DNA of 64,000 nt from Dokdonella sp. (GTDB lineage: Bacteria; Pseudomonadota; Gammaproteobacteria; Xanthomonadales; Rhodanobacteraceae), in the NCBI RefSeq assembly GCF_019634775.1, contig NZ_JAHCAS010000001.1:496001-560000 (forward strand), read 5' to 3'. Shown here in pieces: positions 1 to 64,000 of this stretch. The notes beneath the pieces were generated by a model. The model did no database searches. It was not told the origin of the DNA and saw only the letters and a list, made by a program, of their open reading frames with translations. Each line of letters begins with the position of its first letter. Within the stretch, counting starts at the first letter, position 1. A program made the position numbers and the translations under genes.

Positions 1-1
1 A

Positions 2-61
2 GTAGGCGTGACGCTGGATAGCACGAATCTTGTAGTTGAGCACTTCGACGAAGCCGAGCGA
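2..61 (-). pseudogene. ISL3-type transposase fragment (cut by window edge)
   Basis: Read on the minus strand this stretch encodes a peptide containing GFVEVLNYKIRAIQRHAY, which resembles the late catalytic segment of ISL3-family (IS204/IS1001/IS1096/IS1165) transposases, where an N-K-(I/V)-R..(I/V)..RAYG pattern is usual. The rest of the gene would continue left of the window. It abuts the broken integrase, so it probably marks the insertion or deletion that removed the integrase C-terminus. Family assignment is from motif memory on about 20 residues and is tentative. Confidence 0.4.
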
Positions 62-102
62 TAGCGGCGTCCATGTCGCGGCACATTTAAGGACACTGCG
101 GT

Positions 103-408
103 AAGGAACAGGATCGCCGACAACGCCTGGTTCTACGTGCTCGCCGCCACGCGACCCTGCACGGCCAGTCCGCTCAGGAAGGCTTCAAGCTCCGCCGCCC
201 CCAACTCCCGAGGGTGTCGACGGCCACTGGCAAGGATGAACCTGCGGATCCATCCGGTGTACGCCCTTTCGGTGTACAAGCTGTAGCGTTTGAGCCGCAA
301 TATGCGCCGAATCTCGTCGAACAGGCGCCGAGCGGGCCGGTCCGCCGCACCACTTGCTACCCCTCCGATCCATCGTGATATTCCATAACACCCCGCATCC
401 GTCGACAA
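103..408 (-). pseudogene. intI: Integron integrase remnant (N-terminal domain only)
   Basis: The peptide from about position 330 downward (RRLFDEIRRILRLKRYSLYT, then TERAYTGWIRRFILASG, RRHPRELGAAELEAFLS, VAAST) matches the N-terminal SAM-like DNA-binding domain of IntI tyrosine recombinases. In the family AST is followed by QNQALSALLFLYR; here the Q codon is TAG (133-135), the next residues NQALSAILFL are still readable, and then homology stops near position 103. The catalytic domain (R, H, Y) is absent. The gene points away from the cassette array, as expected for intI. The native start is unclear: the ATG at 408 adds unrelated residues, and a GGAGGGG sequence lies near 355-360 on the minus strand. 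No active integrase is encoded here. Confidence 0.8.
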
Positions 409-566
409 CGCAGGGACGTTCAGTGAAATCCGTCGCCCCTGGAATCGGACAAAGGATTGATTTCATGCAGGAAAACCGCTTGACGCGCACCGCGCCGATG
501 CTGAACGATCCATGCTATGCCTCGGATTCGGGGTCTACTTGTAGTTAGAAACCTCAGGGGGAGTCT
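409..566 (+). other. Putative attI region upstream of first cassette
   Basis: This gap separates the intI remnant from the first cassette gene, where attI should lie. A degenerate core-like heptamer GTTAGAA (consensus GTTRRRY) sits at 544-550, 16 bases before the first cassette ATG. I could not identify the remaining attI simple sites or a confident Pc promoter by eye. Placement rests mainly on geometry. Confidence 0.3.
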
Positions 567-1052
567 ATGGCAACGGGATGGCATACAAAACTGACTGGCC
601 AAGTCGGTGAGCATCTCGTCACGGCGGAACTCGGGAGGCGGCATATTCTTGCGGCCCCGTTCTCTGGCAACGTCCCAGACATTGACATCCTCGCGTACGC
701 AAATGGCATCACGGGCCTCATTCAAGTAAAGACCATAACTGGCGACTCGTGGCAGTTTGACGTTCGTAGGTTTCTTAGCGTCGAGCTCGAATCGGGGCGT
801 CAGGTTGTGCACGGCAAGAGCCCGGAGCTCGACCGCAAGATCATTTGCGTGTTCGTCGCCCTAGGCAACCAGCTCGGTGAGGATCAGTTCTACATCTTCA
901 AGCAGGGTTGGCTGCAAGACCATTTTGCCCAGAAGTACAAAGGTAGGGCTGCACCCAAAAACATTAATTCTTTTCATTGCGCAATCTGGCGGCGTGACAT
1001 GGCAGTGCATCTTGGCAAATGGCGTATCATCACCAACAAGTTCAAGGTGTGA
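567..1052 (+). CDS. PD-(D/E)XK-like protein (first integron cassette)
   Basis: This 161-residue protein starts at an ATG preceded by CAGGGGGAG, a good ribosome binding site. It carries a pattern typical of restriction-endonuclease-fold proteins: G-x-x-G-E-H at residues 11-16, PDIDILAY with D38 and D40, and LIQVKT with Q53 and K55 on the next strand, giving an E...D...QxK signature. The C-terminal half (residues 75-161) has no motif I recognise. It could be a nuclease or a non-catalytic relative. It is the first cassette of the array and ends just before the first attC. The fold is inferred from motif spacing; the substrate is unknown. Confidence 0.7.
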   Translation: MATGWHTKLTGQVGEHLVTAELGRRHILAAPFSGNVPDIDILAYANGITGLIQVKTITGDSWQFDVRRFLSVELESGRQVVHGKSPELDRKIICVFVALGNQLGEDQFYIFKQGWLQDHFAQKYKGRAAPKNINSFHCAIWRRDMAVHLGKWRIITNKFKV

Positions 1053-1058
1053 GTCGGT

Positions 1059-1128
1059 TTCTAACTATTCGGTCAACCGGACGCAAACCCGCTGCGCGGG
1101 TTCGCGCCGGTTACCTCAAGCGTTAGGC
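1059..1128 (+). other. attC site 1 (70 bp)
   Basis: It begins with an inverse-core heptamer TTCTAAC (1059-1065; consensus RYYYAAC, first base off consensus) and ends with the core GTTAGGC (1122-1128). The inner arms GGTCAACCGG and CCGGTTACCT pair, and the loop is the palindrome AACCCGCTGCGCGGGTT. It closes cassette 1. It resembles attC site 7 in length and arm sequence. Confidence 0.85.
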
Positions 1129-1132
1129 ATCT

Positions 1133-1603
1133 GTGACAGAGAATCGCGTCCGCATAGTCTTACCAGAGCCGCATTACACGCTCTTCGACGCTAATCGCAA
1201 CGACCTGCCAGAGGTCATTGTGGTCAATGACTCGCTCCTGACCTTCCGACACACCGAAATCTTCCCCTGGCACCTCGAGGTCAACATTCAGGCCCAGGAC
1301 CTTGCTGAGGAAGGCATGCCTACCCCAGAAGAAAGCAAGCTTCTCTTCGAGATCGGCGACCGAATTGAGTCGGCCATTGAGGGGAACAACGCACTGTTCC
1401 TTGCACGTAGTACTTGGAATGGTCTCAGGCAATTGTCATTCCGCGTGCACAACCCAGAACTGGCCAATGACGCCCTGCAAGGACTCCTGGCAGAAAAGCC
1501 GCACACTCGGTTCTGGGAATTTCGCATGCACCATGACCCGGACTGGCATGACGCTGGCTACATCTTCAAGCTATTCCCGCTAGCAAGTGGAGCAGATGCC
1601 TAA
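1133..1603 (+). CDS. DUF695 family protein (cassette 2)
   Basis: This 156-residue protein starts at a GTG four bases after the attC 1 core; no later Met fits as well. Residues 45-150 match the DUF695 pattern: PWHLEVNIQAQ, then GMPTPEESKLL, ARSTWNGLRQLSFRV, and a terminal DPDWHDAGYIFKLFP, where the family has a DP-(E/D)-W motif before the end. The function of DUF695 is not known. The TAA stop (1601-1603) lies inside the following attC, as is common in integron cassettes. Confidence 0.75.
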   Translation: MTENRVRIVLPEPHYTLFDANRNDLPEVIVVNDSLLTFRHTEIFPWHLEVNIQAQDLAEEGMPTPEESKLLFEIGDRIESAIEGNNALFLARSTWNGLRQLSFRVHNPELANDALQGLLAEKPHTRFWEFRMHHDPDWHDAGYIFKLFPLASGADA

Positions 1604-1709
1604 CAATTCGTTCAAGCCGAAACTGCTTCGCTCCGGCATCGGCGTGGCAGGTTAAGCTTGCCACGCCGCTACCTGCGCTACGCAGTTCGGCTTAACTCAG
1701 GTGTTGGGC
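1598..1709 (+). other. attC site 2 (112 bp)
   Basis: GCCTAAC (1598-1604) and GTTGGGC (1703-1709) are the outer boxes. The arms CAAGCCGAAACTGC and GCAGTTCGGCTTAACTC pair, and an inner palindrome GTGGCAGGTTAAGCTTGCCAC forms the top of the hairpin. It is nearly identical to attC site 5. Confidence 0.9.
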
Positions 1710-1724
1710 CTTACGGGGAATGGT

Positions 1725-2348
1725 ATGAACGAGCAGTGGTTGCTTCAAGCAGACGAGACGCTTACAAAACTCGTCGCTAATATTTTGCAGGTGTCGCACA
1801 AGGATTCATCAAAACTCGCTAGTGTCCTGATAGCAAAAACCTCCGGCGCTGCGGGCGCTGCGGGGGTGCTGGGTCTGATCGGCACTTTCGGCACAGCATC
1901 TACAGGAACAGCTATCGCCGGTCTCTCGGGGGCCGCAGCGTCAAATGCCACCCTATTTTGGCTAGGTTCCCTCGTCGGTGGCGGTGTCTTTGCCGGCACA
2001 GTTCTCACTGGTGGCATTGGTCTGGTTGTCGGATATTTGGGGCTAAAGTTCTGGAAGGGAAAGCCACGATCTGTGGAATCCATTACTGATGAAGAAAAAG
2101 CCCTCGTTGATGCCAGTCTCGGGTTGGTCAAGGCATTTCGCGAGCAGCGAGATTCGAAGGTTGCAGTAAAGAAAGCTGATGCCCGCTTTGTGCTCGAAAA
2201 GGCTTGGAGGCCACTTGTGAAGCGGTTTATGGACTACCACGAGCATAGGGCAGTAAAGACACTGAATCTGAAGAACTGCCTTGGTCTAGTAAACCGTAAG
2301 CATGAATTCGAAAAACTCTCTAAGGAGCTTGAGTCATGGGCATCCTGA
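1725..2348 (+). CDS. Glycine-rich membrane protein (cassette 3, first gene)
   Basis: The 207-residue protein starts at the ATG at 1725, preceded by GGGGAA; an upstream GTG overlapping the attC core is less likely. Residues about 38-110 form a hydrophobic Gly/Ala/Ser/Thr-rich block (GTFGTASTGTAIAGLSGAAA, then FWLGSLVGGGVFAG and GGIGLVVGYLGLKFW) that should span the membrane two or three times with glycine-zipper spacing. Residues 115-207 are charged and probably cytoplasmic. Such blocks occur in pore-forming or membrane-damaging proteins, but that role is inference. It overlaps the next gene by 13 bases, so the two are translationally coupled. Base composition is visibly more AT-rich than the flanking chromosome, supporting acquisition. 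Confidence 0.7.
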   Translation: MNEQWLLQADETLTKLVANILQVSHKDSSKLASVLIAKTSGAAGAAGVLGLIGTFGTASTGTAIAGLSGAAASNATLFWLGSLVGGGVFAGTVLTGGIGLVVGYLGLKFWKGKPRSVESITDEEKALVDASLGLVKAFREQRDSKVAVKKADARFVLEKAWRPLVKRFMDYHEHRAVKTLNLKNCLGLVNRKHEFEKLSKELESWAS

Positions 2349-3058
2349 AAACTAAATCTTCAACAGCGGTTACCACCGTAGCAACTGTGTTTGCTAACCT
2401 GATAAACAAGGCACAACTGCAGCTTTCAACTGACGAGCAACTCGTTGTTGAGGCACTGCGCCGCTCCAGTAATGCACTTTCTGATATGTCATTGTCCGAG
2501 ATGGGGAGCTATCTGCGGAGTATGGACGATGATTCCCTGCGAGGCTTGGCAAACAACGTTAAGGGTATTTACCACGAACTCCAATTCGTCCGCCGAGAAA
2601 ACCTGAACGGAGATGCAATTACTGCCAGAATTTTTCCAAAAACAAATCATCCGGGAGCGGATGTGGTGCTAAGCCGTGATGGAAAAGATCTCGCAGAACT
2701 TCAACTAAAGGCAACAGATAGCAGTTCTCTATTGGCGAAGCACCTCGATAAATATCCCGAAATTTCTATAGCCGCAACTGACGAAGTGGCCAATTCAATT
2801 TCTGGGGTGAAAAGCTCCGGCTTTAGTAATGCGGCGCTGGAAAATGATGTGGGAAATGCGTTCTCCAGCGTTTCCGACCAAGCGCATATCTCGCAGTTGC
2901 AAGATGCAGCAGCAGTGTCAGGGCTTCTTGCCGCAGCTGTGAATGCTGGCAATGTGCTTTCTGGCAAGGCGACAGCGAAAGAAGCGTCGAAGAACACGTT
3001 GAGAGACATGGGGGTGGCAGTTTCTTCCACGTTCTTGGTTGACCTGCTTTTTTCGTGA
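2336..3058 (+). CDS. Hypothetical protein with E/D/QxK motif (cassette 3, second gene)
   Basis: The 240-residue protein starts inside the end of the preceding gene. Residues 1-75 are helical. The central region carries IYHELQF (E81), HPGADVVL (D109) and AELQLKAT (Q123, K125), an E...D...QxK arrangement seen in PD-(D/E)XK-like folds, followed by KYPEISIAATDEVA. The C-terminal 60 residues are Ala/Gly/Ser-rich (AAAVSGLLAAAVNAGNVLSG) and may contact membrane. I do not recognise a named family. With its upstream partner it forms a two-gene cassette; a joint effector or defence role is a reasonable guess and nothing more. Confidence 0.65.
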   Translation: MGILKTKSSTAVTTVATVFANLINKAQLQLSTDEQLVVEALRRSSNALSDMSLSEMGSYLRSMDDDSLRGLANNVKGIYHELQFVRRENLNGDAITARIFPKTNHPGADVVLSRDGKDLAELQLKATDSSSLLAKHLDKYPEISIAATDEVANSISGVKSSGFSNAALENDVGNAFSSVSDQAHISQLQDAAAVSGLLAAAVNAGNVLSGKATAKEASKNTLRDMGVAVSSTFLVDLLFS

Positions 3059-3068
3059 ACGTAACCCA

Positions 3069-3146
3069 GCCCAACAAGGCACTCCAGCCGACGTCCTTGC
3101 CGCCGCTTCGCGTCGTCAAGGGCGCGGCTGAGTTTGGGCGTTATAC
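3069..3146 (+). other. attC site 3 (78 bp)
   Basis: GCCCAAC (3069-3075) opens it and GTTATAC (3140-3146, one base off the GTTRRRY consensus) closes it. The arms CCAGCCG and CGGCTGAG pair, with GACGTCCTTG / CAAGGGCG in the upper stem. It closes the two-gene cassette. Confidence 0.75.
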
Positions 3147-3155
3147 GCCACGGAT

Positions 3156-3659
3156 ATGGTTCCGCAGATTTACAGAGTGCTAGCGCAGGACGGTGGTTTT
3201 CTTGCCGTCATGGCACGACCGCGATCCGGCGAGTGGCTTCGTGACGAGCTGCGCGGCTTAAGCCAGATTGGCGTCACAACAATTGCTTCGTTGCTCGAGC
3301 CTCGAGAAGAGTCGGAGCTCGAGCTTACGGCGGAGCGTTCGGTCGCAGAGAAAGTAGGGCTTACGTTTCTTAGCTTCCCCATTGCTGATCGTGGTGTTCC
3401 CCTGGCAACACGCGAGTTCCATACGTTCACGAGCCGGCTCGCGGGTGATGTGCGCGCCGGCCGTGGCGTTGCCGTGCACTGTCGCGCAGGAATCGGGCGT
3501 TCTGGTATCGCGGCTGCAGCAGTACTCGTATCCTTGGGCCACGAGCCGCGCGACGTGTTCGCAATGGTGTCAAAGGCCCGCGGCGTCACCGTTCCCGACA
3601 CCGAAGAACAGATCGAGTGGTTTCGCAAAAACTGTAGCGGTGTGTCACGTGGCGTATAA
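3156..3659 (+). CDS. Protein tyrosine / dual-specificity phosphatase (cassette 4)
   Basis: This 167-residue protein carries the Cys-phosphatase signature AVHCRAGIGRSG: nucleophile C109, then five residues and R115. A candidate general-acid Asp is D78 in FPIADRGV, at the usual distance upstream. Length and layout fit compact atypical dual-specificity phosphatases. It should remove phosphate from Tyr/Ser/Thr residues or a small phospho-substrate; the target cannot be read. The TAA stop (3657-3659) falls inside the next attC. Confidence 0.85.
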   Translation: MVPQIYRVLAQDGGFLAVMARPRSGEWLRDELRGLSQIGVTTIASLLEPREESELELTAERSVAEKVGLTFLSFPIADRGVPLATREFHTFTSRLAGDVRAGRGVAVHCRAGIGRSGIAAAAVLVSLGHEPRDVFAMVSKARGVTVPDTEEQIEWFRKNCSGVSRGV

Positions 3660-3779
3660 CAACCAGTTGCAGCGGACGGTCCCACCCGCATCGCGGCGCA
3701 CCGCGTGTGCGTCATTTCATTATGCGCACGCCGTGCGCTACAACCGGCAGCGGGCCGCCGCTGAACTGCGGCGTTAGGT
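3654..3779 (+). other. attC site 4 (126 bp)
   Basis: GTATAAC (3654-3660) and GTTAGGT (3773-3779) are the outer boxes. Arms CAGTTGCAGCGG and CCGCTGAACTG pair, with a long imperfect central palindrome around GCGCACGCCGTGCGC. It is the longest attC of the array. Confidence 0.8.
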
Positions 3780-3795
3780 GCGCTTAGGAGCATCA

Positions 3796-4287
3796 ATGCG
3801 ATTGATAGTTCTCTTCATCGCCAGCCTGCTCCTTGGCGGTTGCGCGACGACCGGCAAGGTGGCTCTGACCAGTAAGGACCTTATCGGAACTTGGCGCTGC
3901 GGTCCCACGGTCATGCACGGCCCAAACTTCGACATTTCAGTTACAACAGAGACCGTCAATGCGTCTGACGGCACGTATTCGACCCTCACAACGTCGGTCA
4001 TAACGCCGCATGGCAAACCTTCCATCACCACCACCGACAGAGCGTGGGGGACATGGCTGCTGGAGGATGACGTCATTACCTCTACCGTTCAAAGGGTGGA
4101 GTTTTTGACATCTTCTGACCCATCTATCACCAAAGAGATCGGGCAGCAGGCGCAGGATGCTCAGGTGCGCAAAAAATCTATTTATCAATCGCGCATACTA
4201 GAGTTTACGGGCCATTCCTCGCGCTCTATTCCCGTCAACTCGATGTACAAAGAGGCAGCAGTCGAGTCTACCTGTGAGCGCACCTAA
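3796..4287 (+). CDS. Small lipoprotein (cassette 5)
   Basis: The 163-residue protein starts at the ATG at 3796, preceded by AGGAG (3786-3790), and has a signal peptide with lipobox LLLGGC (C19), so it should be lipidated and anchored in the envelope. The mature part begins near ALTSKDLIGTWRCG, an opening seen in small lipocalin-like or stress lipoproteins, and is rich in Thr/Ser. Two more cysteines occur (C35 and one at the C-terminus). I do not recognise the family. The TAA stop overlaps the start of attC site 5. Confidence 0.8.
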   Translation: MRLIVLFIASLLLGGCATTGKVALTSKDLIGTWRCGPTVMHGPNFDISVTTETVNASDGTYSTLTTSVITPHGKPSITTTDRAWGTWLLEDDVITSTVQRVEFLTSSDPSITKEIGQQAQDAQVRKKSIYQSRILEFTGHSSRSIPVNSMYKEAAVESTCERT

Positions 4288-4393
4288 CAATTCGTTCAAG
4301 CCGAACCTACTTCGCTCCGGCAACGGCGTGGCAGGTTAAGCTTGCCACGCCGTCACCTGCGCTACGCAGGTCGGCTTAACTCAGGTGTTAGTC
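4282..4393 (+). other. attC site 5 (112 bp)
   Basis: ACCTAAC (4282-4288) and GTTAGTC (4387-4393) are the outer boxes. The sequence is nearly the same as attC site 2, differing at scattered positions, including one paired change in the arms (A..T in site 2, C..G in site 5) that preserves the fold. Confidence 0.9.
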
Positions 4394-4420
4394 CCGCTGA
4401 AAACCCGCTTTATTCAGGCC

Positions 4421-4696
4421 ATGCTTTTTCCAACGGCATTCAGTTTCTCAGGCGTTATTCAGCGCCTGGTTTGCCGTTTCTCCGGGCTACGCCTGCGGGC
4501 AGTTTACTTGTTTCAAGCTTTTTTGGCCTCTGGCGCTTTCACAGCAAGCGCAAGCAGCTATCATTTTTCATGCTTTGCGTCGCCTCGGTGGCGCAGTGCT
4601 TTTTCGCAGTTTGCGCCCGTCGCCAAGTTGGGGTTTCCCGTTTTGGCCATCGGGTCTAACTGTTCGTCGCAGCCGACCGCCTACGGCGGCGGCTGA
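4421..4696 (+). CDS. Hypothetical small cassette ORF (cassette 6)
   Basis: A 91-residue frame starts at ATG 4421 (an in-frame GTG lies at 4385, at the attC core) and stops at TGA 4694-4696 within the partial attC, as cassette genes often do. The product begins MLFPTAFSFSGVIQRLVCRF and is rich in Phe, Ser and Arg. It has no motif I can name and no clear ribosome binding site. It is the only plausible gene between attC 5 and the split attC; it may be a real cassette gene or a non-coding cassette. Confidence 0.4.
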   Translation: MLFPTAFSFSGVIQRLVCRFSGLRLRAVYLFQAFLASGAFTASASSYHFSCFASPRWRSAFSQFAPVAKLGFPVLAIGSNCSSQPTAYGGG

Positions 4697-5680
4697 ACCG
4701 ATCGGCCCTTTCTTGCCGGCCTGCGCATAGCGCTTGGCGAGCGCCGCGAAGGCAGCCGCCAGCTCGGGCGGGCCGATCACTTCCATCGCCACCTCGAACC
4801 TTCCAAAGGAAGCGGCCAGGGAGCCCCAGGACCACGAGCCCAGTTCAAGCGTGCAGGTATGCGAATCGACAGCCGTGACCTTTCCATCGCCGACGAAGGG
4901 AAGAACTGCCCGCGCTGGCAAGTGAAGGCGAACGGTTCCGCGGCATGCCCAATCGTTGGCGTTCGAGCCTTTGAACCGGGCGGAGACGAATTCCTTGACA
5001 TCGCCGCCTGGTACCGGGCGCGGAATGAACCGGGCACCGAAGGGAACGCGAGGGCGGATTCGGTCGGCACGAAAGAGGCGCCAGTCCTCACTGCCATTCT
5101 CCCAGGCGACAAGGTACCACCGGCCACTGGAGAGAACCAGGTGGTGAGGCTCCACATGTCGCTGTGGACGTAGGTCGCAGTCATCTGCATCGTCGTGGGG
5201 CGCGTAGTCGAAGTGCAGGGTCTGACGGTCGTGGATGGCTTGTGCAAGGGTCACGAGCACGTCGAGCGATGCTGTCACGGCGTGGGCATCGCCGGGGCGC
5301 CCGATCGCTGTGAGCTCCAGTGCGTCGAGACGCTGCCTTAGTGGCAATGGCATGACTTGGCGGATTGTGCCGAGCGCGCGGATGGCGGCCTCTTCGAGTC
5401 CTGCGCCGATGGTTTTGGCCGCACGCAGCGCGATGGCCACCGCCACTGCCTGGTCGTCATCGAAAAGCAATGGTGGCAACGCATGCCCGGCTTCGAGCCG
5501 GTATCCGCCCTCGGGGCCGACGGTGGCCTGGATGCTGTAGCCCATGCCGCGGAGGCGATCGATGTCTCTGCGAATCGTGCGGTCGCTGGTGTTGAGGCGG
5601 GATGCCAGCAGCGGACCAGGCCACTCGCGACGGCTCTGCAGCAGCGACAGCAGGCGGAGCTGCCGTTCTGTCGTTTTCAT
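4568..5680 (-). CDS. WYL-domain transcriptional regulator (YafY type)
   Basis: This 370-residue protein has an N-terminal HTH (residues 1-55: RQLRLLSLLQSRREWPGPLL, then TIRRDIDRLRGMGY), a WYL domain (about 140-215, with the literal GRWYLVAWENG) and a WCX-like C-terminal region up to about 320. Such proteins are ligand-responsive repressors or activators. It is transcribed divergently from the VOC gene at 5780, with about 100 bases between, so it likely controls that gene. Past about residue 327 the frame runs through the truncated attC and cassette 6, adding about 43 Arg/Gly-rich residues not expected in the family; the native end was probably lost at the junction near 4698. Confidence 0.85.
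   Translation of the reverse strand: MKTTERQLRLLSLLQSRREWPGPLLASRLNTSDRTIRRDIDRLRGMGYSIQATVGPEGGYRLEAGHALPPLLFDDDQAVAVAIALRAAKTIGAGLEEAAIRALGTIRQVMPLPLRQRLDALELTAIGRPGDAHAVTASLDVLVTLAQAIHDRQTLHFDYAPHDDADDCDLRPQRHVEPHHLVLSSGRWYLVAWENGSEDWRLFRADRIRPRVPFGARFIPRPVPGGDVKEFVSARFKGSNANDWACRGTVRLHLPARAVLPFVGDGKVTAVDSHTCTLELGSWSWGSLAASFGRFEVAMEVIGPPELAAAFAALAKRYAQAGKKGPIGSAAAVGGRLRRTVRPDGQNGKPQLGDGRKLRKSTAPPRRRKA
4643..4698 (+). repeat. 56-bp direct repeat, left copy (contains truncated attC)
   Basis: These 56 bases recur exactly at 6407-6462. The copy contains GTCTAAC (4654-4660) and most of an attC hairpin, but ends at GGCTGAAC without the last arm and core. The two copies bracket the WYL/VOC gene pair, and together with the right copy show that this attC was split or duplicated by the insertion. 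Confidence 0.95.
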
Positions 5681-5779
5681 GTTTCTGACTGTATTGCATA
5701 TTCAGGACAGAAACTGACCTAATCGGGTGGGAAACTGGTGAAGTTGGCCAATGGGGCCAATCTCACTTCAGGAGCAAAG

Positions 5780-6235
5780 ATGCCAATTCAGACGACCACC
5801 CACCTCAATTTTTGTGGAAACGCACGCCATGCGCTGGCGTTCTATCAGTCCGTCTTCGGTGGCCACCTGGTCATCAAGACCTATGCAGACTTTGGCATGC
5901 CGGCCAACGCGCCGGACGCCGACAAGGTCGTGTTTGGCCTTGTCACCGCCCAGAGTGGCTTCCGTGTGATGGGCTATGACATCCCCGGCCAGACCGAGGG
6001 TGGCATCGCCGCGGGCGGCTGGACCCGTCGCGAAAACGGCGTCACGCTCACCAACCAGGCGCTTTTTGTCTCGGTCAGCGCCGACAGCCTCGAAGAATTG
6101 CAGACCTACTGGAACGCGCTGGCCGTCGACGCCACGGCCGTGGAGCCGCTCGCAGCGTCAGCGTGGAGCGCAGGCTTTGGCATGCTCACGGATCGCTTTG
6201 GCGTGACCTGGGCTTTCAGTGTCTCCGCTTCCTGA
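5780..6235 (+). CDS. VOC family (PhnB-like) protein
   Basis: The 151-residue protein starts at ATG 5780, preceded by AGGAG (5770-5774), which fits better than an upstream in-frame ATG at 5738. It opens with IQTTTHLNFCGNARHALAFY and continues with YQSVFGG, the usual PhnB-like/glyoxalase-bleomycin resistance start, and ends with GMLTDRFGVTWAFSVSAS, a typical D-x-F-G-x-x-W ending. These proteins form paired beta-alpha-beta modules that bind a metal or small ligand; the substrate here is unknown. It is divergent from the WYL regulator and both lie inside the interrupted cassette region. Confidence 0.85.
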   Translation: MPIQTTTHLNFCGNARHALAFYQSVFGGHLVIKTYADFGMPANAPDADKVVFGLVTAQSGFRVMGYDIPGQTEGGIAAGGWTRRENGVTLTNQALFVSVSADSLEELQTYWNALAVDATAVEPLAASAWSAGFGMLTDRFGVTWAFSVSAS

Positions 6236-6269
6236 TCCTGCTCGCCCCCGAATGTCGAACGCGGGATTG

Positions 6270-6406
6270 CGTGTTCCACGCTGATGGCGGACACTTCGGC
6301 TACGATTGGAACGTCACTCAGGACACCTGCGCAGAGTGTCCGCCATCGCATGGAACGCTGTCCGCGATGGGAATGGAATCGCTGTCCGAGATCAGTGGAA
6401 TGCGCA
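6270..6406. mobile_element. IS21-like terminal repeat remnant
   Basis: Three tandem units begin TGTCCG and end in TGGAAC/GGAAT-type sequence at 6337-6358, 6359-6382 and 6383-6406; two further units occur in inverse orientation near 6270-6326. The last ends ...GGAATGCGCA at 6406. Repeated 23-24 bp units ending in CA are typical of IS21-family ends, where they bind the transposase. No istA or istB gene remains. The element end coincides exactly with the start of the right 56-bp repeat. Confidence 0.45.
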
Positions 6407-6462
6407 TTGGCCATCGGGTCTAACTGTTCGTCGCAGCCGACCGCCTACGGCGGCGGCTGAAC
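6407..6462 (+). repeat. 56-bp direct repeat, right copy
   Basis: Identical to 4643-4698. Here the sequence continues into TCAGGACGTTAGAC, completing a normal attC. Confidence 0.95.
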
Positions 6463-6476
6463 TCAGGACGTTAGAC
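6418..6476 (+). other. attC site 6 (59 bp)
   Basis: GTCTAAC (6418-6424) and GTTAGAC (6470-6476) are fully complementary outer boxes. The stem GCAGCCG / CGGCTGA and loop CCGCCTACGGCGG complete a compact 59-base element. Confidence 0.9.
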
Positions 6477-6491
6477 CGCACAATCCTCATC

Positions 6492-7241
6492 ATGGGACAC
6501 CACGACATACAGCAGGTCTGCCTCAACGGGCACCAGATCACCGACAGCTTCAATTCGTCTCCCCAGTTTCGAAAGAATTTTTGCGCGACCTGCGGGGCTG
6601 CGACGATTCACAAATGTCCGGAGTGTGGTCAAGGAATCCCGGGCGACTACAAAACCGATGGAGTGATTGCCATTGGGTTTAGCACCCCAGTGCCAACTCA
6701 CTGTTCGGGCTGTGGCAAGGCATTCCCATGGGCCGCCCTCAAGGCAAAGCTAGCTAACGGTGCTGGCTCACAAGCTATGGACGCACTTGCTCTGGTGGAA
6801 CAGGTCTGCGGTCGCTTCCACCTGATCGCACGCCAAATCAGGTCTCGTCACTCGAACCGCGATACGCTTGTTGTCAACGACGAGTACGACGTTCAGGACT
6901 TGCTTCATACGCTCCTGCACATCTATTTCGATGATATCCGCCGAGAGGAATGGACGCCAAGCTACGCTGGTGGAAGTTCGCGGGTGGACTTCCTACTCAA
7001 GAGCGAGCAGATCATCATCGAAGTAAAGAAAACAAGGGCAACTCTCAAGGCTCGTGAGCTCGGTGACGAACTGCTGATCGATTGCCAGCGATATAGAGCA
7101 CATCCCGATTGCAAGCGACTTCTTTGCTTTGTGTACGACCCGGAGGGTTGGGTTTCCAATCCGCGGGGCCTAGAAAGCGATTTGAGCCAAAAAGGCGATG
7201 ACTTCGAAGTCAGGGCCGTCATCGTCCCCAAGGGCCACTAA
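6492..7241 (+). CDS. Zinc-ribbon (DUF2321) / DpnII-MboI-type nuclease fusion (cassette 7)
   Basis: The 249-residue protein starts at ATG 6492, 15 bases after the attC 6 core; an upstream in-frame start would read through the attC. Residues 1-85 carry three CxxC pairs (C31/C34, C42/C45, C71/C74) in the DUF2321 layout. Residues 125-245 match the REase_DpnII-MboI type PD-(D/E)XK domain: EYDVQDLLHTLL, EEWTPSYAGGSSRVDFLL (D166), IIIEVKKTR (E177, K179) and LLCFVYDPEG. It probably cuts DNA or another nucleic acid; no cognate methylase is nearby, so a defence role without classical modification is inference. Confidence 0.8.
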   Translation: MGHHDIQQVCLNGHQITDSFNSSPQFRKNFCATCGAATIHKCPECGQGIPGDYKTDGVIAIGFSTPVPTHCSGCGKAFPWAALKAKLANGAGSQAMDALALVEQVCGRFHLIARQIRSRHSNRDTLVVNDEYDVQDLLHTLLHIYFDDIRREEWTPSYAGGSSRVDFLLKSEQIIIEVKKTRATLKARELGDELLIDCQRYRAHPDCKRLLCFVYDPEGWVSNPRGLESDLSQKGDDFEVRAVIVPKGH

Positions 7242-7258
7242 AGGTTGGGCGCGGTGCG

Positions 7259-7327
7259 GTCTAACCCCTCAGTCAACCGGACGCCTTGCGCTTACGCGCA
7301 AGTCGCCGGTTACCTCGAACGTTGGGC
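7259..7327 (+). other. attC site 7 (69 bp)
   Basis: GTCTAAC (7259-7265) and GTTGGGC (7321-7327) are the boxes; arms GTCAACCGG and CCGGTTACC pair, with the loop TTGCGCTTACGCGCAA. It is similar to attC site 1. Confidence 0.85.
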
Positions 7328-7339
7328 AACGAGAGCGGA

Positions 7340-7723
7340 ATGAGAACGGAAAGCCCCATGAGTGATTGGTGGCAAACCGCCGTCGTGCGGGCAAACCAGC
7401 GCTACGCTATCGGCATAGTTGCGTCTTCCGGTTTGTCATTCTTTGCGCCCTACGTCCTGGGCAGGTTCGTTCCCTGCGCGGAGTTCATGGAGGTCGAATG
7501 GATCATGGTCGCATTCCTGTGTTTGGCCGGTGTTGGGCTGCTAAACATCCTCTTCTCATTCGCTCCAGCTCTTGAGGGCAAGCTACCCAGACGTCTCGCT
7601 CAGCCGATGAGGCATTGTCTCGTAACGGTCCTGCCGCTTTTCATAGTGGCCTACGCAATCTGGCTTGCGTTCTCACCCTTTTGGTACGCGTTGCTCAATG
7701 ATCCAGAGCTACTCTGTGATTAG
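7340..7723 (+). CDS. Small membrane protein (cassette 8)
   Basis: The 127-residue product has three likely transmembrane helices (about residues 25-45, 53-72 and 95-117, including VTVLPLFIVAYAIWLAFSPF). Two starts are possible: ATG 7340 or ATG 7358 (MSDWW...), the latter with GGAA spaced nine bases upstream. It sits alone in its cassette between attC 7 and attC 8. I recognise no family. Confidence 0.6.
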   Translation: MRTESPMSDWWQTAVVRANQRYAIGIVASSGLSFFAPYVLGRFVPCAEFMEVEWIMVAFLCLAGVGLLNILFSFAPALEGKLPRRLAQPMRHCLVTVLPLFIVAYAIWLAFSPFWYALLNDPELLCD

Positions 7724-7731
7724 AGAAGGAT

Positions 7732-7792
7732 GCCCAACAAATTCATGCACGCGACGTGCGAAGACGAACGCGCGTGATGAATGGCGTTAGGC
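7732..7792 (+). other. attC site 8 (61 bp)
   Basis: GCCCAAC (7732-7738) and GTTAGGC (7786-7792) are the boxes; the arms TTCATGCACGCG and CGCGTGATGAA pair. Confidence 0.8.
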
Positions 7793-7807
7793 AGCAGGGG
7801 CAGCGTG

Positions 7808-8092
7808 ATGGCAAACGAAGTGAAAGATTTCTATCCGTTACTTCGGGAAGCTATTGCCGAAGCTCGGGCATCCGGTCTCGTGTCTCTTGCAGACTCCCTG
7901 GAGTCGCATTCTTCGGCAGCGTACGCAACATCTTCCGAGCTTCTCGGCGAGACAGGTCAAGCGATTGTCGAGTTTCTCCGGCTCGGTGGCGCTGACGTTC
8001 AACCAGCGGTCGCGGCCAAGCTCCAAGAATGCCTGCGGCAGGTTCAACGGGTCTGGCCGGAACTTCGAGTACGACAAGGTGCTGCTGCCTAA
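7808..8092 (+). CDS. Hypothetical protein (cassette 9)
   Basis: This 94-residue helical protein starts at ATG 7808, 16 bases after the attC 8 core, preceded by an AGGGG sequence. It opens MANEVKDFYPLLREAIAEAR and contains no Cys, signal peptide or membrane segment. The TAA stop (8090-8092) lies within the following attC. I do not recognise it. A small soluble helical protein alone in a cassette could be an antitoxin or an adaptor; that is speculation. Confidence 0.6.
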   Translation: MANEVKDFYPLLREAIAEARASGLVSLADSLESHSSAAYATSSELLGETGQAIVEFLRLGGADVQPAVAAKLQECLRQVQRVWPELRVRQGAAA

Positions 8093-8144
8093 CAACTCAT
8101 TCCAGCGGACGCGCTACGCGCGCCGCTGAATTCAGGCGTTAGGC
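8087..8144 (+). other. attC site 9 (58 bp)
   Basis: GCCTAAC (8087-8093) and GTTAGGC (8138-8144) are perfectly complementary; the stem TTCCAGCGG / CCGCTGAA and loop ACGCGCTACGCGCG follow. Confidence 0.9.
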
Positions 8145-8147
8145 CTC

Positions 8148-8250
8148 ATGTTCAAGTCCAACCGCACCCCAAAGATCGCATTGCTGCTGTTCTTGCTTTC
8201 CTTCGCATACCTGGCGGTGTTGGTTCTTCTCGGGCAGGAGCGAGCAAACA
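8148..8250 (+). pseudogene. Truncated last cassette gene
   Basis: A frame beginning MFKSNRTPKIALLLFLLSFA at ATG 8148, four bases after the attC 9 core, has an N-terminal hydrophobic helix (LAVLVLLGQERAN follows). Around 8250 it runs into antisense transposase sequence and becomes Arg/Cys-rich nonsense. This is the last cassette of the array, cut by the rearrangement that brought in the IS1182/RHS debris. No attC follows. Confidence 0.6.
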
Positions 8251-8532
8251 CAGATTGCCGAACACCGGTTCGACGGTGGCGTGGCGTTGGCCGTACTGCG
8301 CTTTGCCCGCGTCGGTGTCGATGCGTTCGCGCATGCACTGCGTGTGCGTGGCGACCACCTTCCGGGCCAGCACAGCAACCTGTCGCGGGGGTGTGGTGTC
8401 GGGTTTGCGCAGGCGCTGGGCGCGCAATGCGCAGACCTTGCAGACCGAAGCGGGCGCGCGGAACTTGATCGCGGCGTAGCCGCCGATCGTGCAGTCATTG
8501 CCGTTGCGATACAGGCGTTGTCCGGCTGGACA
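8250..8532 (-). pseudogene. IS1182-type transposase fragment
   Basis: On the minus strand the peptide reads CPAGQRLYRNGNDCTIGGYA, then KFRAPASVCKVCALR, and ends MRERIDTDAGKAQYGQRHAT followed by VEPVFGN. The cysteine-rich segment and the M-R-E-R-(I/L)-D-T..G...Y..R..TVEPVFGN block are characteristic of IS1182-family DDE transposases (C-terminal half). Both ends are missing and no inverted repeats were found. Confidence 0.75.
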
Positions 8533-8645
8533 CGTTGCCGGCGGCGTCGCAGCCGTAGGTGCGCGCGGGGGTTGGTGCGTTGCGTGCCACCGAGGTCACC
8601 GCGTGCGGGCCGCAGCCGTTGCCGCCGTAGCCGTACGCCCCCGGG
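8533..8645 (-). pseudogene. RHS-repeat fragment
   Basis: The minus-strand peptide AYGYGGNGCGPHAVTSV and then TYGCDAAGNVSSR matches RHS/YD repeats (G-P-H-A-V-T-S-V...Y-x-Y-D-A-x-G-N). It is joined directly to the transposase fragment and is too short to function. It is probably the remnant of an RHS-type polymorphic toxin locus. Confidence 0.65.
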
Positions 8646-8772
8646 AGAGAAATTTGGACATCCATGGCTTGTATCTCTGGCAATTTGCTGCACAAGGGTT
8701 TACGGTTTTTTAACCGGGTGTCCCCTGTCCCCGGTATGGACCCGCGACAACCACCATCATCGGAGAGAGTAC

Positions 8773-11637
8773 ATGGCAGCTCGCAGTTTCAATCTTGCCC
8801 TGGCAGTCCGCGCAGGCCTCGCAGCCGGTCTGGTTGCGGTACCCGCGACGGCCGTCCAGGCCCAGCCCGCCACCGGCGACGAGGCACAGACCCTGGAGGC
8901 GATCACCGTCACCGGTTCGCGCATCCGCAAGGCCGAAATCGAAGGTCAGGTGCCGGTACAGGTCATCACCTCGGCCGACATCGAGGCAACCGGCCTCGGC
9001 ACGATCGGCGACATCATCCAGCGCCTCTCGGTGAGCGGCTCGTCACTCAACACCAAGTTCAACTCGGCCGGCAACTTCGGTTTCCCGCCCGATGGCGGTG
9101 GCGTCGGTTCCGGTTCGACCACGATCTCGCTGCGCAACCTCGGCGCCAAGCGCACCCTGATCCTCGTCGACGGCCTGCGCTGGGTCAGTGAGTCCTCGGC
9201 CTCCGGCGTGTCCGCTGCGGTGGATCTCAACACGATCCCGGCCAGTGCGGTCGACCGCATCGAAGTGCTCACCGATGGCGCCTCGTCGCTGTACGGCTCC
9301 GACGCGATCGCCGGCGTGGTCAACATCATCACGAAGCGGAAGCAGGAAGGTGGTGCCGCGCGTCTCTACTACGGTGACTACTCGAAAGGCGACGGCCAGA
9401 CCAGGCAGGGCAATGTCTCGCTTGGCGGCAGCGGTGAGCGCTTCGATTTCTTCGCCGACATCAGCTACTACAAGCAGGACTCGATCAGCTCGAGCGTGTG
9501 GGAACAATCGCGTTTCCCGGTGCCCGGAACCGGCGTCGACAACGGCAGTTCGGCAACGCCGACGGGGCGCTTCGTGTTCGCCGCGCCATCCGACTTCGGC
9601 GGACTGTGTCCGAACAACTTCTGCAACATCGCGGGCAATGGCACCTCGGGCATCCCGACGATCAGCGATTTCCATCGTTGGGTCGGCAGTGGCCCGAACA
9701 GCGACCGCTTCAACTTCGCGCCATACAACCTGCTGCTGACGCCGTCGGAGCGCAAGGCCGTGTTCGTCAACGGCAGCTACCGCATTGCCGACTCGGTCAA
9801 CTGGAACCTCAAGGGCGCCTACACGCAGCGTGAGTCGGCCAACCAGGCTGCGCCGGAACCGATCTTCCTCGGCTCGGAAGCGGGCACTTACGGGCTTGGC
9901 GATTACGTCGCGATCGACGTCACCAATCCATACAACCCGTTCGGCATCACGATCGGCCCAGACGGCACGCTGGTCGCACGTCGTCCGGTCGAGGGCGGGC
10001 CGCGCATCTTCCGGCAGGACGTCGACACGCGCTATTTCTCGACCGGCCTCAATGGCGACTTCGAGGTGGGCGGGCGCAACTTCTTCTGGGACGTCAACTA
10101 CGTCAACGCCGACAACAAGGCGACCCAGACCGTCACCGGCACCTACAACATCGCCCACATCCAGCGCGCACTCGGTCCGGTCGCCGACTGCACGGCGCCG
10201 TGCGTACCGCTGAACCTGTTCGGTGGCCCCGGCACGATCACCCAGGCCATGCTCGACTACATCCTGTTCACCGAGCTCGACCGCAGCCGGCAGAAGCTGA
10301 CCACGTGGACGGCAAACCTGTCGGGCGACCTGTTCGAGCTGCCCGCCGGTGCGCTCGCCTTCGCGACCGGCTACGAGCACCGCGAGCAGAGCGGCTCCTA
10401 CCAGCCCGACGCGATCGTCGTCGCCGGCGAGTCCAACGGCGTGCCGTCCGGTCCGACTCGCGGCGCGTACGACGTCGACGAGGTCTACCTCGAGCTCAAC
10501 GTGCCGCTGGTCGCCGATACCGCCTTCGCCAAACGCCTCGATTTCAGCGTGGCCTCGCGCTATTCGGACTACTCGAACTTCGGCAGCACGACCAACAACA
10601 AGCTCGGCCTGCGCTGGCAGATCGGCGACGACCTCACCCTGCGCAGCACCTGGGCGGAAGGTTTCCGCGCACCGTCGATCGGCGAGCTGTACGGCACGTT
10701 CTCGCGCTTCGACGCGACCATCCAGGATCCGTGCAACTTCGCTACCGGTCAGACCGCGACGAACTGCATCGCCCTCGGCGTGCCGGACCCGGCCACCTTC
10801 GAGCAATCCAACACGCAGATCTCGGTCGTCACCGGCGGCAATCCGGACCTGCAACCGGAAACCTCGAAGAGCCTGACCATCGGCGGCGTCTACAGTCCGT
10901 CGTGGGCCGCGGATACGAGTTGGGCGCAGAAGCTCGACTTTGAACTGACCTGGTACCGCATCCGTATCAAGGACGCGATCCAGGCGTCCGATGCGCAAAC
11001 CCAGCTCGAGCGTTGCGTGGCCACGCTTGATCCGGTGTTCTGCAGCGGCATCGGCCGTTCCTCGGGCGGCAACATCAACGCCTTCGACAACACGCTGTAC
11101 AACCTGGGCCGCGTCGAGACGCGCGGCTTCGACTTCGGCATCAACTGGCTCGGCAACGAGACCGGCATCGGCACCTTCGGCGCCAGCCTGCAGGCGACCT
11201 ACGTGAAGAAGTACGAGGCCATCGCCACCGACTCCGGCGAAGCCGAGCCGCGCGGCGTCGGCATCGAGGTCGCCGACAGCGCGATCCCGAAGTGGAAGGC
11301 GACGGCACGCCTGAACTGGGCGCTCGGCAACTGGAGCGCGGGCTGGACCGCGCGCTACATCTCCGACCTCACCGAGAGTTGCGCAGGTGCCGAGGGCTAC
11401 CCCATCTGCGGCAACATCGCTGCAAACACCAACCATCTCGGTGCCACCACCTTCCACGACGTGCGCGCAAGCTGGACGGTTCCGTCGGATCTCAAGCTGA
11501 CCATCTCGGGCGGCATCAACAACGTGTTCGGCAAGGAGCCTCCGATCTGCCTGAGCTGCTCGCTCAATGGCTACGATGCGTCGAACTACGACCTGCCTGG
11601 CCGCATGAGCTACATCGAGGCCAGCGTCAGGTTCTGA
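8773..11637 (+). CDS. TonB-dependent outer-membrane receptor
   Basis: The 954-residue protein starts at ATG 8773 behind GGAGAGAG (8762-8769). It has a signal peptide ending near AVQA, a TonB-box-like segment ([10 protein letters not shown]), a plug domain (about residues 45-200, with LIVDGLR-like [11 protein letters not shown] and [20 protein letters not shown]) and a long beta-barrel ending in Phe (YIEASVRF), as outer-membrane porins do. Two surface-loop regions contain Cys pairs. It imports a siderophore, vitamin or oligosaccharide/peptide using TonB energy; the ligand cannot be read. No regulator is adjacent. A 12-bp stem terminator follows the gene. Confidence 0.95.
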
Positions 11638-11644
11638 CCCACCG

Positions 11645-11673
11645 CCACGCCGGTGCTTCGTGCACCGGCGTGG
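11645..11673 (+). terminator. Hairpin after TonB receptor
   Basis: A perfect 12-bp stem (CCACGCCGGTGC / GCACCGGCGTGG) with a 5-base loop sits eight bases after the stop. Only a weak T tract follows. The rest of the gap to 11803 holds a degenerate REP-like sequence starting GCAGGAGCGC near 11719. Confidence 0.7.
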
Positions 11674-11803
11674 TTCCTGCGATGTGTCGAACGCGTCGCC
11701 CTGGAAACACTCCTTTCCGCAGGAGCGCAGCCGGGGCGCGTTCGGGGTGTCTCCGCGTCAAGAAAATCGCGCACAGGGTGCGCCCCTGAAGGCGTGATAC
11801 GCC

Positions 11804-13717
11804 TCACAACCGCTCGAAGCCGTCGGCAAAGATGACGTCGGCGCGGTTCTCGACCGCGCCGATGTCGGCGGGCCCGGCTCCCGGGTAGTAGACGACGCTG
11901 CCGAAGGGCTTGCCGTAGAAATCATCGGCGACCGACTTCGTGCACCAGTCGACGAGACCATATCCCGGCGCGAAGGTGCCGGGCTGGAGCGAGAACGCGC
12001 CCGCCGCGATCACCTCGAAGGTGCCGCTGGTCGGATCGTTGACGACGCTGTGCGTGGCGAAGTCGTCGGTGCGCTGGAAGTAGCCGCACCATTCGCGCTG
12101 GAAGTTGACCGGCGGTGCTGCACCGCCGACATTGGCCGGCGCCGGGATGGCGGTCGAGGCGAAGATGTTCGCGCGCACGTTCGCCGTCGAGGTCTCGTAG
12201 GCGAGGTTGACGAAGCGGTCGAGCGGGGTCGAGAACAGCACCGTGGTATGGCGCACGGTCAGGCTGCCGGGATACAGGTTGCCGCCAACTTCGAAGGCCG
12301 AGCGTGTCGAGCCGACGCCTGTGCCGGCCAGTTCGACGCGGTTGTCGACGATGAGGCTGCTGGTGACGAAAGACTGTCCTGCGTAGTTGCGCAGCAGGGC
12401 CGATCGCGCGAGGTTGTTGCGGATCGACGCGCGCACGAGTTCGAGCGTGCCGATGTTGTCGACGAGAGACGCTCCCGGGCCGGTGCCGGCCGTGCCGCTC
12501 GCCGTGTTGTTGGTGAACGAGACGCAGGGGGTGGGTTCGAAGAACGTGCAGGCGACGTTGCGACCGGACGGTTGCACGCGCAGGCGCAGTTCCTCGCGGC
12601 CTACCGAAAGGCCGAGCGTGCCGGTGCCTTCCTGCCCGGTGACGACGAGGTTCTGCAGGCGGAAGGAACTCTGCCCGCTCGGGTAGTCGTCGGTGCCGAT
12701 CGTGCGGCTCGCGGTCAGGCACAGGCCGGGACGCGAGCCGGTGTTGTTGGCGATCGCGAGCAGGCCGTTCTCGCCGTCGGCCGCACCGAGCGGGCGATAG
12801 CCGTCACCGCCCATCGGGATCGCGGTATCGAGCGTGCCGGAGCCAGCCGCGCAGGAGCCGCTGCCGGTGGTGGTGTTGCCGATGATCAACGCGGCCGCGT
12901 TGGCGCGCGGCCGCGGCTGGAAACCGCCGCCGCCTTCGACCGTGCCGTAGCACGAAAATGCGCTGCCCAGTCCACCGGCACTGTTGAAGCCGATGATCGT
13001 GTCGATGGCGACGATGCTGGCGTGGCGCAGGCCGAACGTCGGTGCGCCGGGCACGGTGTTGCCGCCGCAGTAGATGCCGCCGCCTTCGTTGGTGGCGGTG
13101 TTGTTGAGGATGCTCGCGCCTTCGTCGAGGTAGAAGTCGACCCTGTCCGCCGTGGTCGACGCGAGCAGGCCGCCGATCAGGGCGACGCCGCCGCCGCGCA
13201 CGGCCTGGTTGTTGCGCACGACCGTGCCGCGGCCGAGCAGCACCGAAGCCGGACCGCGGATCGCGATGCCGCCACCGGCACCGTTGAAGGCATTGCTGGT
13301 GGACAGTGCATCGCCACCCTGCATCACCGTGCGCCGGATCTGCAGGGTGCCGATGCGGCCATCGACCAGCAGGCGCAGGGTCGGCGCCTGCGCGCCGCCG
13401 GAACCGTCGATGATGCTGACGTCGTTGATGCCGTTGCCGGGCGCCGCATCGCCGCACTCGACATAGCCGCCTTCGATGAACACGCCGCCTTGGCTGACCG
13501 AAGGGTCGTAGCTGGCTCCGTTCGGCACCGCGAAGGTTTCGCGACGCAGTTTGAACGTGTGTGTCCCCGAAACACCGTCGAGGGCATCGAAGGCGGCCTG
13601 CAGGGTTGCATAGGTGCAGCCGGCGCCGGTGCCGACCGATACCGTTGCGGCACGGGTCAGGGATGGCGGCAACAGCAGGATGGCGACGGCAAGGAGACTC
13701 TGGATCGGCTGGCGCAT
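11804..13717 (-). CDS. Secreted parallel beta-helix protein with C-terminal GFE tag
   Basis: The 637-residue protein starts at the ATG at 13715-13717, preceded by GGAG, and has a signal peptide MRQPIQSLLAVAILLLPPSL before TRA-ATVSVG. The body is a Ser/Asn/Gly-rich series of right-handed parallel beta-helix turns with recurring N-N, G-G-G-I and T-V-R-N-N patterns; many Cys are present. It ends DVIFADGFERL, the tag shared by other secreted proteins here. It is probably a surface or secreted adhesin-like or polysaccharide-acting protein; no catalytic motif is visible. Confidence 0.8.
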   Translation of the reverse strand: MRQPIQSLLAVAILLLPPSLTRAATVSVGTGAGCTYATLQAAFDALDGVSGTHTFKLRRETFAVPNGASYDPSVSQGGVFIEGGYVECGDAAPGNGINDVSIIDGSGGAQAPTLRLLVDGRIGTLQIRRTVMQGGDALSTSNAFNGAGGGIAIRGPASVLLGRGTVVRNNQAVRGGGVALIGGLLASTTADRVDFYLDEGASILNNTATNEGGGIYCGGNTVPGAPTFGLRHASIVAIDTIIGFNSAGGLGSAFSCYGTVEGGGGFQPRPRANAAALIIGNTTTGSGSCAAGSGTLDTAIPMGGDGYRPLGAADGENGLLAIANNTGSRPGLCLTASRTIGTDDYPSGQSSFRLQNLVVTGQEGTGTLGLSVGREELRLRVQPSGRNVACTFFEPTPCVSFTNNTASGTAGTGPGASLVDNIGTLELVRASIRNNLARSALLRNYAGQSFVTSSLIVDNRVELAGTGVGSTRSAFEVGGNLYPGSLTVRHTTVLFSTPLDRFVNLAYETSTANVRANIFASTAIPAPANVGGAAPPVNFQREWCGYFQRTDDFATHSVVNDPTSGTFEVIAAGAFSLQPGTFAPGYGLVDWCTKSVADDFYGKPFGSVVYYPGAGPADIGAVENRADVIFADGFERL

Positions 13718-13850
13718 TGGGGGCACTCCGCTCATTGGCACAGGGGGAAGCGCAAAGGAGTGCCGCGGGAGGACATGGCGAAACGACGTTTCGCCTTGCG
13801 CCCGGCGCAGCCGGTATGGAATAAGGCGGCGTCCCCACCCGTCCTTCCCC

Positions 13851-14765
13851 ATGTCCGTCCTGCCGACCTTCGCCCTCATCCTCGTCCTGCTCGCCGTCGG
13901 TGGCGTGCTGCGCTGGCGCAGGCTGGTGCCGGACAATGCGCCGGACGTGCTCAACCTCGTCGCGCTCTACGTCTGCCTGCCGGCGTCGATCCTGCTGTAC
14001 GCGCCGAAGCTTGAGTTCGCGCCCGAACTGCTCGGCTTCGTGGCGATTCCATACCTCGTGCTGCTGGCGACGATCGTGTTCGTCTGGCCGTTGGCACGGC
14101 TGCTGCGCTTCGACCGCGGCAGCACCGCCTGTCTGCTGATGCAGGTGCCGCTCGGCAATACCTCGTACATCGGTTACAGCCTCGTGCCGGTGCTGGCTGG
14201 CAGCGGCGCCCTCGGCTATGCCGTGGTGTACGACCAGTTCGGCACCTTCATCCTGCTGCTGACCTGGGGGCTGGTGATCATTGCCGCATTCGGCGGCACC
14301 GAACGCCCGACGATGCGCGGCATCCTGTGGCGCATGCTGACCTTTCCGCCATTCCCGACCCTGGTCTTCGCGCTCACCCTGATGCCGGCCGATCCACCCG
14401 CCGCGGTCGCGCAGTCATTGCAGATGGTCGCCGGCATGTTGTTGCCGCTGGTCATCATCGCGCTCGGCATGCAGTTGCGCCTGCGCCTGCCGCGCCAGCA
14501 CCTGTTGCCGCTCTGCATCGGGCTGGTCGCCAAGCTCGTGCTGATGCCGCTGCTCGCACTCGGCCTGTGCATGCTGTTCGGCATCACCGGCGACATGCGC
14601 CTGGTGGCGGTGTACGAAACCGCGATGCCCTCGATGATCACCGCCGGCGCCCTGCTGTCGATGGCTGGCCTTGCCCCGGAACTCGCCGCGGCGATGATCG
14701 GCTACGGCATCGTGTTGTCGATGCTGACGCTGCCGCTGTGGCACCACGTGCTCGGCGGCGGTTGA
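13851..14765 (+). CDS. AEC family transporter
   Basis: The 304-residue membrane protein starts at ATG 13851 (MSVLPTFALILVLLAVGGVL) and has about ten hydrophobic helices in two halves, the arrangement of auxin efflux carrier/malate permease proteins. QVPLGNTSYIGYSLVPVLAG in the first half and YETAMPSMITAGALLSMAG in the second are typical conserved segments. It likely exports or imports organic acids or similar anions. A longer in-frame upstream extension has no membrane character and overlaps the divergent gene's leader. Confidence 0.85.
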   Translation: MSVLPTFALILVLLAVGGVLRWRRLVPDNAPDVLNLVALYVCLPASILLYAPKLEFAPELLGFVAIPYLVLLATIVFVWPLARLLRFDRGSTACLLMQVPLGNTSYIGYSLVPVLAGSGALGYAVVYDQFGTFILLLTWGLVIIAAFGGTERPTMRGILWRMLTFPPFPTLVFALTLMPADPPAAVAQSLQMVAGMLLPLVIIALGMQLRLRLPRQHLLPLCIGLVAKLVLMPLLALGLCMLFGITGDMRLVAVYETAMPSMITAGALLSMAGLAPELAAAMIGYGIVLSMLTLPLWHHVLGGG

Positions 14766-14794
14766 GGGGCACCACAACGAACCGGAGCACGCTG

Positions 14795-15517
14795 ATGACA
14801 CCGAACCCTGGGCCGCGCATGGCGGACGGTTTCCGCAAACGCGGCGGCGAGATCACGCGCATCGAAGCCTTCGTCGACGCCGCCTTCGCCTTCGCGGTGA
14901 CGCTGCTGGTGATCTCGGTCGATGCGATTCCCGAATCACGTGCCGAACTCGTCGCGGCACTGAAGGGCATTCCGGCCTTCGCCGTCAGTTTCGTGATGAT
15001 CGCCTGGTTCTGGTACGGCCATGCGAGCCACACACGCCGCTATGGACTCGACGACCGCACGTCGATCCTGCTGAGTCTGTTGCTGGTCTTCCTGGTACTG
15101 GTGTTCGTCTATCCGCTCAAGGTCATGTACGCGAGCTTCATGCAATGGATCAGCAGCGGGTTTCTCGTCGCCAGGTTCAAGCTGGAGTCGACCGCCGACC
15201 TGCGCCTGATCATCGTCGTGTTCGGGCTCGCCCTCGGCTCGATGGGCGCAGTGATGGCGCTGCTGACCGAACACGCTTGGCGCCGGCGTGACGCGCTCGG
15301 TCTCGACCGCGACGAGCGCATCGCCACCCGGCTGCACGCGCTGTCGTGGTGGTTCGTGCCGGTGGTGGCGCTGGTCTCGATGCTGGTTGCGCTGTTCGTG
15401 CCCGCACTCGATGGACATGCGTGGACGCATGGCCTCGGCGGCATGGTCTATGCGTTGCTTGGCCTGCAGGGGCCGGTGATCGCCTGGCGGCACCGACGCC
15501 TGCTCGAAATGCCCTGA
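14795..15517 (+). CDS. TMEM175-type (DUF1211) potassium channel
   Basis: The 240-residue protein starts at ATG 14795 and has six hydrophobic helices. The first carries RIEAFVDAAFAFAVTLLVIS, which corresponds to the R-x-x-x-F-x-D signature of bacterial TMEM175 K+ channels, with Val in place of the usual Ser before Asp. It follows the AEC gene by 29 bases, so they may be cotranscribed. Its stop codon lies in an ATGCCCTGATC repeat and it abuts the convergent mechanosensitive channel gene. Confidence 0.8.
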   Translation: MTPNPGPRMADGFRKRGGEITRIEAFVDAAFAFAVTLLVISVDAIPESRAELVAALKGIPAFAVSFVMIAWFWYGHASHTRRYGLDDRTSILLSLLLVFLVLVFVYPLKVMYASFMQWISSGFLVARFKLESTADLRLIIVVFGLALGSMGAVMALLTEHAWRRRDALGLDRDERIATRLHALSWWFVPVVALVSMLVALFVPALDGHAWTHGLGGMVYALLGLQGPVIAWRHRRLLEMP

Positions 15518-17902
15518 TCAATCCGGCGAGGCTGGCGCAACCGGCGGCGATGTCAAGGCTGCCATGCTTCCACGCACGCTGATCTCCTGCGGCGTGCTCA
15601 AGACGATGCCGGCTTCGCGCAGGCGTTCGAGCAGGTCGATCAGCAGGGCGCTGCGCACGCCGCCGGCACGACGCGGGCTGTCGACATAGGCGATCAGGAT
15701 GAACACGAGGCTGTTGCCCTCGATGCCGTCGAGCAGCACTCCGGGCTCGGGCTTGGCCAGCACGTCGCCGCGCGCCTGGATCGTGTCCAGTACGATCTGG
15801 CGCACGCGCCGCGCGTCGGAATCGAGCGGCAACGGCAGGCGCACGCGGATGCGGCCTTCGGCATTCGCCTGGGTGACATTGCGCACCGTCTTGGTGATCA
15901 GCTCGGAATTCGGCACGATCACGGTCGAACGGTCGCCCATCTGGATCTCGGTCGCGCGCACGTTGATGCGGCGGATGTCGCCCTCGACATCGCCAAGCGC
16001 AATCCAGTCTCCGACCTTGACCGGGCGCTCGACCAACAGGATCAGGCCCGAGATGAAGTTCTGCACGATCGCCTGCAGGCCGAAGCCGATGCCGACCGAG
16101 AGCGCACTGGCCACCCAGGCGATGCGCTCCAGCGACAGGCCGAGTGCGGACAGGGCGAAAGCGAACACGAAGATGCCGCCGGCATAGCCGAGCAGGGTCG
16201 AGATCGACGAGCGCAGGCCCGGATCGAAGCGCGTGGTCGGAAGATAGCGTGTATCGAACCAGTTCTTGACCGTGCGCAACAGCAGCATGCCGACTGTGAA
16301 CACGGCGATTGCGCCGAACACCGCACGTGGCGCGACACGCACTTCGCCGATGGCGAAGCCGCCGCCGAAACGCAGGCCCTGCGCCAAAAGTTCCTCGGGA
16401 TTCGTGCCGAGCGGCACGAGCACGAGCGCGAGTGCGCAGGCGAGCACGAACAGGCGGAACAGGCCGGACAACAGCACCTGGATCTGCTGCAGGCCCTGCG
16501 GGGTCAGGCCGGTCGTGCGCTGCATCCAGCGCGCCCGCTCCGACAGCACTGCACCAACCGCATCTTCGACCACGCAAACCACCACATAGGACACGCCGGC
16601 GACGAGTGGAATCCAGATCATCTGACCGACCACGAAACTGGCGAACGCGACATAGCCCAGCGCCGCGGCAATAAGCACCACCAGCACGCCAACCGCGAGC
16701 GCGCCAAGCGCAGCCACCATCCAGGCCGGGCGTGTGCCGGCCTTGTTTCCAACATCGCCATCGCTGAAATGCGCGCGTTGGATGGCTATCAGGCCCAGCG
16801 CGACCGTCAATGCGTACAGCACGGCGACGACGAAGCCCGTGGCGATCGTCGCCGTCAGGCTCATGCCGATCACGCTGTTGATGCGACTGAGGGTGAAGCC
16901 GAGCACGACCACCACGGCGAGTGCGAACGGGAAGTGGCGCAGGCGCGCGGCGACCGCGTCGGAGATCGGCGGCAGGCGCCATGACGGTCGGTTGGTTGAC
17001 AGCAGGGCACGGCCCAAGCCGGTGACCATGCCACCGAAATAGACCGTGCCGACGAACACCCAGGCCAGCGTGGCGAACGGTTCGGCGAAGTGTCCGTTCC
17101 AGTTGAGCCCGTAATAAATGGAGTGCGCGCCGAGGCCAGGCAGGATTGTCGACACCACCAGCACGGTGAAGGCGAGCGCGGAACGGCGCAGCCGGCCTTG
17201 CGGCATGTGGTCGGCGGTCGCGCGCAGCCATAGCCGCTCGGCACCCCAGCGGCCGAACACGAGCAGCAGCAGGCCGGCACCGAGGCCGATCAGCGAGGGC
17301 GTGAGGTTGGCGCCCTCAAACGAGGTGGCGAGACTCGTGGCGAGCGCATCGCGCAGCACGTCGAGGCGCGGGCGGTCACGCTCGGCCGCTGCCGCCACCT
17401 CGTTCCAGAACGTCGGCAACAGCGGCGAATTCGTGCGCTGGCTGAGGTGGTGCCTGAACAGCACACGGCGCGCCTCGGCGACCTCGCCGGCCAGCTGCTG
17501 GCCATCGGCAACGATGAGCTTGGCGCGCTTGATCTCGGCATCGAGCGTGGCGCGCTGGTGCGCCAGCGCCCTGCGTTGCGCGGTGATGTCGGCCGCCTCG
17601 GCCGGCTGGCCCTTCGCCGGCGGCTCGCCGAGTTCGGCCAGGCGCGTCTCGATCGCCTCGAGTCGCGGAATGCGGTCGGCAAGCAGTCCGTCGGCGGTGC
17701 CGGCGAGGCGTCCGGCCTCGCTGCGCAGCCGTGTCAGTGTCTCGGCGTCCAGCTCGGTGGTGCTCACCTGCTTGCGCATCTCGGCGATCTGCTTCATCGC
17801 CGCGTCGAAGAACTTCGCCGATTCCTTGTGCGCATCCTGCGCATGCACGCAGGCGGCGACGACGGCGAACACCAGCAACAACGCGCGCAGGACGGATTTC
17901 AT
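15518..17902 (-). CDS. DUF3772-containing MscS-family mechanosensitive channel
   Basis: The 794-residue protein has a signal peptide (residues 1-21), a periplasmic coiled region (about 25-130), a DUF3772-like segment (about 130-195), roughly ten transmembrane helices, and a C-terminal MscS channel domain. The pore and beta domain are clear: SVGIGFGLQAIVQNFISGLI, VERPVKVGDWIALGDVEGDI and DRSTVIVPNSELITKTVRN. Size and layout match large MscK-like channels. It should open under membrane tension and release solutes during osmotic downshift. Confidence 0.9.
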   Translation of the reverse strand: MKSVLRALLLVFAVVAACVHAQDAHKESAKFFDAAMKQIAEMRKQVSTTELDAETLTRLRSEAGRLAGTADGLLADRIPRLEAIETRLAELGEPPAKGQPAEAADITAQRRALAHQRATLDAEIKRAKLIVADGQQLAGEVAEARRVLFRHHLSQRTNSPLLPTFWNEVAAAAERDRPRLDVLRDALATSLATSFEGANLTPSLIGLGAGLLLLVFGRWGAERLWLRATADHMPQGRLRRSALAFTVLVVSTILPGLGAHSIYYGLNWNGHFAEPFATLAWVFVGTVYFGGMVTGLGRALLSTNRPSWRLPPISDAVAARLRHFPFALAVVVVLGFTLSRINSVIGMSLTATIATGFVVAVLYALTVALGLIAIQRAHFSDGDVGNKAGTRPAWMVAALGALAVGVLVVLIAAALGYVAFASFVVGQMIWIPLVAGVSYVVVCVVEDAVGAVLSERARWMQRTTGLTPQGLQQIQVLLSGLFRLFVLACALALVLVPLGTNPEELLAQGLRFGGGFAIGEVRVAPRAVFGAIAVFTVGMLLLRTVKNWFDTRYLPTTRFDPGLRSSISTLLGYAGGIFVFAFALSALGLSLERIAWVASALSVGIGFGLQAIVQNFISGLILLVERPVKVGDWIALGDVEGDIRRINVRATEIQMGDRSTVIVPNSELITKTVRNVTQANAEGRIRVRLPLPLDSDARRVRQIVLDTIQARGDVLAKPEPGVLLDGIEGNSLVFILIAYVDSPRRAGGVRSALLIDLLERLREAGIVLSTPQEISVRGSMAALTSPPVAPASPD

Positions 17903-17974
17903 GCGGCCATTATCGGGAACCGCGGCGCCGCGGCCAATGGTGGCGTGATGGGATCGGCCGCGACGCGCGCTTCG

Positions 17975-18054
17975 GCAGGAGCCCCTTCAGGGGCGATGCT
18001 CCTTCCGTACAACCTCCAAAGCAGAAGCATCGCCCGTGAACGGGCTCCTACCGG
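17975..18054. repeat. REP-like inverted repeat
   Basis: GCAGGAGCCCCTTCAGGGGC and its near inverse ACGGGCTCCTACCGGC bracket a short spacer, with GCATCGCCC in between. Related copies lie at 58241-58311 and 63697-63768. The right end overlaps the stop codon of the methyltransferase gene. Confidence 0.8.
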
Positions 18055-18698
18055 CGCGTTGCAACGATCAACCAGTTCTCGAACGGCGTCTTTCCGCGCA
18101 GCGGTTCGAAGCACGCATCGAGACCGAGGTCCGCGAAGCGCGCCTCCAGTTCCTCGCGCCGTGGATAGCGCGGCGGCTCGCCGCGCATCCAGCCCAGCCA
18201 TTCCGACATTCGATCGACCGCGCCCGTCACGCGCGAGCGCCAGCCATCGTGTGCGAGGCCGGTGCGGATGACGAGGCGCGCCGATGCGGTCAGGCAGGCA
18301 GCCGCCGCGTCGAGGATGCTCGCCTGCACGGATGGCGGCACGAACTGCAGCACGTCGAGCAGGGCGACGCTGCCGCGATGCGCGGGGAAGCCGCTGGCGA
18401 GGTCGAGCGTGTCGAAGCGCACCCGTTCGAGGCCGGTGTTCAGCGCCGCCGCGCGCGCCGCGGCGATCTTCCGCGCGTCGATGTCGACGCCGGCATAGTC
18501 CCCGGCAAAGCCGCGTGCGCGCAGCGTCTGCGCGAGCAGGCCGAGCCCGCAGCCGACGTCAAGCAGCGGTTCCTCGCGATCGTCGAGGACCGCGCCGACA
18601 CCGGCGTAGATCGGATCGCTGGCGAGCTTGCTGCGCGCGTACCAGTAGTGATAGCGGCTCGGCAGGTAGGCGCGGGCAATCTCGAGCGGGGTCGTCAT
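18048..18698 (-). CDS. Class I SAM-dependent methyltransferase
   Basis: The 216-residue protein starts at the ATG at 18696-18698 (MTTPLEIARAYLPSRYHYWY). SAM-binding motif I is LLDVGCGLGLLAQTL (residues 45-59), followed by AGVDIDARKIAAARA (motif II) and a motif-III-like VALLDVLQFVP. The C-terminal third is Arg/Glu-rich. Substrate is unknown; the N-terminal YHYWYARSKLASDP block is seen in bacterial small-molecule or lipid methyltransferases. It stands alone. Confidence 0.85.
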   Translation of the reverse strand: MTTPLEIARAYLPSRYHYWYARSKLASDPIYAGVGAVLDDREEPLLDVGCGLGLLAQTLRARGFAGDYAGVDIDARKIAAARAAALNTGLERVRFDTLDLASGFPAHRGSVALLDVLQFVPPSVQASILDAAAACLTASARLVIRTGLAHDGWRSRVTGAVDRMSEWLGWMRGEPPRYPRREELEARFADLGLDACFEPLRGKTPFENWLIVATRR

Positions 18699-18901
18699 GC
18701 GCGAAGCCCAGGGATGTGCTGTTCGATCCTGCAATGACGGCCGGGCATGCGCAAGGTTCGCAAGCCTGCGGACGCGGCCTGCCTGGCGCTGCGCCCCCGG
18801 CCGTTCGAGCGGCCGGGGACGAGTGTTGCGGGATCCGCCACCGCTTTGCGTAAGAATGAACCGCGTGGCATCGCGCGCGCGGACAGGATCTGGAGCCCAC
18901 C

Positions 18902-20314
18902 ATGCGTCGATACCGGGATTGCACCACCCTCCTTCTGGCCGCCGCGCTGCATCTGGCGCCACCGCCGCTCGCGGCGCGGGACGGTGTCCCCGATCCCGCA
19001 TTCGGCAATCATGCGCCCGGCGTCAGCATCATCGACGTCGTCGCCAATCCAGCGATCTCGATCGACATGGCCCGTGCCGTGCTGGCATTGCCGGATGGCC
19101 GCCTCCTGGTTGGTGGCACATCGGCCTACGCGTCGAACCTGCCGACGGCGCTCTCGCTCGTGCGCCTCGACGCCAACGGCCAGCGCGACATGGCTTTCGG
19201 CGATGGCGGCAAGGTCCTGGTCACGGTCGCACCCGGGGTTGTCCTGCAAAGGCTTGCCGCCCTGCTCGCCACTGCCGATGGAGGCCTGCGTCTCCTGGTC
19301 ACCGGCGTGGTCGGCAACGTAAGCAGGCTGTGGCTGTGCCACGTCGATGCCGCGGGTGTGGTCCAGGGCGCCTGCGTTGAACTGCCCGCACCACCGGGGC
19401 TCAGCTTCCGCCTGGGACGAGCCGCCGCGGTGCTCGACGACCAGGGCCGCATCGTCACATTGGCGCCGATCATCCTCCCCGGACGCGGTCTTTCCGTGGC
19501 GCGCTGGCAGATCGACGGCAGCAGCGACACGAGCTTCGGCAATGGCGGCGCGATCACCATCACGCGCTTCGACGAACTCGCAGGCCAGGCCTCGAACAAC
19601 AGCGTGGGTGACGTGAAGATCGACACCCAGGGCCGCATCGTCGTCGCTGCGACCTCGGAACTGCACACCACTTCCATCCCCGTGCCGACATTCGCCGCCG
19701 CGCGCCTGCTCGCTTCGGGGCAACCGGACACCACGTTCGGCGACGGCGGTGCGCGCCTCGTGCCGACGAGCGAGTCGCTCGATGCGACGGCGCTGGCGCT
19801 GGACGCGAACGATGGCCTCGTCATCGGCGGCAACCGCCTCGTGATCACGCCGACCTCACCACCCGTGCTCGAATCCGAATTCGCGCTCGCCCGCATCGAT
19901 GTCGATGGCGATGTCGATGTCGGCTTCGGCGACGCCGGCCTGCGCCGGATCGTGTTCCGCAGCGGCATGCCGCCCGACGACGCCTGCGCGGCCGTCATCA
20001 TCCAGCCCGATGGCCGCATCGCCGCGGCCGGTCATTCGCGTGCGCCGGGAAGCACGGGCGGCTTCGACCTGGCGATTGCGCGACTGTGGCCCGACGGCCG
20101 CCTCGACGAGGGCTTCGGCAATGCCGGCAGCGGCCGCTTCATCGGCCCGATCGACCTCGCCGACGGTTTTGGCAACCTGGACGCGATCGCGGCGATCCGC
20201 TGGCACGACCAGCACCTCGTCGCCGCCGGTTATGCCCGCAGCGGCTACGACCAGGATGAGTTCGCCGTCGTCCGCCTGCGTGCCGACGGCCTGCTCGATG
20301 CGGGTTTCGAATGA
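18902..20314 (+). CDS. Secreted delta-60 repeat protein
   Basis: The 470-residue protein has a signal peptide (MRRYRDCTTLLLAAALHLAP) and five or six repeats of about 60 residues, each holding a D-x-x-F-G-(D/N)-G-G pattern: DMAFGDGGKVLV, DTSFGNGGAITI, DTTFGDGGARLV, DVGFGDAGLRRI, DEGFGNAGSGRF. This matches the delta-60 (DUF5122) beta-propeller-like repeat. Each repeat has a preceding LPDGRLLVGG-like strand. It is exported, function unknown. The last repeat stops early at DAGFE, which resembles the end of the GFE tag; that may be coincidence. Confidence 0.85.
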   Translation: MRRYRDCTTLLLAAALHLAPPPLAARDGVPDPAFGNHAPGVSIIDVVANPAISIDMARAVLALPDGRLLVGGTSAYASNLPTALSLVRLDANGQRDMAFGDGGKVLVTVAPGVVLQRLAALLATADGGLRLLVTGVVGNVSRLWLCHVDAAGVVQGACVELPAPPGLSFRLGRAAAVLDDQGRIVTLAPIILPGRGLSVARWQIDGSSDTSFGNGGAITITRFDELAGQASNNSVGDVKIDTQGRIVVAATSELHTTSIPVPTFAAARLLASGQPDTTFGDGGARLVPTSESLDATALALDANDGLVIGGNRLVITPTSPPVLESEFALARIDVDGDVDVGFGDAGLRRIVFRSGMPPDDACAAVIIQPDGRIAAAGHSRAPGSTGGFDLAIARLWPDGRLDEGFGNAGSGRFIGPIDLADGFGNLDAIAAIRWHDQHLVAAGYARSGYDQDEFAVVRLRADGLLDAGFE

Positions 20315-20522
20315 AGCCTGGCGACCGCCATCGCGCGCGCCCATGACCGGTGCCGGCAGGCACCGCTGAGCGCGCCCCATCAGTGCCTGTCCAGGCGTGC
20401 GCTGTCCACCCCCCGCACGCATTCCCGGAAACACGTCACGCGAACACCATCCCTCACTTGAACGGCCGGCGCACAGCCGCGAGACTCCCCGCGCTGGTCC
20501 GTCGAATGGTCCCGAAGCCGTG

Positions 20523-21710
20523 ATGAATCCCGGTCGTTCCGCCCTCGCACTGTTGTTTGCGATCCCTGCCGTGGCCGCCGCTGCCACGCTGCGTGTCGGA
20601 CCGGGCCAGCCGTTCGCCACTCCCTGCGCAGCGGTCGCGGCCGCCAATCATGGCGACACCATCGAGGTGGATGCGGCCGGCAACTATGCGGGCAATGTCT
20701 GCACCTGGACCCGCAATGGCCTGACCCTGCGCGGAGTGAATGGTCGTCCACACATCCCGGCAAACGGCCAGCACGCACAGGGCAAGGCGATCTGGGTGAT
20801 CGCCGGCAACGACACCACGATCGAGAACGTGGAAATGTCCGGCTGCACCGTCCCCGACGGCAACGGTGCGGCGATTCGCCAGGAAGGCACCAATCTCACC
20901 CTGCGTGGCGTCCATTTTCACCACAACCAGAACGGCATCCTGACCAGCGCCAACCCGGCCAGCACGATCACGATCGAGTACAGCGAGTTCGCCTACAACG
21001 GCACCGGCACGGGCTATACCCACAATCTCTACATCGGCCATGTCGGCCGCTTCGTGTTCCGCCACAGCTGGTCGCATCATGCGAACGTCGGGCATCTGCT
21101 CAAATCGCGCGCCATGCGCAACGACATCCTCTACAGCCGGCTCACCGGCGAAACCGGCGCGAATGCCAGCTACGAGCTCACCCTGCCCAACGGCGGGCTG
21201 GCCTTCGTGATCGGCAACCTGATCCAGCAACCGGCGACCTCGCAGAACGGCGCGATGCTCGACTATCTGAGCGAAGGGGCCGGTGCCAACACCGACCACC
21301 GCCTGTTCGTGGTGAACAACACCTTCGTCAACGCCCGCAGCAACGGCACCTTCCTGAACATTCATCCGGGCACCTCGGAGGCACCGCTGGCGCGCAACAA
21401 CATCTTCCATGGGGCCGGCACGGTCACCTCGCACGCCGGCACGGTGCTCGACCACAACTACACCGGCAGCGCGGCCCTGTTCGTGGATCCTTCGAACTAC
21501 GACTACCGCCTGCTGCCCACGGCCGCCGCGGTGATCGACGCCGGCGTCGCACCGGGCAACGGTGCCGGCGAATCGCTGGCACCGGTGTACCAGTACGTGC
21601 ATCCGGCCGACGCCATGCTGCGCCCGCTGTCGGGAGCGATCGATATCGGCGCCTACGAGTACCACGCGGTGGCTGATCTGATCTTCCGCGACGGCTTCGA
21701 AGCCAACTGA
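20523..21710 (+). CDS. Secreted parallel beta-helix protein with C-terminal GFE tag
   Basis: The 395-residue protein starts at ATG 20523, giving a clean signal peptide (MNPGRSALALLFAIPAVAAA). The mature part contains beta-helix rungs (DTIEVDAAGNYAG, TIENVEMSGC, NLTLRGVHFHHNQNGIL, ITIEYSEFAYNGTG) and later IDIGAYEYH, the terminal block of choice-of-anchor Q type proteins. It ends DLIFRDGFEAN. It is likely cell-surface or secreted; no catalytic residues are evident. The ribosome binding site is weak. Confidence 0.8.
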   Translation: MNPGRSALALLFAIPAVAAAATLRVGPGQPFATPCAAVAAANHGDTIEVDAAGNYAGNVCTWTRNGLTLRGVNGRPHIPANGQHAQGKAIWVIAGNDTTIENVEMSGCTVPDGNGAAIRQEGTNLTLRGVHFHHNQNGILTSANPASTITIEYSEFAYNGTGTGYTHNLYIGHVGRFVFRHSWSHHANVGHLLKSRAMRNDILYSRLTGETGANASYELTLPNGGLAFVIGNLIQQPATSQNGAMLDYLSEGAGANTDHRLFVVNNTFVNARSNGTFLNIHPGTSEAPLARNNIFHGAGTVTSHAGTVLDHNYTGSAALFVDPSNYDYRLLPTAAAVIDAGVAPGNGAGESLAPVYQYVHPADAMLRPLSGAIDIGAYEYHAVADLIFRDGFEAN

Positions 21711-22043
21711 GCGCGCCTGTCGCGGCTTGGACCGCCTGTCCGCATGCGCAGCAGCCGAGCGATCGCTCGAACTCGCCGACCATGGCCGCACGCCGCTGCG
21801 CGCCTTAGAGCCATCCGGCGGCCGTTCGCCGGACCGGATCGAAAGCATCCGCCCATTCCACACCGGCGACAGCCTGTGCGTCGACGGATATGACCACGCG
21901 GGGTTCCGCTACGCCGCAGCGCGAGAGATGCCCCGGTCCATTCCACAAACGGCACCGGGAAGGACCAGCTGACACCGCCGCTGCCCCGCGTTGCTGACAA
22001 CCACTTCGCTTGACCACGCTTCCGTAGCAACCCAGCATGGGCC
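21711..22043. other. Intergenic gap, nothing identified
   Basis: I see no supported gene, RNA or repeat in these 333 bases. They probably hold the promoter of the kinase-sigma operon that follows, but no confident -35/-10 pair can be assigned. Confidence 0.5.
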
Positions 22044-24257
22044 ATGCCCAACTCCGACCACTGGCTGCGAACCGGCATCGCGCTGCAGGGCGGCATTGCG
22101 CGCGACCTGTTCGCTGAGAGCGGAGCGCGCGAACTCGCTCACGGTGACCGCCTCGGACCATTCGCGATCACCGGCGAACTGGGCCGGGGCGGCATGGCCA
22201 TCGTCTACGCCGCCGAACGCGCCGACGGGGAGTTCGAGCAGGACGTGGCCATCAAGTGGGTCGCCGGGCTGCGCGTCGACGAGGAGAGCGCGGCTCTGTT
22301 TCGCCGCGAGCGGCAGATCCTCGCCCTGTTGCGGCACCCGAACATCGCCCGTCTGCTCGACGGCGGCCGCACCGAAGACGGCATGCTGTGGTTCGCCATG
22401 GAGCGGGTCGACGGCCTGCGCCTCGACCATCACCTGGCCGCCGGCCATGACGCCGGATTCGATGCGCGGCTGGCGCTGCTGCGCCAGGTCTGCGCGGCAC
22501 TCGCCTTCGCACACGGCCGCGGCCTGGTCCATCGCGACATCAAGCCGGGCAACATCGCGGTCGACGGCGACGGAACGGTCAAGCTGCTGGATTTCGGCAT
22601 CGCGCAACTGGCCGGACAAGATTCCGACAACCTGCGTACGGCGCACACACCGGCCTGGGCCAGCCCGGAACAGCAGCGCGGCGAATCCACCGGCGCGGCC
22701 TCGGACATCTATCAGCTCGGCCTGCTGCTGCAATGGTTGTGCAGCGACGCAACCGGTGCGCCGAACGGCCTCCGGTCGCGCGAACTCGAGGCCATCATCG
22801 ACCGCGCCTGCGCAGCGACCCCGGAAACACGCTATGAATCGGTAGCCAGCTCCGAACGCGATCTGATCGCCTGGCAGCAGCGTCGTCCGCTCAACGCGTT
22901 CGCCGGCGGCTCCGGCTATCGGCTGCGCCTGTTCCTGCGCCGCCACACGCTGGCGGCGGCGGCGGCGATCGCCGCCTTGCTCGTGCTGGTCACGCTCAGC
23001 GCCGGTTTCGCGTGGCGCCTGAAGCAGGAGCGCGACTTCGCCGTGACCCAGGCACACCGTGCCGACGCCGCGCGCGAATTCCTCGTCTCGCTGTTCCGCG
23101 GCGCCGATCCGATGGCACGCAAGGGGCTCAACCTGACCGCACGCGACCTGCTCGACCGCGGCGAGGCGCGAATCGACACCGAACTGGCCGGCGAGCCCGA
23201 GTTGCGCGCCGACCTGCAGGAAACCCTCGGCTCGGTGTACTTGTATCTGGCCGAGTACGAACGTGCCGAGACGCTGGTGCAGGCCTCGCTGGATGGCACG
23301 CCCGACGATGCCGGCGACCCGCGCCGCACGCTCGATCGCGTGCGCCGCACCCTGCTGCTCGGCAGCGTCTACAACCGCAGCCGGCAATCCGCGAAGGCTC
23401 TCGAACAATCCGACGCCGCACTCGCGCTGCTGGCCACGTTGACCGGCCCGGAGGCGCTCGAACACGAGCTCAGTGCGATGAACGCGCGCGCGATGTCGTT
23501 CAAGAACCTGGGGCGAAGCGAGGACGCGGCGCAGGCGCTGCAGCACCTGCTCGCCCGCGTCGATGCCAGCCCGGAGGCTCAGCGCCACCGTGCTTATGCC
23601 GCCGACAACCTCGCCCACGTCCACCAGTCCCGTGGCCGTTGGCACGATGCGCTGGTGCAGGCCGGCGTCGCCGAACAGGCCTTCCTCGACCTGCGCGGTC
23701 CGGACCATCCCGAGCCCTGGGCGGTCGCCCGCTTCCGCGCCAGCCTGGAACTGGCGACCGGCGATCTCGCATCCGCGCGAGGACGTTTCGAGAAGGTGCT
23801 CGCCGCACAGCAACGCATCCACGATCCCGGCGATCGCCGGATCATGAATACGCGCACCGGCCTGGCGAGCGTCGCCCTGCAGCAAGACGATATCGCGGGT
23901 GCCAGGCCCCTGCTCGACGAGGCGCTGGCCGAATGCCGGCAGTTGTTCGGTGACGATCGCAGCCAATGCGCGGTCACCTGGCAACTGCACGGCGAGCGAC
24001 TGCTCGCCGATGGCGATGTCGATGCCGCCCTGCCAGTGTTGCGCGAGGCGCTGTCCCTGCATGAACGGGCGACGACGCCGTCACATCGCACGATCGGCCT
24101 GGCGCAGCTGGCGCTGGCCGCGGCGCTGTGCCAGAACACCGCCATCGATGAAGGTCGCGCCCTGCTCGCCGATGCGCGCCGAGAATTGCACGTCACCCCT
24201 CCGGCACCGCTGGACCTGCAGCGGATCGACGCCACCGGACTCCTCTGCCATGAATGA
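22044..24257 (+). CDS. Ser/Thr protein kinase with TPR region
   Basis: The 737-residue protein has a kinase domain (residues 35-280) with glycine loop ELGRGGMAIVY, VAIK lysine K71, catalytic HRDIKPGN (163-170), DFG (183-185) and SPEQQ in the activation segment. A transmembrane helix lies at about 302-324, and the rest is TPR-like helical repeats that would be extracytoplasmic. It overlaps the following ECF sigma gene by eight bases (ATGAATGA), so the two are coupled. In TIGR02999/ECF43-type systems the kinase is known to phosphorylate and activate the sigma factor; that role is inferred here from arrangement. Confidence 0.92.
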   Translation: MPNSDHWLRTGIALQGGIARDLFAESGARELAHGDRLGPFAITGELGRGGMAIVYAAERADGEFEQDVAIKWVAGLRVDEESAALFRRERQILALLRHPNIARLLDGGRTEDGMLWFAMERVDGLRLDHHLAAGHDAGFDARLALLRQVCAALAFAHGRGLVHRDIKPGNIAVDGDGTVKLLDFGIAQLAGQDSDNLRTAHTPAWASPEQQRGESTGAASDIYQLGLLLQWLCSDATGAPNGLRSRELEAIIDRACAATPETRYESVASSERDLIAWQQRRPLNAFAGGSGYRLRLFLRRHTLAAAAAIAALLVLVTLSAGFAWRLKQERDFAVTQAHRADAAREFLVSLFRGADPMARKGLNLTARDLLDRGEARIDTELAGEPELRADLQETLGSVYLYLAEYERAETLVQASLDGTPDDAGDPRRTLDRVRRTLLLGSVYNRSRQSAKALEQSDAALALLATLTGPEALEHELSAMNARAMSFKNLGRSEDAAQALQHLLARVDASPEAQRHRAYAADNLAHVHQSRGRWHDALVQAGVAEQAFLDLRGPDHPEPWAVARFRASLELATGDLASARGRFEKVLAAQQRIHDPGDRRIMNTRTGLASVALQQDDIAGARPLLDEALAECRQLFGDDRSQCAVTWQLHGERLLADGDVDAALPVLREALSLHERATTPSHRTIGLAQLALAAALCQNTAIDEGRALLADARRELHVTPPAPLDLQRIDATGLLCHE

Positions 24258-24816
24258 TCATGCTGGCATCTCGACGACACCGGACGAAGTCACCCTGTTG
24301 TTGCGCGCTATCCGCGAAGGCAATCCGGATGCGCTCAACGACGCCTTCAACCTGCTCTACGGCGAACTCAAGCGCATGGCGCAACGCGCACTCGGCAGTG
24401 GCAACGGCACGCTCAATCCGACCGGCCTCGTGCACGAATGCTTCCTGCGCATGTCGGCCGGCGACGCAAAGCCCGGCGACCGCAGCCATTTCTTCGCGCT
24501 CGCATCGCGCGTGATGCGCCAGGTGATCTGCGACCATGCACGGCGACGCCTCGCGCAGAAGCGCGACGGCGGCATCGCCGTCACCCTGAACGACGCCGAC
24601 ACGGCCCTGCTCGACGAAGCGCAGCGCCTGGTCGAACTGGACGAACTGCTGATCCGCCTGGCCGAACGCGACCGCCGCCAGGCCGACGTCGTGGTCTGCC
24701 GAGCATTCGCCGGCCTCACCGCCGACGAAACCGCCGAAGCGCTGGGCATATCGGTGCGCACCGTGCAGAGCGACTGGGCCGCGGCGAAGGACTGGCTGGG
24801 GGAGCATCGCGGGTAG
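24250..24816 (+). CDS. ECF sigma factor, kinase-associated type
   Basis: The 188-residue protein starts at ATG 24250, overlapping the kinase stop. Region 2 is NLLYGELKRMAQRAL...GLVHECFLRM...HFFALASRVMRQVICDHARR, and region 4 is AFAGLTADETAEALGISVRT then VQSDWAAAKDWL, a clear helix-turn-helix. This is the Sigma70_ECF (PF07638/TIGR02999) layout. It directs RNA polymerase to specific promoters, probably in response to its kinase. A strong terminator follows 54 bases downstream. Confidence 0.92.
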   Translation: MNDHAGISTTPDEVTLLLRAIREGNPDALNDAFNLLYGELKRMAQRALGSGNGTLNPTGLVHECFLRMSAGDAKPGDRSHFFALASRVMRQVICDHARRRLAQKRDGGIAVTLNDADTALLDEAQRLVELDELLIRLAERDRRQADVVVCRAFAGLTADETAEALGISVRTVQSDWAAAKDWLGEHRG

Positions 24817-24870
24817 ATCGCGACGGGGTTTCGACAGCGAAGCCGGTCGGTCGCTCCCGCTGTGCAGACA

Positions 24871-24902
24871 CGAAAAGCCCCGCGTCTCGGCGGGGCTTTT
24901 CG
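24871..24902 (+). terminator. Rho-independent terminator of kinase-sigma operon
   Basis: A perfect 13-bp stem CGAAAAGCCCCGC / GCGGGGCTTTTCG with a 6-base loop; the A and T runs on both arms make it usable in both directions. Confidence 0.9.
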
Positions 24903-25078
24903 TTGGAGCCTGGGTTTGTCGGTGAGGAGTGCGGCCACGGATGGCCGCTTCCCGATCCTCGCGATCACGCACGATCGCTGAAGTACATCCTTAAGCGATG
25001 CTCTGATCCCTATGGCGACGAGACGCGGTTCCGCGACGCCGTCGCCCGGCCGATGGCGGCCGGGCGGAGGCGGTGGCT

Positions 25079-26395
25079 TCAGTTGCAGGAGGTCGCCGGG
25101 GTGCTGCCGTTGCTGGCAGGCGTGTTGTTTGATTTGTAGCTGTGCACGCAGGTGAGGTTGCCGGAGCCGGTGAACTTGTTGCCGACGTACTCGACCAGGG
25201 AGCCGGCGATTTGGACCACGGCCGTACCGGTCGTCTCCAGCAGGAAGGCGCCCGTCGTCGAGCTGGTTGCCACATGGCTGTCCTGGATGCGGACGTTGCC
25301 ATTGCTGCCGAGATAAATCGCTCGGTGACCGCCGCACAGGTAGCTGTCACGGATCAGCGGTGAGGACGACGTGCCCTGGAAGGCGAAACCGGTGCCCGTG
25401 GCGTTGCTGCAGGTCAGATCCGAGGCCTCGGCACCATACAGATGGCTGTTTTCTATCAGTGCTTGCGGAAAGCCTCCCGTGTTGTTGACGCTGCCAACGG
25501 CGGCATTGACGGTGGTCGCGCCGCTGGCGCGCAGCGTGGCGCGACTGATGTGCGGTTCGGAGTCGTACAGATAGACGGCGTAGCGTGCGGTACCGGAACC
25601 GGCGGCAACGATTTCGACATCTTCGATCCGGGTGCTGCGACTGGCGCCTTCGTTCCCGTAGACGCCGATCCCGTAGGCGCCGCTGCCAGTGTGTTCGATC
25701 CGAAGATTGCTGAGGCGGGCTTGGTTGGCGAGGCTGAACACTGCCGCGTTCGGCACCGGCGAGGCCGCCGTATTGCTGGCGCGGATCACCGTGCTGCCCT
25801 TGCCCATGCCGCGGACATGGACGTAGCCGGGCACGTTCAATGGACCGGCCTCGTTGTAGATGCCGGGGCCGACCAGAACCAGGTAGGGGTTGCTCGCGCT
25901 GGGAGCGCTGATCGATGCGAGGGCGGCGGCGACGGTCGCGAACTGGCCGCCGCTCACGCCGACCGTGCGCAGGTTGGCCATGGCGATGCTGCCGGCCTCG
26001 GCCGCACCGAGAGCGAACAATGCCTGCGGCGCCGCCGTCACCTTCTGTCTCGGGCTCAGCAGCGTGTAGCTGCCGGTGCTAGCGCCGGGTCGGACTTCGA
26101 TCTGCAGCCAGTGTTGGCGATCTGCGATCGGGCTGGTGCCGAAGTCGAGCTCGAGGGCGAAGGTGCCCCCGGTCACGGAGACGTCATCGCTGGTGAGCTG
26201 TGGGCCGACCAAGCTGCCTCCGGTGGGCGCGTCGTACAGGCGCAGGCGGAAGTCGAACTGGCCGTTGGACGGGTTTCCGGATTGCCGCAACTCGCCCTGA
26301 TAGGTGATGGCGGTGCCCAACGGCGCAGCGGACAGGTTGCCGATGGTGGCGGTAGCCAGGACTGCCAGCATTGCGAAACGGATGCAGGTGTTCAT
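25079..26395 (-). CDS. Secreted beta-helix protein
   Basis: The 438-residue protein starts at the ATG at 26393-26395, preceded by AGAGGA. A signal peptide (MNTCIRFAMLAVLATATIGN) is followed by AITYQGELRQSGNPSNGQFD, a YQG-x-L opening found in bacterial surface proteins, and then by beta-helix turns (VHVRGMGKGSTVIRASN, RLSNLRIEHTGSGAYGIGVY). It lies 13 bases downstream of the small tagged protein gene, so the two form an operon. Unlike its neighbour it lacks the GFE tag and ends SNGSTPATSCN. Confidence 0.8.
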   Translation of the reverse strand: MNTCIRFAMLAVLATATIGNLSAAPLGTAITYQGELRQSGNPSNGQFDFRLRLYDAPTGGSLVGPQLTSDDVSVTGGTFALELDFGTSPIADRQHWLQIEVRPGASTGSYTLLSPRQKVTAAPQALFALGAAEAGSIAMANLRTVGVSGGQFATVAAALASISAPSASNPYLVLVGPGIYNEAGPLNVPGYVHVRGMGKGSTVIRASNTAASPVPNAAVFSLANQARLSNLRIEHTGSGAYGIGVYGNEGASRSTRIEDVEIVAAGSGTARYAVYLYDSEPHISRATLRASGATTVNAAVGSVNNTGGFPQALIENSHLYGAEASDLTCSNATGTGFAFQGTSSSPLIRDSYLCGGHRAIYLGSNGNVRIQDSHVATSSTTGAFLLETTGTAVVQIAGSLVEYVGNKFTGSGNLTCVHSYKSNNTPASNGSTPATSCN

Positions 26396-26408
26396 CTCGG
26401 TCTTCCTC

Positions 26409-26678
26409 TCAGGGTTCGAATCCATTGGCGAAAATCAGGTCACCGGTCGATAGCGGCGATGCCCAGAACCCGCCGTGCACGGTGTAGGTGCCGCTGCCGG
26501 CCTGGCCGGGATCGGGCTGGCCGATCGTGCCGGTGAGGGCATACGCCCCTCCGGTCGAGTAGCCTCCGCCGGTGTCGATGGTGCTGCGACGGATGCTGAA
26601 CTCGCCGCCAGACTGTGCCGCGACCACGGCGGCGGATGCCGCCAGCGTGGCCGCCAGGGCAAGACAAGGTTGTCTCAT
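26409..26678 (-). CDS. Small secreted protein with GFE tag
   Basis: The 89-residue protein starts at the ATG at 26676-26678 behind GGAGGACAC. It has a signal peptide (MRQPCLALAATLAASAAVVA), a short body (EFSIRRSTIDTGGGYSTGGA, then YALTGTIGQPDPG, VHGGFWA) and the terminal tag DLIFANGFEP. The middle block is a single repeat unit seen in many secreted proteins of this group. It is the smallest tagged protein here and the first gene of a two-gene operon. Confidence 0.8.
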   Translation of the reverse strand: MRQPCLALAATLAASAAVVAAQSGGEFSIRRSTIDTGGGYSTGGAYALTGTIGQPDPGQAGSGTYTVHGGFWASPLSTGDLIFANGFEP

Positions 26679-27049
26679 CTGCTGTGTCCTCCATCCCCGG
26701 CTGCACCCGCCCGATTGCGGAAGCGTGTGGGGATGACGGCCAGCCTGTGGCTACCGGCGGGGCCGATCTTGAAGAATCCTTGATGGATTCCTGAATTCGC
26801 TTGATGAACCGGGAAAACTACCCGATAGGTTGACGGCGCCTGCGAGGAAGGCTTCTGGCACTTCATCCACCGCCCGGGTAACGGCGAGGGGATCAAAAAC
26901 GCCGGCCCGGATCGAAGGAGGCCGCATTGGCCACCCCCACCTTCACGATGGTGAACCCGGCCAACGCCAGGCGGCTTCCGGCGCGTTCGACGAAATCGGC
27001 GTGGAAGTCGACGCTCACCACCTCGCGAACCAGATTGCAGGTGGTGACG

Positions 27050-27165
27050 TCAATGGAAATGACCCGCTTGAGGCGTTGCGCCCAGGTCATCGCGCGGCAC
27101 TGCTCCTCGGGGCTGCGCGGCTCCTCGTTGACGCTGACCTCAACCGGTGTGGCATCGGTCGCAGG
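27050..27165 (-). pseudogene. IS91-type transposase remnant
   Basis: On the minus strand the peptide MTWAQRLKRVISIDVTTC matches the C-terminal zinc-binding block of IS91-family transposases (MTWAQRLKRVF-(N/S)-ID-(I/V)-x-T-C). It is preceded by a few acidic residues and followed by unrelated sequence, so only about 35 codons remain. The rest of the 26679-27372 gap holds no supported gene. Confidence 0.6.
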
Positions 27166-27372
27166 CCGCTTGCCTCACCCCGAGGGTGTCCGTTGTGCGC
27201 GCAGGTTCGCATTCGGCGCAAACACGTCATGCAAGCGGGCGAGATGCGCACGTGAAGCAGCTCTACATCTGGCGCAAACGGGCGGCCTGATCCGCAGCGT
27301 GTGATTCCTGCACTTGCACCGACACCGCCCGCCTGTCAGCGTGCGCGTTGCGATGAAGCATTGGATTCCCAC

Positions 27373-28908
27373 ATGCGCCTGACCCTCCTGATCATGGGTC
27401 TGCTGCCCGCCTGCGTGTTCGCTGCGAATTGCGTGCGGCCCGGCGATTCGGTGTTCGCCTCCAGCTTCGATATTCCCGCGCAACGGGCCTTCTATGTCGC
27501 CAGCAACGGTAGCAATGGCGCCGACGGCAGCCTGGCCACGCCCTGGCGCACGATCCAGCATGGCATCGACGTGGCCCAGGCCGGCGACCTCGTGTGCGTG
27601 CGCGGCGGCATCTACAACGAACTGGTGAGCATGACCCGCTCCGGCTCGCTCGCCGCCGGACCCATCGTGCTGCAATCGGTGCCGGGCGAGACCGCGATCA
27701 TCGACGGCACCGGCCTGCCGATCCCCGATGGCCAATACGGACTGGTCACCCTGATCGATGTCAGCCATGTCAGCGTGCAGGGCCTGGAACTGCGCAACTA
27801 CACGACGGCCTCGACCGCGCTGGTTCCGATCGGCATGTACGTGACCGGCGCCGGCACCCGCATCCGCCTGCTCGACAACCACATCCACGCCATCCGCAAC
27901 ACCGGCAACGGCTGCGCCGCCAATGCCTTCGGTCTCAAGGTGGATGGCACGCGCGCGCCGCAATCGATCAACGACCTCATCATCGCCGGCAACGACATCC
28001 ATGACCTCGTGCTCGGTTGCAGCGAATCCTTCTCCCTGGATGGCAACGTGGAGAACTGGATCATCAGCAACAACCGCGTGCACGACACCAACAACATCGG
28101 CATCGGCGCGATCGGCTTTGAAGGTGTTGCCCCGAACCCGGCCTTCGACCAGGCCCGCGACGGCCTCATCGTCGGCAACCATGTCTACAACATCAGCTCG
28201 TTCGGCAACCCGGCCTATGGCAACGAGTACGCCGCCGATGGCATTTATGTCGACGGCGGCAAGCGCATCACCATCGAGCACAACCGCATCCATCATGTCG
28301 ATATCGGCATCGAGGTGGCCAGTGAACATGCCGGGCGCACCAGCAGCGAAGTGATCGTGCGCAACAATCTGGTCTATTCCGGCAATTCGGCCGGCATTTC
28401 GATCGGCGGGTATGACGCCAGCGTCGGTGGCAGCACGGCCGTCGAAATCTACGGCAACACGCTCGTGCGCAACGACCAGGCCGGCACCGGCTCCGGTGAA
28501 TTCCAGATCCAGTACCACGCGACCAACAACCGCTTCGCCAACAACATCCTGTACGCCAGCAGCGACGGCGTGCTGATCAGCGCCTACACCGGCGACACAC
28601 CCGCACCCGCCATCCTCAACCACAACCTGTACTGGACCGATTCCGGCAGCACACCCGCCTGGACCTGGCTCGGCACCGAGTACAACACCCTGGCCAGCTA
28701 TCGCAGCGCTTCCGGCCAGGACGGCGCATCGCTCTTCGACAATCCCGACTTTTTCGACCTGGTCGCACCCGACCTGCGCCTGCAAACCGGCTCACCCGGA
28801 ATCAATGCCGGCAGCGATCCAGGCAACGGCCTCGCCGGCCTCCTCGACTTCGCCGGCCTCCCACGCATCCAGGGCGCCGCCATCGACATCGGCGCGCACG
28901 AACGCTGA
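27373..28908 (+). CDS. Secreted parallel beta-helix protein (choice-of-anchor Q type)
   Basis: The 511-residue protein starts at ATG 27373, giving signal peptide MRLTLLIMGLLPACVFA. Just after cleavage comes DSVFASSFD, an N-terminal version of the GFE tag. The body begins FYVASNGSNGADGSLATPWR then TIQHGIDVAQAGD, the classic start of secreted beta-helix proteins, continues with many N-rich rungs and ends GLPRIQGAAIDIGAHE, the usual ending of choice-of-anchor Q proteins. It is probably secreted or surface-bound; pectate-lyase-like activity is possible, but no catalytic set is clear. Confidence 0.85.
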   Translation: MRLTLLIMGLLPACVFAANCVRPGDSVFASSFDIPAQRAFYVASNGSNGADGSLATPWRTIQHGIDVAQAGDLVCVRGGIYNELVSMTRSGSLAAGPIVLQSVPGETAIIDGTGLPIPDGQYGLVTLIDVSHVSVQGLELRNYTTASTALVPIGMYVTGAGTRIRLLDNHIHAIRNTGNGCAANAFGLKVDGTRAPQSINDLIIAGNDIHDLVLGCSESFSLDGNVENWIISNNRVHDTNNIGIGAIGFEGVAPNPAFDQARDGLIVGNHVYNISSFGNPAYGNEYAADGIYVDGGKRITIEHNRIHHVDIGIEVASEHAGRTSSEVIVRNNLVYSGNSAGISIGGYDASVGGSTAVEIYGNTLVRNDQAGTGSGEFQIQYHATNNRFANNILYASSDGVLISAYTGDTPAPAILNHNLYWTDSGSTPAWTWLGTEYNTLASYRSASGQDGASLFDNPDFFDLVAPDLRLQTGSPGINAGSDPGNGLAGLLDFAGLPRIQGAAIDIGAHER

Positions 28909-29070
28909 CGTGCCTGGGCGGCTCCGTGCAGCTCAGCCGCGACCGCTATCCAGCGGCGCGCGAAGCGGGCCGTGAAGTGGGAGGGTTTGGAACTTCAACC
29001 GGCCTTTCCGGGCGGCCTGGCGGATAGGCGGCAGTCGTGCAAGCGTCGGTCCTGGCACCGAATCGGACGT

Positions 29071-29181
29071 TCACGCGCTGGATTTCGGCATCTCGGGGCC
29101 GCGCATCGGCGCCATCCAGGTGAGCGAGCCGGCGAAGGCGAGCGCGCAGCCCGCGATCATGAGGTGGATGATCGATTGCAT
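29071..29181 (-). CDS. Possible 36-residue membrane peptide
   Basis: A short frame (MQSIIHLMIAGCALAFAGSL then TWMAPMRGP...) lies 54 bases after the stop of the kinase gene on the same strand. It would form one transmembrane helix. There is no good ribosome binding site, so it may not be real. The remaining part of the 28909-29234 gap holds no other supported gene. Confidence 0.3.
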   Translation of the reverse strand: MQSIIHLMIAGCALAFAGSLTWMAPMRGPEMPKSSA

Positions 29182-29234
29182 GACGAAACCGCGTGACCCA
29201 GGTGCGGCCCGCCGGAGCCGGCGCTGCGCGGTGC

Positions 29235-32012
29235 TCACGGTTCGGCCAACCCCAGTCGCGTGGCGAGCCGCTCGGCCGCTGCGCGGCTGACTTCGTGCGC
29301 CAGCAGCGTTTCGCGCAACACCGGCAGCGCCGCATGCAACAACTCTCGCGCGCCCACGCGGTCGCCCTGGCGCAGGCGGATGCCTGCCAGTTCGCTGCGC
29401 GCGATCGCGAGGTCGACCGGCGCCGTATCGGCACGCTCGAAACCCGCGACCGCGGCGGCCTGTTCCTGGTCGGCGCGTTCGAGGTCGCCCATGTCCATGG
29501 CAAACGCCGCGCGTGCGCGGTGTATGTGCAGGAACAGCGGATGCTCGGGCGGGACCAGCGCCTGCCACAGGCGCGTCACCTCCTCCAGCATGGGCAGGCC
29601 GCGATCGGGCCGATGCATCTGCCGCGCAAGCACGACCAGTTGCCAGGTGAGCATCGCGTACTCGGCCGAGTCCACGCCGTCGATGCGCGCGGAATCGGCG
29701 CGCAACCGGGTCAACATTTCCAGCGCGCGGGCGTGTTCACCGGCCAGGCCAAGGGTGCGGGCCTGTGCGCGCAAGGCCCGTCGGCGCGCCTGGTGGTCGG
29801 CGGCGAGCCCGGCCTGGTCGAACACCGCCAGTGCCTCGCGGTACAGCGGTTTGGCCGCGGCATAGTCACCCGCGCTTTCCAGCACGCCGGCGCTGTTCAA
29901 CAGGCCGATGGCCTCGTCCTGGGTGCCCTGGATGCCGACATCGAGGCGGAACCGTTCCGACTGGGCCAGCTGTTCGGCAGCTTCGCGGTAGCGGCCCAGG
30001 TCGTTGAGCGCGAGCGCGAGCTCGTTGGTCAGGTACATCATGCGCACGCCACCGGGATCGACCACGCGCGCATGCAGCGCAATGGCCTCACGCAGCAGCG
30101 TGGCGGCGGCGTTGGCGTCGCCGGAGGTGCGCAGCGCGACCGCCTTGGCCAGCAGCAGCCCCACGCGCGAGGGCGCATCCTTGGGGCGTTGTGCGGCCAG
30201 CCGTGCGAGCGCGGCATCGGCCACCGCCAGCGCGAGCGCGGGGTCTCCGGCCGTGGCACTGAGTGACGCCAGGTTCTGGGCGATGTCCACTTGCAGTTCC
30301 AGCGGCAAGGCCGCGGTTTCGCTGGCCGAACCCAGTGCCTCGCGCAGCAGCGGGATCGCCGCCTCGTCCTTGCCGTCGCGGTGCTCGATGATGGCCAGGT
30401 TGGCGAGGCTGCGCGCGCGTTCGCTGCGCTCACCCGGTGCGAAGCGCTCGCGCCATTGGGCAGCCTGCTGCGCCGCTGCGCGGGCACCGGCGATGTCGCC
30501 GGTGATACCGCGCTGGTTGGCCAGGGTGTCGAGGTCGCCGGCCAGTTCCAGCGCCTCGGCGCGATCGGTGGGCACGAGCCCATGCAGGCCCGCGCGCATC
30601 AATTCCGCGGCGCGCACCGACTCGCCCAGTTCGCCGTACAGCGACGCGAGCAGGCGCTGCATCGATTGCACCAGTACCGCATCGTCGCGTTGCGCGAGCT
30701 CGTGGCTGGCGGCGTCGAGCAGGTCACGGATGCTCACCTGGCGGTTCATCGCCACCTGCGGTGCGGCGGCGGCGAAAGCGGCACGCAGGAACTCGAGCGA
30801 GGCACGCGCGCGCCGCGCGTCGCGTTCGGATGCCGCCTGCGCGTGTTGCGCCACGGCCTGGGCCTGGCGCGCCAGGGTGCGCTCGTGGGCGAGGCGCCAG
30901 ACGAAGGCGGCGGCCACCACGAGCGCGAGCAGCGCGGTGGCGACGGCGCCGCGGTAACGGCTGATGAACTTGCGCAGGCGATAGCGGCGGGTCCAGCGCG
31001 CCGCACGCACGGGCCGGCCTTGGCGGAAGCGGTGCAGGTCGTCGCGCAGTTCGCCGACGCTGGCGTAGCGCTGCGCGGGTTCGCGTGCGGTGGCCTTGGC
31101 GATGATGCCGGCGAGCTCCGCGCCCACCGTCACCGGCGGCACCACCGGCGGATCGGACGGCGGTTCGCCGCGGTGTCCGCTGAGCAGTTCGCGCAGCAGC
31201 ACGCCGAGGCTGTAGATGTCGCTGGCGGTGGTGATGGTGCCGCCGGCTTCCTGTTCCGGGCTGGCGTAGCCGTGACTGAACACGCGGGTGGAGGGTTCAT
31301 TGACCGGATCGGTGCCGGCATCGACCAGGCGCGCGATGCCAAAGTCGAGCAGCTTGACCGCACCGTCGGGCGTGACCATCACGTTGGCCGGCTTGAGGTC
31401 GCGGTGCACGACCAGGTGGCTGTGCGCGTGCGCGACCGCGTCGAGCATCGCGTCGAACAGGTCCAGGCGCTGCGCCAGGCCCAGCCGCTGTGTCAGCACA
31501 TGGTCGAGCAGCCGTTGCCCGGGCACGTACTCGATGACCAGCCAGGGCTGGCCTTGTGCGGTTTCACCGCCATCGAGCAGGCGCGCGATGTTGGGGTGGT
31601 CGAGGCTGGCGAGGATCTGCCGTTCGTGACGCAGGCGGCGGATCGCATCGTGGGTGGGAAAGCCGCGCAACAACTTGATGGCCACTTCACGTTGGAACTG
31701 GCCATCGGCGCGCTCGGCCAGCAGCACCGTGCCCATGCCGCCCGCACCCAGTTCACGCACTGGCCGCCACGGTCCGAACTTGTCGTGCGCGCCTACCGCG
31801 CCCGCTTGCAGGCGCGCAGCACCTTCGCTGATCAGGCGGTCGAGGCGGTCGTCGCCAAGCGCGTCGGCGGCCAACATCGCCGCCAGGCGCGCCCGCTGGT
31901 CCGCGTCCAGCGGCAGGCTGGCCAGCAGCTGGCTGCGTTGCGGTTCGGGCAGTTCGCACAGGCGCTCGAAATGCGGCGCGAGTTCGGTCAGTGGCGACTG
32001 CATCGTGTTCAT
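29235..32012 (-). CDS. Ser/Thr protein kinase with TPR region
   Basis: The 925-residue protein has a helical N-terminal segment (1-75), a kinase domain with ELGAGGMGTVLLAE, VAIK lysine K113, HRDLKPAN (203-210), DFG (223-225) and SPEQEAGG, a transmembrane helix at about 354-374, and a long TPR-type C-terminal region. All catalytic residues are present. Its ATG overlaps the stop of the upstream truncated sigma gene (ATGA), so it was built as a sigma-kinase operon. Its sigma partner now lacks its middle part, so the kinase's target is uncertain. Confidence 0.92.
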   Translation of the reverse strand: MNTMQSPLTELAPHFERLCELPEPQRSQLLASLPLDADQRARLAAMLAADALGDDRLDRLISEGAARLQAGAVGAHDKFGPWRPVRELGAGGMGTVLLAERADGQFQREVAIKLLRGFPTHDAIRRLRHERQILASLDHPNIARLLDGGETAQGQPWLVIEYVPGQRLLDHVLTQRLGLAQRLDLFDAMLDAVAHAHSHLVVHRDLKPANVMVTPDGAVKLLDFGIARLVDAGTDPVNEPSTRVFSHGYASPEQEAGGTITTASDIYSLGVLLRELLSGHRGEPPSDPPVVPPVTVGAELAGIIAKATAREPAQRYASVGELRDDLHRFRQGRPVRAARWTRRYRLRKFISRYRGAVATALLALVVAAAFVWRLAHERTLARQAQAVAQHAQAASERDARRARASLEFLRAAFAAAAPQVAMNRQVSIRDLLDAASHELAQRDDAVLVQSMQRLLASLYGELGESVRAAELMRAGLHGLVPTDRAEALELAGDLDTLANQRGITGDIAGARAAAQQAAQWRERFAPGERSERARSLANLAIIEHRDGKDEAAIPLLREALGSASETAALPLELQVDIAQNLASLSATAGDPALALAVADAALARLAAQRPKDAPSRVGLLLAKAVALRTSGDANAAATLLREAIALHARVVDPGGVRMMYLTNELALALNDLGRYREAAEQLAQSERFRLDVGIQGTQDEAIGLLNSAGVLESAGDYAAAKPLYREALAVFDQAGLAADHQARRRALRAQARTLGLAGEHARALEMLTRLRADSARIDGVDSAEYAMLTWQLVVLARQMHRPDRGLPMLEEVTRLWQALVPPEHPLFLHIHRARAAFAMDMGDLERADQEQAAAVAGFERADTAPVDLAIARSELAGIRLRQGDRVGARELLHAALPVLRETLLAHEVSRAAAERLATRLGLAEP

Positions 32013-32350
32013 GCCGCGGGCACGCTGGCCAGGCCGGCGCGTACCAGGCGCAGGTCATGGCCGATGTCGGCTTCGGACCGCTGCAGCGCCTGCGCAGTGG
32101 CACGGAAGAAATCCAGATGGTCGGCGCAGGCAGGCACGGCATCGTGCATGCGGCGCACCGCCTCGGGCGCCAGCGAGGTGGCCTCGCCTGCCCTGCCCGG
32201 GAACGAGCGCTGCGCCTGCGCAACCAGCGCACGCACGTTGGCATGGACGCGCTCGACCGGCGTCACGTGCGCCGACCCGCCGCCCGCGCGCCAGGCGCGG
32301 GCCAAGCCGGTGGCTTCAAGCTCCTGGACACGCGCCTGCATGCTGTGCAC
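32009..32350 (-). CDS. Internally deleted ECF-type sigma factor (possible pseudogene)
   Basis: The 113-residue frame aligns with the ECF sigma at 49280. Residues about 14-90 follow the region-2 pattern (HANVRALVAQAQ, then GEATSLAPEAVRRMHDA, DHLDFFRATAQALQ), and the end RSEADIGHDLRLVRAGLASV matches the last helices of region 4 (RSARSLRRDWRRARAVLNM in the relative). About 75 residues, covering -10 recognition and most of region 4, are missing in frame. The stop still overlaps the kinase start. It may be an in-frame relic or a small kinase-binding protein; it cannot be a normal sigma factor. Confidence 0.6.
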   Translation of the reverse strand: MHSMQARVQELEATGLARAWRAGGGSAHVTPVERVHANVRALVAQAQRSFPGRAGEATSLAPEAVRRMHDAVPACADHLDFFRATAQALQRSEADIGHDLRLVRAGLASVPAA

Positions 32351-32418
32351 CCGTTGTGGGATTGGCCATCCGGCCGCGTATCAGGATGTTGCGAAAACCC
32401 ATGGAGCAAGCTGCCGTG

Positions 32419-33192
32419 ATGATACTCCTTCGACCCATCGCGCGTGGCCTGCTGGCCGCCGCGCTCGCGGTCCCGGCCGGCGCCAACGCGCAGGTCCTGG
32501 CCGGGCCGCATACCGGCACACTGGCGCCGCTGTCCGTGCCCGGCCCGCACATGGTGATGCCATGGTACAACGGCGCGCTGGCCAACATCGGCACGGTCCA
32601 GTCCTGCCTCAGCAACCCGCCGCTGTTTGGCACACGCGTGATGGGCTATGCAGGCTTCAGCCATCCACCGCCGGACCTTCCGCCCGCGGTCGGCGAGGTG
32701 TTCTACACCCACCTCGTGCTCGCGCATCCGGGCAATCCCTGTGCCGGCAGTGCGGTGGCGATCGAGCTGATCCTGCCGGCGGGCCTGCAGACCGCGGTGT
32801 CGGCTGCCAACCCCACGTTCTGCTTCGCGATCCTGCCCAACCCCAACCGCCTCTACAACCTCGATGCCGACGTCGACTACGGTTGCCCGACGACCTTTCC
32901 GATGGGCCTGCAGGGTCTGGCGGTGCGGCCGTTGCGCGGCGGCCTGGGCAACAGTGGCGCCTGGGGCATGCACATGGGTTTCTGGCTGGAACTGCTGATC
33001 CCGTTGCGTGCGACCCAGCCGCAAAATGGCAGCAACTCCATCGTCTGGCGCGTGAATCCCGACATCGCCGTGGTTGGCTACCCGCAGGTGGCGGCGTTCG
33101 TCAATGGCGACGTGATCTTCCGCGACTCGATGGAGAACACGATGCTCAACCTCGACCTGTGCACGCTCAATCCCGCGCCGCAGGGCTGCTGA
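32419..33192 (+). CDS. Secreted hypothetical protein
   Basis: The 257-residue protein starts at ATG 32419, with GGAG 12 bases upstream; ATG 32401 in frame is possible. A signal peptide ends near PAGANA. The mature part has several Cys and a GDVIFRDSMEN segment near the end that resembles the GFE tag of neighbouring proteins, followed by LDLCTLNPAPQGC. I do not recognise a family. It is transcribed away from the sigma-kinase operon. Confidence 0.65.
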   Translation: MILLRPIARGLLAAALAVPAGANAQVLAGPHTGTLAPLSVPGPHMVMPWYNGALANIGTVQSCLSNPPLFGTRVMGYAGFSHPPPDLPPAVGEVFYTHLVLAHPGNPCAGSAVAIELILPAGLQTAVSAANPTFCFAILPNPNRLYNLDADVDYGCPTTFPMGLQGLAVRPLRGGLGNSGAWGMHMGFWLELLIPLRATQPQNGSNSIVWRVNPDIAVVGYPQVAAFVNGDVIFRDSMENTMLNLDLCTLNPAPQGC

Positions 33193-33512
33193 GGCTTGCC
33201 CCGCCAGGCCCGGCCGAGGGGCCGTGCGGAGATGTCGCGGGCACGCGCGCGCCTGAATCGGCGGCCGCACGTGCGCGTGTGGAGTGCGCGCGCGAGGCGC
33301 CAGGGTGCGCGGACAGTTCCAGGCCTCACCCACCGCGCGGCAATGGAGCGGCCGCCAGCGCGGGGGCTGGTGTTTTGGCCGCAAACCTGCGTTGTGTGGC
33401 GCACTCCACCAACGGAGTGCGTCCATGCGCCGGTTCCCGCAGCACCTCATCCAGTTTGCTGCCGGTCTCGTGCTGGTCGCTGCCGGTGCCGCCGCAGCCA
33501 CGCCCGCAGCAT

Positions 33513-33630
33513 GTAGTGGACACCTTCGACGTCGCTACCTGCAGCCTCATCATGCGCGCAGTGCTACGCGGCAACACCGCGCCAGAGCTGCAATTGCACA
33601 GGGCATTGCGTCGGATCGGACTGCGCCAGG
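33513..33630 (+). pseudogene. vsr: vsr (very short patch repair endonuclease) N-terminal fragment
   Basis: The frame starting near 33513 reads VVDTFDVATCSLIMRAVLRG, then NTAPELQLHRALRRIGLR. Vsr proteins carry R-S-x-I-M-x-A-(I/V)-(R)-x-x-(D/N)-T-x-P-E-L-x-(L/V)-R-R-A-L-x-x-x-G-(L/F)-R here. The catalytic Asp/His region is absent. A separate frame from ATG 33425 supplies a signal-peptide-like start (MRRFPQHLIQFAAGLVLVAA) and runs out of frame through the same DNA. The 33193-33673 gap contains nothing else I can support. Confidence 0.6.
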
Positions 33631-33673
33631 TCAGTAGGCGCCGTGCGGCGGCTCGCGCTGTCGATGGCCTGCT

Positions 33674-35767
33674 TCAGCGCGCGCCCTTGACCAAGGCCTC
33701 GAACGCATCGGCGGGCACCGCCGCCGAGTACAGGAAGCCCTGGAACTCGTCGCAGTCGGTTTGGCGCAGCCAATCCAGCTGCTCCTGCGTCTCCACGCCT
33801 TCGGCCACCACGCGCAGGCCGAGCGTGTGGCCGAGCGCGATGATGACTTCGGCGAGCGGGCGGGAAGGCTGCGCCGCGCTGATGAACGAGCGGTCGATCT
33901 TGAGGCTGTTCAGCGGCAGGCGCTGCAGGCAAGCGAGGTTGGAATAACCGGTACCGAAGTCGTCGACGATGACGCCGCAACCCAGTTCGCGCAGGCCGTG
34001 CAACAGGGCCTGCGTGGTCTCGTCGTTGCCCAGCAACACCGATTCGGTGATCTCCAGCTCCAGCCCGCGCGCATCGCAGCCGCTGGCGTCGATGATGCGA
34101 CGCAGGCTGGCCAGCAGCGAGGCACTGCCGAACTGGCGCGGTGACAGGTTGACCGCGATGGATTGCAGCACGCCCGTGCGTTGCCAGTGCTCGAGCTGGA
34201 TCGTGGCCTGCTCCAGCACCTGTTCGCCGAGCGCGACGATGAGGCCGGTTTCCTCGCACAACGGAATGAATTCGCCGGGCGGGACCAGGCCGCGCTGCGG
34301 ATGGTTCCAGCGCACCAGTGCCTCGGCGCCGACGATGTGGCCACGGCCGATGTGGTAGCGCGGTTGGTAATGCAACACGAACTCGCGCCGTTCCAGCGCG
34401 CGCCGCAGCTCGATTTCCATGCCCAGGCGGCTCTGGGCCTTGGTCAGCATCGCTTCGGAAAAGAACTCGAGCCGGTTGCGCCCGGCATCCTTGGCACCGT
34501 ACATCGCCAGGTCGGCCTGGCGCATGAGCGTGCCCAGGTCGTTGCCGTCCCTCGGGAAACGGGCCACGCCCATCGACGCCGTGACCGACAATTCGTGGTG
34601 GCCGAGCCGGACCGGTTGCGACAAGGTCGCCAGCAGTCGCTGGCCAAGTTCGTGCACGGCCGCGTCGGCGCCGTCGGCGGTGGTGAAGATCAGGAACTCG
34701 TCGCCACCCAGGCGCGCGACCAGATCATTGCCATGCATGGTCTGCTGCAGCCGCGTCGCCATCATGCACAGCAACTGGTCGCCCGTGGCGTGGCCGAGCG
34801 AATCGTTGATCTGCTTGAAGTTGTCGAGATCGATGAACATGAGCACCGCCGGTTGTCCGACCGGCAGCAACTGATCGAGGCGCTGCTGGAACGCGTCATT
34901 GACGAAGTGGCGGTTGGGCAGGCCGGTGAGCGAGTCGTGCATCGCGAGAAACTGCGCGCGCGCCTCGACCTGCTTGAGGTCGCTGATGTCGACTTCGCTG
35001 CACAGCCACGCCCGCTGGCCGGTCACCGCATCCTGGCAACGCCGCGCCGATACGCGGTGCCAGCGCGCACCATCGGCGGTGTTCACGCGTGACACCTGCA
35101 ACACCGAACCATGCTGGCGCAGGTCAGCCAGCATCTGGTCGGTTTCGGCCGGATCGACGAAATGCTGCCACAGGCCGTGGAGGGGATTGGCCACGCTGCT
35201 GCGCGCGGCGGGATTGCGGTACAACGCACGCCCCGACTCGTCGAACAGCGTGATCATGACCGGCGTGTGCAACAGCGCCTCGGCACTGCGCAGCGTCTCC
35301 GGATCGGCGTGTTGCTCACCGATCGCCTCGCACAGCATCGCCATGCGCCCATCGCCCAGGCGCACGCCGCTGAACATCACCCGCACCGTGCGCGGCACGC
35401 CCTTCGGGTACAGGGTCCACAGCTCACTGAAACGCGCGTCGTGGCGCTCGAAGTCGAGTTGGTACTGGCGCAGGCGGCGCGCCACCGATTCGGACATGTC
35501 GCTGCCCATGTCACGTGCGCCGAGCTCGGCCAGGCTGTCGGCGCACCACACCTCCAGGGCTGCCGCATTGGCCCAGTGCACGCGCGACTTGTCGATGTCG
35601 AATACCCAGATCGGCGTCTGCAGGCGCGACAGCTGCTGAATCATTGCCTCATCAAGCCGCAACAGCGCGGTCGGCTGCTGCGGATCCGCCGCAGGCATGG
35701 TCGCGGGGCAAGGCACATCGGGCCTTGCCGATGGCTGATCCGCTTTTTGCTCATCGTGACGCTTCAT
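33674..35767 (-). CDS. PAS-GGDEF-EAL cyclic-di-GMP enzyme
   Basis: The 697-residue protein has two PAS-like sensory segments (about 45-150 and 155-265), a GGDEF domain with intact [10 protein letters not shown] (GGDEF at 354-358) and an EAL domain with [10 protein letters not shown] (EAL at 482-484), ITESVLLGN and [10 protein letters not shown]. No transmembrane segment is seen, so it is cytosolic. Both active-site sets look complete, so it could both make and degrade c-di-GMP, or use one activity under sensory control. The start chosen is the first Met; a Met at residue 24 is also possible. Confidence 0.92.
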
Positions 35768-35927
35768 CAGGAATCGCCCGTCAGTGCCTGCCTGTCAGTG
35801 GGCGTGGCTGCGGGATCGCAGCCGCGCCGCGCGACTTGCGTGTCCATTTATCACATGTTTCAGCCACCCGCACTGACCCGGGCGCAGTCCCGGGCGACCT
35901 GCTCGCTGCCTCGGTTCACGTCGCCGG

Positions 35928-36270
35928 CGCGAGGCCCGCTTGCGGTCGTTTTCGGTCAGGTGGCGCCTGCGCAGGCTGATGGACTTGGGCGTGACTTCCA
36001 CGAGTTCGTCGTCTTCCATGTACTCGAGCGCCCGTTCCAGCGACATGCGCACCGGCGGGGTTAGCTGCACGTTGTCGTCCTTGAGCTGCTCGATCGGTTC
36101 GCTGGCGACGCCGTCGGTGTCCTTGATGATGACCTCCGGGCGCGACACGGCCAGTTCGCAGCCTTCGCGGCGCATGGTCTCGATCAGCACCGACAGATGC
36201 AGCTCGCCGCGGCCGGACACCTTGAACTTGTCAGGGTCTTCCGTTTCCTCGACCTTGAGCGCAAGGCGGG
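35928..36270 (-). pseudogene. typA: typA/bipA remnant with internal deletion
   Basis: On the minus strand, [20 protein letters not shown], then [14 protein letters not shown], and [10 protein letters not shown] match the middle of the ribosome-associated GTPase TypA/BipA. After SEPIEQL the frame jumps to [20 protein letters not shown], then [29 protein letters not shown], which is the C-terminal end of the same protein. About 170 residues between these points and the whole GTPase domain are missing. Remaining sequence in 35768-36303 shows no other gene. Confidence 0.75.
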
Positions 36271-36303
36271 CATGGGCGACTGCAGAACTGTCTCCTGGGC
36301 GCC

Positions 36304-37251
36304 TCAGCGCGGGGCCGCGTCGCGGGTCTGGATGCGATAGGCGGCATGGCAGGCCACACAATAACCGCTCGCCTCGGCCAGATGTTTCATCGCCTCGCTG
36401 CTGCGGCGCTCACCGCGTGCTTCATCGGCCAATGCCGCAAAGCGGCCATGTGTCGGGCGAGACATGGCGAACCAGCCCTCCGGCATCGAGGGGCGGAAAT
36501 CCAGGCCGCGCGGGCCACCCTTGGCACCGGCGTCACCCCACTTCGCCACCGCCTCCCAATCGCCTGCCGCCAACGCCGTCATCGCCGAGGACAGCAGTTC
36601 CATGCGCCAGCGCATTTCCTCACGCAGCGATTCGCGTTCGGCCAGACTCAGCATGATGACGGTGCGGGGGTCACTCTGCGTCGTCTCGTCCTTATGCCCT
36701 GACACTTCCGCCCAGATCACCCCGCGCAGGTCGCCTTCGGAAAAACCGGTGGCAGCATCGGCGGGATAGCGCGCCGCAACGGCCTGGCGGATCGGTTCCG
36801 CAATGTGGGTGCCGTGACAGGTCAGGCATGGCGCTTCCAGCGCGATGCCCCGGGCCAGGCGCAAGCTGCCGCCATCACGCTCGACATGCACCAAGTCACC
36901 GGGTGCCGTGCCGGCATCCGCCTTGTGCTGGAAGCTGTCCAGCACGGCGGCCTGCCAAGGCACAGGCGCATTGTTCGGGTTGCGCAGGCGTGCGGCTGTA
37001 CGGCCCACGGCCACGCCGTGTTCGGCAGATACGGCAGCGGCGATCTTCGGCGCTTCCAGATGACAGAAGTCCACCGCCGCAATCGGGCCTTCGTCTTGCA
37101 TCTTGGCCATCAGCGCCGCCTTGAGGCGCTTGCCCAGATCCCCCATCGCCGCTTGCGCGCGTGCCACGTCCGGCGGCGGACTGGGCGCTTCTTGCGCAGC
37201 AGCTGCGGTGACGGCTACCGACAATGCGAGAAAAACAACGGTGCGAATCAT
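36304..37251 (-). CDS. DUF3365 (Tll0287-like) diheme c-type protein
   Basis: The 315-residue protein starts at the ATG at 37249-37251, giving signal peptide [20 protein letters not shown]. It contains a first heme motif CLTCH (C142, C145, H146) in the DUF3365 context [20 protein letters not shown], and a second, CVACH (C298, C301, H302), near the C-terminus. It should be a periplasmic heme protein, perhaps a sensor or electron carrier. Its ATG overlaps the stop of a truncated RND pump gene (ATGA), so the original operon encoded a pump followed by this protein. Confidence 0.8.
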
Positions 37252-37470
37252 GCGTGGGCATCCTTTGAATCGGTGGCGTCGGAAACAGGCAAGGGCCAGC
37301 GTCGGCGCAGCATCACATACTGCAACGGAATGACGATGAGTGTCAGCACGGTGGAAACCAGTATGCCGAACACCAGCGAGATGACCAGACCATTGAAGAT
37401 CGGATCGTCCAGAATGAACAGTGCGCCGCCCACCGCCGTCAAGGCAATGGGCCGGGCACGCACGGCACAG
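37248..37470 (-). pseudogene. RND efflux permease C-terminal fragment
   Basis: The minus-strand peptide RARPIALTAVGGALFILDDP, then IFNGLVISLVFGILVSTVLT, and LIVIPLQYVMLRRRWP matches the last two transmembrane helices of AcrB/CzcA-type RND pumps. Nothing of the other 900-plus residues is present upstream. The 37471-37690 stretch beyond it contains no recognisable gene. Confidence 0.8.
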
Positions 37471-37690
37471 CCATCGATGGCGGCATCCACCTATCGCCTG
37501 CCGAGTGCAATCTGCTGATCGATTGGGGCGATGCGTTCGCCGGCTTCCATGAGGGATCCACGCCATCGCGCAAGGGCGGTCCACCCACGCTGTCATATTG
37601 GGCGAAACGCCAGGAGCTGCCGCGCAATGGGCGATCTTCGCGTCTGACATGGCTTGCGGACAGGGAGGCCCCGCCTCGGACGCCAGAAAG

Positions 37691-37721
37691 CACGAAGCCC
37701 GGCGCAAGGCCGGGCTTCGTG
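37691..37721. terminator. Hairpin downstream of groEL
   Basis: A perfect 13-bp stem CACGAAGCCCGGC / GCCGGGCTTCGTG with loop GCAAG lies 25 bases beyond the groEL stop; on the minus strand it is followed by CTTTCTGG. Confidence 0.85.
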
Positions 37722-37745
37722 GTCAAGCGTGCTGGAGAGCAGGAC

Positions 37746-39527
<1,782 letters not shown>

Positions 39528-39531
<4 letters not shown>

Positions 39532-39818
39532 TTCTCAACCACCGCGATCAGGTCTTCCTCGCGCATGACCAGCAGTTCCTGGCCGTCGACCTTGACCTCG
39601 GTGCCGCTGTACTTGCCGAACAGGACGATCTCGCCGACCTTGACGCCGACCGGACGGACCTTGCCGTCCTCGAGGATCTTGCCGCTGCCGACGGCGAGGA
39701 CTTCGCCCTTGATCGGCTTCTCGGCGGCGGCGTCAGGGATGACGATGCCTCCAGCCGACTTGGTCTCGGCCTCGAGGCGCTTGATGATCACGCGGTCATG
39801 CAGGGGGCGAAGTGCCAT
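39528..39818 (-). CDS. groES: Co-chaperonin GroES
   Basis: The 96-residue protein starts at the ATG at 39816-39818 ([20 protein letters not shown]), behind AAGGAAG; an upstream in-frame Met would add five residues. Mobile loop [20 protein letters not shown] and ending [10 protein letters not shown] are typical. It caps GroEL rings. It is the first gene of the operon, with a CIRCE element 49 bases upstream. Confidence 0.99.
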
Positions 39819-39866
39819 GGGTTCTTCCTTCAACAGGTTGATTGCATTGGGTTTGTTGCCGGGCTG

Positions 39867-39893
39867 CTAGCACTCGGCGCACGTGAGTGCCAA
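39867..39893. promoter_or_regulatory. CIRCE operator (HrcA binding site)
   Basis: CTAGCACTC, nine bases, GAGTGCCAA: matches the CIRCE consensus TTAGCACTC-N9-GAGTGCTAA at 16 of 18 arm positions. It lies upstream of groES and implies heat-shock control by the HrcA repressor. Confidence 0.9.
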
Positions 39894-40040
39894 TTCTAGC
39901 GGCGAGGTTTCCCACAGGGAAGCCCGCGCCGGCTGGCTCGCCAGATGGCGGCGGCACCCGGGCTTTCAAGGCCGCTGCCATGTCCTTGTCGTGGCGCAAC
40001 CGCTAAAGTCGCCGGCCTGCCACCAGGACAACCGAAGGCC

Positions 40041-42296
40041 ATGACCCTGCCAACCCGCCGTTTCCTTGTTTCGCTGACCCTCGTGCTCGCCGTCGCCGCC
40101 ACCTCGCCTGCCTTCGCCCAGGACGGCAGCGTCCCGCTGGTCGGTGGCCCCCCGGCCGTGCAGACCTTCGATTCGCTGGCCAATACCGGCACGGCTTCCA
40201 CCATGCCGACCGGCTGGGCGTTCGTCGAAGCCGGCAACAGCGCCAACGGCACCTATGCGGCTGACAGCGGCGCGACCAACTCGGGCAACACCTACAGCTA
40301 CGGGACCGGCAGTTCGGGCGAGCGTGCACTCGGCGGGCTGCGCTCGGGCAACCTGATCCCGACGTTCGGCGCGCGCCTGCGCAACGACAGCGGCCAGACC
40401 GTCACCACGATCGACGTCAGCTATACCGGCGAGCAATGGCGACTCGGCGCGGCCGGACGCAGCGACCGCCTGCAGTTCGAGTGGAGCGTCGATGCCACGT
40501 CGGTGAACGACGGGGCGGCCAGCTGGAACACGATCGCGGGCGGCACTCTCGATTTCACCAGCCCGACCACCACCGGCACGTCGGGTGCGCTCGACGGCAA
40601 CGCCAGCGCAAACCGCGCGCTGCGCAGCGCGGCGATCAGCGGCCTCACGCTTGCACCCAACGCGACGATGTACGTGCGCTGGGTCGACATCGACGTCGCC
40701 GGCGCCGACGACGGCCTCGCCATCGACGACGTGAGCTTCGGCATTTCCGGCGAGCCGCCTGAGGACGTGCCGCCCAGCGTGAGCTCGACGACACCGGCCC
40801 ACGGCGCCACGAACGTGGCGCACAACACGACGCTCAGCGTCAACTTCAGCGAACCGGTCAGCTTCGCCACCGGCGCCACCACCCTGGAATGCACGACTTC
40901 CGGTGTCCACGCCGTGACCGTCCCGGCGGGATCGACGAGCTATGCGCTGTCGCACACGCCGGCCTTTGCCGCCAGCGAAACCTGCACCTGGACGATCCTC
41001 GCCAGCGGCGTCACCGATCTCGATGGCGATCCTGACAACATGGTCGCCGACCATGTCGTCACCTTCACCACCGCAGCTTCGGCGGGCGGGCCGGGCCCGA
41101 ACCTGACCTGGACCTTGCCCAAGCCAGGTGCGACGGCCGTTCCGCGCGCGAGCGACCTGCGCGTGATCTTCGACACCGCGGTCACGACCGCGCCGAACGC
41201 GTTCTCGCTGACCTGCAACGGCACGCCGATCGCGCTCGCCTCGGCCGGCAGCGGCACGACGCGCACGCTGACTCCGGCCAGCGTGATGCCGGTCGGCGCG
41301 AGCTGCGCCTTCGCCATCGACGCCGCCGGCGTGACCAACGGCTCGGGCGTGCCGATGGACGCGCCGGTGACGATCGCCTTCACGGTCGCCCCGGCCTACG
41401 ACTCGGCCGTGTACTACGCGCCGATCAATACGACCGCCCCGGGCCAGTTGCGCTGCACCCTGCATCAGCTCATCCGCGGCCACGTGATGTATCCGTACAG
41501 CGGTGCGACGACCAACACCTGGACGATCCTCGAAACCGTGCAGGCGCAGCCCGGCAATCCGTCCAAGGTCATCGACGTCTACCGCAACCGCGCCTACAAC
41601 ACGATCAGCGACCGCGCCGGCACCGGCTCGGGCCTCACCTACAACCGCGAGCACACCTGGCCGAACTCGCTCGGCTTCCCGAGCCAGACCGGCAACCTCG
41701 GCTTGCCGAATGCGCCGTACACCGACACGCATATGCTGTGGCTGTCCGACACGCAGTGGAACTCCGACCGCGGCAACAAGCCGTTCGCGTTCTGCTCGAC
41801 CGGCTGTGGCGAGCGCATCACCGAAGCCAACGGCGGCGTCGGCGGTGGCAGCGGCGTCTATCCGGGCAACTCGAACTGGGTGCGCTCGCCGAACGGCAGC
41901 GATGGCTCGTTCGAGGTATGGAACCACCGCAAGGGCGAGATGGCGCGCGCGATCTTCTACATGGCGATCCGCTATGAAGGCGGCACCGATCCGTTGAGCG
42001 GACAGACCGAACCGCAACTCGAACTGACCGATGATCGCGGCCAGATCGGCAGCGGCAGCACCTCGTACATGGGCTTGCTGACCGACCTGCTGGCGTGGCA
42101 CGCCGGCGATCCGCCCGACGACGAGGAACGCGCGCGCAACGACGCGGTGCAGGGCTTCCAGGGCAATCGCAACCCGTTCGTCGACCATCCGGAATGGGCG
42201 ACGCGCGCGCTGTTCGAATCGACCAACCCTGCCGTCTGCGAACCGGCGAACAACGACCTGATCTTTGCGGATGGCTTCGAGGTTTCGGTGCCGTGA
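40041..42296 (+). CDS. Secreted endonuclease I with Ig-like domains and GFE tag
   Basis: The 751-residue protein starts at ATG 40041 with signal peptide MTLPTRRFLVSLTLVLAVAA. Residues about 30-238 form a beta-sandwich, 243-345 and 350-450 two Ig-like (Big_5 type) domains (PPSVSSTTPAHGATNVAHNT), and 455-715 an endonuclease I domain with NREHTWP (535-541, H538 catalytic), DTHMLWLSD and NHRKGEMARAIFYMAIRY. It ends DLIFADGFEVSVP. It should degrade extracellular DNA or RNA. Its promoter region lies beyond the CIRCE site, in opposite orientation to groES. Confidence 0.9.
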   Translation: MTLPTRRFLVSLTLVLAVAATSPAFAQDGSVPLVGGPPAVQTFDSLANTGTASTMPTGWAFVEAGNSANGTYAADSGATNSGNTYSYGTGSSGERALGGLRSGNLIPTFGARLRNDSGQTVTTIDVSYTGEQWRLGAAGRSDRLQFEWSVDATSVNDGAASWNTIAGGTLDFTSPTTTGTSGALDGNASANRALRSAAISGLTLAPNATMYVRWVDIDVAGADDGLAIDDVSFGISGEPPEDVPPSVSSTTPAHGATNVAHNTTLSVNFSEPVSFATGATTLECTTSGVHAVTVPAGSTSYALSHTPAFAASETCTWTILASGVTDLDGDPDNMVADHVVTFTTAASAGGPGPNLTWTLPKPGATAVPRASDLRVIFDTAVTTAPNAFSLTCNGTPIALASAGSGTTRTLTPASVMPVGASCAFAIDAAGVTNGSGVPMDAPVTIAFTVAPAYDSAVYYAPINTTAPGQLRCTLHQLIRGHVMYPYSGATTNTWTILETVQAQPGNPSKVIDVYRNRAYNTISDRAGTGSGLTYNREHTWPNSLGFPSQTGNLGLPNAPYTDTHMLWLSDTQWNSDRGNKPFAFCSTGCGERITEANGGVGGGSGVYPGNSNWVRSPNGSDGSFEVWNHRKGEMARAIFYMAIRYEGGTDPLSGQTEPQLELTDDRGQIGSGSTSYMGLLTDLLAWHAGDPPDDEERARNDAVQGFQGNRNPFVDHPEWATRALFESTNPAVCEPANNDLIFADGFEVSVP

Positions 42297-42400
42297 GGTC
42301 TGGATCTGCCGACGCCCTCCTTCTCCCCGCGAGCAGTGGGAAGGGACGGCGAAGGCGGTCATTTCCCCGGCCGCAACCCTGGGAACCTTCCAAGTCCGGG

Positions 42401-42538
42401 ATCCTGGCGCAAGCCGGGATCCCTTCAAGGGACGCCCTGATCCACTTGCGACACGGCGTCGGAAAGGTTCTTGCTGCGTCACTTCTGCAGCGGCCCGCAC
42501 GTCCGATCACCCACGGGGATCCCGGCTTGCGCCGGGAT
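42401..42538. repeat. Inverted repeat element upstream of cutA
   Basis: ATCCTGGCGCAAGCCGGGAT followed by CCC (42401-42423) and its inverse at 42516-42538 match at 22 of 23 positions, about 92 bases apart. A GACGCCCTGATCCA repeat lies between them (42431-42444). Each arm is itself partly palindromic. Confidence 0.8.
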
Positions 42539-42570
42539 GACGATCAACAGTGGCGCAATTCGAGGTTCCC

Positions 42571-42903
42571 GTGAGCGGCGCACTGATCGTCTTCACCACC
42601 CTCCCCGACGCGGCCACCGCCGCGTCGGTGGCGCGCGTGCTGGTCGAGGAGCACCTCGCCGCCTGCGTCAGCCGCGTGCCGGCGGTTGCTTCGACCTATG
42701 TCTGGGACGGCGCCGTGCACGAAGAAACCGAGCTGCTGCTGCTCATCAAGACCACACGCGAGCGCTTCGAGGCGCTGCGCGAGCGGCTGCTGGCCGTGCA
42801 TCCGTATGAACTGCCGGAGATAATCGCGGTCGAAGCCGCCGCCGGGCACGCGCCCTACCTCGCCTGGATCGCGGATTCCACGCGCGCCGACCGGTTGCCC
42901 TGA
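42571..42903 (+). CDS. cutA: Divalent-cation tolerance protein CutA
   Basis: The 110-residue protein is best started at GTG 42571, with GAGG five bases upstream; a GTG at 42550 is possible. It shows VFTTLPDAATAASVARVLVE, LAACVSRVPAVASTYVWDG, ELLLLIKTTRERF and HPYELPEIIAV, the CutA pattern. CutA is a trimeric ferredoxin-like protein linked to metal tolerance and, in enterobacteria, found next to dsbD, as here (23 bases). Confidence 0.95.
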   Translation: MSGALIVFTTLPDAATAASVARVLVEEHLAACVSRVPAVASTYVWDGAVHEETELLLLIKTTRERFEALRERLLAVHPYELPEIIAVEAAAGHAPYLAWIADSTRADRLP

Positions 42904-42925
42904 AACGTTCCAAGCGGAGCCCTCC

Positions 42926-45145
42926 GTGCTGCGAATCCTCCTCGCCGGCCTCGTCGCCCTCACCGTTCCGACCTGCGTCCTCGCCCAGGAACAGGACGGC
43001 CTGCTTCCGGTCGAACAGGCCTTCGCGCTGCGCGCCGAAATCCGCGAACCCGGCCGTATCGACCTGCACTGGGATATCGCCAAGGACTACTACCTCTACA
43101 AATCGCGCATCTCGGCGAAGACGGCCCAGGCCGGCACCACGCTCGGCAAGCCCGAGCTGCCCAAGGGCATCGAGCGCCATGACGAGTTCTTCGGCGACGT
43201 CGAGATCTACCACGATGCGGTCGATGCGCACATCGACTACACGGCCGACCCGGCAACCACGACCATCGAGCTGAGCGTCACCGTGCAGGGCTGCCACGAG
43301 GTCGATCCCAAGATCTGCTATCCGCCGCATCCGACCCGGCTTGCGCTCGTCGTGCCGGCCATGGCTGCGGCCACTCCATCGCTGTTCGGCAGCGCGCCGG
43401 CCGGGGGCGTACTCGGCCTCGCCGCGCAACCCTTGAACGACGACGAGCCGCTGCCGGCCGAACAGGCATTCGTGTTCGAGGCGATCGCGATGAGCCCGAC
43501 CGAAGTGCTCGCGCGCTGGACGATGCCGAACGGCTACTACCTCTATCGCGACCGCAGCCGCGTCGACGCCGTCGATGCGGCCGGCGTCGAACTCGGCCAG
43601 CCGACATGGCCGCAAGGCATCGACCACGAGGACGAGCATTTCGGCACGGTCGTCGTCTACTACGGCCAGGTCGAACTGCCGATCGCATTGAAACGCGCCG
43701 ACGGCGCGGCCGGCACGTTCACCCTGCGCGGCGAGTTCCAGGGCTGCAAGGAAAACGGCATCTGCTATCCGGTCATGCAGCGCGACGTGGTCGTCGACCT
43801 GCCGGCCGCCAGCAAGGAACAACTCGCCGCCGCCGCCGCTTCGTTCAAGCCGGCAACGCCTGCCGCCGCGATGGTCGCCGATGCCTCGGCCGACAATGCG
43901 CTGCGCTCCACCGCCCCGCCGGCGATTACCGACGGCGGCGTGCTCGGCGCGCTCCTGCTCGCCGTGCTCGGCGGCCTGATCCTCAACCTGATGCCCTGCG
44001 TGCTGCCGGTGCTCTCGCTGAAGGTGCTCGGGTTGGCCGCCAGCGGCGAAAGCCTGGCCAAGGCGCGCGGGCATGCGCTTTGGTACACCGCCGGCGTGCT
44101 CGCCGGCTTCGCCATCGTCGGCCTCGGCGTGGTCGCCCTTCGGGCGGCCGGCCAGGCGCTCGGCTGGGGCTTCCAGTTGCAGCAGCCGGGCTTCGTCGCC
44201 GTGCTCGTCTACGTGCTGTTCGCGGTGGGCCTCAGTCTTTCCGGCGTGTTCACCATCGGCGCCGGCCTCGGCGGCGTCGGCCAGTCGCTGGCGGGCAAGT
44301 CCGGCCCGGCCGGCGACTTCTTCACCGGCCTGCTCGCCTGTGTCGTCGCCAGCCCATGTACGGCGCCGTTCATGGGCCCGGCGCTGGCCTTCGCATTCGC
44401 CGCTGCGCCGGTCGTCGCCCTGCTGATCTTCCTCGCGCTCGGGCTCGGCCTCGCCCTGCCGTTCCTCGTCATCGGTTTCGTGCCGGCGCTGGCCTCGCGC
44501 CTGCCCAGGCCCGGTGCGTGGATGGAGACGTTCAAACAGGTGCTCGCGTTTCCGATGTACCTCACCGCGGCATGGTTGCTGTGGGTGCTTGGCCACCAGC
44601 GCGGCGTCGATGCGATCGGCTGGATACTGGCCGGTGCGATCGTGCTCGCGCTTGCGTTGTGGTGGCATGAGCGCAGCCGCTGGAACGGACGCACGCTCGG
44701 TCGCGTACTCGCCGGCATCGTCTTTCTCGTCGCGCTGTGGCCATTGTGGAAAGTCACCCAACTGGAGCCGCCGGCGAAGGCGGCCGTCGAAGCCAGCGAC
44801 GGCTCCGTCGCGTACTCGGCCGATGCGCTCGCGCGCCTGCGCGCCGACGGCCGCACGGTGTTCGTCAACATGACCGCCGACTGGTGCGTGACCTGCAAGG
44901 CCAACGAGAAGGGCGTGCTCTCGACCGACGCCTTCAAGGCCGCGCTCGAACGCGCGGACGCGGTGTACATGAAGGGCGACTGGACCAATACCGATCCGGC
45001 GATCACCGAATTCCTGCAGCAGCATCGCGCGGTCGGCGTGCCGCTGTATGTCGTGTTCAGCGGCCGCGAGGGTCCAGGCCAGGTCCTGCCGACCCTTTTG
45101 ACCACGGGCATCGTCGAGGACGCGCTCCTCGCGACAACGCGCTGA
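42926..45145 (+). CDS. dsbD: Thiol:disulfide interchange protein DsbD with two alpha domains
   Basis: The 739-residue protein starts at GTG 42926 behind GGAG. After a signal peptide come two tandem DsbD-alpha domains: residues about 22-145 (Cys pair C123/C131, GCHEVDPKICYPP) and about 170-300 (C274/C280, GCKENGICYP). The eight-helix membrane part holds the Cys pair C358 (LNLMPCVLP) and C478 (VASPCTAPF), and the C-terminal thioredoxin domain has C654/C657 (DWCVTC). It carries electrons from cytosolic thioredoxin to periplasmic partners. Most DsbD proteins have one alpha domain. Confidence 0.95.
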   Translation: MLRILLAGLVALTVPTCVLAQEQDGLLPVEQAFALRAEIREPGRIDLHWDIAKDYYLYKSRISAKTAQAGTTLGKPELPKGIERHDEFFGDVEIYHDAVDAHIDYTADPATTTIELSVTVQGCHEVDPKICYPPHPTRLALVVPAMAAATPSLFGSAPAGGVLGLAAQPLNDDEPLPAEQAFVFEAIAMSPTEVLARWTMPNGYYLYRDRSRVDAVDAAGVELGQPTWPQGIDHEDEHFGTVVVYYGQVELPIALKRADGAAGTFTLRGEFQGCKENGICYPVMQRDVVVDLPAASKEQLAAAAASFKPATPAAAMVADASADNALRSTAPPAITDGGVLGALLLAVLGGLILNLMPCVLPVLSLKVLGLAASGESLAKARGHALWYTAGVLAGFAIVGLGVVALRAAGQALGWGFQLQQPGFVAVLVYVLFAVGLSLSGVFTIGAGLGGVGQSLAGKSGPAGDFFTGLLACVVASPCTAPFMGPALAFAFAAAPVVALLIFLALGLGLALPFLVIGFVPALASRLPRPGAWMETFKQVLAFPMYLTAAWLLWVLGHQRGVDAIGWILAGAIVLALALWWHERSRWNGRTLGRVLAGIVFLVALWPLWKVTQLEPPAKAAVEASDGSVAYSADALARLRADGRTVFVNMTADWCVTCKANEKGVLSTDAFKAALERADAVYMKGDWTNTDPAITEFLQQHRAVGVPLYVVFSGREGPGQVLPTLLTTGIVEDALLATTR

Positions 45146-45148
45146 GCG

Positions 45149-45718
45149 ATGGCAATGCCGGATCGCAACACGCTGCTCATCGTCGCACTGGCCATCGTCG
45201 GCGCGCTCGGCGGTCTCGGCCTGAGCCTGTGGCTGCGGCCGCCGTCGGCGCCCTTGCCCGTGGCGACCACGACGATGCAGGCGCGCACGCTCGCCATCGG
45301 CGACCTGCGCGAGGATGTCGCGCTGCCCGACCGCGAAGGCCGCACACGGCACCTGTCGGAATGGGATGGCCGGCTCGTGCTGCTGAACTTCTGGGCGAGC
45401 TGGTGCGGCCCCTGCCGCGAGGAAATGCCGTTGCTCGATCAGATGCAGGCGCGGCATGCGGACAAGGGGCTCACCGTGATCGGCATCGCCGCCGAGGAGG
45501 CCGAACCGGCGCTCGCCTTCCTGCAATCGCATCCGGTCGACTATCAGATCTTGATCGACGCGCCGGCCGGAACGGCCGATGTCTCGCTGCGCTTCGGCAA
45601 CACGCGCAGCGTGCTGCCGTACAACGTGCTGATCGGCCGCGACGGCCGCATCCTCGCCAGCCGCGTCGGCAACTTCGACGAGGCGGGCCTCGAACGCTGG
45701 CTGGCGCCGCATCTGTGA
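45149..45718 (+). CDS. TlpA-family membrane-anchored thioredoxin
   Basis: The 189-residue protein starts three bases after dsbD. One N-terminal membrane helix (LLIVALAIVGALGGLGLSLW) anchors a periplasmic thioredoxin fold with active site FWASWCGPCREEMP (C86/C89) and cis-Pro in SVLPYNVLIG. It likely receives electrons from DsbD and reduces periplasmic disulfides, for example in cytochrome c assembly. Confidence 0.92.
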   Translation: MAMPDRNTLLIVALAIVGALGGLGLSLWLRPPSAPLPVATTTMQARTLAIGDLREDVALPDREGRTRHLSEWDGRLVLLNFWASWCGPCREEMPLLDQMQARHADKGLTVIGIAAEEAEPALAFLQSHPVDYQILIDAPAGTADVSLRFGNTRSVLPYNVLIGRDGRILASRVGNFDEAGLERWLAPHL

Positions 45719-45833
45719 TCAGGTGGGCCGGGCCGCCACGTGCCGGCGTCGATCCGGTTGCCGCGGGCTGCGGCACACGGTTCCCGTTTCCGGATCGGCG
45801 GGCGCATGACCGTCGTCGTGGACGATGACTCGG

Positions 45834-45892
45834 GATGCCCTGATCAACCCCACAGACGCCATTGTGGGATTGATCGGAGCATCCCAGGGACG
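45834..45892. terminator. Imperfect palindrome between convergent genes
   Basis: GGGATGC..TGATCAA.CCCACA and TGTGGG.TTGATC..GCATCCC form a long interrupted stem between tlpA (+) and the GTPase gene (-). It is one of the GATGCCCTGATC repeats and could terminate transcription from both sides. Confidence 0.65.
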
Positions 45893-45897
45893 CCTCC

Positions 45898-46422
45898 TCA
45901 AACCATGTTTCCCCGCGCAACCATGGCAACGATCATGTTGATCAGATAGAGCACGTCATCGCGCTCACGCGGATCGATGGCGACGACCGGCAGGTCGAGA
46001 CCGCACTGCGCGAGATGACGCACATGGTCTTCCGGCGAAGTTGCCGCGGCAGCATCCTGGCGATTCAGGGCGACGATTGCAGGCACCGCGCCGATCAGTT
46101 CCGCGCTCCAGGTCAGATGCCTTTCGAGCGTGGCCAGCGAATCCGGTCGTGTGCTGTCGATGAGGATGACCAGGCCCATCACGCCTTCGCCGAGCAGGGG
46201 TCGAAGGGCATCGAAGTTCTCATCACCCGCTATGCCATAGAGATGCAGCACATCGCCATCGTCCAGGGTGAGCTCGCCGACATCGAGGACCACGCTGATG
46301 TTGCCCAATGCCGGGATCAACAACGCTCCGGCATCGACCGGCCGATCGTCGCTGACCGCGCGGATCGCAGTCGTCTTGCCGACGCCGGCGGCGCCGATGA
46401 AGACCAGCTTGTGGGTGTTCAC
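45898..46422 (-). CDS. Small GTPase (MglA/CvnD-like)
   Basis: The 174-residue protein has a P-loop GAAGVGKT (10-17), a switch-II-like LYGIAGDENFD (where relatives have LYGTPGQERF), and NRQD (120-123) as the G4 motif. The ordering and the VVLDVGELTL strand match the family of Streptomyces conservon GTPases and MglA-like regulators. It probably acts as a nucleotide-dependent switch. It is translationally coupled (ATGA) to the upstream gene, which does not look like a roadblock protein, the usual partner. Confidence 0.8.
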   Translation of the reverse strand: MNTHKLVFIGAAGVGKTTAIRAVSDDRPVDAGALLIPALGNISVVLDVGELTLDDGDVLHLYGIAGDENFDALRPLLGEGVMGLVILIDSTRPDSLATLERHLTWSAELIGAVPAIVALNRQDAAAATSPEDHVRHLAQCGLDLPVVAIDPRERDDVLYLINMIVAMVARGNMV

Positions 46423-47126
46423 CGCGCCCCCGACAATTCACGCAGGCGCGCGCGCAGATGCTGCATGAACGATGGTGACGGGATCGTCGCCGGTTCCGGC
46501 GCACCGGACCGCTGTGATGGACGCAGTTCCAGTCGTGCCTGTCGCGCCTGCAACAGCCGGTAGATGCCCTGGCGCAGCTGCGCTTCGTCGAGACCCTCGA
46601 TGGCCGCCGCCTCGAGCACGGCCGGCAGACGCGCACCGCGATGCAGGCAGGCGAACACGCCGATCCAACGCAAGTGGTCGGGCAGGCGCGCGAGATTCGG
46701 CCACAGCTCCAGTTTTAGGAAGGCATCCGGATGCACGAGCTTGACCGCGACGCTGCGCTGGAAGTCCGCGTCGGCACCGTTCAGCCAGGCGATTTCCTCG
46801 CGCCGCAGGATCGTGCGCGCGTTCGCATGCAGGGTTTCGGCGATCTGCAGGCTGAGCGGTTCGTGTCGCTGCACCGGCGCATTCCTGGCGAGGGCGTGGG
46901 CAACGACGGAGTAGGACTGGTCGAAGGCGATGCCGGTCCTGCCGGGGATCATCACGCAATATCCCCATTCGCCGTGGCAGCGCAGCGGACCGAGTGCCGA
47001 ATCGTCCAGTGCCGTGATCAGCCCGTCCTGCGCCTTCGCGGCGGCATCGGCATCCGCTTGGCGCTTGCGCGGCACGATCAGGTCCCGCGGATCGGGAGTC
47101 GTCGGTGGCGTCGGCTGGTCGTTCAT
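46419..47126 (-). CDS. Hypothetical partner of small GTPase
   Basis: The 235-residue protein is best started at the ATG at 47124-47126 (MNDQPTPPTTPDPRDLIVPR). The central part has RCHGEWGYCVMIPGRTGIAF and IAETLHANARTILRREEIAW; the C-terminal region (about 165-205, EAAAIEGLDEAQLRQGIYRL) may be a small helical or winged-helix domain. I recognise no family. Overlap of four bases with the GTPase gene implies the two act together. About 296 bases upstream hold no gene. Confidence 0.65.
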   Translation of the reverse strand: MNDQPTPPTTPDPRDLIVPRKRQADADAAAKAQDGLITALDDSALGPLRCHGEWGYCVMIPGRTGIAFDQSYSVVAHALARNAPVQRHEPLSLQIAETLHANARTILRREEIAWLNGADADFQRSVAVKLVHPDAFLKLELWPNLARLPDHLRWIGVFACLHRGARLPAVLEAAAIEGLDEAQLRQGIYRLLQARQARLELRPSQRSGAPEPATIPSPSFMQHLRARLRELSGAR

Positions 47127-47422
47127 CGGCACTGGCGCTGGAGGAAGGAAGACGGCCCGTCACGTGAATGCCGTCGAATGCGCATGCGGCTCTGCAAGAG
47201 CCCTGCCAACCACGGCACGAAGCCGGAGCAGTCAAGATGTTTGACAGTTGGCGACGATGTGAAGCGCGCCTGGGCGGCATGCGCGCCGGATATTCCTCCT
47301 GGCCGGCGCGGAGGGCGTCCGGATCCATCCTGAACAGGATGCGTCGCGACATCTTCATGGCGGGCGGATTGCTGCGCCCCGGCCGCGTCCAGTGTCAGCT
47401 TCGGACACTCACGGGATGCCCG

Positions 47423-49045
47423 TCACACCGACAGGCGCGCCGCCACGAGATCGAGTTCGCCATCGAGTTTCTGCAGCACGGTGTCGTCGATCGCGGCATT
47501 CCTGCGCAGTTGGCGGTAGGTGCTGCGTTCGGCCTCCAGGCCGACCAGGCGCAGCTTGCGTTCGATCTCGCGCGCGTGGCGGGCCTGCCTTGGGCCGGAC
47601 TGCCCCGGCGTCGCGTGCACGCGGCGGCGATAGTCCTCCATCACGCGCGCGGCGATGTCCGCATAGAGCGACGCATCGGTGCGCTCGCTTGCCAGTTCGT
47701 GGAGCTTGTCCTCGATAGCGCGGATGGCGGCGACGGCGGCGGCTACGCGTGCCTCGCCTTCGAGGTGGTCGTGATCGTCCTCGGGCAGTTCCAGGCCACG
47801 CAGCACCTGCGGCAGGGCGAAGCTCGCGGCCAGCAGTGACATCAGGATCACGCCCGCGGCGAGGAAGATGGCCAGATCTCGCGCGGGGAAGGGGCTGCCG
47901 TCGTTCATCGCCAGCGGCAGGGTCATCACGCCGGCGAGCGTAAGCGCACCACGCACGCCGGCCAGCGACATCGCCGCGACCGCGCGCCAGGCCACCGGCG
48001 GATGCGCCTCGCCACGCCTGCGCGCCCGGTACACGGTGATGCGCAACGATACCCACACCCAGGCGAAGCGCATCGACGCCAGCGCCGCATTGATCACCAG
48101 CACGTACACCAGCAGCCACCACGGGTTGTCATGCCCGGTGTCGGCCACCGTGTTGATCGAACGATCGAGCAGGGCCGGAAGCTGTTCCCCCAGCAGGACG
48201 AAGATCGTGCCGTTGAGGATGAACTGCACCGTGTCCCAGAACGCGCGGCGCTGCACGCGCGTGGTCGCCATCAACGTGCCTGACTCGAAAAAGGTCATGC
48301 TGATGCCGGCCGCGACTGCGGCGAGGATGCCCGACGCATGGAAGTGCTCGGCGGCGAGATACGAAGCAAAAGGGATCAGCACGCTGATCAGGATGCTCGA
48401 ACCCGGATCTTCACCAAAGCGACGTACCGCGAAGCTCTTGACCCGTGTCACCACCCAGGCCACCGCGACACCGATCCCAAGGCCACCAAGCGCCACCCAG
48501 CTGAAGCTGACCAACGCATCGGCAAGCGAGAACGCACCGGTCAGCGCGGCGGCCACGGCAAAGCGCATGCAGACCAGGCCTGAAGCGTCGTTGAGCAGCG
48601 ACTCACCTTCCAGGATGTGCATCATCCGCTTCGGAATCGGCACACGCTGCGCGATCGCCGACACCGCGATCGGATCGGTGGGCGAAAGGATCGCCGCGAG
48701 CGCGAACGACACCGCATACGGCATGGCCGGAATCAGCCAGTGGATGAACAGGCCGACACCAAGCACGGTCATCACCACCAGGCCGAGCGCCAGCTCCAGC
48801 ACCATGCCCTTGTCGCGGAACAGTTCGTCCTTGGGGATGCGCCAGCCGTCGAGGAACAGCAGCGGCGGCAGGAACAGCAGGAAGAACAGATGTGGATCCA
48901 GTTCCACGCTTTCACCGGTGACCTGCACCAGGGCGAACCCGAGTGCGATCTGCACCAGTGGCAACGGCAGCCGCGTGGCGCGCGCGAGCAGGCCGCTGAC
49001 GGTGACGGCCAGCAGCATGACCAGAACGATGGTGATGGTGTGCAT
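47423..49045 (-). CDS. CPA1-family Na+/H+ antiporter
   Basis: The 540-residue protein starts at the ATG at 49043-49045 (MHTITIVLVMLLAVTVSGLL) behind GGAGG. About twelve transmembrane helices fill residues 1-420, with AILSPTDPIAVSAI and EGESLLNDASGLV carrying the conserved ion-binding Asp and Asn-Asp. Residues 430-540 form a cytosolic helical tail with coiled-coil character. It exchanges Na+ or K+ for H+ for pH and salt homeostasis. A palindromic element lies 85 bases upstream. Confidence 0.9.
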   Translation of the reverse strand: MHTITIVLVMLLAVTVSGLLARATRLPLPLVQIALGFALVQVTGESVELDPHLFFLLFLPPLLFLDGWRIPKDELFRDKGMVLELALGLVVMTVLGVGLFIHWLIPAMPYAVSFALAAILSPTDPIAVSAIAQRVPIPKRMMHILEGESLLNDASGLVCMRFAVAAALTGAFSLADALVSFSWVALGGLGIGVAVAWVVTRVKSFAVRRFGEDPGSSILISVLIPFASYLAAEHFHASGILAAVAAGISMTFFESGTLMATTRVQRRAFWDTVQFILNGTIFVLLGEQLPALLDRSINTVADTGHDNPWWLLVYVLVINAALASMRFAWVWVSLRITVYRARRRGEAHPPVAWRAVAAMSLAGVRGALTLAGVMTLPLAMNDGSPFPARDLAIFLAAGVILMSLLAASFALPQVLRGLELPEDDHDHLEGEARVAAAVAAIRAIEDKLHELASERTDASLYADIAARVMEDYRRRVHATPGQSGPRQARHAREIERKLRLVGLEAERSTYRQLRRNAAIDDTVLQKLDGELDLVAARLSV

Positions 49046-49130
49046 CGCGCGTGCCTCCGTGGCGGGATCGGCCTGCGGGTGGTCCGAAGCGCGAAGGATA
49101 CCGAAGGCGTGTGAGAGCCGGGATTCGGTG

Positions 49131-49238
49131 GAGCCGGGATTGGGGATTGGGGATTCGGCAGAGTGGAAAAGCAGCGGCGCGCGATACCCTGCTTTGCCGA
49201 ATCCCGAATCCCGAATCCCGAATCCCCAATCCCGGCTC
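49131..49238. repeat. GGGATT palindromic element upstream of sigma gene
   Basis: GAGCCGGGATTGGGGATT, then GGGGATTCGGCA (49131-49160), pairs with TGCCGAATCCC...CCAATCCCGGCTC (49195-49238), with tandem GAATCCC units on the right arm. The 34-base centre has its own AAAGCAG/CTGCTTT stem. It sits between the divergent antiporter and sigma genes; its right end is two bases before an ATG (49241). Confidence 0.9.
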
Positions 49239-49279
49239 CCATGGTTGCTGCCAGCCCCCAAGCGAGCGAGGATTGGCCG

Positions 49280-49849
49280 GTGAATGAAGTAAGCCAATTG
49301 CTGGCCGCAGCCAACGACGGTGACCGCGAGGCGGGCGACCGCGCATTCGCGCTGGTGTACGCCGACCTCAAGCGTCTGGCGCGGCGCCAGGCGATGTCCG
49401 GCGGGGCCGGGCACGGCGCCACCTCGCTGGTGCATGAAGCCTGGTTGCGCATGAACCAGGCCGACGCCCTGCGCGGCAACGACCGCGACCACTTCTATGC
49501 CCTGTCGGCGCGCGTCATGCGGCAACTGGCCGTCGATCGCGCGCGCCACGTGACCGCGGCCAAGCGCGGCGGCGGGGAGGTCGAGGACGACATCGACATG
49601 CTGGCCGATCATGTCGGCGCGCTCGGCCAGGCCGAGCGTCTGCTCGAACTCGACCAGGCCCTGCAGCGCCTCGCAGCGATCGATCCGCAGTTGGTGCGAC
49701 TGGTCGAGATGCGTTTCTTCGCCGGGCTGGAACTGGAAGAGATCGAATCGCTGACCGGCCGTTCGGCGCGCAGCCTGCGGCGCGACTGGCGGCGCGCGCG
49801 CGCCGTGCTGAACATGGCACCCGATGGCGGAGCCGACGCGGATGGATGA
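49280..49849 (+). CDS. ECF sigma factor, kinase-associated type
   Basis: The 189-residue protein is started at GTG 49280, behind GAGG; an in-frame ATG at 49241 touches the palindrome. Region 2 reads ALVYADLKRLARRQ...ATSLVHEAWLRM...HFYALSARVMRQLAVDRAR, and region 4 MRFFAGLELEEIESLTGRSA then RSLRRDWRRAR. This is the Sigma70_ECF/TIGR02999 type. It overlaps the kinase gene by eight bases (ATGGATGA), giving the order sigma then kinase. Confidence 0.9.
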   Translation: MNEVSQLLAAANDGDREAGDRAFALVYADLKRLARRQAMSGGAGHGATSLVHEAWLRMNQADALRGNDRDHFYALSARVMRQLAVDRARHVTAAKRGGGEVEDDIDMLADHVGALGQAERLLELDQALQRLAAIDPQLVRLVEMRFFAGLELEEIESLTGRSARSLRRDWRRARAVLNMAPDGGADADG

Positions 49850-52382
49850 GGCGCGCTGGCAGGCGCTCTCGCAGCATCTGGCCGAATTGTTCGAGATGGA
49901 CCCGGCGCGGCACGCCGCCTATCTGGCACGCATCGCCGCCGACGACACCACAATGGCCACGGATCTGGCGCGCCTGCTCGAAGCCGAGGCGCGCGAGGGC
50001 CTGATCGACGAAGGCATGGCCGGCGCGGCACCGGCGATCCTCAGTGAACTGACCGGCGGTTCCGCCGCTGCCGCCACATCGGGCCACGAGCGCCGCGTCG
50101 GCCCGTACCGGCTCGTCGAATGCGTCGGTCGCGGCGGCATGGGCGAAATCTGGCGAGGCGAGCGTGACGGCGATTTCACCCAGATCGTGGCGGTGAAGCT
50201 GATCCGCCCGCTACTCGACAGCCCACACCTGCGCGAGCGTTTCGCGCGCGAGCGTCGCATCCTGGCGCGCCTGGAACACCCAGGCATCGCGCGCCTGTTC
50301 GACGGCGGCGTCACCGATGACGGCATCCCGTGGTACGCGATGGAGTTCGTGCGCGGGCAGGACATCGTGCAGCATGTGCAGCACAAACAACCCGGCCTGC
50401 GCGAGCGCGTCGAACTGATGCTGCAGGTCTGCGACGCGGTCGCCTACGCGCAGGCGCAGCTTGTCGTGCATCGTGACATCAAGCCATCCAACCTGATGAT
50501 GGACGAAGCCGGCCGCGTGCGTGTGCTTGACTTCGGCATCGCCCACCTGCTCGATGACAGTCTCGAAGCTCGCCTCACCGGCACCAGCATGCGGCTCTAC
50601 TCGCCGAGCTACGCCGCGCCCGAACAGATCCGCGGCCAGCGCGTCGGTACCGCCACCGACGTGTTTTCGCTCGGCGCAGTGCTGTACGAACTCATCACCG
50701 GCCAGCCGCCGTACCCCGCGCGCAGCGCCGCGCCCGATCGCCTGCTCGCCACGCTCGACGAGGAAACCGCGCCGCGTCCGAGCCGCGCGCTGCGCGCATC
50801 GACCGGCACCTCGTCGATCAGCCTGCGCGGACTCGACGCGGACCTCGACACCATCGTCGCCACCGCGCTGCAACCCGAAGCCGCGCGCCGCTACGTCGGC
50901 GCGGCGCAACTGGCTGACGATCTTCGCCGCTGGCTCGACGGCCACCCGATCGCCGCGCGCCCGGATACCACCGGCTACCGCGTCGCGCGCTTCGTCGCGC
51001 GCCATCGCGTGGCCGTCGCCAGCGCCGCCGCCATACTGCTGGCCCTCATGGTCGGCCTCGGCGTGGCCCTGTGGCAGACCCGGATCGCACGCGAACAGGC
51101 CGAGCGCAGCGAGCAGACCTTCAGCTTCGTCATGTCCCTCATCAACCAGATGACCCCAGCCCGCACCGGCACCGACATGACCGTCAACGCCCTGCTGCAC
51201 GAAGGCCTCAAGCGCATCGACGAGGAGTTGCCCGACGCGCCGGACATCCGCGCCTTCCTGCGTGGCGATTTCGCCAAGGCGCTCTCCGGCCTCGGCGAAT
51301 ACGAGGCCGCGCTGCCGCACCAGGAGCGTGCGGTGCGCGAGATCGACACCCTGCCGGCCAGTGCGCGACGCGACGACTCCATGGCTGCCACCCTGGTCAA
51401 CCTCGCCCTCACCTATCGCCAACTGGCGAGGCTGGAGGATGCCGAAACCGCCGCACGACGCGCCCTGGCCCTGCTCGAACGGCTGCCCGGCGACGACCAC
51501 CGCCTCCACGCCATCCGCGCGCGCAGCATCCTCGCCAACATCGCCACCCGGCGCAACCGCACCGACGAGGCCATCGCCCTGCACGAGCGCGTTCTCGCCG
51601 ACCGCAGCACCTTGCCGAACGTGGGGCCGGCCGATCTGGCCGTGGACTACAACAACCTTGCCGCCGCCCATCTCACTGCGGATCGCCATGTGGATGCGGA
51701 ACGCCGCTATCGCGAACTGGATGCGCTGCTGCTGTCGGATCCGTCCACCCCGCCTTCGCGCCGTGTCTACGCACTGACCGGGCTGGCCTGGGCACTGTAC
51801 GGGCAGGCACGCCACGACGAGGCCATCGAATTGATCGACGTCGCGCAGGAACTGGGGGCGCGCACGCTCAACCGCGAACACCCGGTGGTCGTCAACGGTA
51901 ACGTGCTGCGTGCCCGCATCGCCCTCGCGCAGGGCGCCGACAACGAGGCCGACGCGTTGTTCGCTGCCGCCATTCCGAAGCTCTCGCCGCTGTATCGCGG
52001 CGCGGCAGAGCTGTACTGGGGCATGGGCTTGATGCGGCAAGGCCGCGAAGCCGACGCACTGGCGCAGCTCGATGCCGCCGTCAAGCATCTCACCGACGAC
52101 AGTGCGCAAGCCCTGCTGGCGAACACCGCGCATGCCGCGCTGCGTTCGCGCACGGAACCGCAGGCGCTCGACGAAGCGCGGCAAAGCCTCGCCCGCTTCG
52201 TCGACAGCGCGCAGACGCAGATCGACGAGTATCCGCGCGCCATGCTGCTGCTGGCCGATGCCCTCGCCCACCACGGCGGCCACGCCGAAGCACAGGCCCT
52301 GCGCCGCGAAGCCGCCGACGCCTTCGCGCGCATCTTCGGCCCGGAGCATCCCGATACGCGGGCTGCGATGGCAATGCCCTGA
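49842..52382 (+). CDS. Ser/Thr protein kinase with TPR region
   Basis: The 846-residue protein is started at ATG 49842 with GGAG nine bases upstream (ATG 49824 is possible). Kinase motifs are CVGRGGMGEIW, VAVK lysine K119, HRDIKPSN (210-217), DFG (230-232) and APE (259-261). A transmembrane helix lies at about 389-411, followed by TPR-like repeats outside the membrane. The gene is coupled to its ECF sigma factor and probably phosphorylates it. The stop codon lies inside an ATGCCCTGATC repeat. Confidence 0.92.
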   Translation: MDEARWQALSQHLAELFEMDPARHAAYLARIAADDTTMATDLARLLEAEAREGLIDEGMAGAAPAILSELTGGSAAAATSGHERRVGPYRLVECVGRGGMGEIWRGERDGDFTQIVAVKLIRPLLDSPHLRERFARERRILARLEHPGIARLFDGGVTDDGIPWYAMEFVRGQDIVQHVQHKQPGLRERVELMLQVCDAVAYAQAQLVVHRDIKPSNLMMDEAGRVRVLDFGIAHLLDDSLEARLTGTSMRLYSPSYAAPEQIRGQRVGTATDVFSLGAVLYELITGQPPYPARSAAPDRLLATLDEETAPRPSRALRASTGTSSISLRGLDADLDTIVATALQPEAARRYVGAAQLADDLRRWLDGHPIAARPDTTGYRVARFVARHRVAVASAAAILLALMVGLGVALWQTRIAREQAERSEQTFSFVMSLINQMTPARTGTDMTVNALLHEGLKRIDEELPDAPDIRAFLRGDFAKALSGLGEYEAALPHQERAVREIDTLPASARRDDSMAATLVNLALTYRQLARLEDAETAARRALALLERLPGDDHRLHAIRARSILANIATRRNRTDEAIALHERVLADRSTLPNVGPADLAVDYNNLAAAHLTADRHVDAERRYRELDALLLSDPSTPPSRRVYALTGLAWALYGQARHDEAIELIDVAQELGARTLNREHPVVVNGNVLRARIALAQGADNEADALFAAAIPKLSPLYRGAAELYWGMGLMRQGREADALAQLDAAVKHLTDDSAQALLANTAHAALRSRTEPQALDEARQSLARFVDSAQTQIDEYPRAMLLLADALAHHGGHAEAQALRREAADAFARIFGPEHPDTRAAMAMP

Positions 52383-52402
52383 TCCATTCGATCGCGACTA
52401 AA

Positions 52403-52440
52403 GTCGCTCCCACAGAGGATGTTGATTTTGTGGGAGCGAC
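52403..52440. terminator. Hairpin after kinase gene (REP-like)
   Basis: GTCGCTCCCACA / TGTGGGAGCGAC form a perfect 12-bp stem with a 14-base loop, 20 bases beyond the kinase stop. The sequence resembles dispersed GTGGGAGCGAC repeats of gammaproteobacteria. Confidence 0.7.
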
Positions 52441-52594
52441 TGACCAGCCGTTCGGTTGTTGAAAACCAGTCGCGATGCTTCTGGCCACCGATCGAAATGC
52501 CTTGGCCGCTGATTCGCGCTTTTTTTTCGTCAGGTGAATCGACCGCCCTTTTTCCCGGGCGTTCAAGGAGCCGCCATGCCTGCCGCGTCCCCGG

Positions 52595-53131
52595 TCATGG
52601 CCTGGCGGGAACCACCGGCGCGTCGAACCGCAGCTCGAAGGGTGGGGACATCTGCAGATCCTCCGCGTCACCGGCGTACTTCACATCGCCGGCGATGCGC
52701 CCCTTGCGCACCTTGACCGTCGATTTCACGCTGCGCTGGAAACAGTAGCCACAGCCATTTCCGGAGTAGCCCTCCCACGAGCCGTCCTTGGCGAACATCA
52801 GAAAAGCCACACGGAATCCCGGCACGCCGGTTTGCCTGATCGCCTTCGTGCGATCGGGCGCGGCATCGATCGCGGCGGCATCCAGCGGTGCGTTGGCGAT
52901 CGCCACGCGGATTCCCGGATTATTGAAAATGCCTACACCATCCTCCCAGGCATAGGCCCCGACGACATCGAAGGCGCCGCCCGCCGCAGCGAACTTCCCC
53001 TCCGCTTTGGCACCGGCCTTCACCGGCACCTTGCCGGCGTTGGCACCGATGCCAACGAAAACCGCAACAGCGATGGCCACTCCCGCGCAGCCAAGCATCC
53101 CCAACGCCGGGCCCATCAGCCTCTTCGACAT
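52595..53131 (-). CDS. Hypothetical exported or membrane-anchored protein
   Basis: The 178-residue protein has one N-terminal hydrophobic helix (MGPALGMLGCAGVAIAVAVF), then a Gly/Lys-rich linker, and a domain containing VVGAYAWEDGVGIFNNPGIR and EGYSGNGCGYCFQRSVKST with a CGYC pair. The domain is probably periplasmic. I recognise no family. It is divergent from the lipoprotein gene at 53287. Confidence 0.65.
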   Translation of the reverse strand: MSKRLMGPALGMLGCAGVAIAVAVFVGIGANAGKVPVKAGAKAEGKFAAAGGAFDVVGAYAWEDGVGIFNNPGIRVAIANAPLDAAAIDAAPDRTKAIRQTGVPGFRVAFLMFAKDGSWEGYSGNGCGYCFQRSVKSTVKVRKGRIAGDVKYAGDAEDLQMSPPFELRFDAPVVPARP

Positions 53132-53173
53132 CGTGTGCTCCCCGTTCCGGTCATGTCCGGTATCCCGTCAAAG

Positions 53174-53240
53174 CGGAAAAAGCCGGCGCCGGCGGCCAAC
53201 ACCCATTGCGGGCCTTGGCTGCTGACTCCGGCTTTTTCCG
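53174..53240. repeat. 13-bp inverted repeat between divergent genes
   Basis: CGGAAAAAGCCGG and CCGGCTTTTTCCG, 41 bases apart, lie between the hypothetical gene (52595-53131, minus) and the lipoprotein gene (53287, plus). It could be a regulator site or a cruciform-forming repeat. Confidence 0.6.
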
Positions 53241-53286
53241 TTGAGATGGATGTTGCGCAACGCCGCCGACCCGGAGATCGACACGC

Positions 53287-54228
53287 ATGCCCTTCCGTTC
53301 ACACCGCACCTTGGCCGCGTGCCTGCTGGCAGCGCTGCTGGCCATGACCGGCGGCTGCGCCTCGCTCGGCGGCTACGACACTCCGGTCGTCGACGCGTAC
53401 GGCTTCTTCGACGGCCGCAAGGTCATCGACGCCGTCGCCGTGCGCGACGGCGAAGGGCTGATCCTGATCTTCGCGCGCCTGCGCTTCGATCGCCGCCAAT
53501 GGCAGGACGATGCCCTGCTCACGCCCGAGGATCTCGGCCTGTTCCTGCGCAACGACGACGACTACGCACCGCGCCTCGAACTGCGTCTGGACGCGTCCGG
53601 TCGCCTGCTCGGACATCGCCTGCGCTACGGCAACCACTCGGCCGACTGGCACGACGCGAGCGCGCGCGCCGACGCGCTGCGCATCACCGTCCACGACGCC
53701 GACCGCCTTGCCGGTCATCTCGATCTGGTGACTCCCCGGCACGAAGCGCACATCGACTTCGACCTGCCGCTGCTGGCCTTCGGCCCGCTGCCGCGATCCG
53801 GCACGCCCCTGCCGGCCGATGGCGGCGAACCGGGCCGCTTCCTGCTGGAAAAATCCCGCGCCGCATGGGGCGGCGACCTCGACCGCGTGCTCGCCCTGAT
53901 GACACCACGCGAACGCAGCGCGGCGCTCGGCAGCCACGACGACGAGGGCCTGCGCGGTGACCTCGGCATGAGCGGTTCGTCGTTCTTCATGCTCAAGCAG
54001 CGCATGGCGATCCCGTACGTGGAACGCGTCGCCGGCGGCGTGCAGGATGGGGACACCGCCTGGGTGGACTTCATCGGATCGGACGGCATCATCGGTCACC
54101 ACGACATCACCGGAACCGTGGTGCTGGTACGCGACCGCGGCGGCTACTGGCGGGTGGACCGGGTCATCACGGCGGACGAAATCGAGCGCGAGCTGGACGT
54201 GCTCGAGTATGGAGAGAGCCCACGATGA
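53287..54228 (+). CDS. Hypothetical lipoprotein
   Basis: The 313-residue protein has a signal peptide with a lipobox-like MTGGC (C24), so it is likely anchored in the envelope. Residues 30-170 form a beta-rich domain (GLILIFARLRFDRRQWQDD); residues 185-310 look like a SnoaL/nuclear-transport-factor-type or lipoprotein accessory domain (FLLEKSRAAWGGDLDRVLAL, ... YWRVDRVITADEIERELD). I do not recognise it. The stretch from its end to 54499 holds one GATGCCCTGATC repeat (54337) and no gene. Confidence 0.75.
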   Translation: MPFRSHRTLAACLLAALLAMTGGCASLGGYDTPVVDAYGFFDGRKVIDAVAVRDGEGLILIFARLRFDRRQWQDDALLTPEDLGLFLRNDDDYAPRLELRLDASGRLLGHRLRYGNHSADWHDASARADALRITVHDADRLAGHLDLVTPRHEAHIDFDLPLLAFGPLPRSGTPLPADGGEPGRFLLEKSRAAWGGDLDRVLALMTPRERSAALGSHDDEGLRGDLGMSGSSFFMLKQRMAIPYVERVAGGVQDGDTAWVDFIGSDGIIGHHDITGTVVLVRDRGGYWRVDRVITADEIERELDVLEYGESPR

Positions 54229-54499
54229 CCGTGACACGCCAGCGTGGGCACCTGCTCACGGCCGCCGCGTCTTGCCGCTAGCGGCAGGCCTTCGGCAACG
54301 CCCGGTGCTGCGCGAGAACATCCACGCCTGCATGAAGATGCCCTGATCGAGGCCACCAGCGCAGCCGCCGGGGATGCCCGGGAGCATCCCTGCTGGACAC
54401 AACTTCGCCGAACGTCGCCGAACTGGACATGTCGGGCGCGTTCCACGACACTTGCGGCCGCGTTTGAACCGGCCCTTCGGCCGGCGCGGCGGAGTCGTC

Positions 54500-54946
54500 T
54501 TGGCCTCGATCCTCGTCCTCCATGGACCGAACCTCAACCTGCTCGGCATGCGCGAGCCGGAGGTCTATGGCACGACCACGCTGGCCGCCATCGACGCCGA
54601 TCTCGCCGCACGTGCGCAGGCGGCCGGACATGCGCTGAACGTGTTCCAGTCGAATGCCGAGCATGCCCTGATCGAACGCGTCCATGCCGCCAGGGCCGAT
54701 GGCACCGCGTTCATCCTGATCAATGCGGGCGCCTTCACGCATACCAGCATCGCCCTGCGCGATGCCCTGGCGGCGGTGGCGATTCCTTTCATCGAGGTGC
54801 ATCTGTCGAACGTGTACGCGCGCGAACCGTTCCGCCACCACAGCTACCTCAGCGACATCGCCGTCGGCGTGGTCTGCGGGCTCGGGCCGATCGGCTACGG
54901 GCTGGCCCTGGCGGCGGCGATCCAGCGCCTGGAACGCACGAGCTGA
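54500..54946 (+). CDS. aroQ: 3-Dehydroquinate dehydratase, type II
   Basis: The 148-residue protein starts at TTG 54500 behind GGAG (54491-54494). Family motifs [40 protein letters not shown] and [20 protein letters not shown] are intact, including the catalytic Tyr and His. It performs the third step of the shikimate pathway. It is followed by accB, a common arrangement in gammaproteobacteria. Confidence 0.95.
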
Positions 54947-55005
54947 TTCCCCGAGCACCGCCCGCATGCCGGCGGCCGTCCCCATTCACGAGCAAGAGGC
55001 CCACC

Positions 55006-55476
55006 ATGGACCTGCGCAAGATCAAGAAACTCATCGACCTGCTCGAGGAGTCCAACCTCGCCGAACTCGAGATCAAGGAAGGCGAGGAGATCGTCCGCCT
55101 GTCGCGTTTCCCGAAGGGCATGGCACCAAGCTTCGCGCCACAGGTACCGGTCGCGCACGTGCAGGTCGAAGCGCCGCGCGCCACCGAACGCGCACCCGAC
55201 AGTGGCGCTGCGGCAGCGACCGCAGCCGCTGACGCCGAACAAGGCCATACCGTGCGCTCGCCGATGGTCGGCACCTTCTATGCCTCGCCGAACCCTGAAG
55301 CGCCGCCGTTCGTGAAGGTCGGCCAGTCGGTCAAGGTCGGCGACACCCTCGGCATCATCGAGGCGATGAAGATGTTCAACCAGATCGAGGCCGACGTCTC
55401 CGGCACCGTCCTCGCGGTGCTTGCGCAGACCGGGCATCCCGTCGAGTTCGACGAACCGTTGTTCGTGATTGGCTGA
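55006..55476 (+). CDS. accB: Biotin carboxyl carrier protein of acetyl-CoA carboxylase
   Basis: The 156-residue protein starts [20 protein letters not shown] and has an Ala/Pro linker (about 45-80) and a biotinyl domain with [13 protein letters not shown], where the K is biotinylated. It carries CO2 between AccC and AccAD for malonyl-CoA synthesis. Normally accC follows directly; here a 461-base inverted-repeat unit lies between them. Confidence 0.98.
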
Positions 55477-55479
55477 ATA

Positions 55480-55940
55480 GCCGGGATTGGGGATTCGGAG
55501 TTCGGCTCGTGAAGGGTGATTCGTGATGTTTGATTCGGCAAAGCGGCCACGCGAACGACTGGACGTCCGGCAGGACGCCATGTCGCTCGTCGAGGCCGTC
55601 TGTCGCTTGACGACACGATTCCCGGACAACGGAAGGTTCGGCCTCGTCAGCGAGATGCGGCGCGCCGCGATCAGCATCCCGTCCAACATCTCGGAAGGTG
55701 CCGCAGGACGATCCACATCGGAATATCTGCGCTGCCCCTCAATGGCTCTCGGCTCGCTCGCGGAGCTCGATACACAGATCCAGATCACCAACCGCCTCGA
55801 ACTGTCGACGCCATCGACGGAACTCGGGGATCTGCTGCAACGGACTTTCGCTCGGCTGAATGCATTGATCCTCGCGATCGAGAAGCGGCGCAACGATGCG
55901 CGCTCTACCGAATTCCCAATCCCGAATCCCCAATCCCGGC
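55480..55940. mobile_element. Inverted-repeat unit carrying a four-helix-bundle gene
   Basis: GCCGGGATTGGGGATTCGG at 55480-55498 is repeated as its exact reverse complement at 55922-55940 (19 of 19). The right arm extends with further GAATCCC/AATTCCC units. The unit begins three bases after the accB stop and ends six bases before the accC start, and contains the S23-type gene. The arms are the same G-rich/C-rich sequence as the gene-free palindromes at 49131 and elsewhere. No transposase or clear target duplication was seen. Confidence 0.6.
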
Positions 55941-55957
55941 CCTCCCATGCTCGATAA
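55526..55957 (+). CDS. Four-helix-bundle protein, S23/IVP family
   Basis: The 143-residue protein (ATG 55526; GTG 55523 also in frame) has the family pattern [40 protein letters not shown], then [17 protein letters not shown], as in proteins encoded by 23S rRNA intervening sequences and the related Avd protein of diversity-generating retroelements. The last 15 residues ([16 protein letters not shown]) are encoded by the right repeat arm, and the stop overlaps the accC start by 11 bases. Function is unknown; family members bind nucleic acid. Confidence 0.85.
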
Positions 55958-57314
55958 GGTTGTCATCGCCAACCGTGGCGAAATCGCCCTGCGCATCCTG
56001 CGCGCCTGCCACGTGCTCGGCATCAAGACGGTGGCCGTGCATTCGACGGTCGATCGCAACCTCAAGCACGTCGGCATGGCCGACGAGTCGGTGTGCATCG
56101 GCCCGGCTCCGGCGGCGGAGAGCTATCTCAACGTGCCGGCGATCATCGCTGCCGCGGAAGTGACCGATGCGCAGGCAATCCACCCGGGCTACGGCTTCCT
56201 CAGCGAGAACGCCGACTTTGCCGAGCGTGTCGAGCAGTCGGGCTTCGTCTTCATCGGCCCGCGTGCCGACACGATCCGCATGATGGGCGACAAGGTCGAG
56301 GCGATCCGCGCCATGAAGGCGGCCGGCGTGCCCTGCGTGCCGGGTTCAGGCGGACCGCTCGGCGACGACGGCGCCGACAACGCACGCATCGCCCGCGACA
56401 TCGGCTATCCGGTCATCATCAAGGCGGCTGGCGGCGGCGGCGGCCGCGGCATGCGCGTGGTGCACACCGAGGCTCACCTGGCCAACGCGATCGCGATGAC
56501 CAAGAGCGAGGCCAAGGCCGCGTTCGGCAACGGCGAGGTCTACATGGAGAAGTTCCTCGAGAACCCGCGCCATGTCGAGATCCAGGTGCTGGCCGACGGC
56601 CAGGGCAATGCGATCCACCTCGGCGAGCGCGACTGTTCCATGCAGCGCCGCCACCAGAAGGTCGTCGAGGAAGCGCCGGCACCGGGCATCAGCGACGAAC
56701 TGCGCGCCGAGATCGGCAGAGTCTGCGTCGAGGCCTGCCTGCGCATCGGCTATCGCGGCGCCGGCACCTTCGAGTTCCTGTTCGAGGAAGGGCGCTTCTA
56801 CTTCATCGAGATGAACACACGCATCCAGGTCGAGCATCCGGTCACCGAGATGATCACCGGCATCGACCTCGTGCGCGAACAGCTGCTGATCGCTGCCGGC
56901 GAGAAGCTGTCGATCCGCCAGGAGGATGTACGCCTGACCGGCCATGCGATCGAGTGCCGCATCAATGCGGAAGACCCCGATACGTTCATGCCGAGCCCCG
57001 GCACGGTGAAACGATTCCTCGCCGCCGGCGGGCCAGGGGTGCGCACCGACACGCACATCTATGATGGCTACCGCATCCCGCCGAACTACGATTCGATGAT
57101 CGGCAAGCTGATCGTGCACGGCCGCGACCGCGCCACTGCCGTCGCGCGCATGCGCAACGCGCTGGCCGAGGTCGTCATCGAGGGTGTGAAGACGAACCTG
57201 CCGCTGCAGCAGCGCATCATGGCCGATGGCGGCTTCCAGACTGGCGGCATGAACATCCACTACCTCGAGAAGCGCATGGCCGAGGCGCGCGAGAAGGCGA
57301 TCGGCCTCGGCTGA
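55947..57314 (+). CDS. accC: Biotin carboxylase subunit of acetyl-CoA carboxylase
   Basis: The 455-residue protein is full length and starts [23 protein letters not shown]-grasp residues are intact ([43 protein letters not shown]). It carboxylates biotin on AccB. Upstream of its ATG is C-rich repeat sequence with no Shine-Dalgarno; translation may depend on coupling to the overlapping four-helix-bundle gene. Confidence 0.98.
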
Positions 57315-57327
57315 TCGTTGCGCTGCC

Positions 57328-58224
57328 ATGTTCGAACTCTGCTTGAACCTGCGCATCGACCAGCAGGCGGCCGTCGAGGCCGCGCTGGACGACGTCGGCG
57401 CACTGTCGATCACCCTGCTCGACGCCGACGCAGATACCAGCAACGAGCAGGCCATCCTCGAGCCGGCGGTCGGCGAGACGCCGCTGTGGCCGATGATCGC
57501 GCTGGTCGCGCTGTTCGAGGCCGACGTCGATCGCGCCGGTCTCGTGCACGTGCTCGGCGAACTCGTGCCCGACATCACGCCGGAGCAGATCGGCTTCCGC
57601 GAGGTCGAGGAACAGGACTGGACGCGCGCGTGGATGGATCGCTTCCAGCCGATGCGTTTCGGCGAACGCGTGTGGATCTACCCGTGGAACATCGAGCCGC
57701 CGTCCGATGGCGACGCGGTCGTCGTGCGCCTCGATCCGGGTCTCGCCTTCGGCACCGGCACGCACCCGACCACGGCCCTGTGCCTCGAATGGCTGGATGG
57801 CGCCGACCTGGCCGGTCGCGACGTGATCGACTACGGCTGCGGCTCGGGCGTGCTGGCGATCGCCGCAGCCCTGCTCGGTGCGCGCCGTGTCGTCGCGGTC
57901 GACAATGATCCGCAAGCGCTTTCGGCCACGCTCGACAACGCGGCACGCAACGGCGTCGACGCACGCATCGCCGTGGCCGCACCCGGCGACGAGGACACCG
58001 CGCCGGCCGACGTGCTGGTCGCCAACATCCTCGCCGGCCCGCTGCACGAGCTCGCCGGCCTGTTCGCCGCGCGCGTGAAACCCGGTGGCGGGCTCGCCCT
58101 GTCCGGCATCCTCGTCGGCCAGGACGCGGAACTGTGCACGCGCTACGCCGAATGGTTCGATGATCTCGTGGTGACGCAGCGCGAGGACTGGGTGCGCATC
58201 ACCGCCCGGCGATCGGCGCGCTGA
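57328..58224 (+). CDS. prmA: Ribosomal protein L11 methyltransferase
   Basis: The 298-residue protein has the PrmA hallmarks EQDWTRAWMDRFQPMRFGER, LDPGLAFGTGTHPTTALCL, DYGCGSGVLAIAAALLGA and VANILAGPLHELAG. It trimethylates ribosomal protein L11. It follows accC by 13 bases, a usual order. Confidence 0.97.
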   Translation: MFELCLNLRIDQQAAVEAALDDVGALSITLLDADADTSNEQAILEPAVGETPLWPMIALVALFEADVDRAGLVHVLGELVPDITPEQIGFREVEEQDWTRAWMDRFQPMRFGERVWIYPWNIEPPSDGDAVVVRLDPGLAFGTGTHPTTALCLEWLDGADLAGRDVIDYGCGSGVLAIAAALLGARRVVAVDNDPQALSATLDNAARNGVDARIAVAAPGDEDTAPADVLVANILAGPLHELAGLFAARVKPGGGLALSGILVGQDAELCTRYAEWFDDLVVTQREDWVRITARRSAR

Positions 58225-58240
58225 GCCCCGCACCTCACCG

Positions 58241-58311
58241 GCAGGAGCCTCTTCAGGGGCGATGCTTTTCGAAGCGCCCGCCAAAAGCCGCGCCCGCAAA
58301 CGGGCTCCTAC
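58241..58311. repeat. REP-like inverted repeat
   Basis: GCAGGAGCCTCTTCAGGGGC and CGCAAACGGGCTCCTACGGC, with GCGATGCTTTT between; related to 17975-18054 and 63697-63768. It sits between prmA and the DUF3426 gene. Confidence 0.75.
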
Positions 58312-58326
58312 GGCTAGAATTTGTGC

Positions 58327-59121
58327 ATGTTCGCGCAATGCCCCGAGTGCCTGACCATCTTCCGCATCACCACGGCCGATCTCGCCGCGGCGCGCGGCAG
58401 CATGCGTTGCGGCCACTGCAATGCACTGTTCGATGCCCTGGCAACCTTGACCGCGCAGCTGCCGCCCGAGCCGATCGGCGAACTCGCGCGAAACCGCGAG
58501 CATGAATCGCCGCCGCAGCTCAGCCATCCGGTGTTCCGGCCGACGCCGCCAGGCCAGGGCTCGCTGTTTGTCGATGCGGATGACCGCCCGCGCCGCAGCC
58601 ATGGCAGCATGGCACCCGAGTTCGCGCGGCGTACGTCACGCACGCATGGAGCAAGGCGCAACGGTCGCTGGATCGCCGGCAGCGCCCTGCTCGCCGTCGT
58701 CCTCGCCGGCCAGATCGCCTGGGCCGAGCGGGCGCACTGGATCGATGATGCACGCTTCCGGCCATGGCTCGATACGGTCTGCGACACGCTCGGCTGCACC
58801 CTGCCGCTGCGCCGCGACGACGCTCTGCTCGAACTGGCCTCACGCGACATCCGCCCGCACCCATCGGTGCCTGGCGCACTGATCGTGTCGGCCACGCTGC
58901 ACAACGCGGCCGACTTCGCCCAACCATTCCCACCAGTGCAGGTCACCCTGTCCGACTTCGACGAGAAACGCATCGCCATGCGGCGTTTCCTGCCGCGCGA
59001 CTACCTCGCCGACGAGGCGGGCCTGCGCAAGGGGCTCGCTCCCGGCGCGAACGCCGCGATCGTGTTCGAAGTGGTCGATCCGGGGCGCAACGCGGTGGCG
59101 TTCGAGTTCAGCTTTGAATAG
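58327..59121 (+). CDS. Zinc-ribbon / DUF3426 membrane protein
   Basis: The 264-residue protein starts at ATG 58327 (MFAQCPECLTIFRITTADLA). C5/C8 and C29/C32 (MRCGHCNALF) make an MJ0042-type zinc ribbon; one membrane helix (about 118-138) follows, then a DUF3426 domain (about 145-264) with LIVSATLHNAADFAQPFPPV and a final FEFSFE. Function is unknown; it is conserved between prmA and fis in this group. Confidence 0.9.
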   Translation: MFAQCPECLTIFRITTADLAAARGSMRCGHCNALFDALATLTAQLPPEPIGELARNREHESPPQLSHPVFRPTPPGQGSLFVDADDRPRRSHGSMAPEFARRTSRTHGARRNGRWIAGSALLAVVLAGQIAWAERAHWIDDARFRPWLDTVCDTLGCTLPLRRDDALLELASRDIRPHPSVPGALIVSATLHNAADFAQPFPPVQVTLSDFDEKRIAMRRFLPRDYLADEAGLRKGLAPGANAAIVFEVVDPGRNAVAFEFSFE

Positions 59122-59213
59122 CAGGGAATGCGGCATGGTTGGGAGCAGGAGCGAAGAGCCGAGCCGTTTTGACCATTCCCTGCTCCCCATTCTCCATTCC
59201 CATCTTCTCCCCC
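59122..59213. repeat. GGGAATG palindromic element
   Basis: GCAGGGAATGCGGCATGG and CCATTCCCTGC...CCATTCCCATC arms surround AGCAGGAGCGAAGAGCCGAG. The centre is shared with the element at 62683-62777 (AAGCGAAGAGCTGAGCGGCT). It lies between the DUF3426 gene and fis. Confidence 0.75.
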
Positions 59214-59308
59214 CGCGCCGGCCGGAGTAGACTCGTTTCCCCCTCGCGTGGGCCGGGCTTGTACAACGGTCTGCGTCGAAGCCTCCAGCCATCGGGATCC
59301 CGACAGCC

Positions 59309-59587
59309 GTGAATGCCGTTGCCCCTCTGCGTGTCGACGCCGCGCAGGATTCGTCATTGCAACCCGCGCTGCGCGAATGTGTCGCGCGCGCCGTGCGCCG
59401 CTACCTTGCCGATGTCGATTCGCAGCCGGGCGAAGGCCTGCACGCATTGGTCCTCGCCGAAGTCGAGTGCCCGCTGCTGCGTGAAGTCATGGCCTGGTAC
59501 GGCGGCAACCAGAGCAAGGCCGCGGCGGCGCTCGGCATCAATCGTGCAACCCTGCGCAGGAAGCTGCAGCACTACGGCCTCACCTGA
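59309..59587 (+). CDS. fis: DNA-binding protein Fis
   Basis: The 92-residue protein starts at GTG 59309. Its C-terminal helix-turn-helix [20 protein letters not shown], then [13 protein letters not shown] is diagnostic of Fis. It is a nucleoid protein and growth-phase regulator. The start and ribosome binding site are weakly defined. It precedes purH by 83 bases. Confidence 0.92.
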
Positions 59588-59670
59588 ATCCTGCGCACGC
59601 GCGTGCGGCGCGGGCGCGTCGCACCGACCCCCACCCGCCCCAAGACCAGCCCGAGAATCCGGAGAGCTCG

Positions 59671-61248
59671 ATGTTCGACGCCTCGCTCGTCCACCCGCGC
59701 CGCGCCCTGCTGAGCGTCTCCGACAAGACCGGCCTCACCGACTTCGCGCGCGGTCTCGACGCACTCGGTATCCGGCTCGTCTCGACCGGCGGCACCGCAA
59801 CTGCGCTGCGTGACGCGAAACTCCAGGTCACCGAGGTCAGCGCCCTGACCGGCTTCCCGGAGATCATGGACGGCCGCGTCAAAACCCTGCATCCGCTCGT
59901 GCACGGCGGCCTGCTCGGCCGACGCGGCGTCGACGAAGCCGTGATGGCCGAGCACGGCATCCGCCCGATCGACCTGCTGGTGGTCAACCTGTATCCGTTC
60001 GAGCGGGTCACCGCGCAGCCCGATTGCGGACTCGCCGAGGCCATCGAGAACATCGACGTCGGCGGTCCGGCGATGCTGCGCGCGGCGGCGAAGAACCACG
60101 AGCACGTCGCCGTCGTCGTCGATCCGGCCGACTACGCCGAAGTGCTCGAGGCGCTGGCCCATGGCGGCACCACCATCGAACTGCGCCGGCGCCTCGCCGC
60201 CAAGGCCTTCGCCCATACCGCCGCCTACGACGGGCGCATCGCCAACTGGCTCGGCGCGCGCATCGACGGCGACACCAGCGAGGCCTTCGCGCCGACCCTG
60301 CACATGAGCTTCGAGCGCAAGCAGGTCCTGCGCTACGGCGAAAACCCGCACCAGGGCGCTGCGCTGTACGTGCAGCGCGAGATACCGGCCGGTACGGTCG
60401 CCGGCGCACAGGTACTGGCCGGCAAGGAACTCTCGTACAACAACCTCGCCGACGCCGATGCCGCACTCGAGTGCGTGAAGGCGTTCCAGCGCACGCCGGC
60501 CTGCGTCATCGTCAAGCACGCCAATCCCTGCGGCGTCGCCCTCGCCTCGAGCATCAGCGAGGCCTATGAGCACGCCTACGCCTGCGATCCGGTCTCGGCC
60601 TTCGGCGGCATCATCGCCTTCAACCACCGCCTCGATGCCGACACCGCCACGCGCATCCTCGAACGCCAGTTCGTCGAGGTGGTGATTGCGCCGGAGGTCG
60701 ACGAAGGCGCGCTCGCCGCGTTCATGAGGAAGCCGAACGTGCGCCTGCTCGCCAGCGGCAACTGGCCTGAACACGCACCGCCGTATGCCGATTTCAAGCG
60801 CATCGCCGGCGGCCTGCTCGTGCAGGACGTCGATCGCGACACCCTGCTGCTCACCGACCTCAAGGTCGTCTCGCGCCGCGTGCCCGAGCCCGACGAACTG
60901 CGTGACCTGCTGTTCGCCTGGCATGTCGCCATGTTCGTCAAGTCGAATGCGATCGTCTACGCACGCGGCGGCCGCACCATCGGCATCGGCGCCGGACAGA
61001 TGAGTCGCGTGATCAGCGCGCGCATCGCCGCGATGAAAGCCGAGGAAGCCGGCCTCGACGTACCGGGCAGCGTGATGGCCTCCGACGCCTTCTTTCCGTT
61101 CCGCGACGGCATCGACACCGCCGCCGCCGCCGGCATCCGTGCCGTGATCCAACCCGGCGGCTCGATGCGCGACAGCGAAGTCATCGCCGCCGCCGACGAG
61201 CACGACATGGCGATGGTGTTTACCGGCGTGAGGCATTTCCGTCATTGA
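59671..61248 (+). CDS. purH: Bifunctional AICAR transformylase / IMP cyclohydrolase
   Basis: The 525-residue protein starts at ATG 59671 behind GGAGAG. The N-terminal cyclohydrolase domain begins [20 protein letters not shown], and the C-terminal transformylase domain has [30 protein letters not shown] and [12 protein letters not shown]. It catalyses the last two steps of IMP synthesis in the cytosol. Confidence 0.98.
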
Positions 61249-61265
61249 GGGCGGCAATGGCGGCG

Positions 61266-61393
61266 GAGCCGGGAATGCGGAACAGGGAATGGAGCATGGT
61301 TGAAGCCGCCCTGTTCTTCGCTCCCTGCTCCTGACCAATCCGTGTTCCCCATACTCCATCCAAGGTTCCACCACTATTCCCCATTCCCGGCTC
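61266..61393. repeat. GGGAATG palindromic element upstream of purD
   Basis: GAGCCGGGAATG (61266-61277) pairs with CCATTCCCGGCTC (61381-61393). The right end stops four bases before the purD ATG, so no Shine-Dalgarno is present there. Confidence 0.85.
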
Positions 61394-61397
61394 TTCC

Positions 61398-62678
61398 ATG
61401 AAACTCCTCGTCATCGGTTCCGGCGGCCGTGAACACGCCCTCGCCTGGAAGCTCGCGCAGTCGCCGCATGTCGGCGAGGTGATCGTTGCGCCGGGCAATG
61501 CGGGCACCGCGCGCGAACCGCGCGTACGCAATGCCGATGTCGCCGCGTCCGACATCGAGGGCCTGCTCACGCTCGCACTGGAAGAGGACGTCGCGCTGAC
61601 CGTGGTCGGCCCGGAAGGGCCTCTGGTCGCCGGCATCGTCGACCGCTTCCGCGATGCCGGCCTGGCCTGCTTCGGCCCGCGCCGCATCGCCGCCCAGCTC
61701 GAGGGCTCGAAGGCCTTCGCCAAAGCCTTCCTCGAACGCCACAACATCCCGACCGCGCGCTACGCGGTGTTCACCGAAGTCGATGCAGCACTGGCCTACA
61801 TACGCAAACACGGCGCACCGATCGTCATCAAGGCCGATGGCCTCGCCGCCGGCAAGGGCGTCGTCGTCGCCCTGACCCTGGGCGACGCCGAGCAGGCCGT
61901 ACGCGACATGCTCGGCGCACATGCCCTCGGCGATGCCTCGGCGCGCGTCGTCATCGAAGAGTTCCTCGACGGCGAGGAGGCGAGCTACATCGTCATCGCC
62001 GACGGCACGCATGCGCTGCCGATGGCGACCAGCCAGGACCACAAGCGCGTCGGCGAGGCCGACACCGGCCCGAACACCGGCGGCATGGGCGCCTACTCAC
62101 CGGCACCGGTGGTCACTCCCGAGGTCGAACGGCGCATCCTCGACGAAATCATCAACCCGACCCTCGCCGGCATGGCCGCCGAAGGCGCGCCGTTCATCGG
62201 CTTCCTCTACGCAGGACTGATGATCGGTCGCGACGGCGCGCCGAAGGTGATCGAGTTCAACGTGCGCTTCGGTGACCCGGAAACGCAACCGATCCTGCTG
62301 CGCCTGCGCTCGGACCTCGTCGAACTCGTCGAGGCCGCCTTGCAGGGCCGCCTCGACCGCGTCGATGCGCAATGGGATCCGCGTCCGGCGATCGGCGTGG
62401 TGATCGCCGCACAGGGCTATCCCGGCAAGGTGCGCACGGGCGATCCCATCGACGGCCTCGATGCGCCGCCCGGCGCGGACACGAAGCTGTTCCACGCCGG
62501 CACGCGCGTTTCCGACGGCAAGGTGCTCAGCGCCGGCGGCCGCGTGCTGACCGCCTGCGCGCTCGGCGACGACATCGCCCAGGCGCGCGAGCGCGCCTAC
62601 GCCCTCGCCCGCTCGATCCGTTTTGAAGGTTGTTTCTTCCGCCGCGACATTGGTCATCGCGCGCTGGGGCGTAGCTAA
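61398..62678 (+). CDS. purD: Phosphoribosylamine-glycine ligase
   Basis: The 426-residue protein is full length, starting MKLLVIGSGGREHALAWKLA, with ATP-grasp motifs IVIKADGLAAGKGVVVALTL, DHKRVGEADTGPNTGGMGAY and FNVRFGDPETQ. It joins glycine to phosphoribosylamine in purine synthesis. It follows purH across a palindromic element. Confidence 0.98.
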   Translation: MKLLVIGSGGREHALAWKLAQSPHVGEVIVAPGNAGTAREPRVRNADVAASDIEGLLTLALEEDVALTVVGPEGPLVAGIVDRFRDAGLACFGPRRIAAQLEGSKAFAKAFLERHNIPTARYAVFTEVDAALAYIRKHGAPIVIKADGLAAGKGVVVALTLGDAEQAVRDMLGAHALGDASARVVIEEFLDGEEASYIVIADGTHALPMATSQDHKRVGEADTGPNTGGMGAYSPAPVVTPEVERRILDEIINPTLAGMAAEGAPFIGFLYAGLMIGRDGAPKVIEFNVRFGDPETQPILLRLRSDLVELVEAALQGRLDRVDAQWDPRPAIGVVIAAQGYPGKVRTGDPIDGLDAPPGADTKLFHAGTRVSDGKVLSAGGRVLTACALGDDIAQARERAYALARSIRFEGCFFRRDIGHRALGRS

Positions 62679-62682
62679 GCTG

Positions 62683-62777
62683 GAGCGGGGAATCGAGAAT
62701 GGGGAATGGTCAAGAGCAAGAAGCGAAGAGCTGAGCGGCTTTGACCATTCCCGATTCCCTATTCGCCATTCCCGACT
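62683..62777. repeat. GGGAATGGTCAA palindromic element
   Basis: GGGAATGGTCAA (62702-62713) pairs perfectly with TTGACCATTCCC (62741-62752), and outer arms GAGCGGGGAAT / CCATTCCCGACTC extend the stem. Unlike at purD and accC, an AGGAG follows before the next gene. Confidence 0.9.
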
Positions 62778-62789
62778 CAGGAGTCCGCC

Positions 62790-63215
62790 ATGTCCGTTTT
62801 CCTGCGTCCGCTCATCGCCATCATCGCCGGCCTCGTGGTCGGCAGCATCGTCAACATGGGCATCATCACCTTCGGCGGAAAACTGATTCCGCCACCGGCC
62901 GGCGCCGATGTCGCAACGATGGAAGGCCTCACCGCGACGATGCACCTGTTCGAGTCGAAGCATTTCCTCACGCCGTTCCTCGCGCATGCGCTCGGCACCT
63001 TCGTCGGCGCGCTGGTCGCCGCGCTGATCGCATCGAAGCGTCCGCTGATTCCGGCCTGCATCGTCGGCGGCCTGTTCCTGCTCGGCGGCATCGCCGCCGT
63101 GTTCATGCTGCCGGCGCCGGCCTGGTTCAATGCCACCGATTTGCTGCTCGCCTATGCACCGGCGACCTGGCTCGCCTTGAAGCTGGCGCAACGACGCCAC
63201 CCCACGCGGGCCTGA
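62790..63215 (+). CDS. Four-helix membrane protein
   Basis: The 141-residue protein starts at ATG 62790 behind AGGAG. It has four predicted transmembrane helices (about 8-30, 62-85, 90-112, 115-133). I do not recognise a named family. It is 19 bases upstream of the CopD-like gene, so the two likely share a transcript. Confidence 0.75.
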   Translation: MSVFLRPLIAIIAGLVVGSIVNMGIITFGGKLIPPPAGADVATMEGLTATMHLFESKHFLTPFLAHALGTFVGALVAALIASKRPLIPACIVGGLFLLGGIAAVFMLPAPAWFNATDLLLAYAPATWLALKLAQRRHPTRA

Positions 63216-63234
63216 TCCACTCGGAGATGGCGCC

Positions 63235-63687
63235 ATGTACACGACGATCCTGTTCCTGCACATCCTCGGCGCGACGATCTGGACCGGCGGTCATCTCGTG
63301 CTTGCGTTCAGCGTGCTGCCGGCGGCACTGAAGGCACGCGATCCGGCGCGCCTGCTCGCCTTCGAGAAGAGCTACGAGGGTCTCGGCATGAGCGCGCTGG
63401 CCGTGCAGGTGCTTACCGGCCTCTGGCTCGCCCACACGCTGCAACCGTCCATCGCCGACTGGTTCGCGCTGGCGTCGCCGCAGTCGAAACTGATCCTGCT
63501 CAAGCTCGGCCTGCTCCTGCTCACCGCGGCCACCGCGATCGACGCGCGCCTGCGCATCATCCCCAAGCTCGACGCGCGTACGCTGCCGAAAATGGCCGTG
63601 CGCATCGCCCTGGTCACGCTGTTCTCGGTGCTGTTCGTCGCCGCCGGCGTGTCGTTCCGCGGCGGGCTGCTGTTCGGGATGGTGTAA
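63235..63687 (+). CDS. CopD-like membrane protein
   Basis: The 150-residue protein opens MYTTILFLHILGATIWTGGH and continues LVLAFSVLPAAL, resembling one bundle of CopD-type copper or heme-binding membrane proteins (H9, H20 in helix 1). Four helices are predicted. It may handle copper or heme at the membrane; this is a family-level guess. Confidence 0.7.
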   Translation: MYTTILFLHILGATIWTGGHLVLAFSVLPAALKARDPARLLAFEKSYEGLGMSALAVQVLTGLWLAHTLQPSIADWFALASPQSKLILLKLGLLLLTAATAIDARLRIIPKLDARTLPKMAVRIALVTLFSVLFVAAGVSFRGGLLFGMV

Positions 63688-63696
63688 CCACACCCT

Positions 63697-63768
63697 GCAG
63701 GAGCCCGTTCACGGGCGATGCTTTTTGATGCGATCCAAAGAAAGCATCGCCCCTGAAGGGGCTCCTAC
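63697..63768. repeat. REP-like inverted repeat
   Basis: GCAGGAGCCCGTTCACGGGC and GCCCCTGAAGGGGCTCCTAC, with GATGCTTTTT and AAAGCATC between; third copy of the family seen at 17975 and 58241. Confidence 0.85.
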
Positions 63769-63784
63769 GAAAGCATGGAAGGCC

Positions 63785-63850
63785 GCAGGAGCGCATCCTG
63801 TGCGCGATCGTTCTTGTGTTGCGCCAATCGCGCTCAGGATGCGCTCCTGC
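63785..63850. repeat. 16-bp inverted repeat
   Basis: GCAGGAGCGCATCCTG (63785-63800) and its exact reverse complement CAGGATGCGCTCCTGC (63835-63850). A degenerate relative occurs near 11719. Lies between the CopD-like gene and the convergent partial gene. Confidence 0.85.
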
Positions 63851-63869
63851 ACGGAAGCAAGTCGGGTGG

Positions 63870-64000
63870 TCAGGCTACGCGCCGGCGCCACGCGCGCAGC
63901 GGTGCGGCGGCGGTGTCGCGGCCGAGCAGGGTCGCGGCGACGTGCTCGCCGGATTCGCAGCCGCCTTCCATGAAGCCCTGGTTGTCGAACGAGCAATGCT
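63870..64000 (-). CDS. C-terminal part of a flavin-dependent oxidoreductase (cut by window edge)
   Basis: The minus-strand frame ending at the TGA at 63870-63872 reads HCSFDNQGFMEGGCESGEHV, then AATLLGRDTAAAPLRAWRRR. The G-(F/Y)-M-E-G-(A/G)-x-x-S-G-x-x-(A/V)-A pattern is the C-terminal FAD-binding block of amine oxidase/phytoene desaturase-like proteins. Only about 43 codons are visible. Confidence 0.55.
   Translation of the reverse strand, partial: HCSFDNQGFMEGGCESGEHVAATLLGRDTAAAPLRAWRRRVA

Follow-up and report, generated by a model that had tools for sequence, protein, structure and literature searches.

The window, the whole stretch of 64,000 nt from Dokdonella sp. (Rhodanobacteraceae) analysed here, contains two genes of the same direction spaced by a 470-nt insert. 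From what is established for both protein families, we take these neighbours to be accB and accC (Table 1). Within the insert lies a gene for a four-helix-bundle protein of the S23 family. Its ORF matched PF05635 with an E value of 3.2e-24 (85.6 bits, cut-off 33.8) as well as TIGR02436, and it reads across the right arm of the insert to overlap the accC start. S23 was the sole gene recognised between the arms by ORF and domain search, and no transposase gene was recognised there. The site of the insert is intergenic, not 23S rRNA.

Both ends of the insert are formed by inverted arms. A perfect pair of 19 nt is made up of GCCGGGATTGGGGATTCGG on the left (55480-55498) and its reverse complement on the right (55922-55940), and the full arms make a longer pair of 26 nt with 88% complementarity. 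The left arm starts 3 nt past the accB stop, and the right arm ends 6 nt ahead of the accC ATG. A perfect 19-bp inverted repeat around an S23-type gene, fitted this tightly between its neighbours, had been claimed in a sequence-only reading of this DNA and was confirmed. Rather than a unique 19-mer, each arm is built of GGGATTS heptads in tandem. On the left, decayed heptads (GTGATTC, GTGATGT, TTGATTC) could be followed by eye up to ~55538.

Table 1 Features of the accB-accC insert and gene-less heptad pairs in the window.
Feature	Position (nt)	Strand	Remarks
accB, biotin carboxyl carrier protein, upstream neighbour	55006..55476	+	Stop codon 55474-55476
Left arm, GGGATTS heptad array	55480..55505	+	Inverted-repeat comparison
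S23 four-helix-bundle gene, PF05635	55523..55957	+	Start GTG 55523 or ATG 55526
Right arm, inverted GGGATTS heptad array	55915..55940	-	Three clean units at 55917-55937
accC, biotin carboxylase, downstream neighbour	55947..57314	+	ATG 55947-55949
Gene-less convergent heptad pair, GGGATT type	39406..39522	.	Pair search
Gene-less convergent heptad pair, 3 + 5 heptads	49136..49233	.	Pair search
Gene-less heptad pair, GGGAAT type, decayed	~59121..59201	.	Ends by eye
Gene-less heptad pair, GGGAAT type, decayed	~61266..61393	.	Ends by eye
Gene-less heptad pair, GGGAAT type, more decayed than the 39406 and 49136 pairs	~62682..62778	.	Ends by eye

Heptad pairs without a gene lie elsewhere in the window. 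The sequence-only reading had placed such arms near 39405 and 49131, and diverged ones near 59122, 61266 and 62683; all were recovered, the latter three being of the GGGAAT type and more decayed. A long hairpin was predicted at 49128-49242 (-72.9 kcal/mol as RNA). At the site of the 39406 pair, an array was found at the same place in three relatives (G045, G059, G073), and at that of the 61266 pair in the same three and in G131.

The search for arms, which that reading had proposed to extend genome-wide, covered the 3.54 Mb of the own genome (4 contigs, 99.99% complete). There, GGGATTSGGGATTS, which stands for two heptads in a row, had 61 overlapping matches and the reversed pattern none, so the abundance of the arm heptads is beyond chance. 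Many of the matches formed convergent pairs that led with the G-rich strand and were spaced by some tens of bases. The S23 gene is present in a single copy.

Heptad arms at S23 loci in the family and across phyla

Of 147 genomes from the window's family, 53 carried PF05635, with one or two genes each, giving a family set of 64 S23 loci (65 match rows, two of which are pieces of one gene). An alignment from this family served as query for a scan of one genome per species (84,980 species), and the best 80 of 591 stretches were kept as the wide set, 76 of them with flanks long enough for analysis. Several phyla in the wide set rest on one locus, many of its genomes are metagenome bins and their naming may err, and one of its loci (L166) is the same as L068 of the family set.

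Inverted arms were scored against two controls, one pairing the upstream flank of a locus with the downstream flank of another (cross-locus) and one pairing distant flanks of the same locus (far-flank). At a score of at least 14, arms were found at 53 of the 64 family loci, against 45/256 cross-locus and 1/62 far-flank pairs; we take the family cross-locus rate to reflect arm types shared among relatives. In the wide set (best 80 of 591), 51/76 loci reached this score, compared with 5/304 and 0/72 for the same controls. Raising the threshold to 16 left 48/64 family loci (37/256 cross-locus, 0/62 far-flank) and 43/76 of the wide set, again among the best 80 of 591 (3/304, 0/72). S23 genes lacking such arms, which the sequence-only reading had named as counting against it, do exist, as a minority only: 11/64 loci scored under 14 in the family and 25/76 among the best 80 of 591. 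Location in 23S rRNA was considered as the cause of arm-less loci and rejected, since no rRNA was found in 20 wide loci, 19 of which scored under 14.

The tandem period near S23 was 7 in all 38 of the 64 family loci that scored at least 12. Among the best 80 of 591, 53/76 loci scored, of which 40 had a period of 7, ten of 8, two of 9 and one of 2. Far flanks behaved differently: those of the family had periods of 3, 6, 9 and 12 only, which are codon-like, with period 7 in 0/62, and those of the wide set (best 80 of 591) were mostly multiples of three, with period 7 in 2/72. Period 8 was best in 11 loci of the wide set (best 80 of 591), 7 of them from Bacteroidota. By eye, 8-nt-periodic arms were seen at L177, L195, L207, L234 and L237. 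The most frequent arm length was four heptads, in 55 of 81 family arms and 31 of 83 wide arms (best 80 of 591), and the longest array near S23 had 26 units.

Fourteen phylum names are represented among the armed wide loci (best 80 of 591), several by one locus each. A further 39 plasmid records, mostly cyanobacterial, carried an S23 match; arms were present in 11 of the 12 read, against 11/132 cross pairs. Plasmid S23 sites included the gaps between nrdB and nrdA, cas6 and cas4, and cas10 and a cmr3-family gene, so that the elements of L248 and L250 lie between CRISPR genes on cyanobacterial plasmids. At a betaproteobacterial S23 locus (L174), a tandem pair of SAH riboswitches was seen upstream, at 814-1017. 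Carriage of S23 by phages was rejected, as one query found no match in 50,697 phage records.

The association between S23 and inverted arms is strong, and S23 with inverted heptad arms is a unit that recurs across many phyla. One family comprising the arms, S23 and S23-less relatives with the same arms had been proposed from the window; it was borne out far beyond the own genome.

Arm words, S23 clades and dispersed copies

The heptad word varied between loci and was the same in the left and right arm of a locus. Words of the family included GGGAWTS, GGGACYC, GGAGTGA, GGTGAGC, GGGGAAC and GGAGATC, among others, and those outside it GTTCTCA, GTAGTCA, GGGAGTA and GAAGTCA. When the 11 arm types of the family were placed on an S23 tree, 10 changes were needed, which is the minimum, compared with at least 32 in each of 60 shuffles; the tree was a quick one of 62 of the 64 loci with 26 of its 59 inner branches open, and arm types were assigned by eye. 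Each S23 clade of the window's family thus has one heptad type. Within the clade at accB-accC, the share of GGGATT over GGGAAT in the left arm correlated with that in the right arm (rho 0.81, n=25, kinship ignored), and the GGGATT share of the arms with that of the dispersed copies (rho 0.77, n=14, kinship ignored).

Genome-wide counts of double words were made in 36 genomes (28 with S23 and 8 without), which were picked by S23 type and not at random. A repeat was called present at five or more matches, a threshold set after the counts had been seen. With kinship ignored, GGGAWTS was present in 14/14 genomes with the cognate S23 vs 8/22 others (P 9e-5), GGGACTC in 5/5 vs 1/31 (P 2e-5) and GGAGTGA in 4/5 vs 5/31 (P 0.009). 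Low counts (such as 6 in G068, 7 in G067, 8 in G007) consist in part of the S23 locus's own arms. The exceptions without a cognate S23 were, for GGGAWTS, G031 (73), G043 (67), G099 (37) and G146 (30), with G002, G141, G067 and G070 at 5-9; for GGGACTC, G017 (47); and for GGAGTGA, G021 (38), G146 (36), G093 (31), G009 (18) and G003 (13). None of the three words was found genome-wide in five of the eight S23-free genomes (G004, G086, G006, G023, G011), the others reaching up to the counts listed for the exceptions.

Outside the family, GTTCTCA had 187 matches in the genome whose S23 has GTTCTCA arms and 0 in seven other distant genomes, and among eight distant genomes GGTGAAT was found in its own genome only, with 7 matches at four places, one of them the S23 arm. 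GTTCTCA arrays ~20 units long were seen at several places in G148, the genome of locus L241. The arm word of an S23 gene predicts, with exceptions, the dispersed gene-less heptad of the same genome.

An S23 structure model (pLDDT 94) matched the solved S23 chains 2gsc and 2rld, both from crystals with five chains each. It also resembled, more distantly, Avd of diversity-generating retroelements (DGR), with a TM score of 0.77 to 4dwl (Foldseek probability 1.00, E 0.22); the best matches to Avd and DGR ribonucleoprotein chains had TM scores of 0.76-0.79, probabilities of 0.97-1.00 and E values of 0.2-0.7. Of the nine S23 pairs with the least divergence (synonymous difference under 0.47, with members shared between pairs), eight gave a dN/dS ratio of 0.04-0.20 and the ninth, L039/L048, which had the fewest synonymous differences, one of 0.85. 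These ratios point to purifying selection on S23. The S23 of the window deviates at 7 of 21 conserved columns, compared with 0-3 in the other 23 sequences, and judged from these changes it is probably decaying and no longer functional.

Filled and empty sites, and the origin of the elements

accB was located in 145 of the 147 family genomes, and S23 adjoined it in 25, judged by coordinates. We read 70 accB-accC junctions, 30 from the best matches and 40 from genomes without S23 there. Among the first 30 were 11 S23 elements (one without a scored gene), 4 gene-less pairs or remnants and 15 junctions with neither, 12 of which measured 22-32 nt from the accB stop to the accC motif. The other 40 comprised 33 short junctions (22-37 nt), 3 with other inserts and 4 with gene-less pairs. 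Empty sites in relatives, to which the sequence-only reading had looked for signs of mobility, were thus present: the gap was short and element-free at 45 of the 70 junctions, 40 of the 70 having been preselected as S23-free there. Four gene-less pairs at accB-accC were of other types (GGGCTGA, GGTGAGC, GGGACTC, GGGGAAC), so the same gap contains different heptad types across lineages. In G146, the word of the gene-less pair at this junction was identical to that of the S23 arms elsewhere in the genome.

Further inserts were seen at this junction. That of G099 (L098) has the length of an S23 element and heptad arms, with no S23 above threshold; the genome still contains 26 GGGATTS and 11 GGGAATS double heptads. 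A different insert of ~300 nt in G051 (L152) has inverted ends, CTCTGAGTGGCCCGCG, and no heptads.

Two relatives, G093 and G126, were compared over 200 kb around accB, the best aligned stretches being 78-93% identical. Four of six heptad arrays of G093 had both flanks in G126; of these, the two S23 arms were present in G126 and the two gene-less arrays were absent. One of the absent arrays is a ~90-nt GGAGTGA hairpin near an apparent start codon. This is a clean presence/absence site, at which no target duplication was seen; it is a single site, and identity there is ~80-90%. Gain and loss of the hairpin are equally possible. Near base 8744 of L279 (G093), a GTAGGAGCCCGCTCGCGGGCGATGC inverted pair resembling a classical REP element encloses a GGGATTC array in its loop; G126 lacks the entire structure.

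Within the window's genus, gene-less elements mostly stayed in place. Of four in the window's genome (G000), two were not alignable and both others were common to each of G045, G059 and G073; G045 and G059 shared 3/3, and between G073 and G059 three of five were kept and two missing. Since the alignable elements, and so the dispersed copies, are mostly shared, the copies are old and movement is slow or past. Slow movement also follows when this sharing is taken together with the two Xanthomonas genomes in which, according to PMC4692102, 83% of repeats are conserved in place. Mobility of the family is likely.

Part of this evidence would suit a host regulator, with the heptad pairs as its sites near gene ends (a regulon) and its own arms autoregulatory. 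A regulator would be expected to show purifying selection, to match its arm type clade by clade and to keep its gene-less sites in place within the genus, and most of the published repeats, which lie near gene ends, are transcribed (PMC4692102). However, a regulon accounts poorly for an accB-accC gap that is short and empty in 45/70 junctions and elsewhere contains heptads of various types, S23 being present in some cases and not in others, for a whole ~90-nt hairpin present in one relative and absent in another, and for an S23 gene that itself stands between two arrays in many phyla. We therefore regard a regulator as unlikely. Still less likely is that another enzyme, a reverse transcriptase or a Y1/REP transposase, moves the elements with S23 as an accessory like Avd. 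The resemblance of the S23 model to Avd and DGR ribonucleoprotein chains and a logic like that of RAYTs speak for it, as does one weak Y1 match in the own genome (E 3.7e-6). Against it, in a test that covered the reverse transcriptase and Y1 families, and with kinship again ignored, PF00078 occurred in 13/53 S23 genomes vs 29/94 others (P 0.45), with no match in the own genome by profile search, and the Y1 transposase PF01797 in 37/53 vs 61/94 (P 0.59). G070 has neither, yet 141 GGGACTC matches. Both enzymes were rejected as required partners, given the missing association with S23.

The arrays might also be simple repeats grown by slippage and kept for G-quadruplexes, with S23 incidental. GGGNATC arrays do form quadruplexes in vitro (PMC4692102), and arrays near S23 can be very long, as noted above. 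Yet of the 51 wide loci with arms (best 80 of 591), no more than 10 had a four-GGG motif near S23, as had 29 of the 53 family loci with arms, and the G-quadruplex as common principle was rejected for its failure in the wide set. The far-flank and cross-locus controls tie the arrays to S23, and slippage leaves unexplained both the inverted pairs and the match of the two arms to the dispersed copies. We consider it highly improbable.

With moderate confidence, we instead favour the reading that the window holds a copy of an element with S23 between heptad arrays, whose S23, predicted to bind the arms, thereby likely promotes copying to new sites, including that of gene-less relatives. Such an element consists of an S23 gene with an array of some four 7-nt repeats on either side, the one array inverted to the other. 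The tandem repeat may be recognised by an S23 oligomer, each subunit perhaps taking one heptad, and the form recognised may be RNA or DNA, either single-stranded or folded into a hairpin. The inverted arms would let a transcript or the lagging strand fold into a hairpin, which host enzymes might copy or join into short intergenic gaps. Host enzymes are invoked because neither reverse transcriptase nor Y1 transposase showed an association with S23. We know of no catalytic activity of S23, so that the chemistry would rest on unnamed host enzymes. Gene-less pairs would be served by S23 in trans, in a logic as in REPIN/RAYT systems, where a slowly and vertically inherited driver goes with a population of short inverted pairs. 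That S23 recognises its own arms and spreads gene-less copies in trans seems most likely, and a mechanism of spread of this kind appears likely; the window copy is probably a decaying driver.

Comparison with known systems and significance

RAYTs are inherited vertically and evolve slowly, the driver being flanked by its own repeats. The S23 elements resemble REPIN/RAYT systems in that a candidate driver gene comes with repeats of its own, short inverted pairs lacking the gene are numerous, and gene and repeats are cognate (PMC8266576, which describes REP and TnpA_REP); like RAYTs, S23 genes occur one or two to a genome, flanked by their own repeats, beside many gene-less inverted pairs. The REPIN/RAYT driver is a Y1 HUH protein (TnpA_REP), whereas that of the S23 elements would be a four-helix bundle (PF05635), and the arm of the former is a single palindrome with a GTAG motif, in contrast to arrays of 7-nt (or 8-nt) words.

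The intervening sequence (IVS) in the 23S rRNA of Coxiella burnetii likewise has an S23 ORF within terminal inverted arms; its terminal stem spans 28 bp, and two or three heptamers stand in tandem ahead of the ORF (PMC4990558). These heptamers and the stem fit the anatomy of the S23 elements found here. The IVS differs in that it sits in 23S rRNA and is excised by RNase III, while the element of the window is intergenic, and the passages of PMC4990558 on this insert draw no link to dispersed heptad repeats. Avd has the same four-helix-bundle fold, and its family kinship with S23 is stated in PMC10053308; Avd works in retroelements with a reverse transcriptase, unlike S23 in the window's genome.

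The heptads themselves are already known, without S23, as the quadruplex repeats GGGNATC/GGGGA(C/T)T of Xanthomonas and Nostoc, the same heptads as in S23 arms (PMC4692102). That source reports 70-75 convergent pairs in each of two Xanthomonas genomes, with four units preferred, and states that the repeats are mostly transcribed, of unknown function and generally not associated with mobile elements. Its authors treat them as simple repeats, unlike the S23 reading proposed here, and neither S23 nor accB occurs in its main text. In Nostoc, inverted pairs were few and none of the repeats lay on plasmids (PMC4692102), a result that does not speak for extending our reading to cyanobacteria; the plasmid S23 arms have other words. 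The TAACTGA repeats of Beggiatoaceae are intergenic 7-mers, patchy across lineages (PMC4679880). They differ from the inverted arrays of S23 elements in being nearly all direct and unpaired; in a speculation of the author, the mobile element could be a protein that binds the repeats, and S23 is absent from the main text.

Insertion sequences and MITEs have a transposase between inverted repeats, where S23 alone is found here. Cyanobacterial STRR repeats have reportedly been described by Mazel. STRR hairpins occur in cyanobacterial intergenic regions (PMC2670836). A published link between S23 and dispersed heptads was not visible among the open-licence PMC papers searched.

A wider reading is tentative, and we give it somewhat less than even weight: S23 proteins could be the drivers of a phylum-wide class of mobile hairpins without a known transposase, whose gene-less offspring would be the source of bacterial heptanucleotide repeats so far regarded as unconnected oddities, with the IVS and Avd as side branches. 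The S23 oligomer would then read tandem 7-nt words at both ends, or 8-nt words in some lineages, and the repeats so explained would be GGGNATC of xanthomonads, cyanobacterial STRR and perhaps TAACTGA of Beggiatoaceae.

For S23, two crystal structures and at least 7,972 homologues are available, and a function was not found in the literature searched. The heptanucleotide repeats of cyanobacteria and xanthomonads have so far been described without an agent. The tie between them gives S23 a predicted ligand, the repeat of its own arms, and gives the repeats a candidate driver. Because each S23 clade has its own word, the existing pairs of protein and word lend themselves to deciphering a recognition code. 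The finding suggests that no known transposase is needed for short DNA hairpins to spread, and if S23 drives the gene-less array pairs, several old and puzzling bacterial repeats would be explained.
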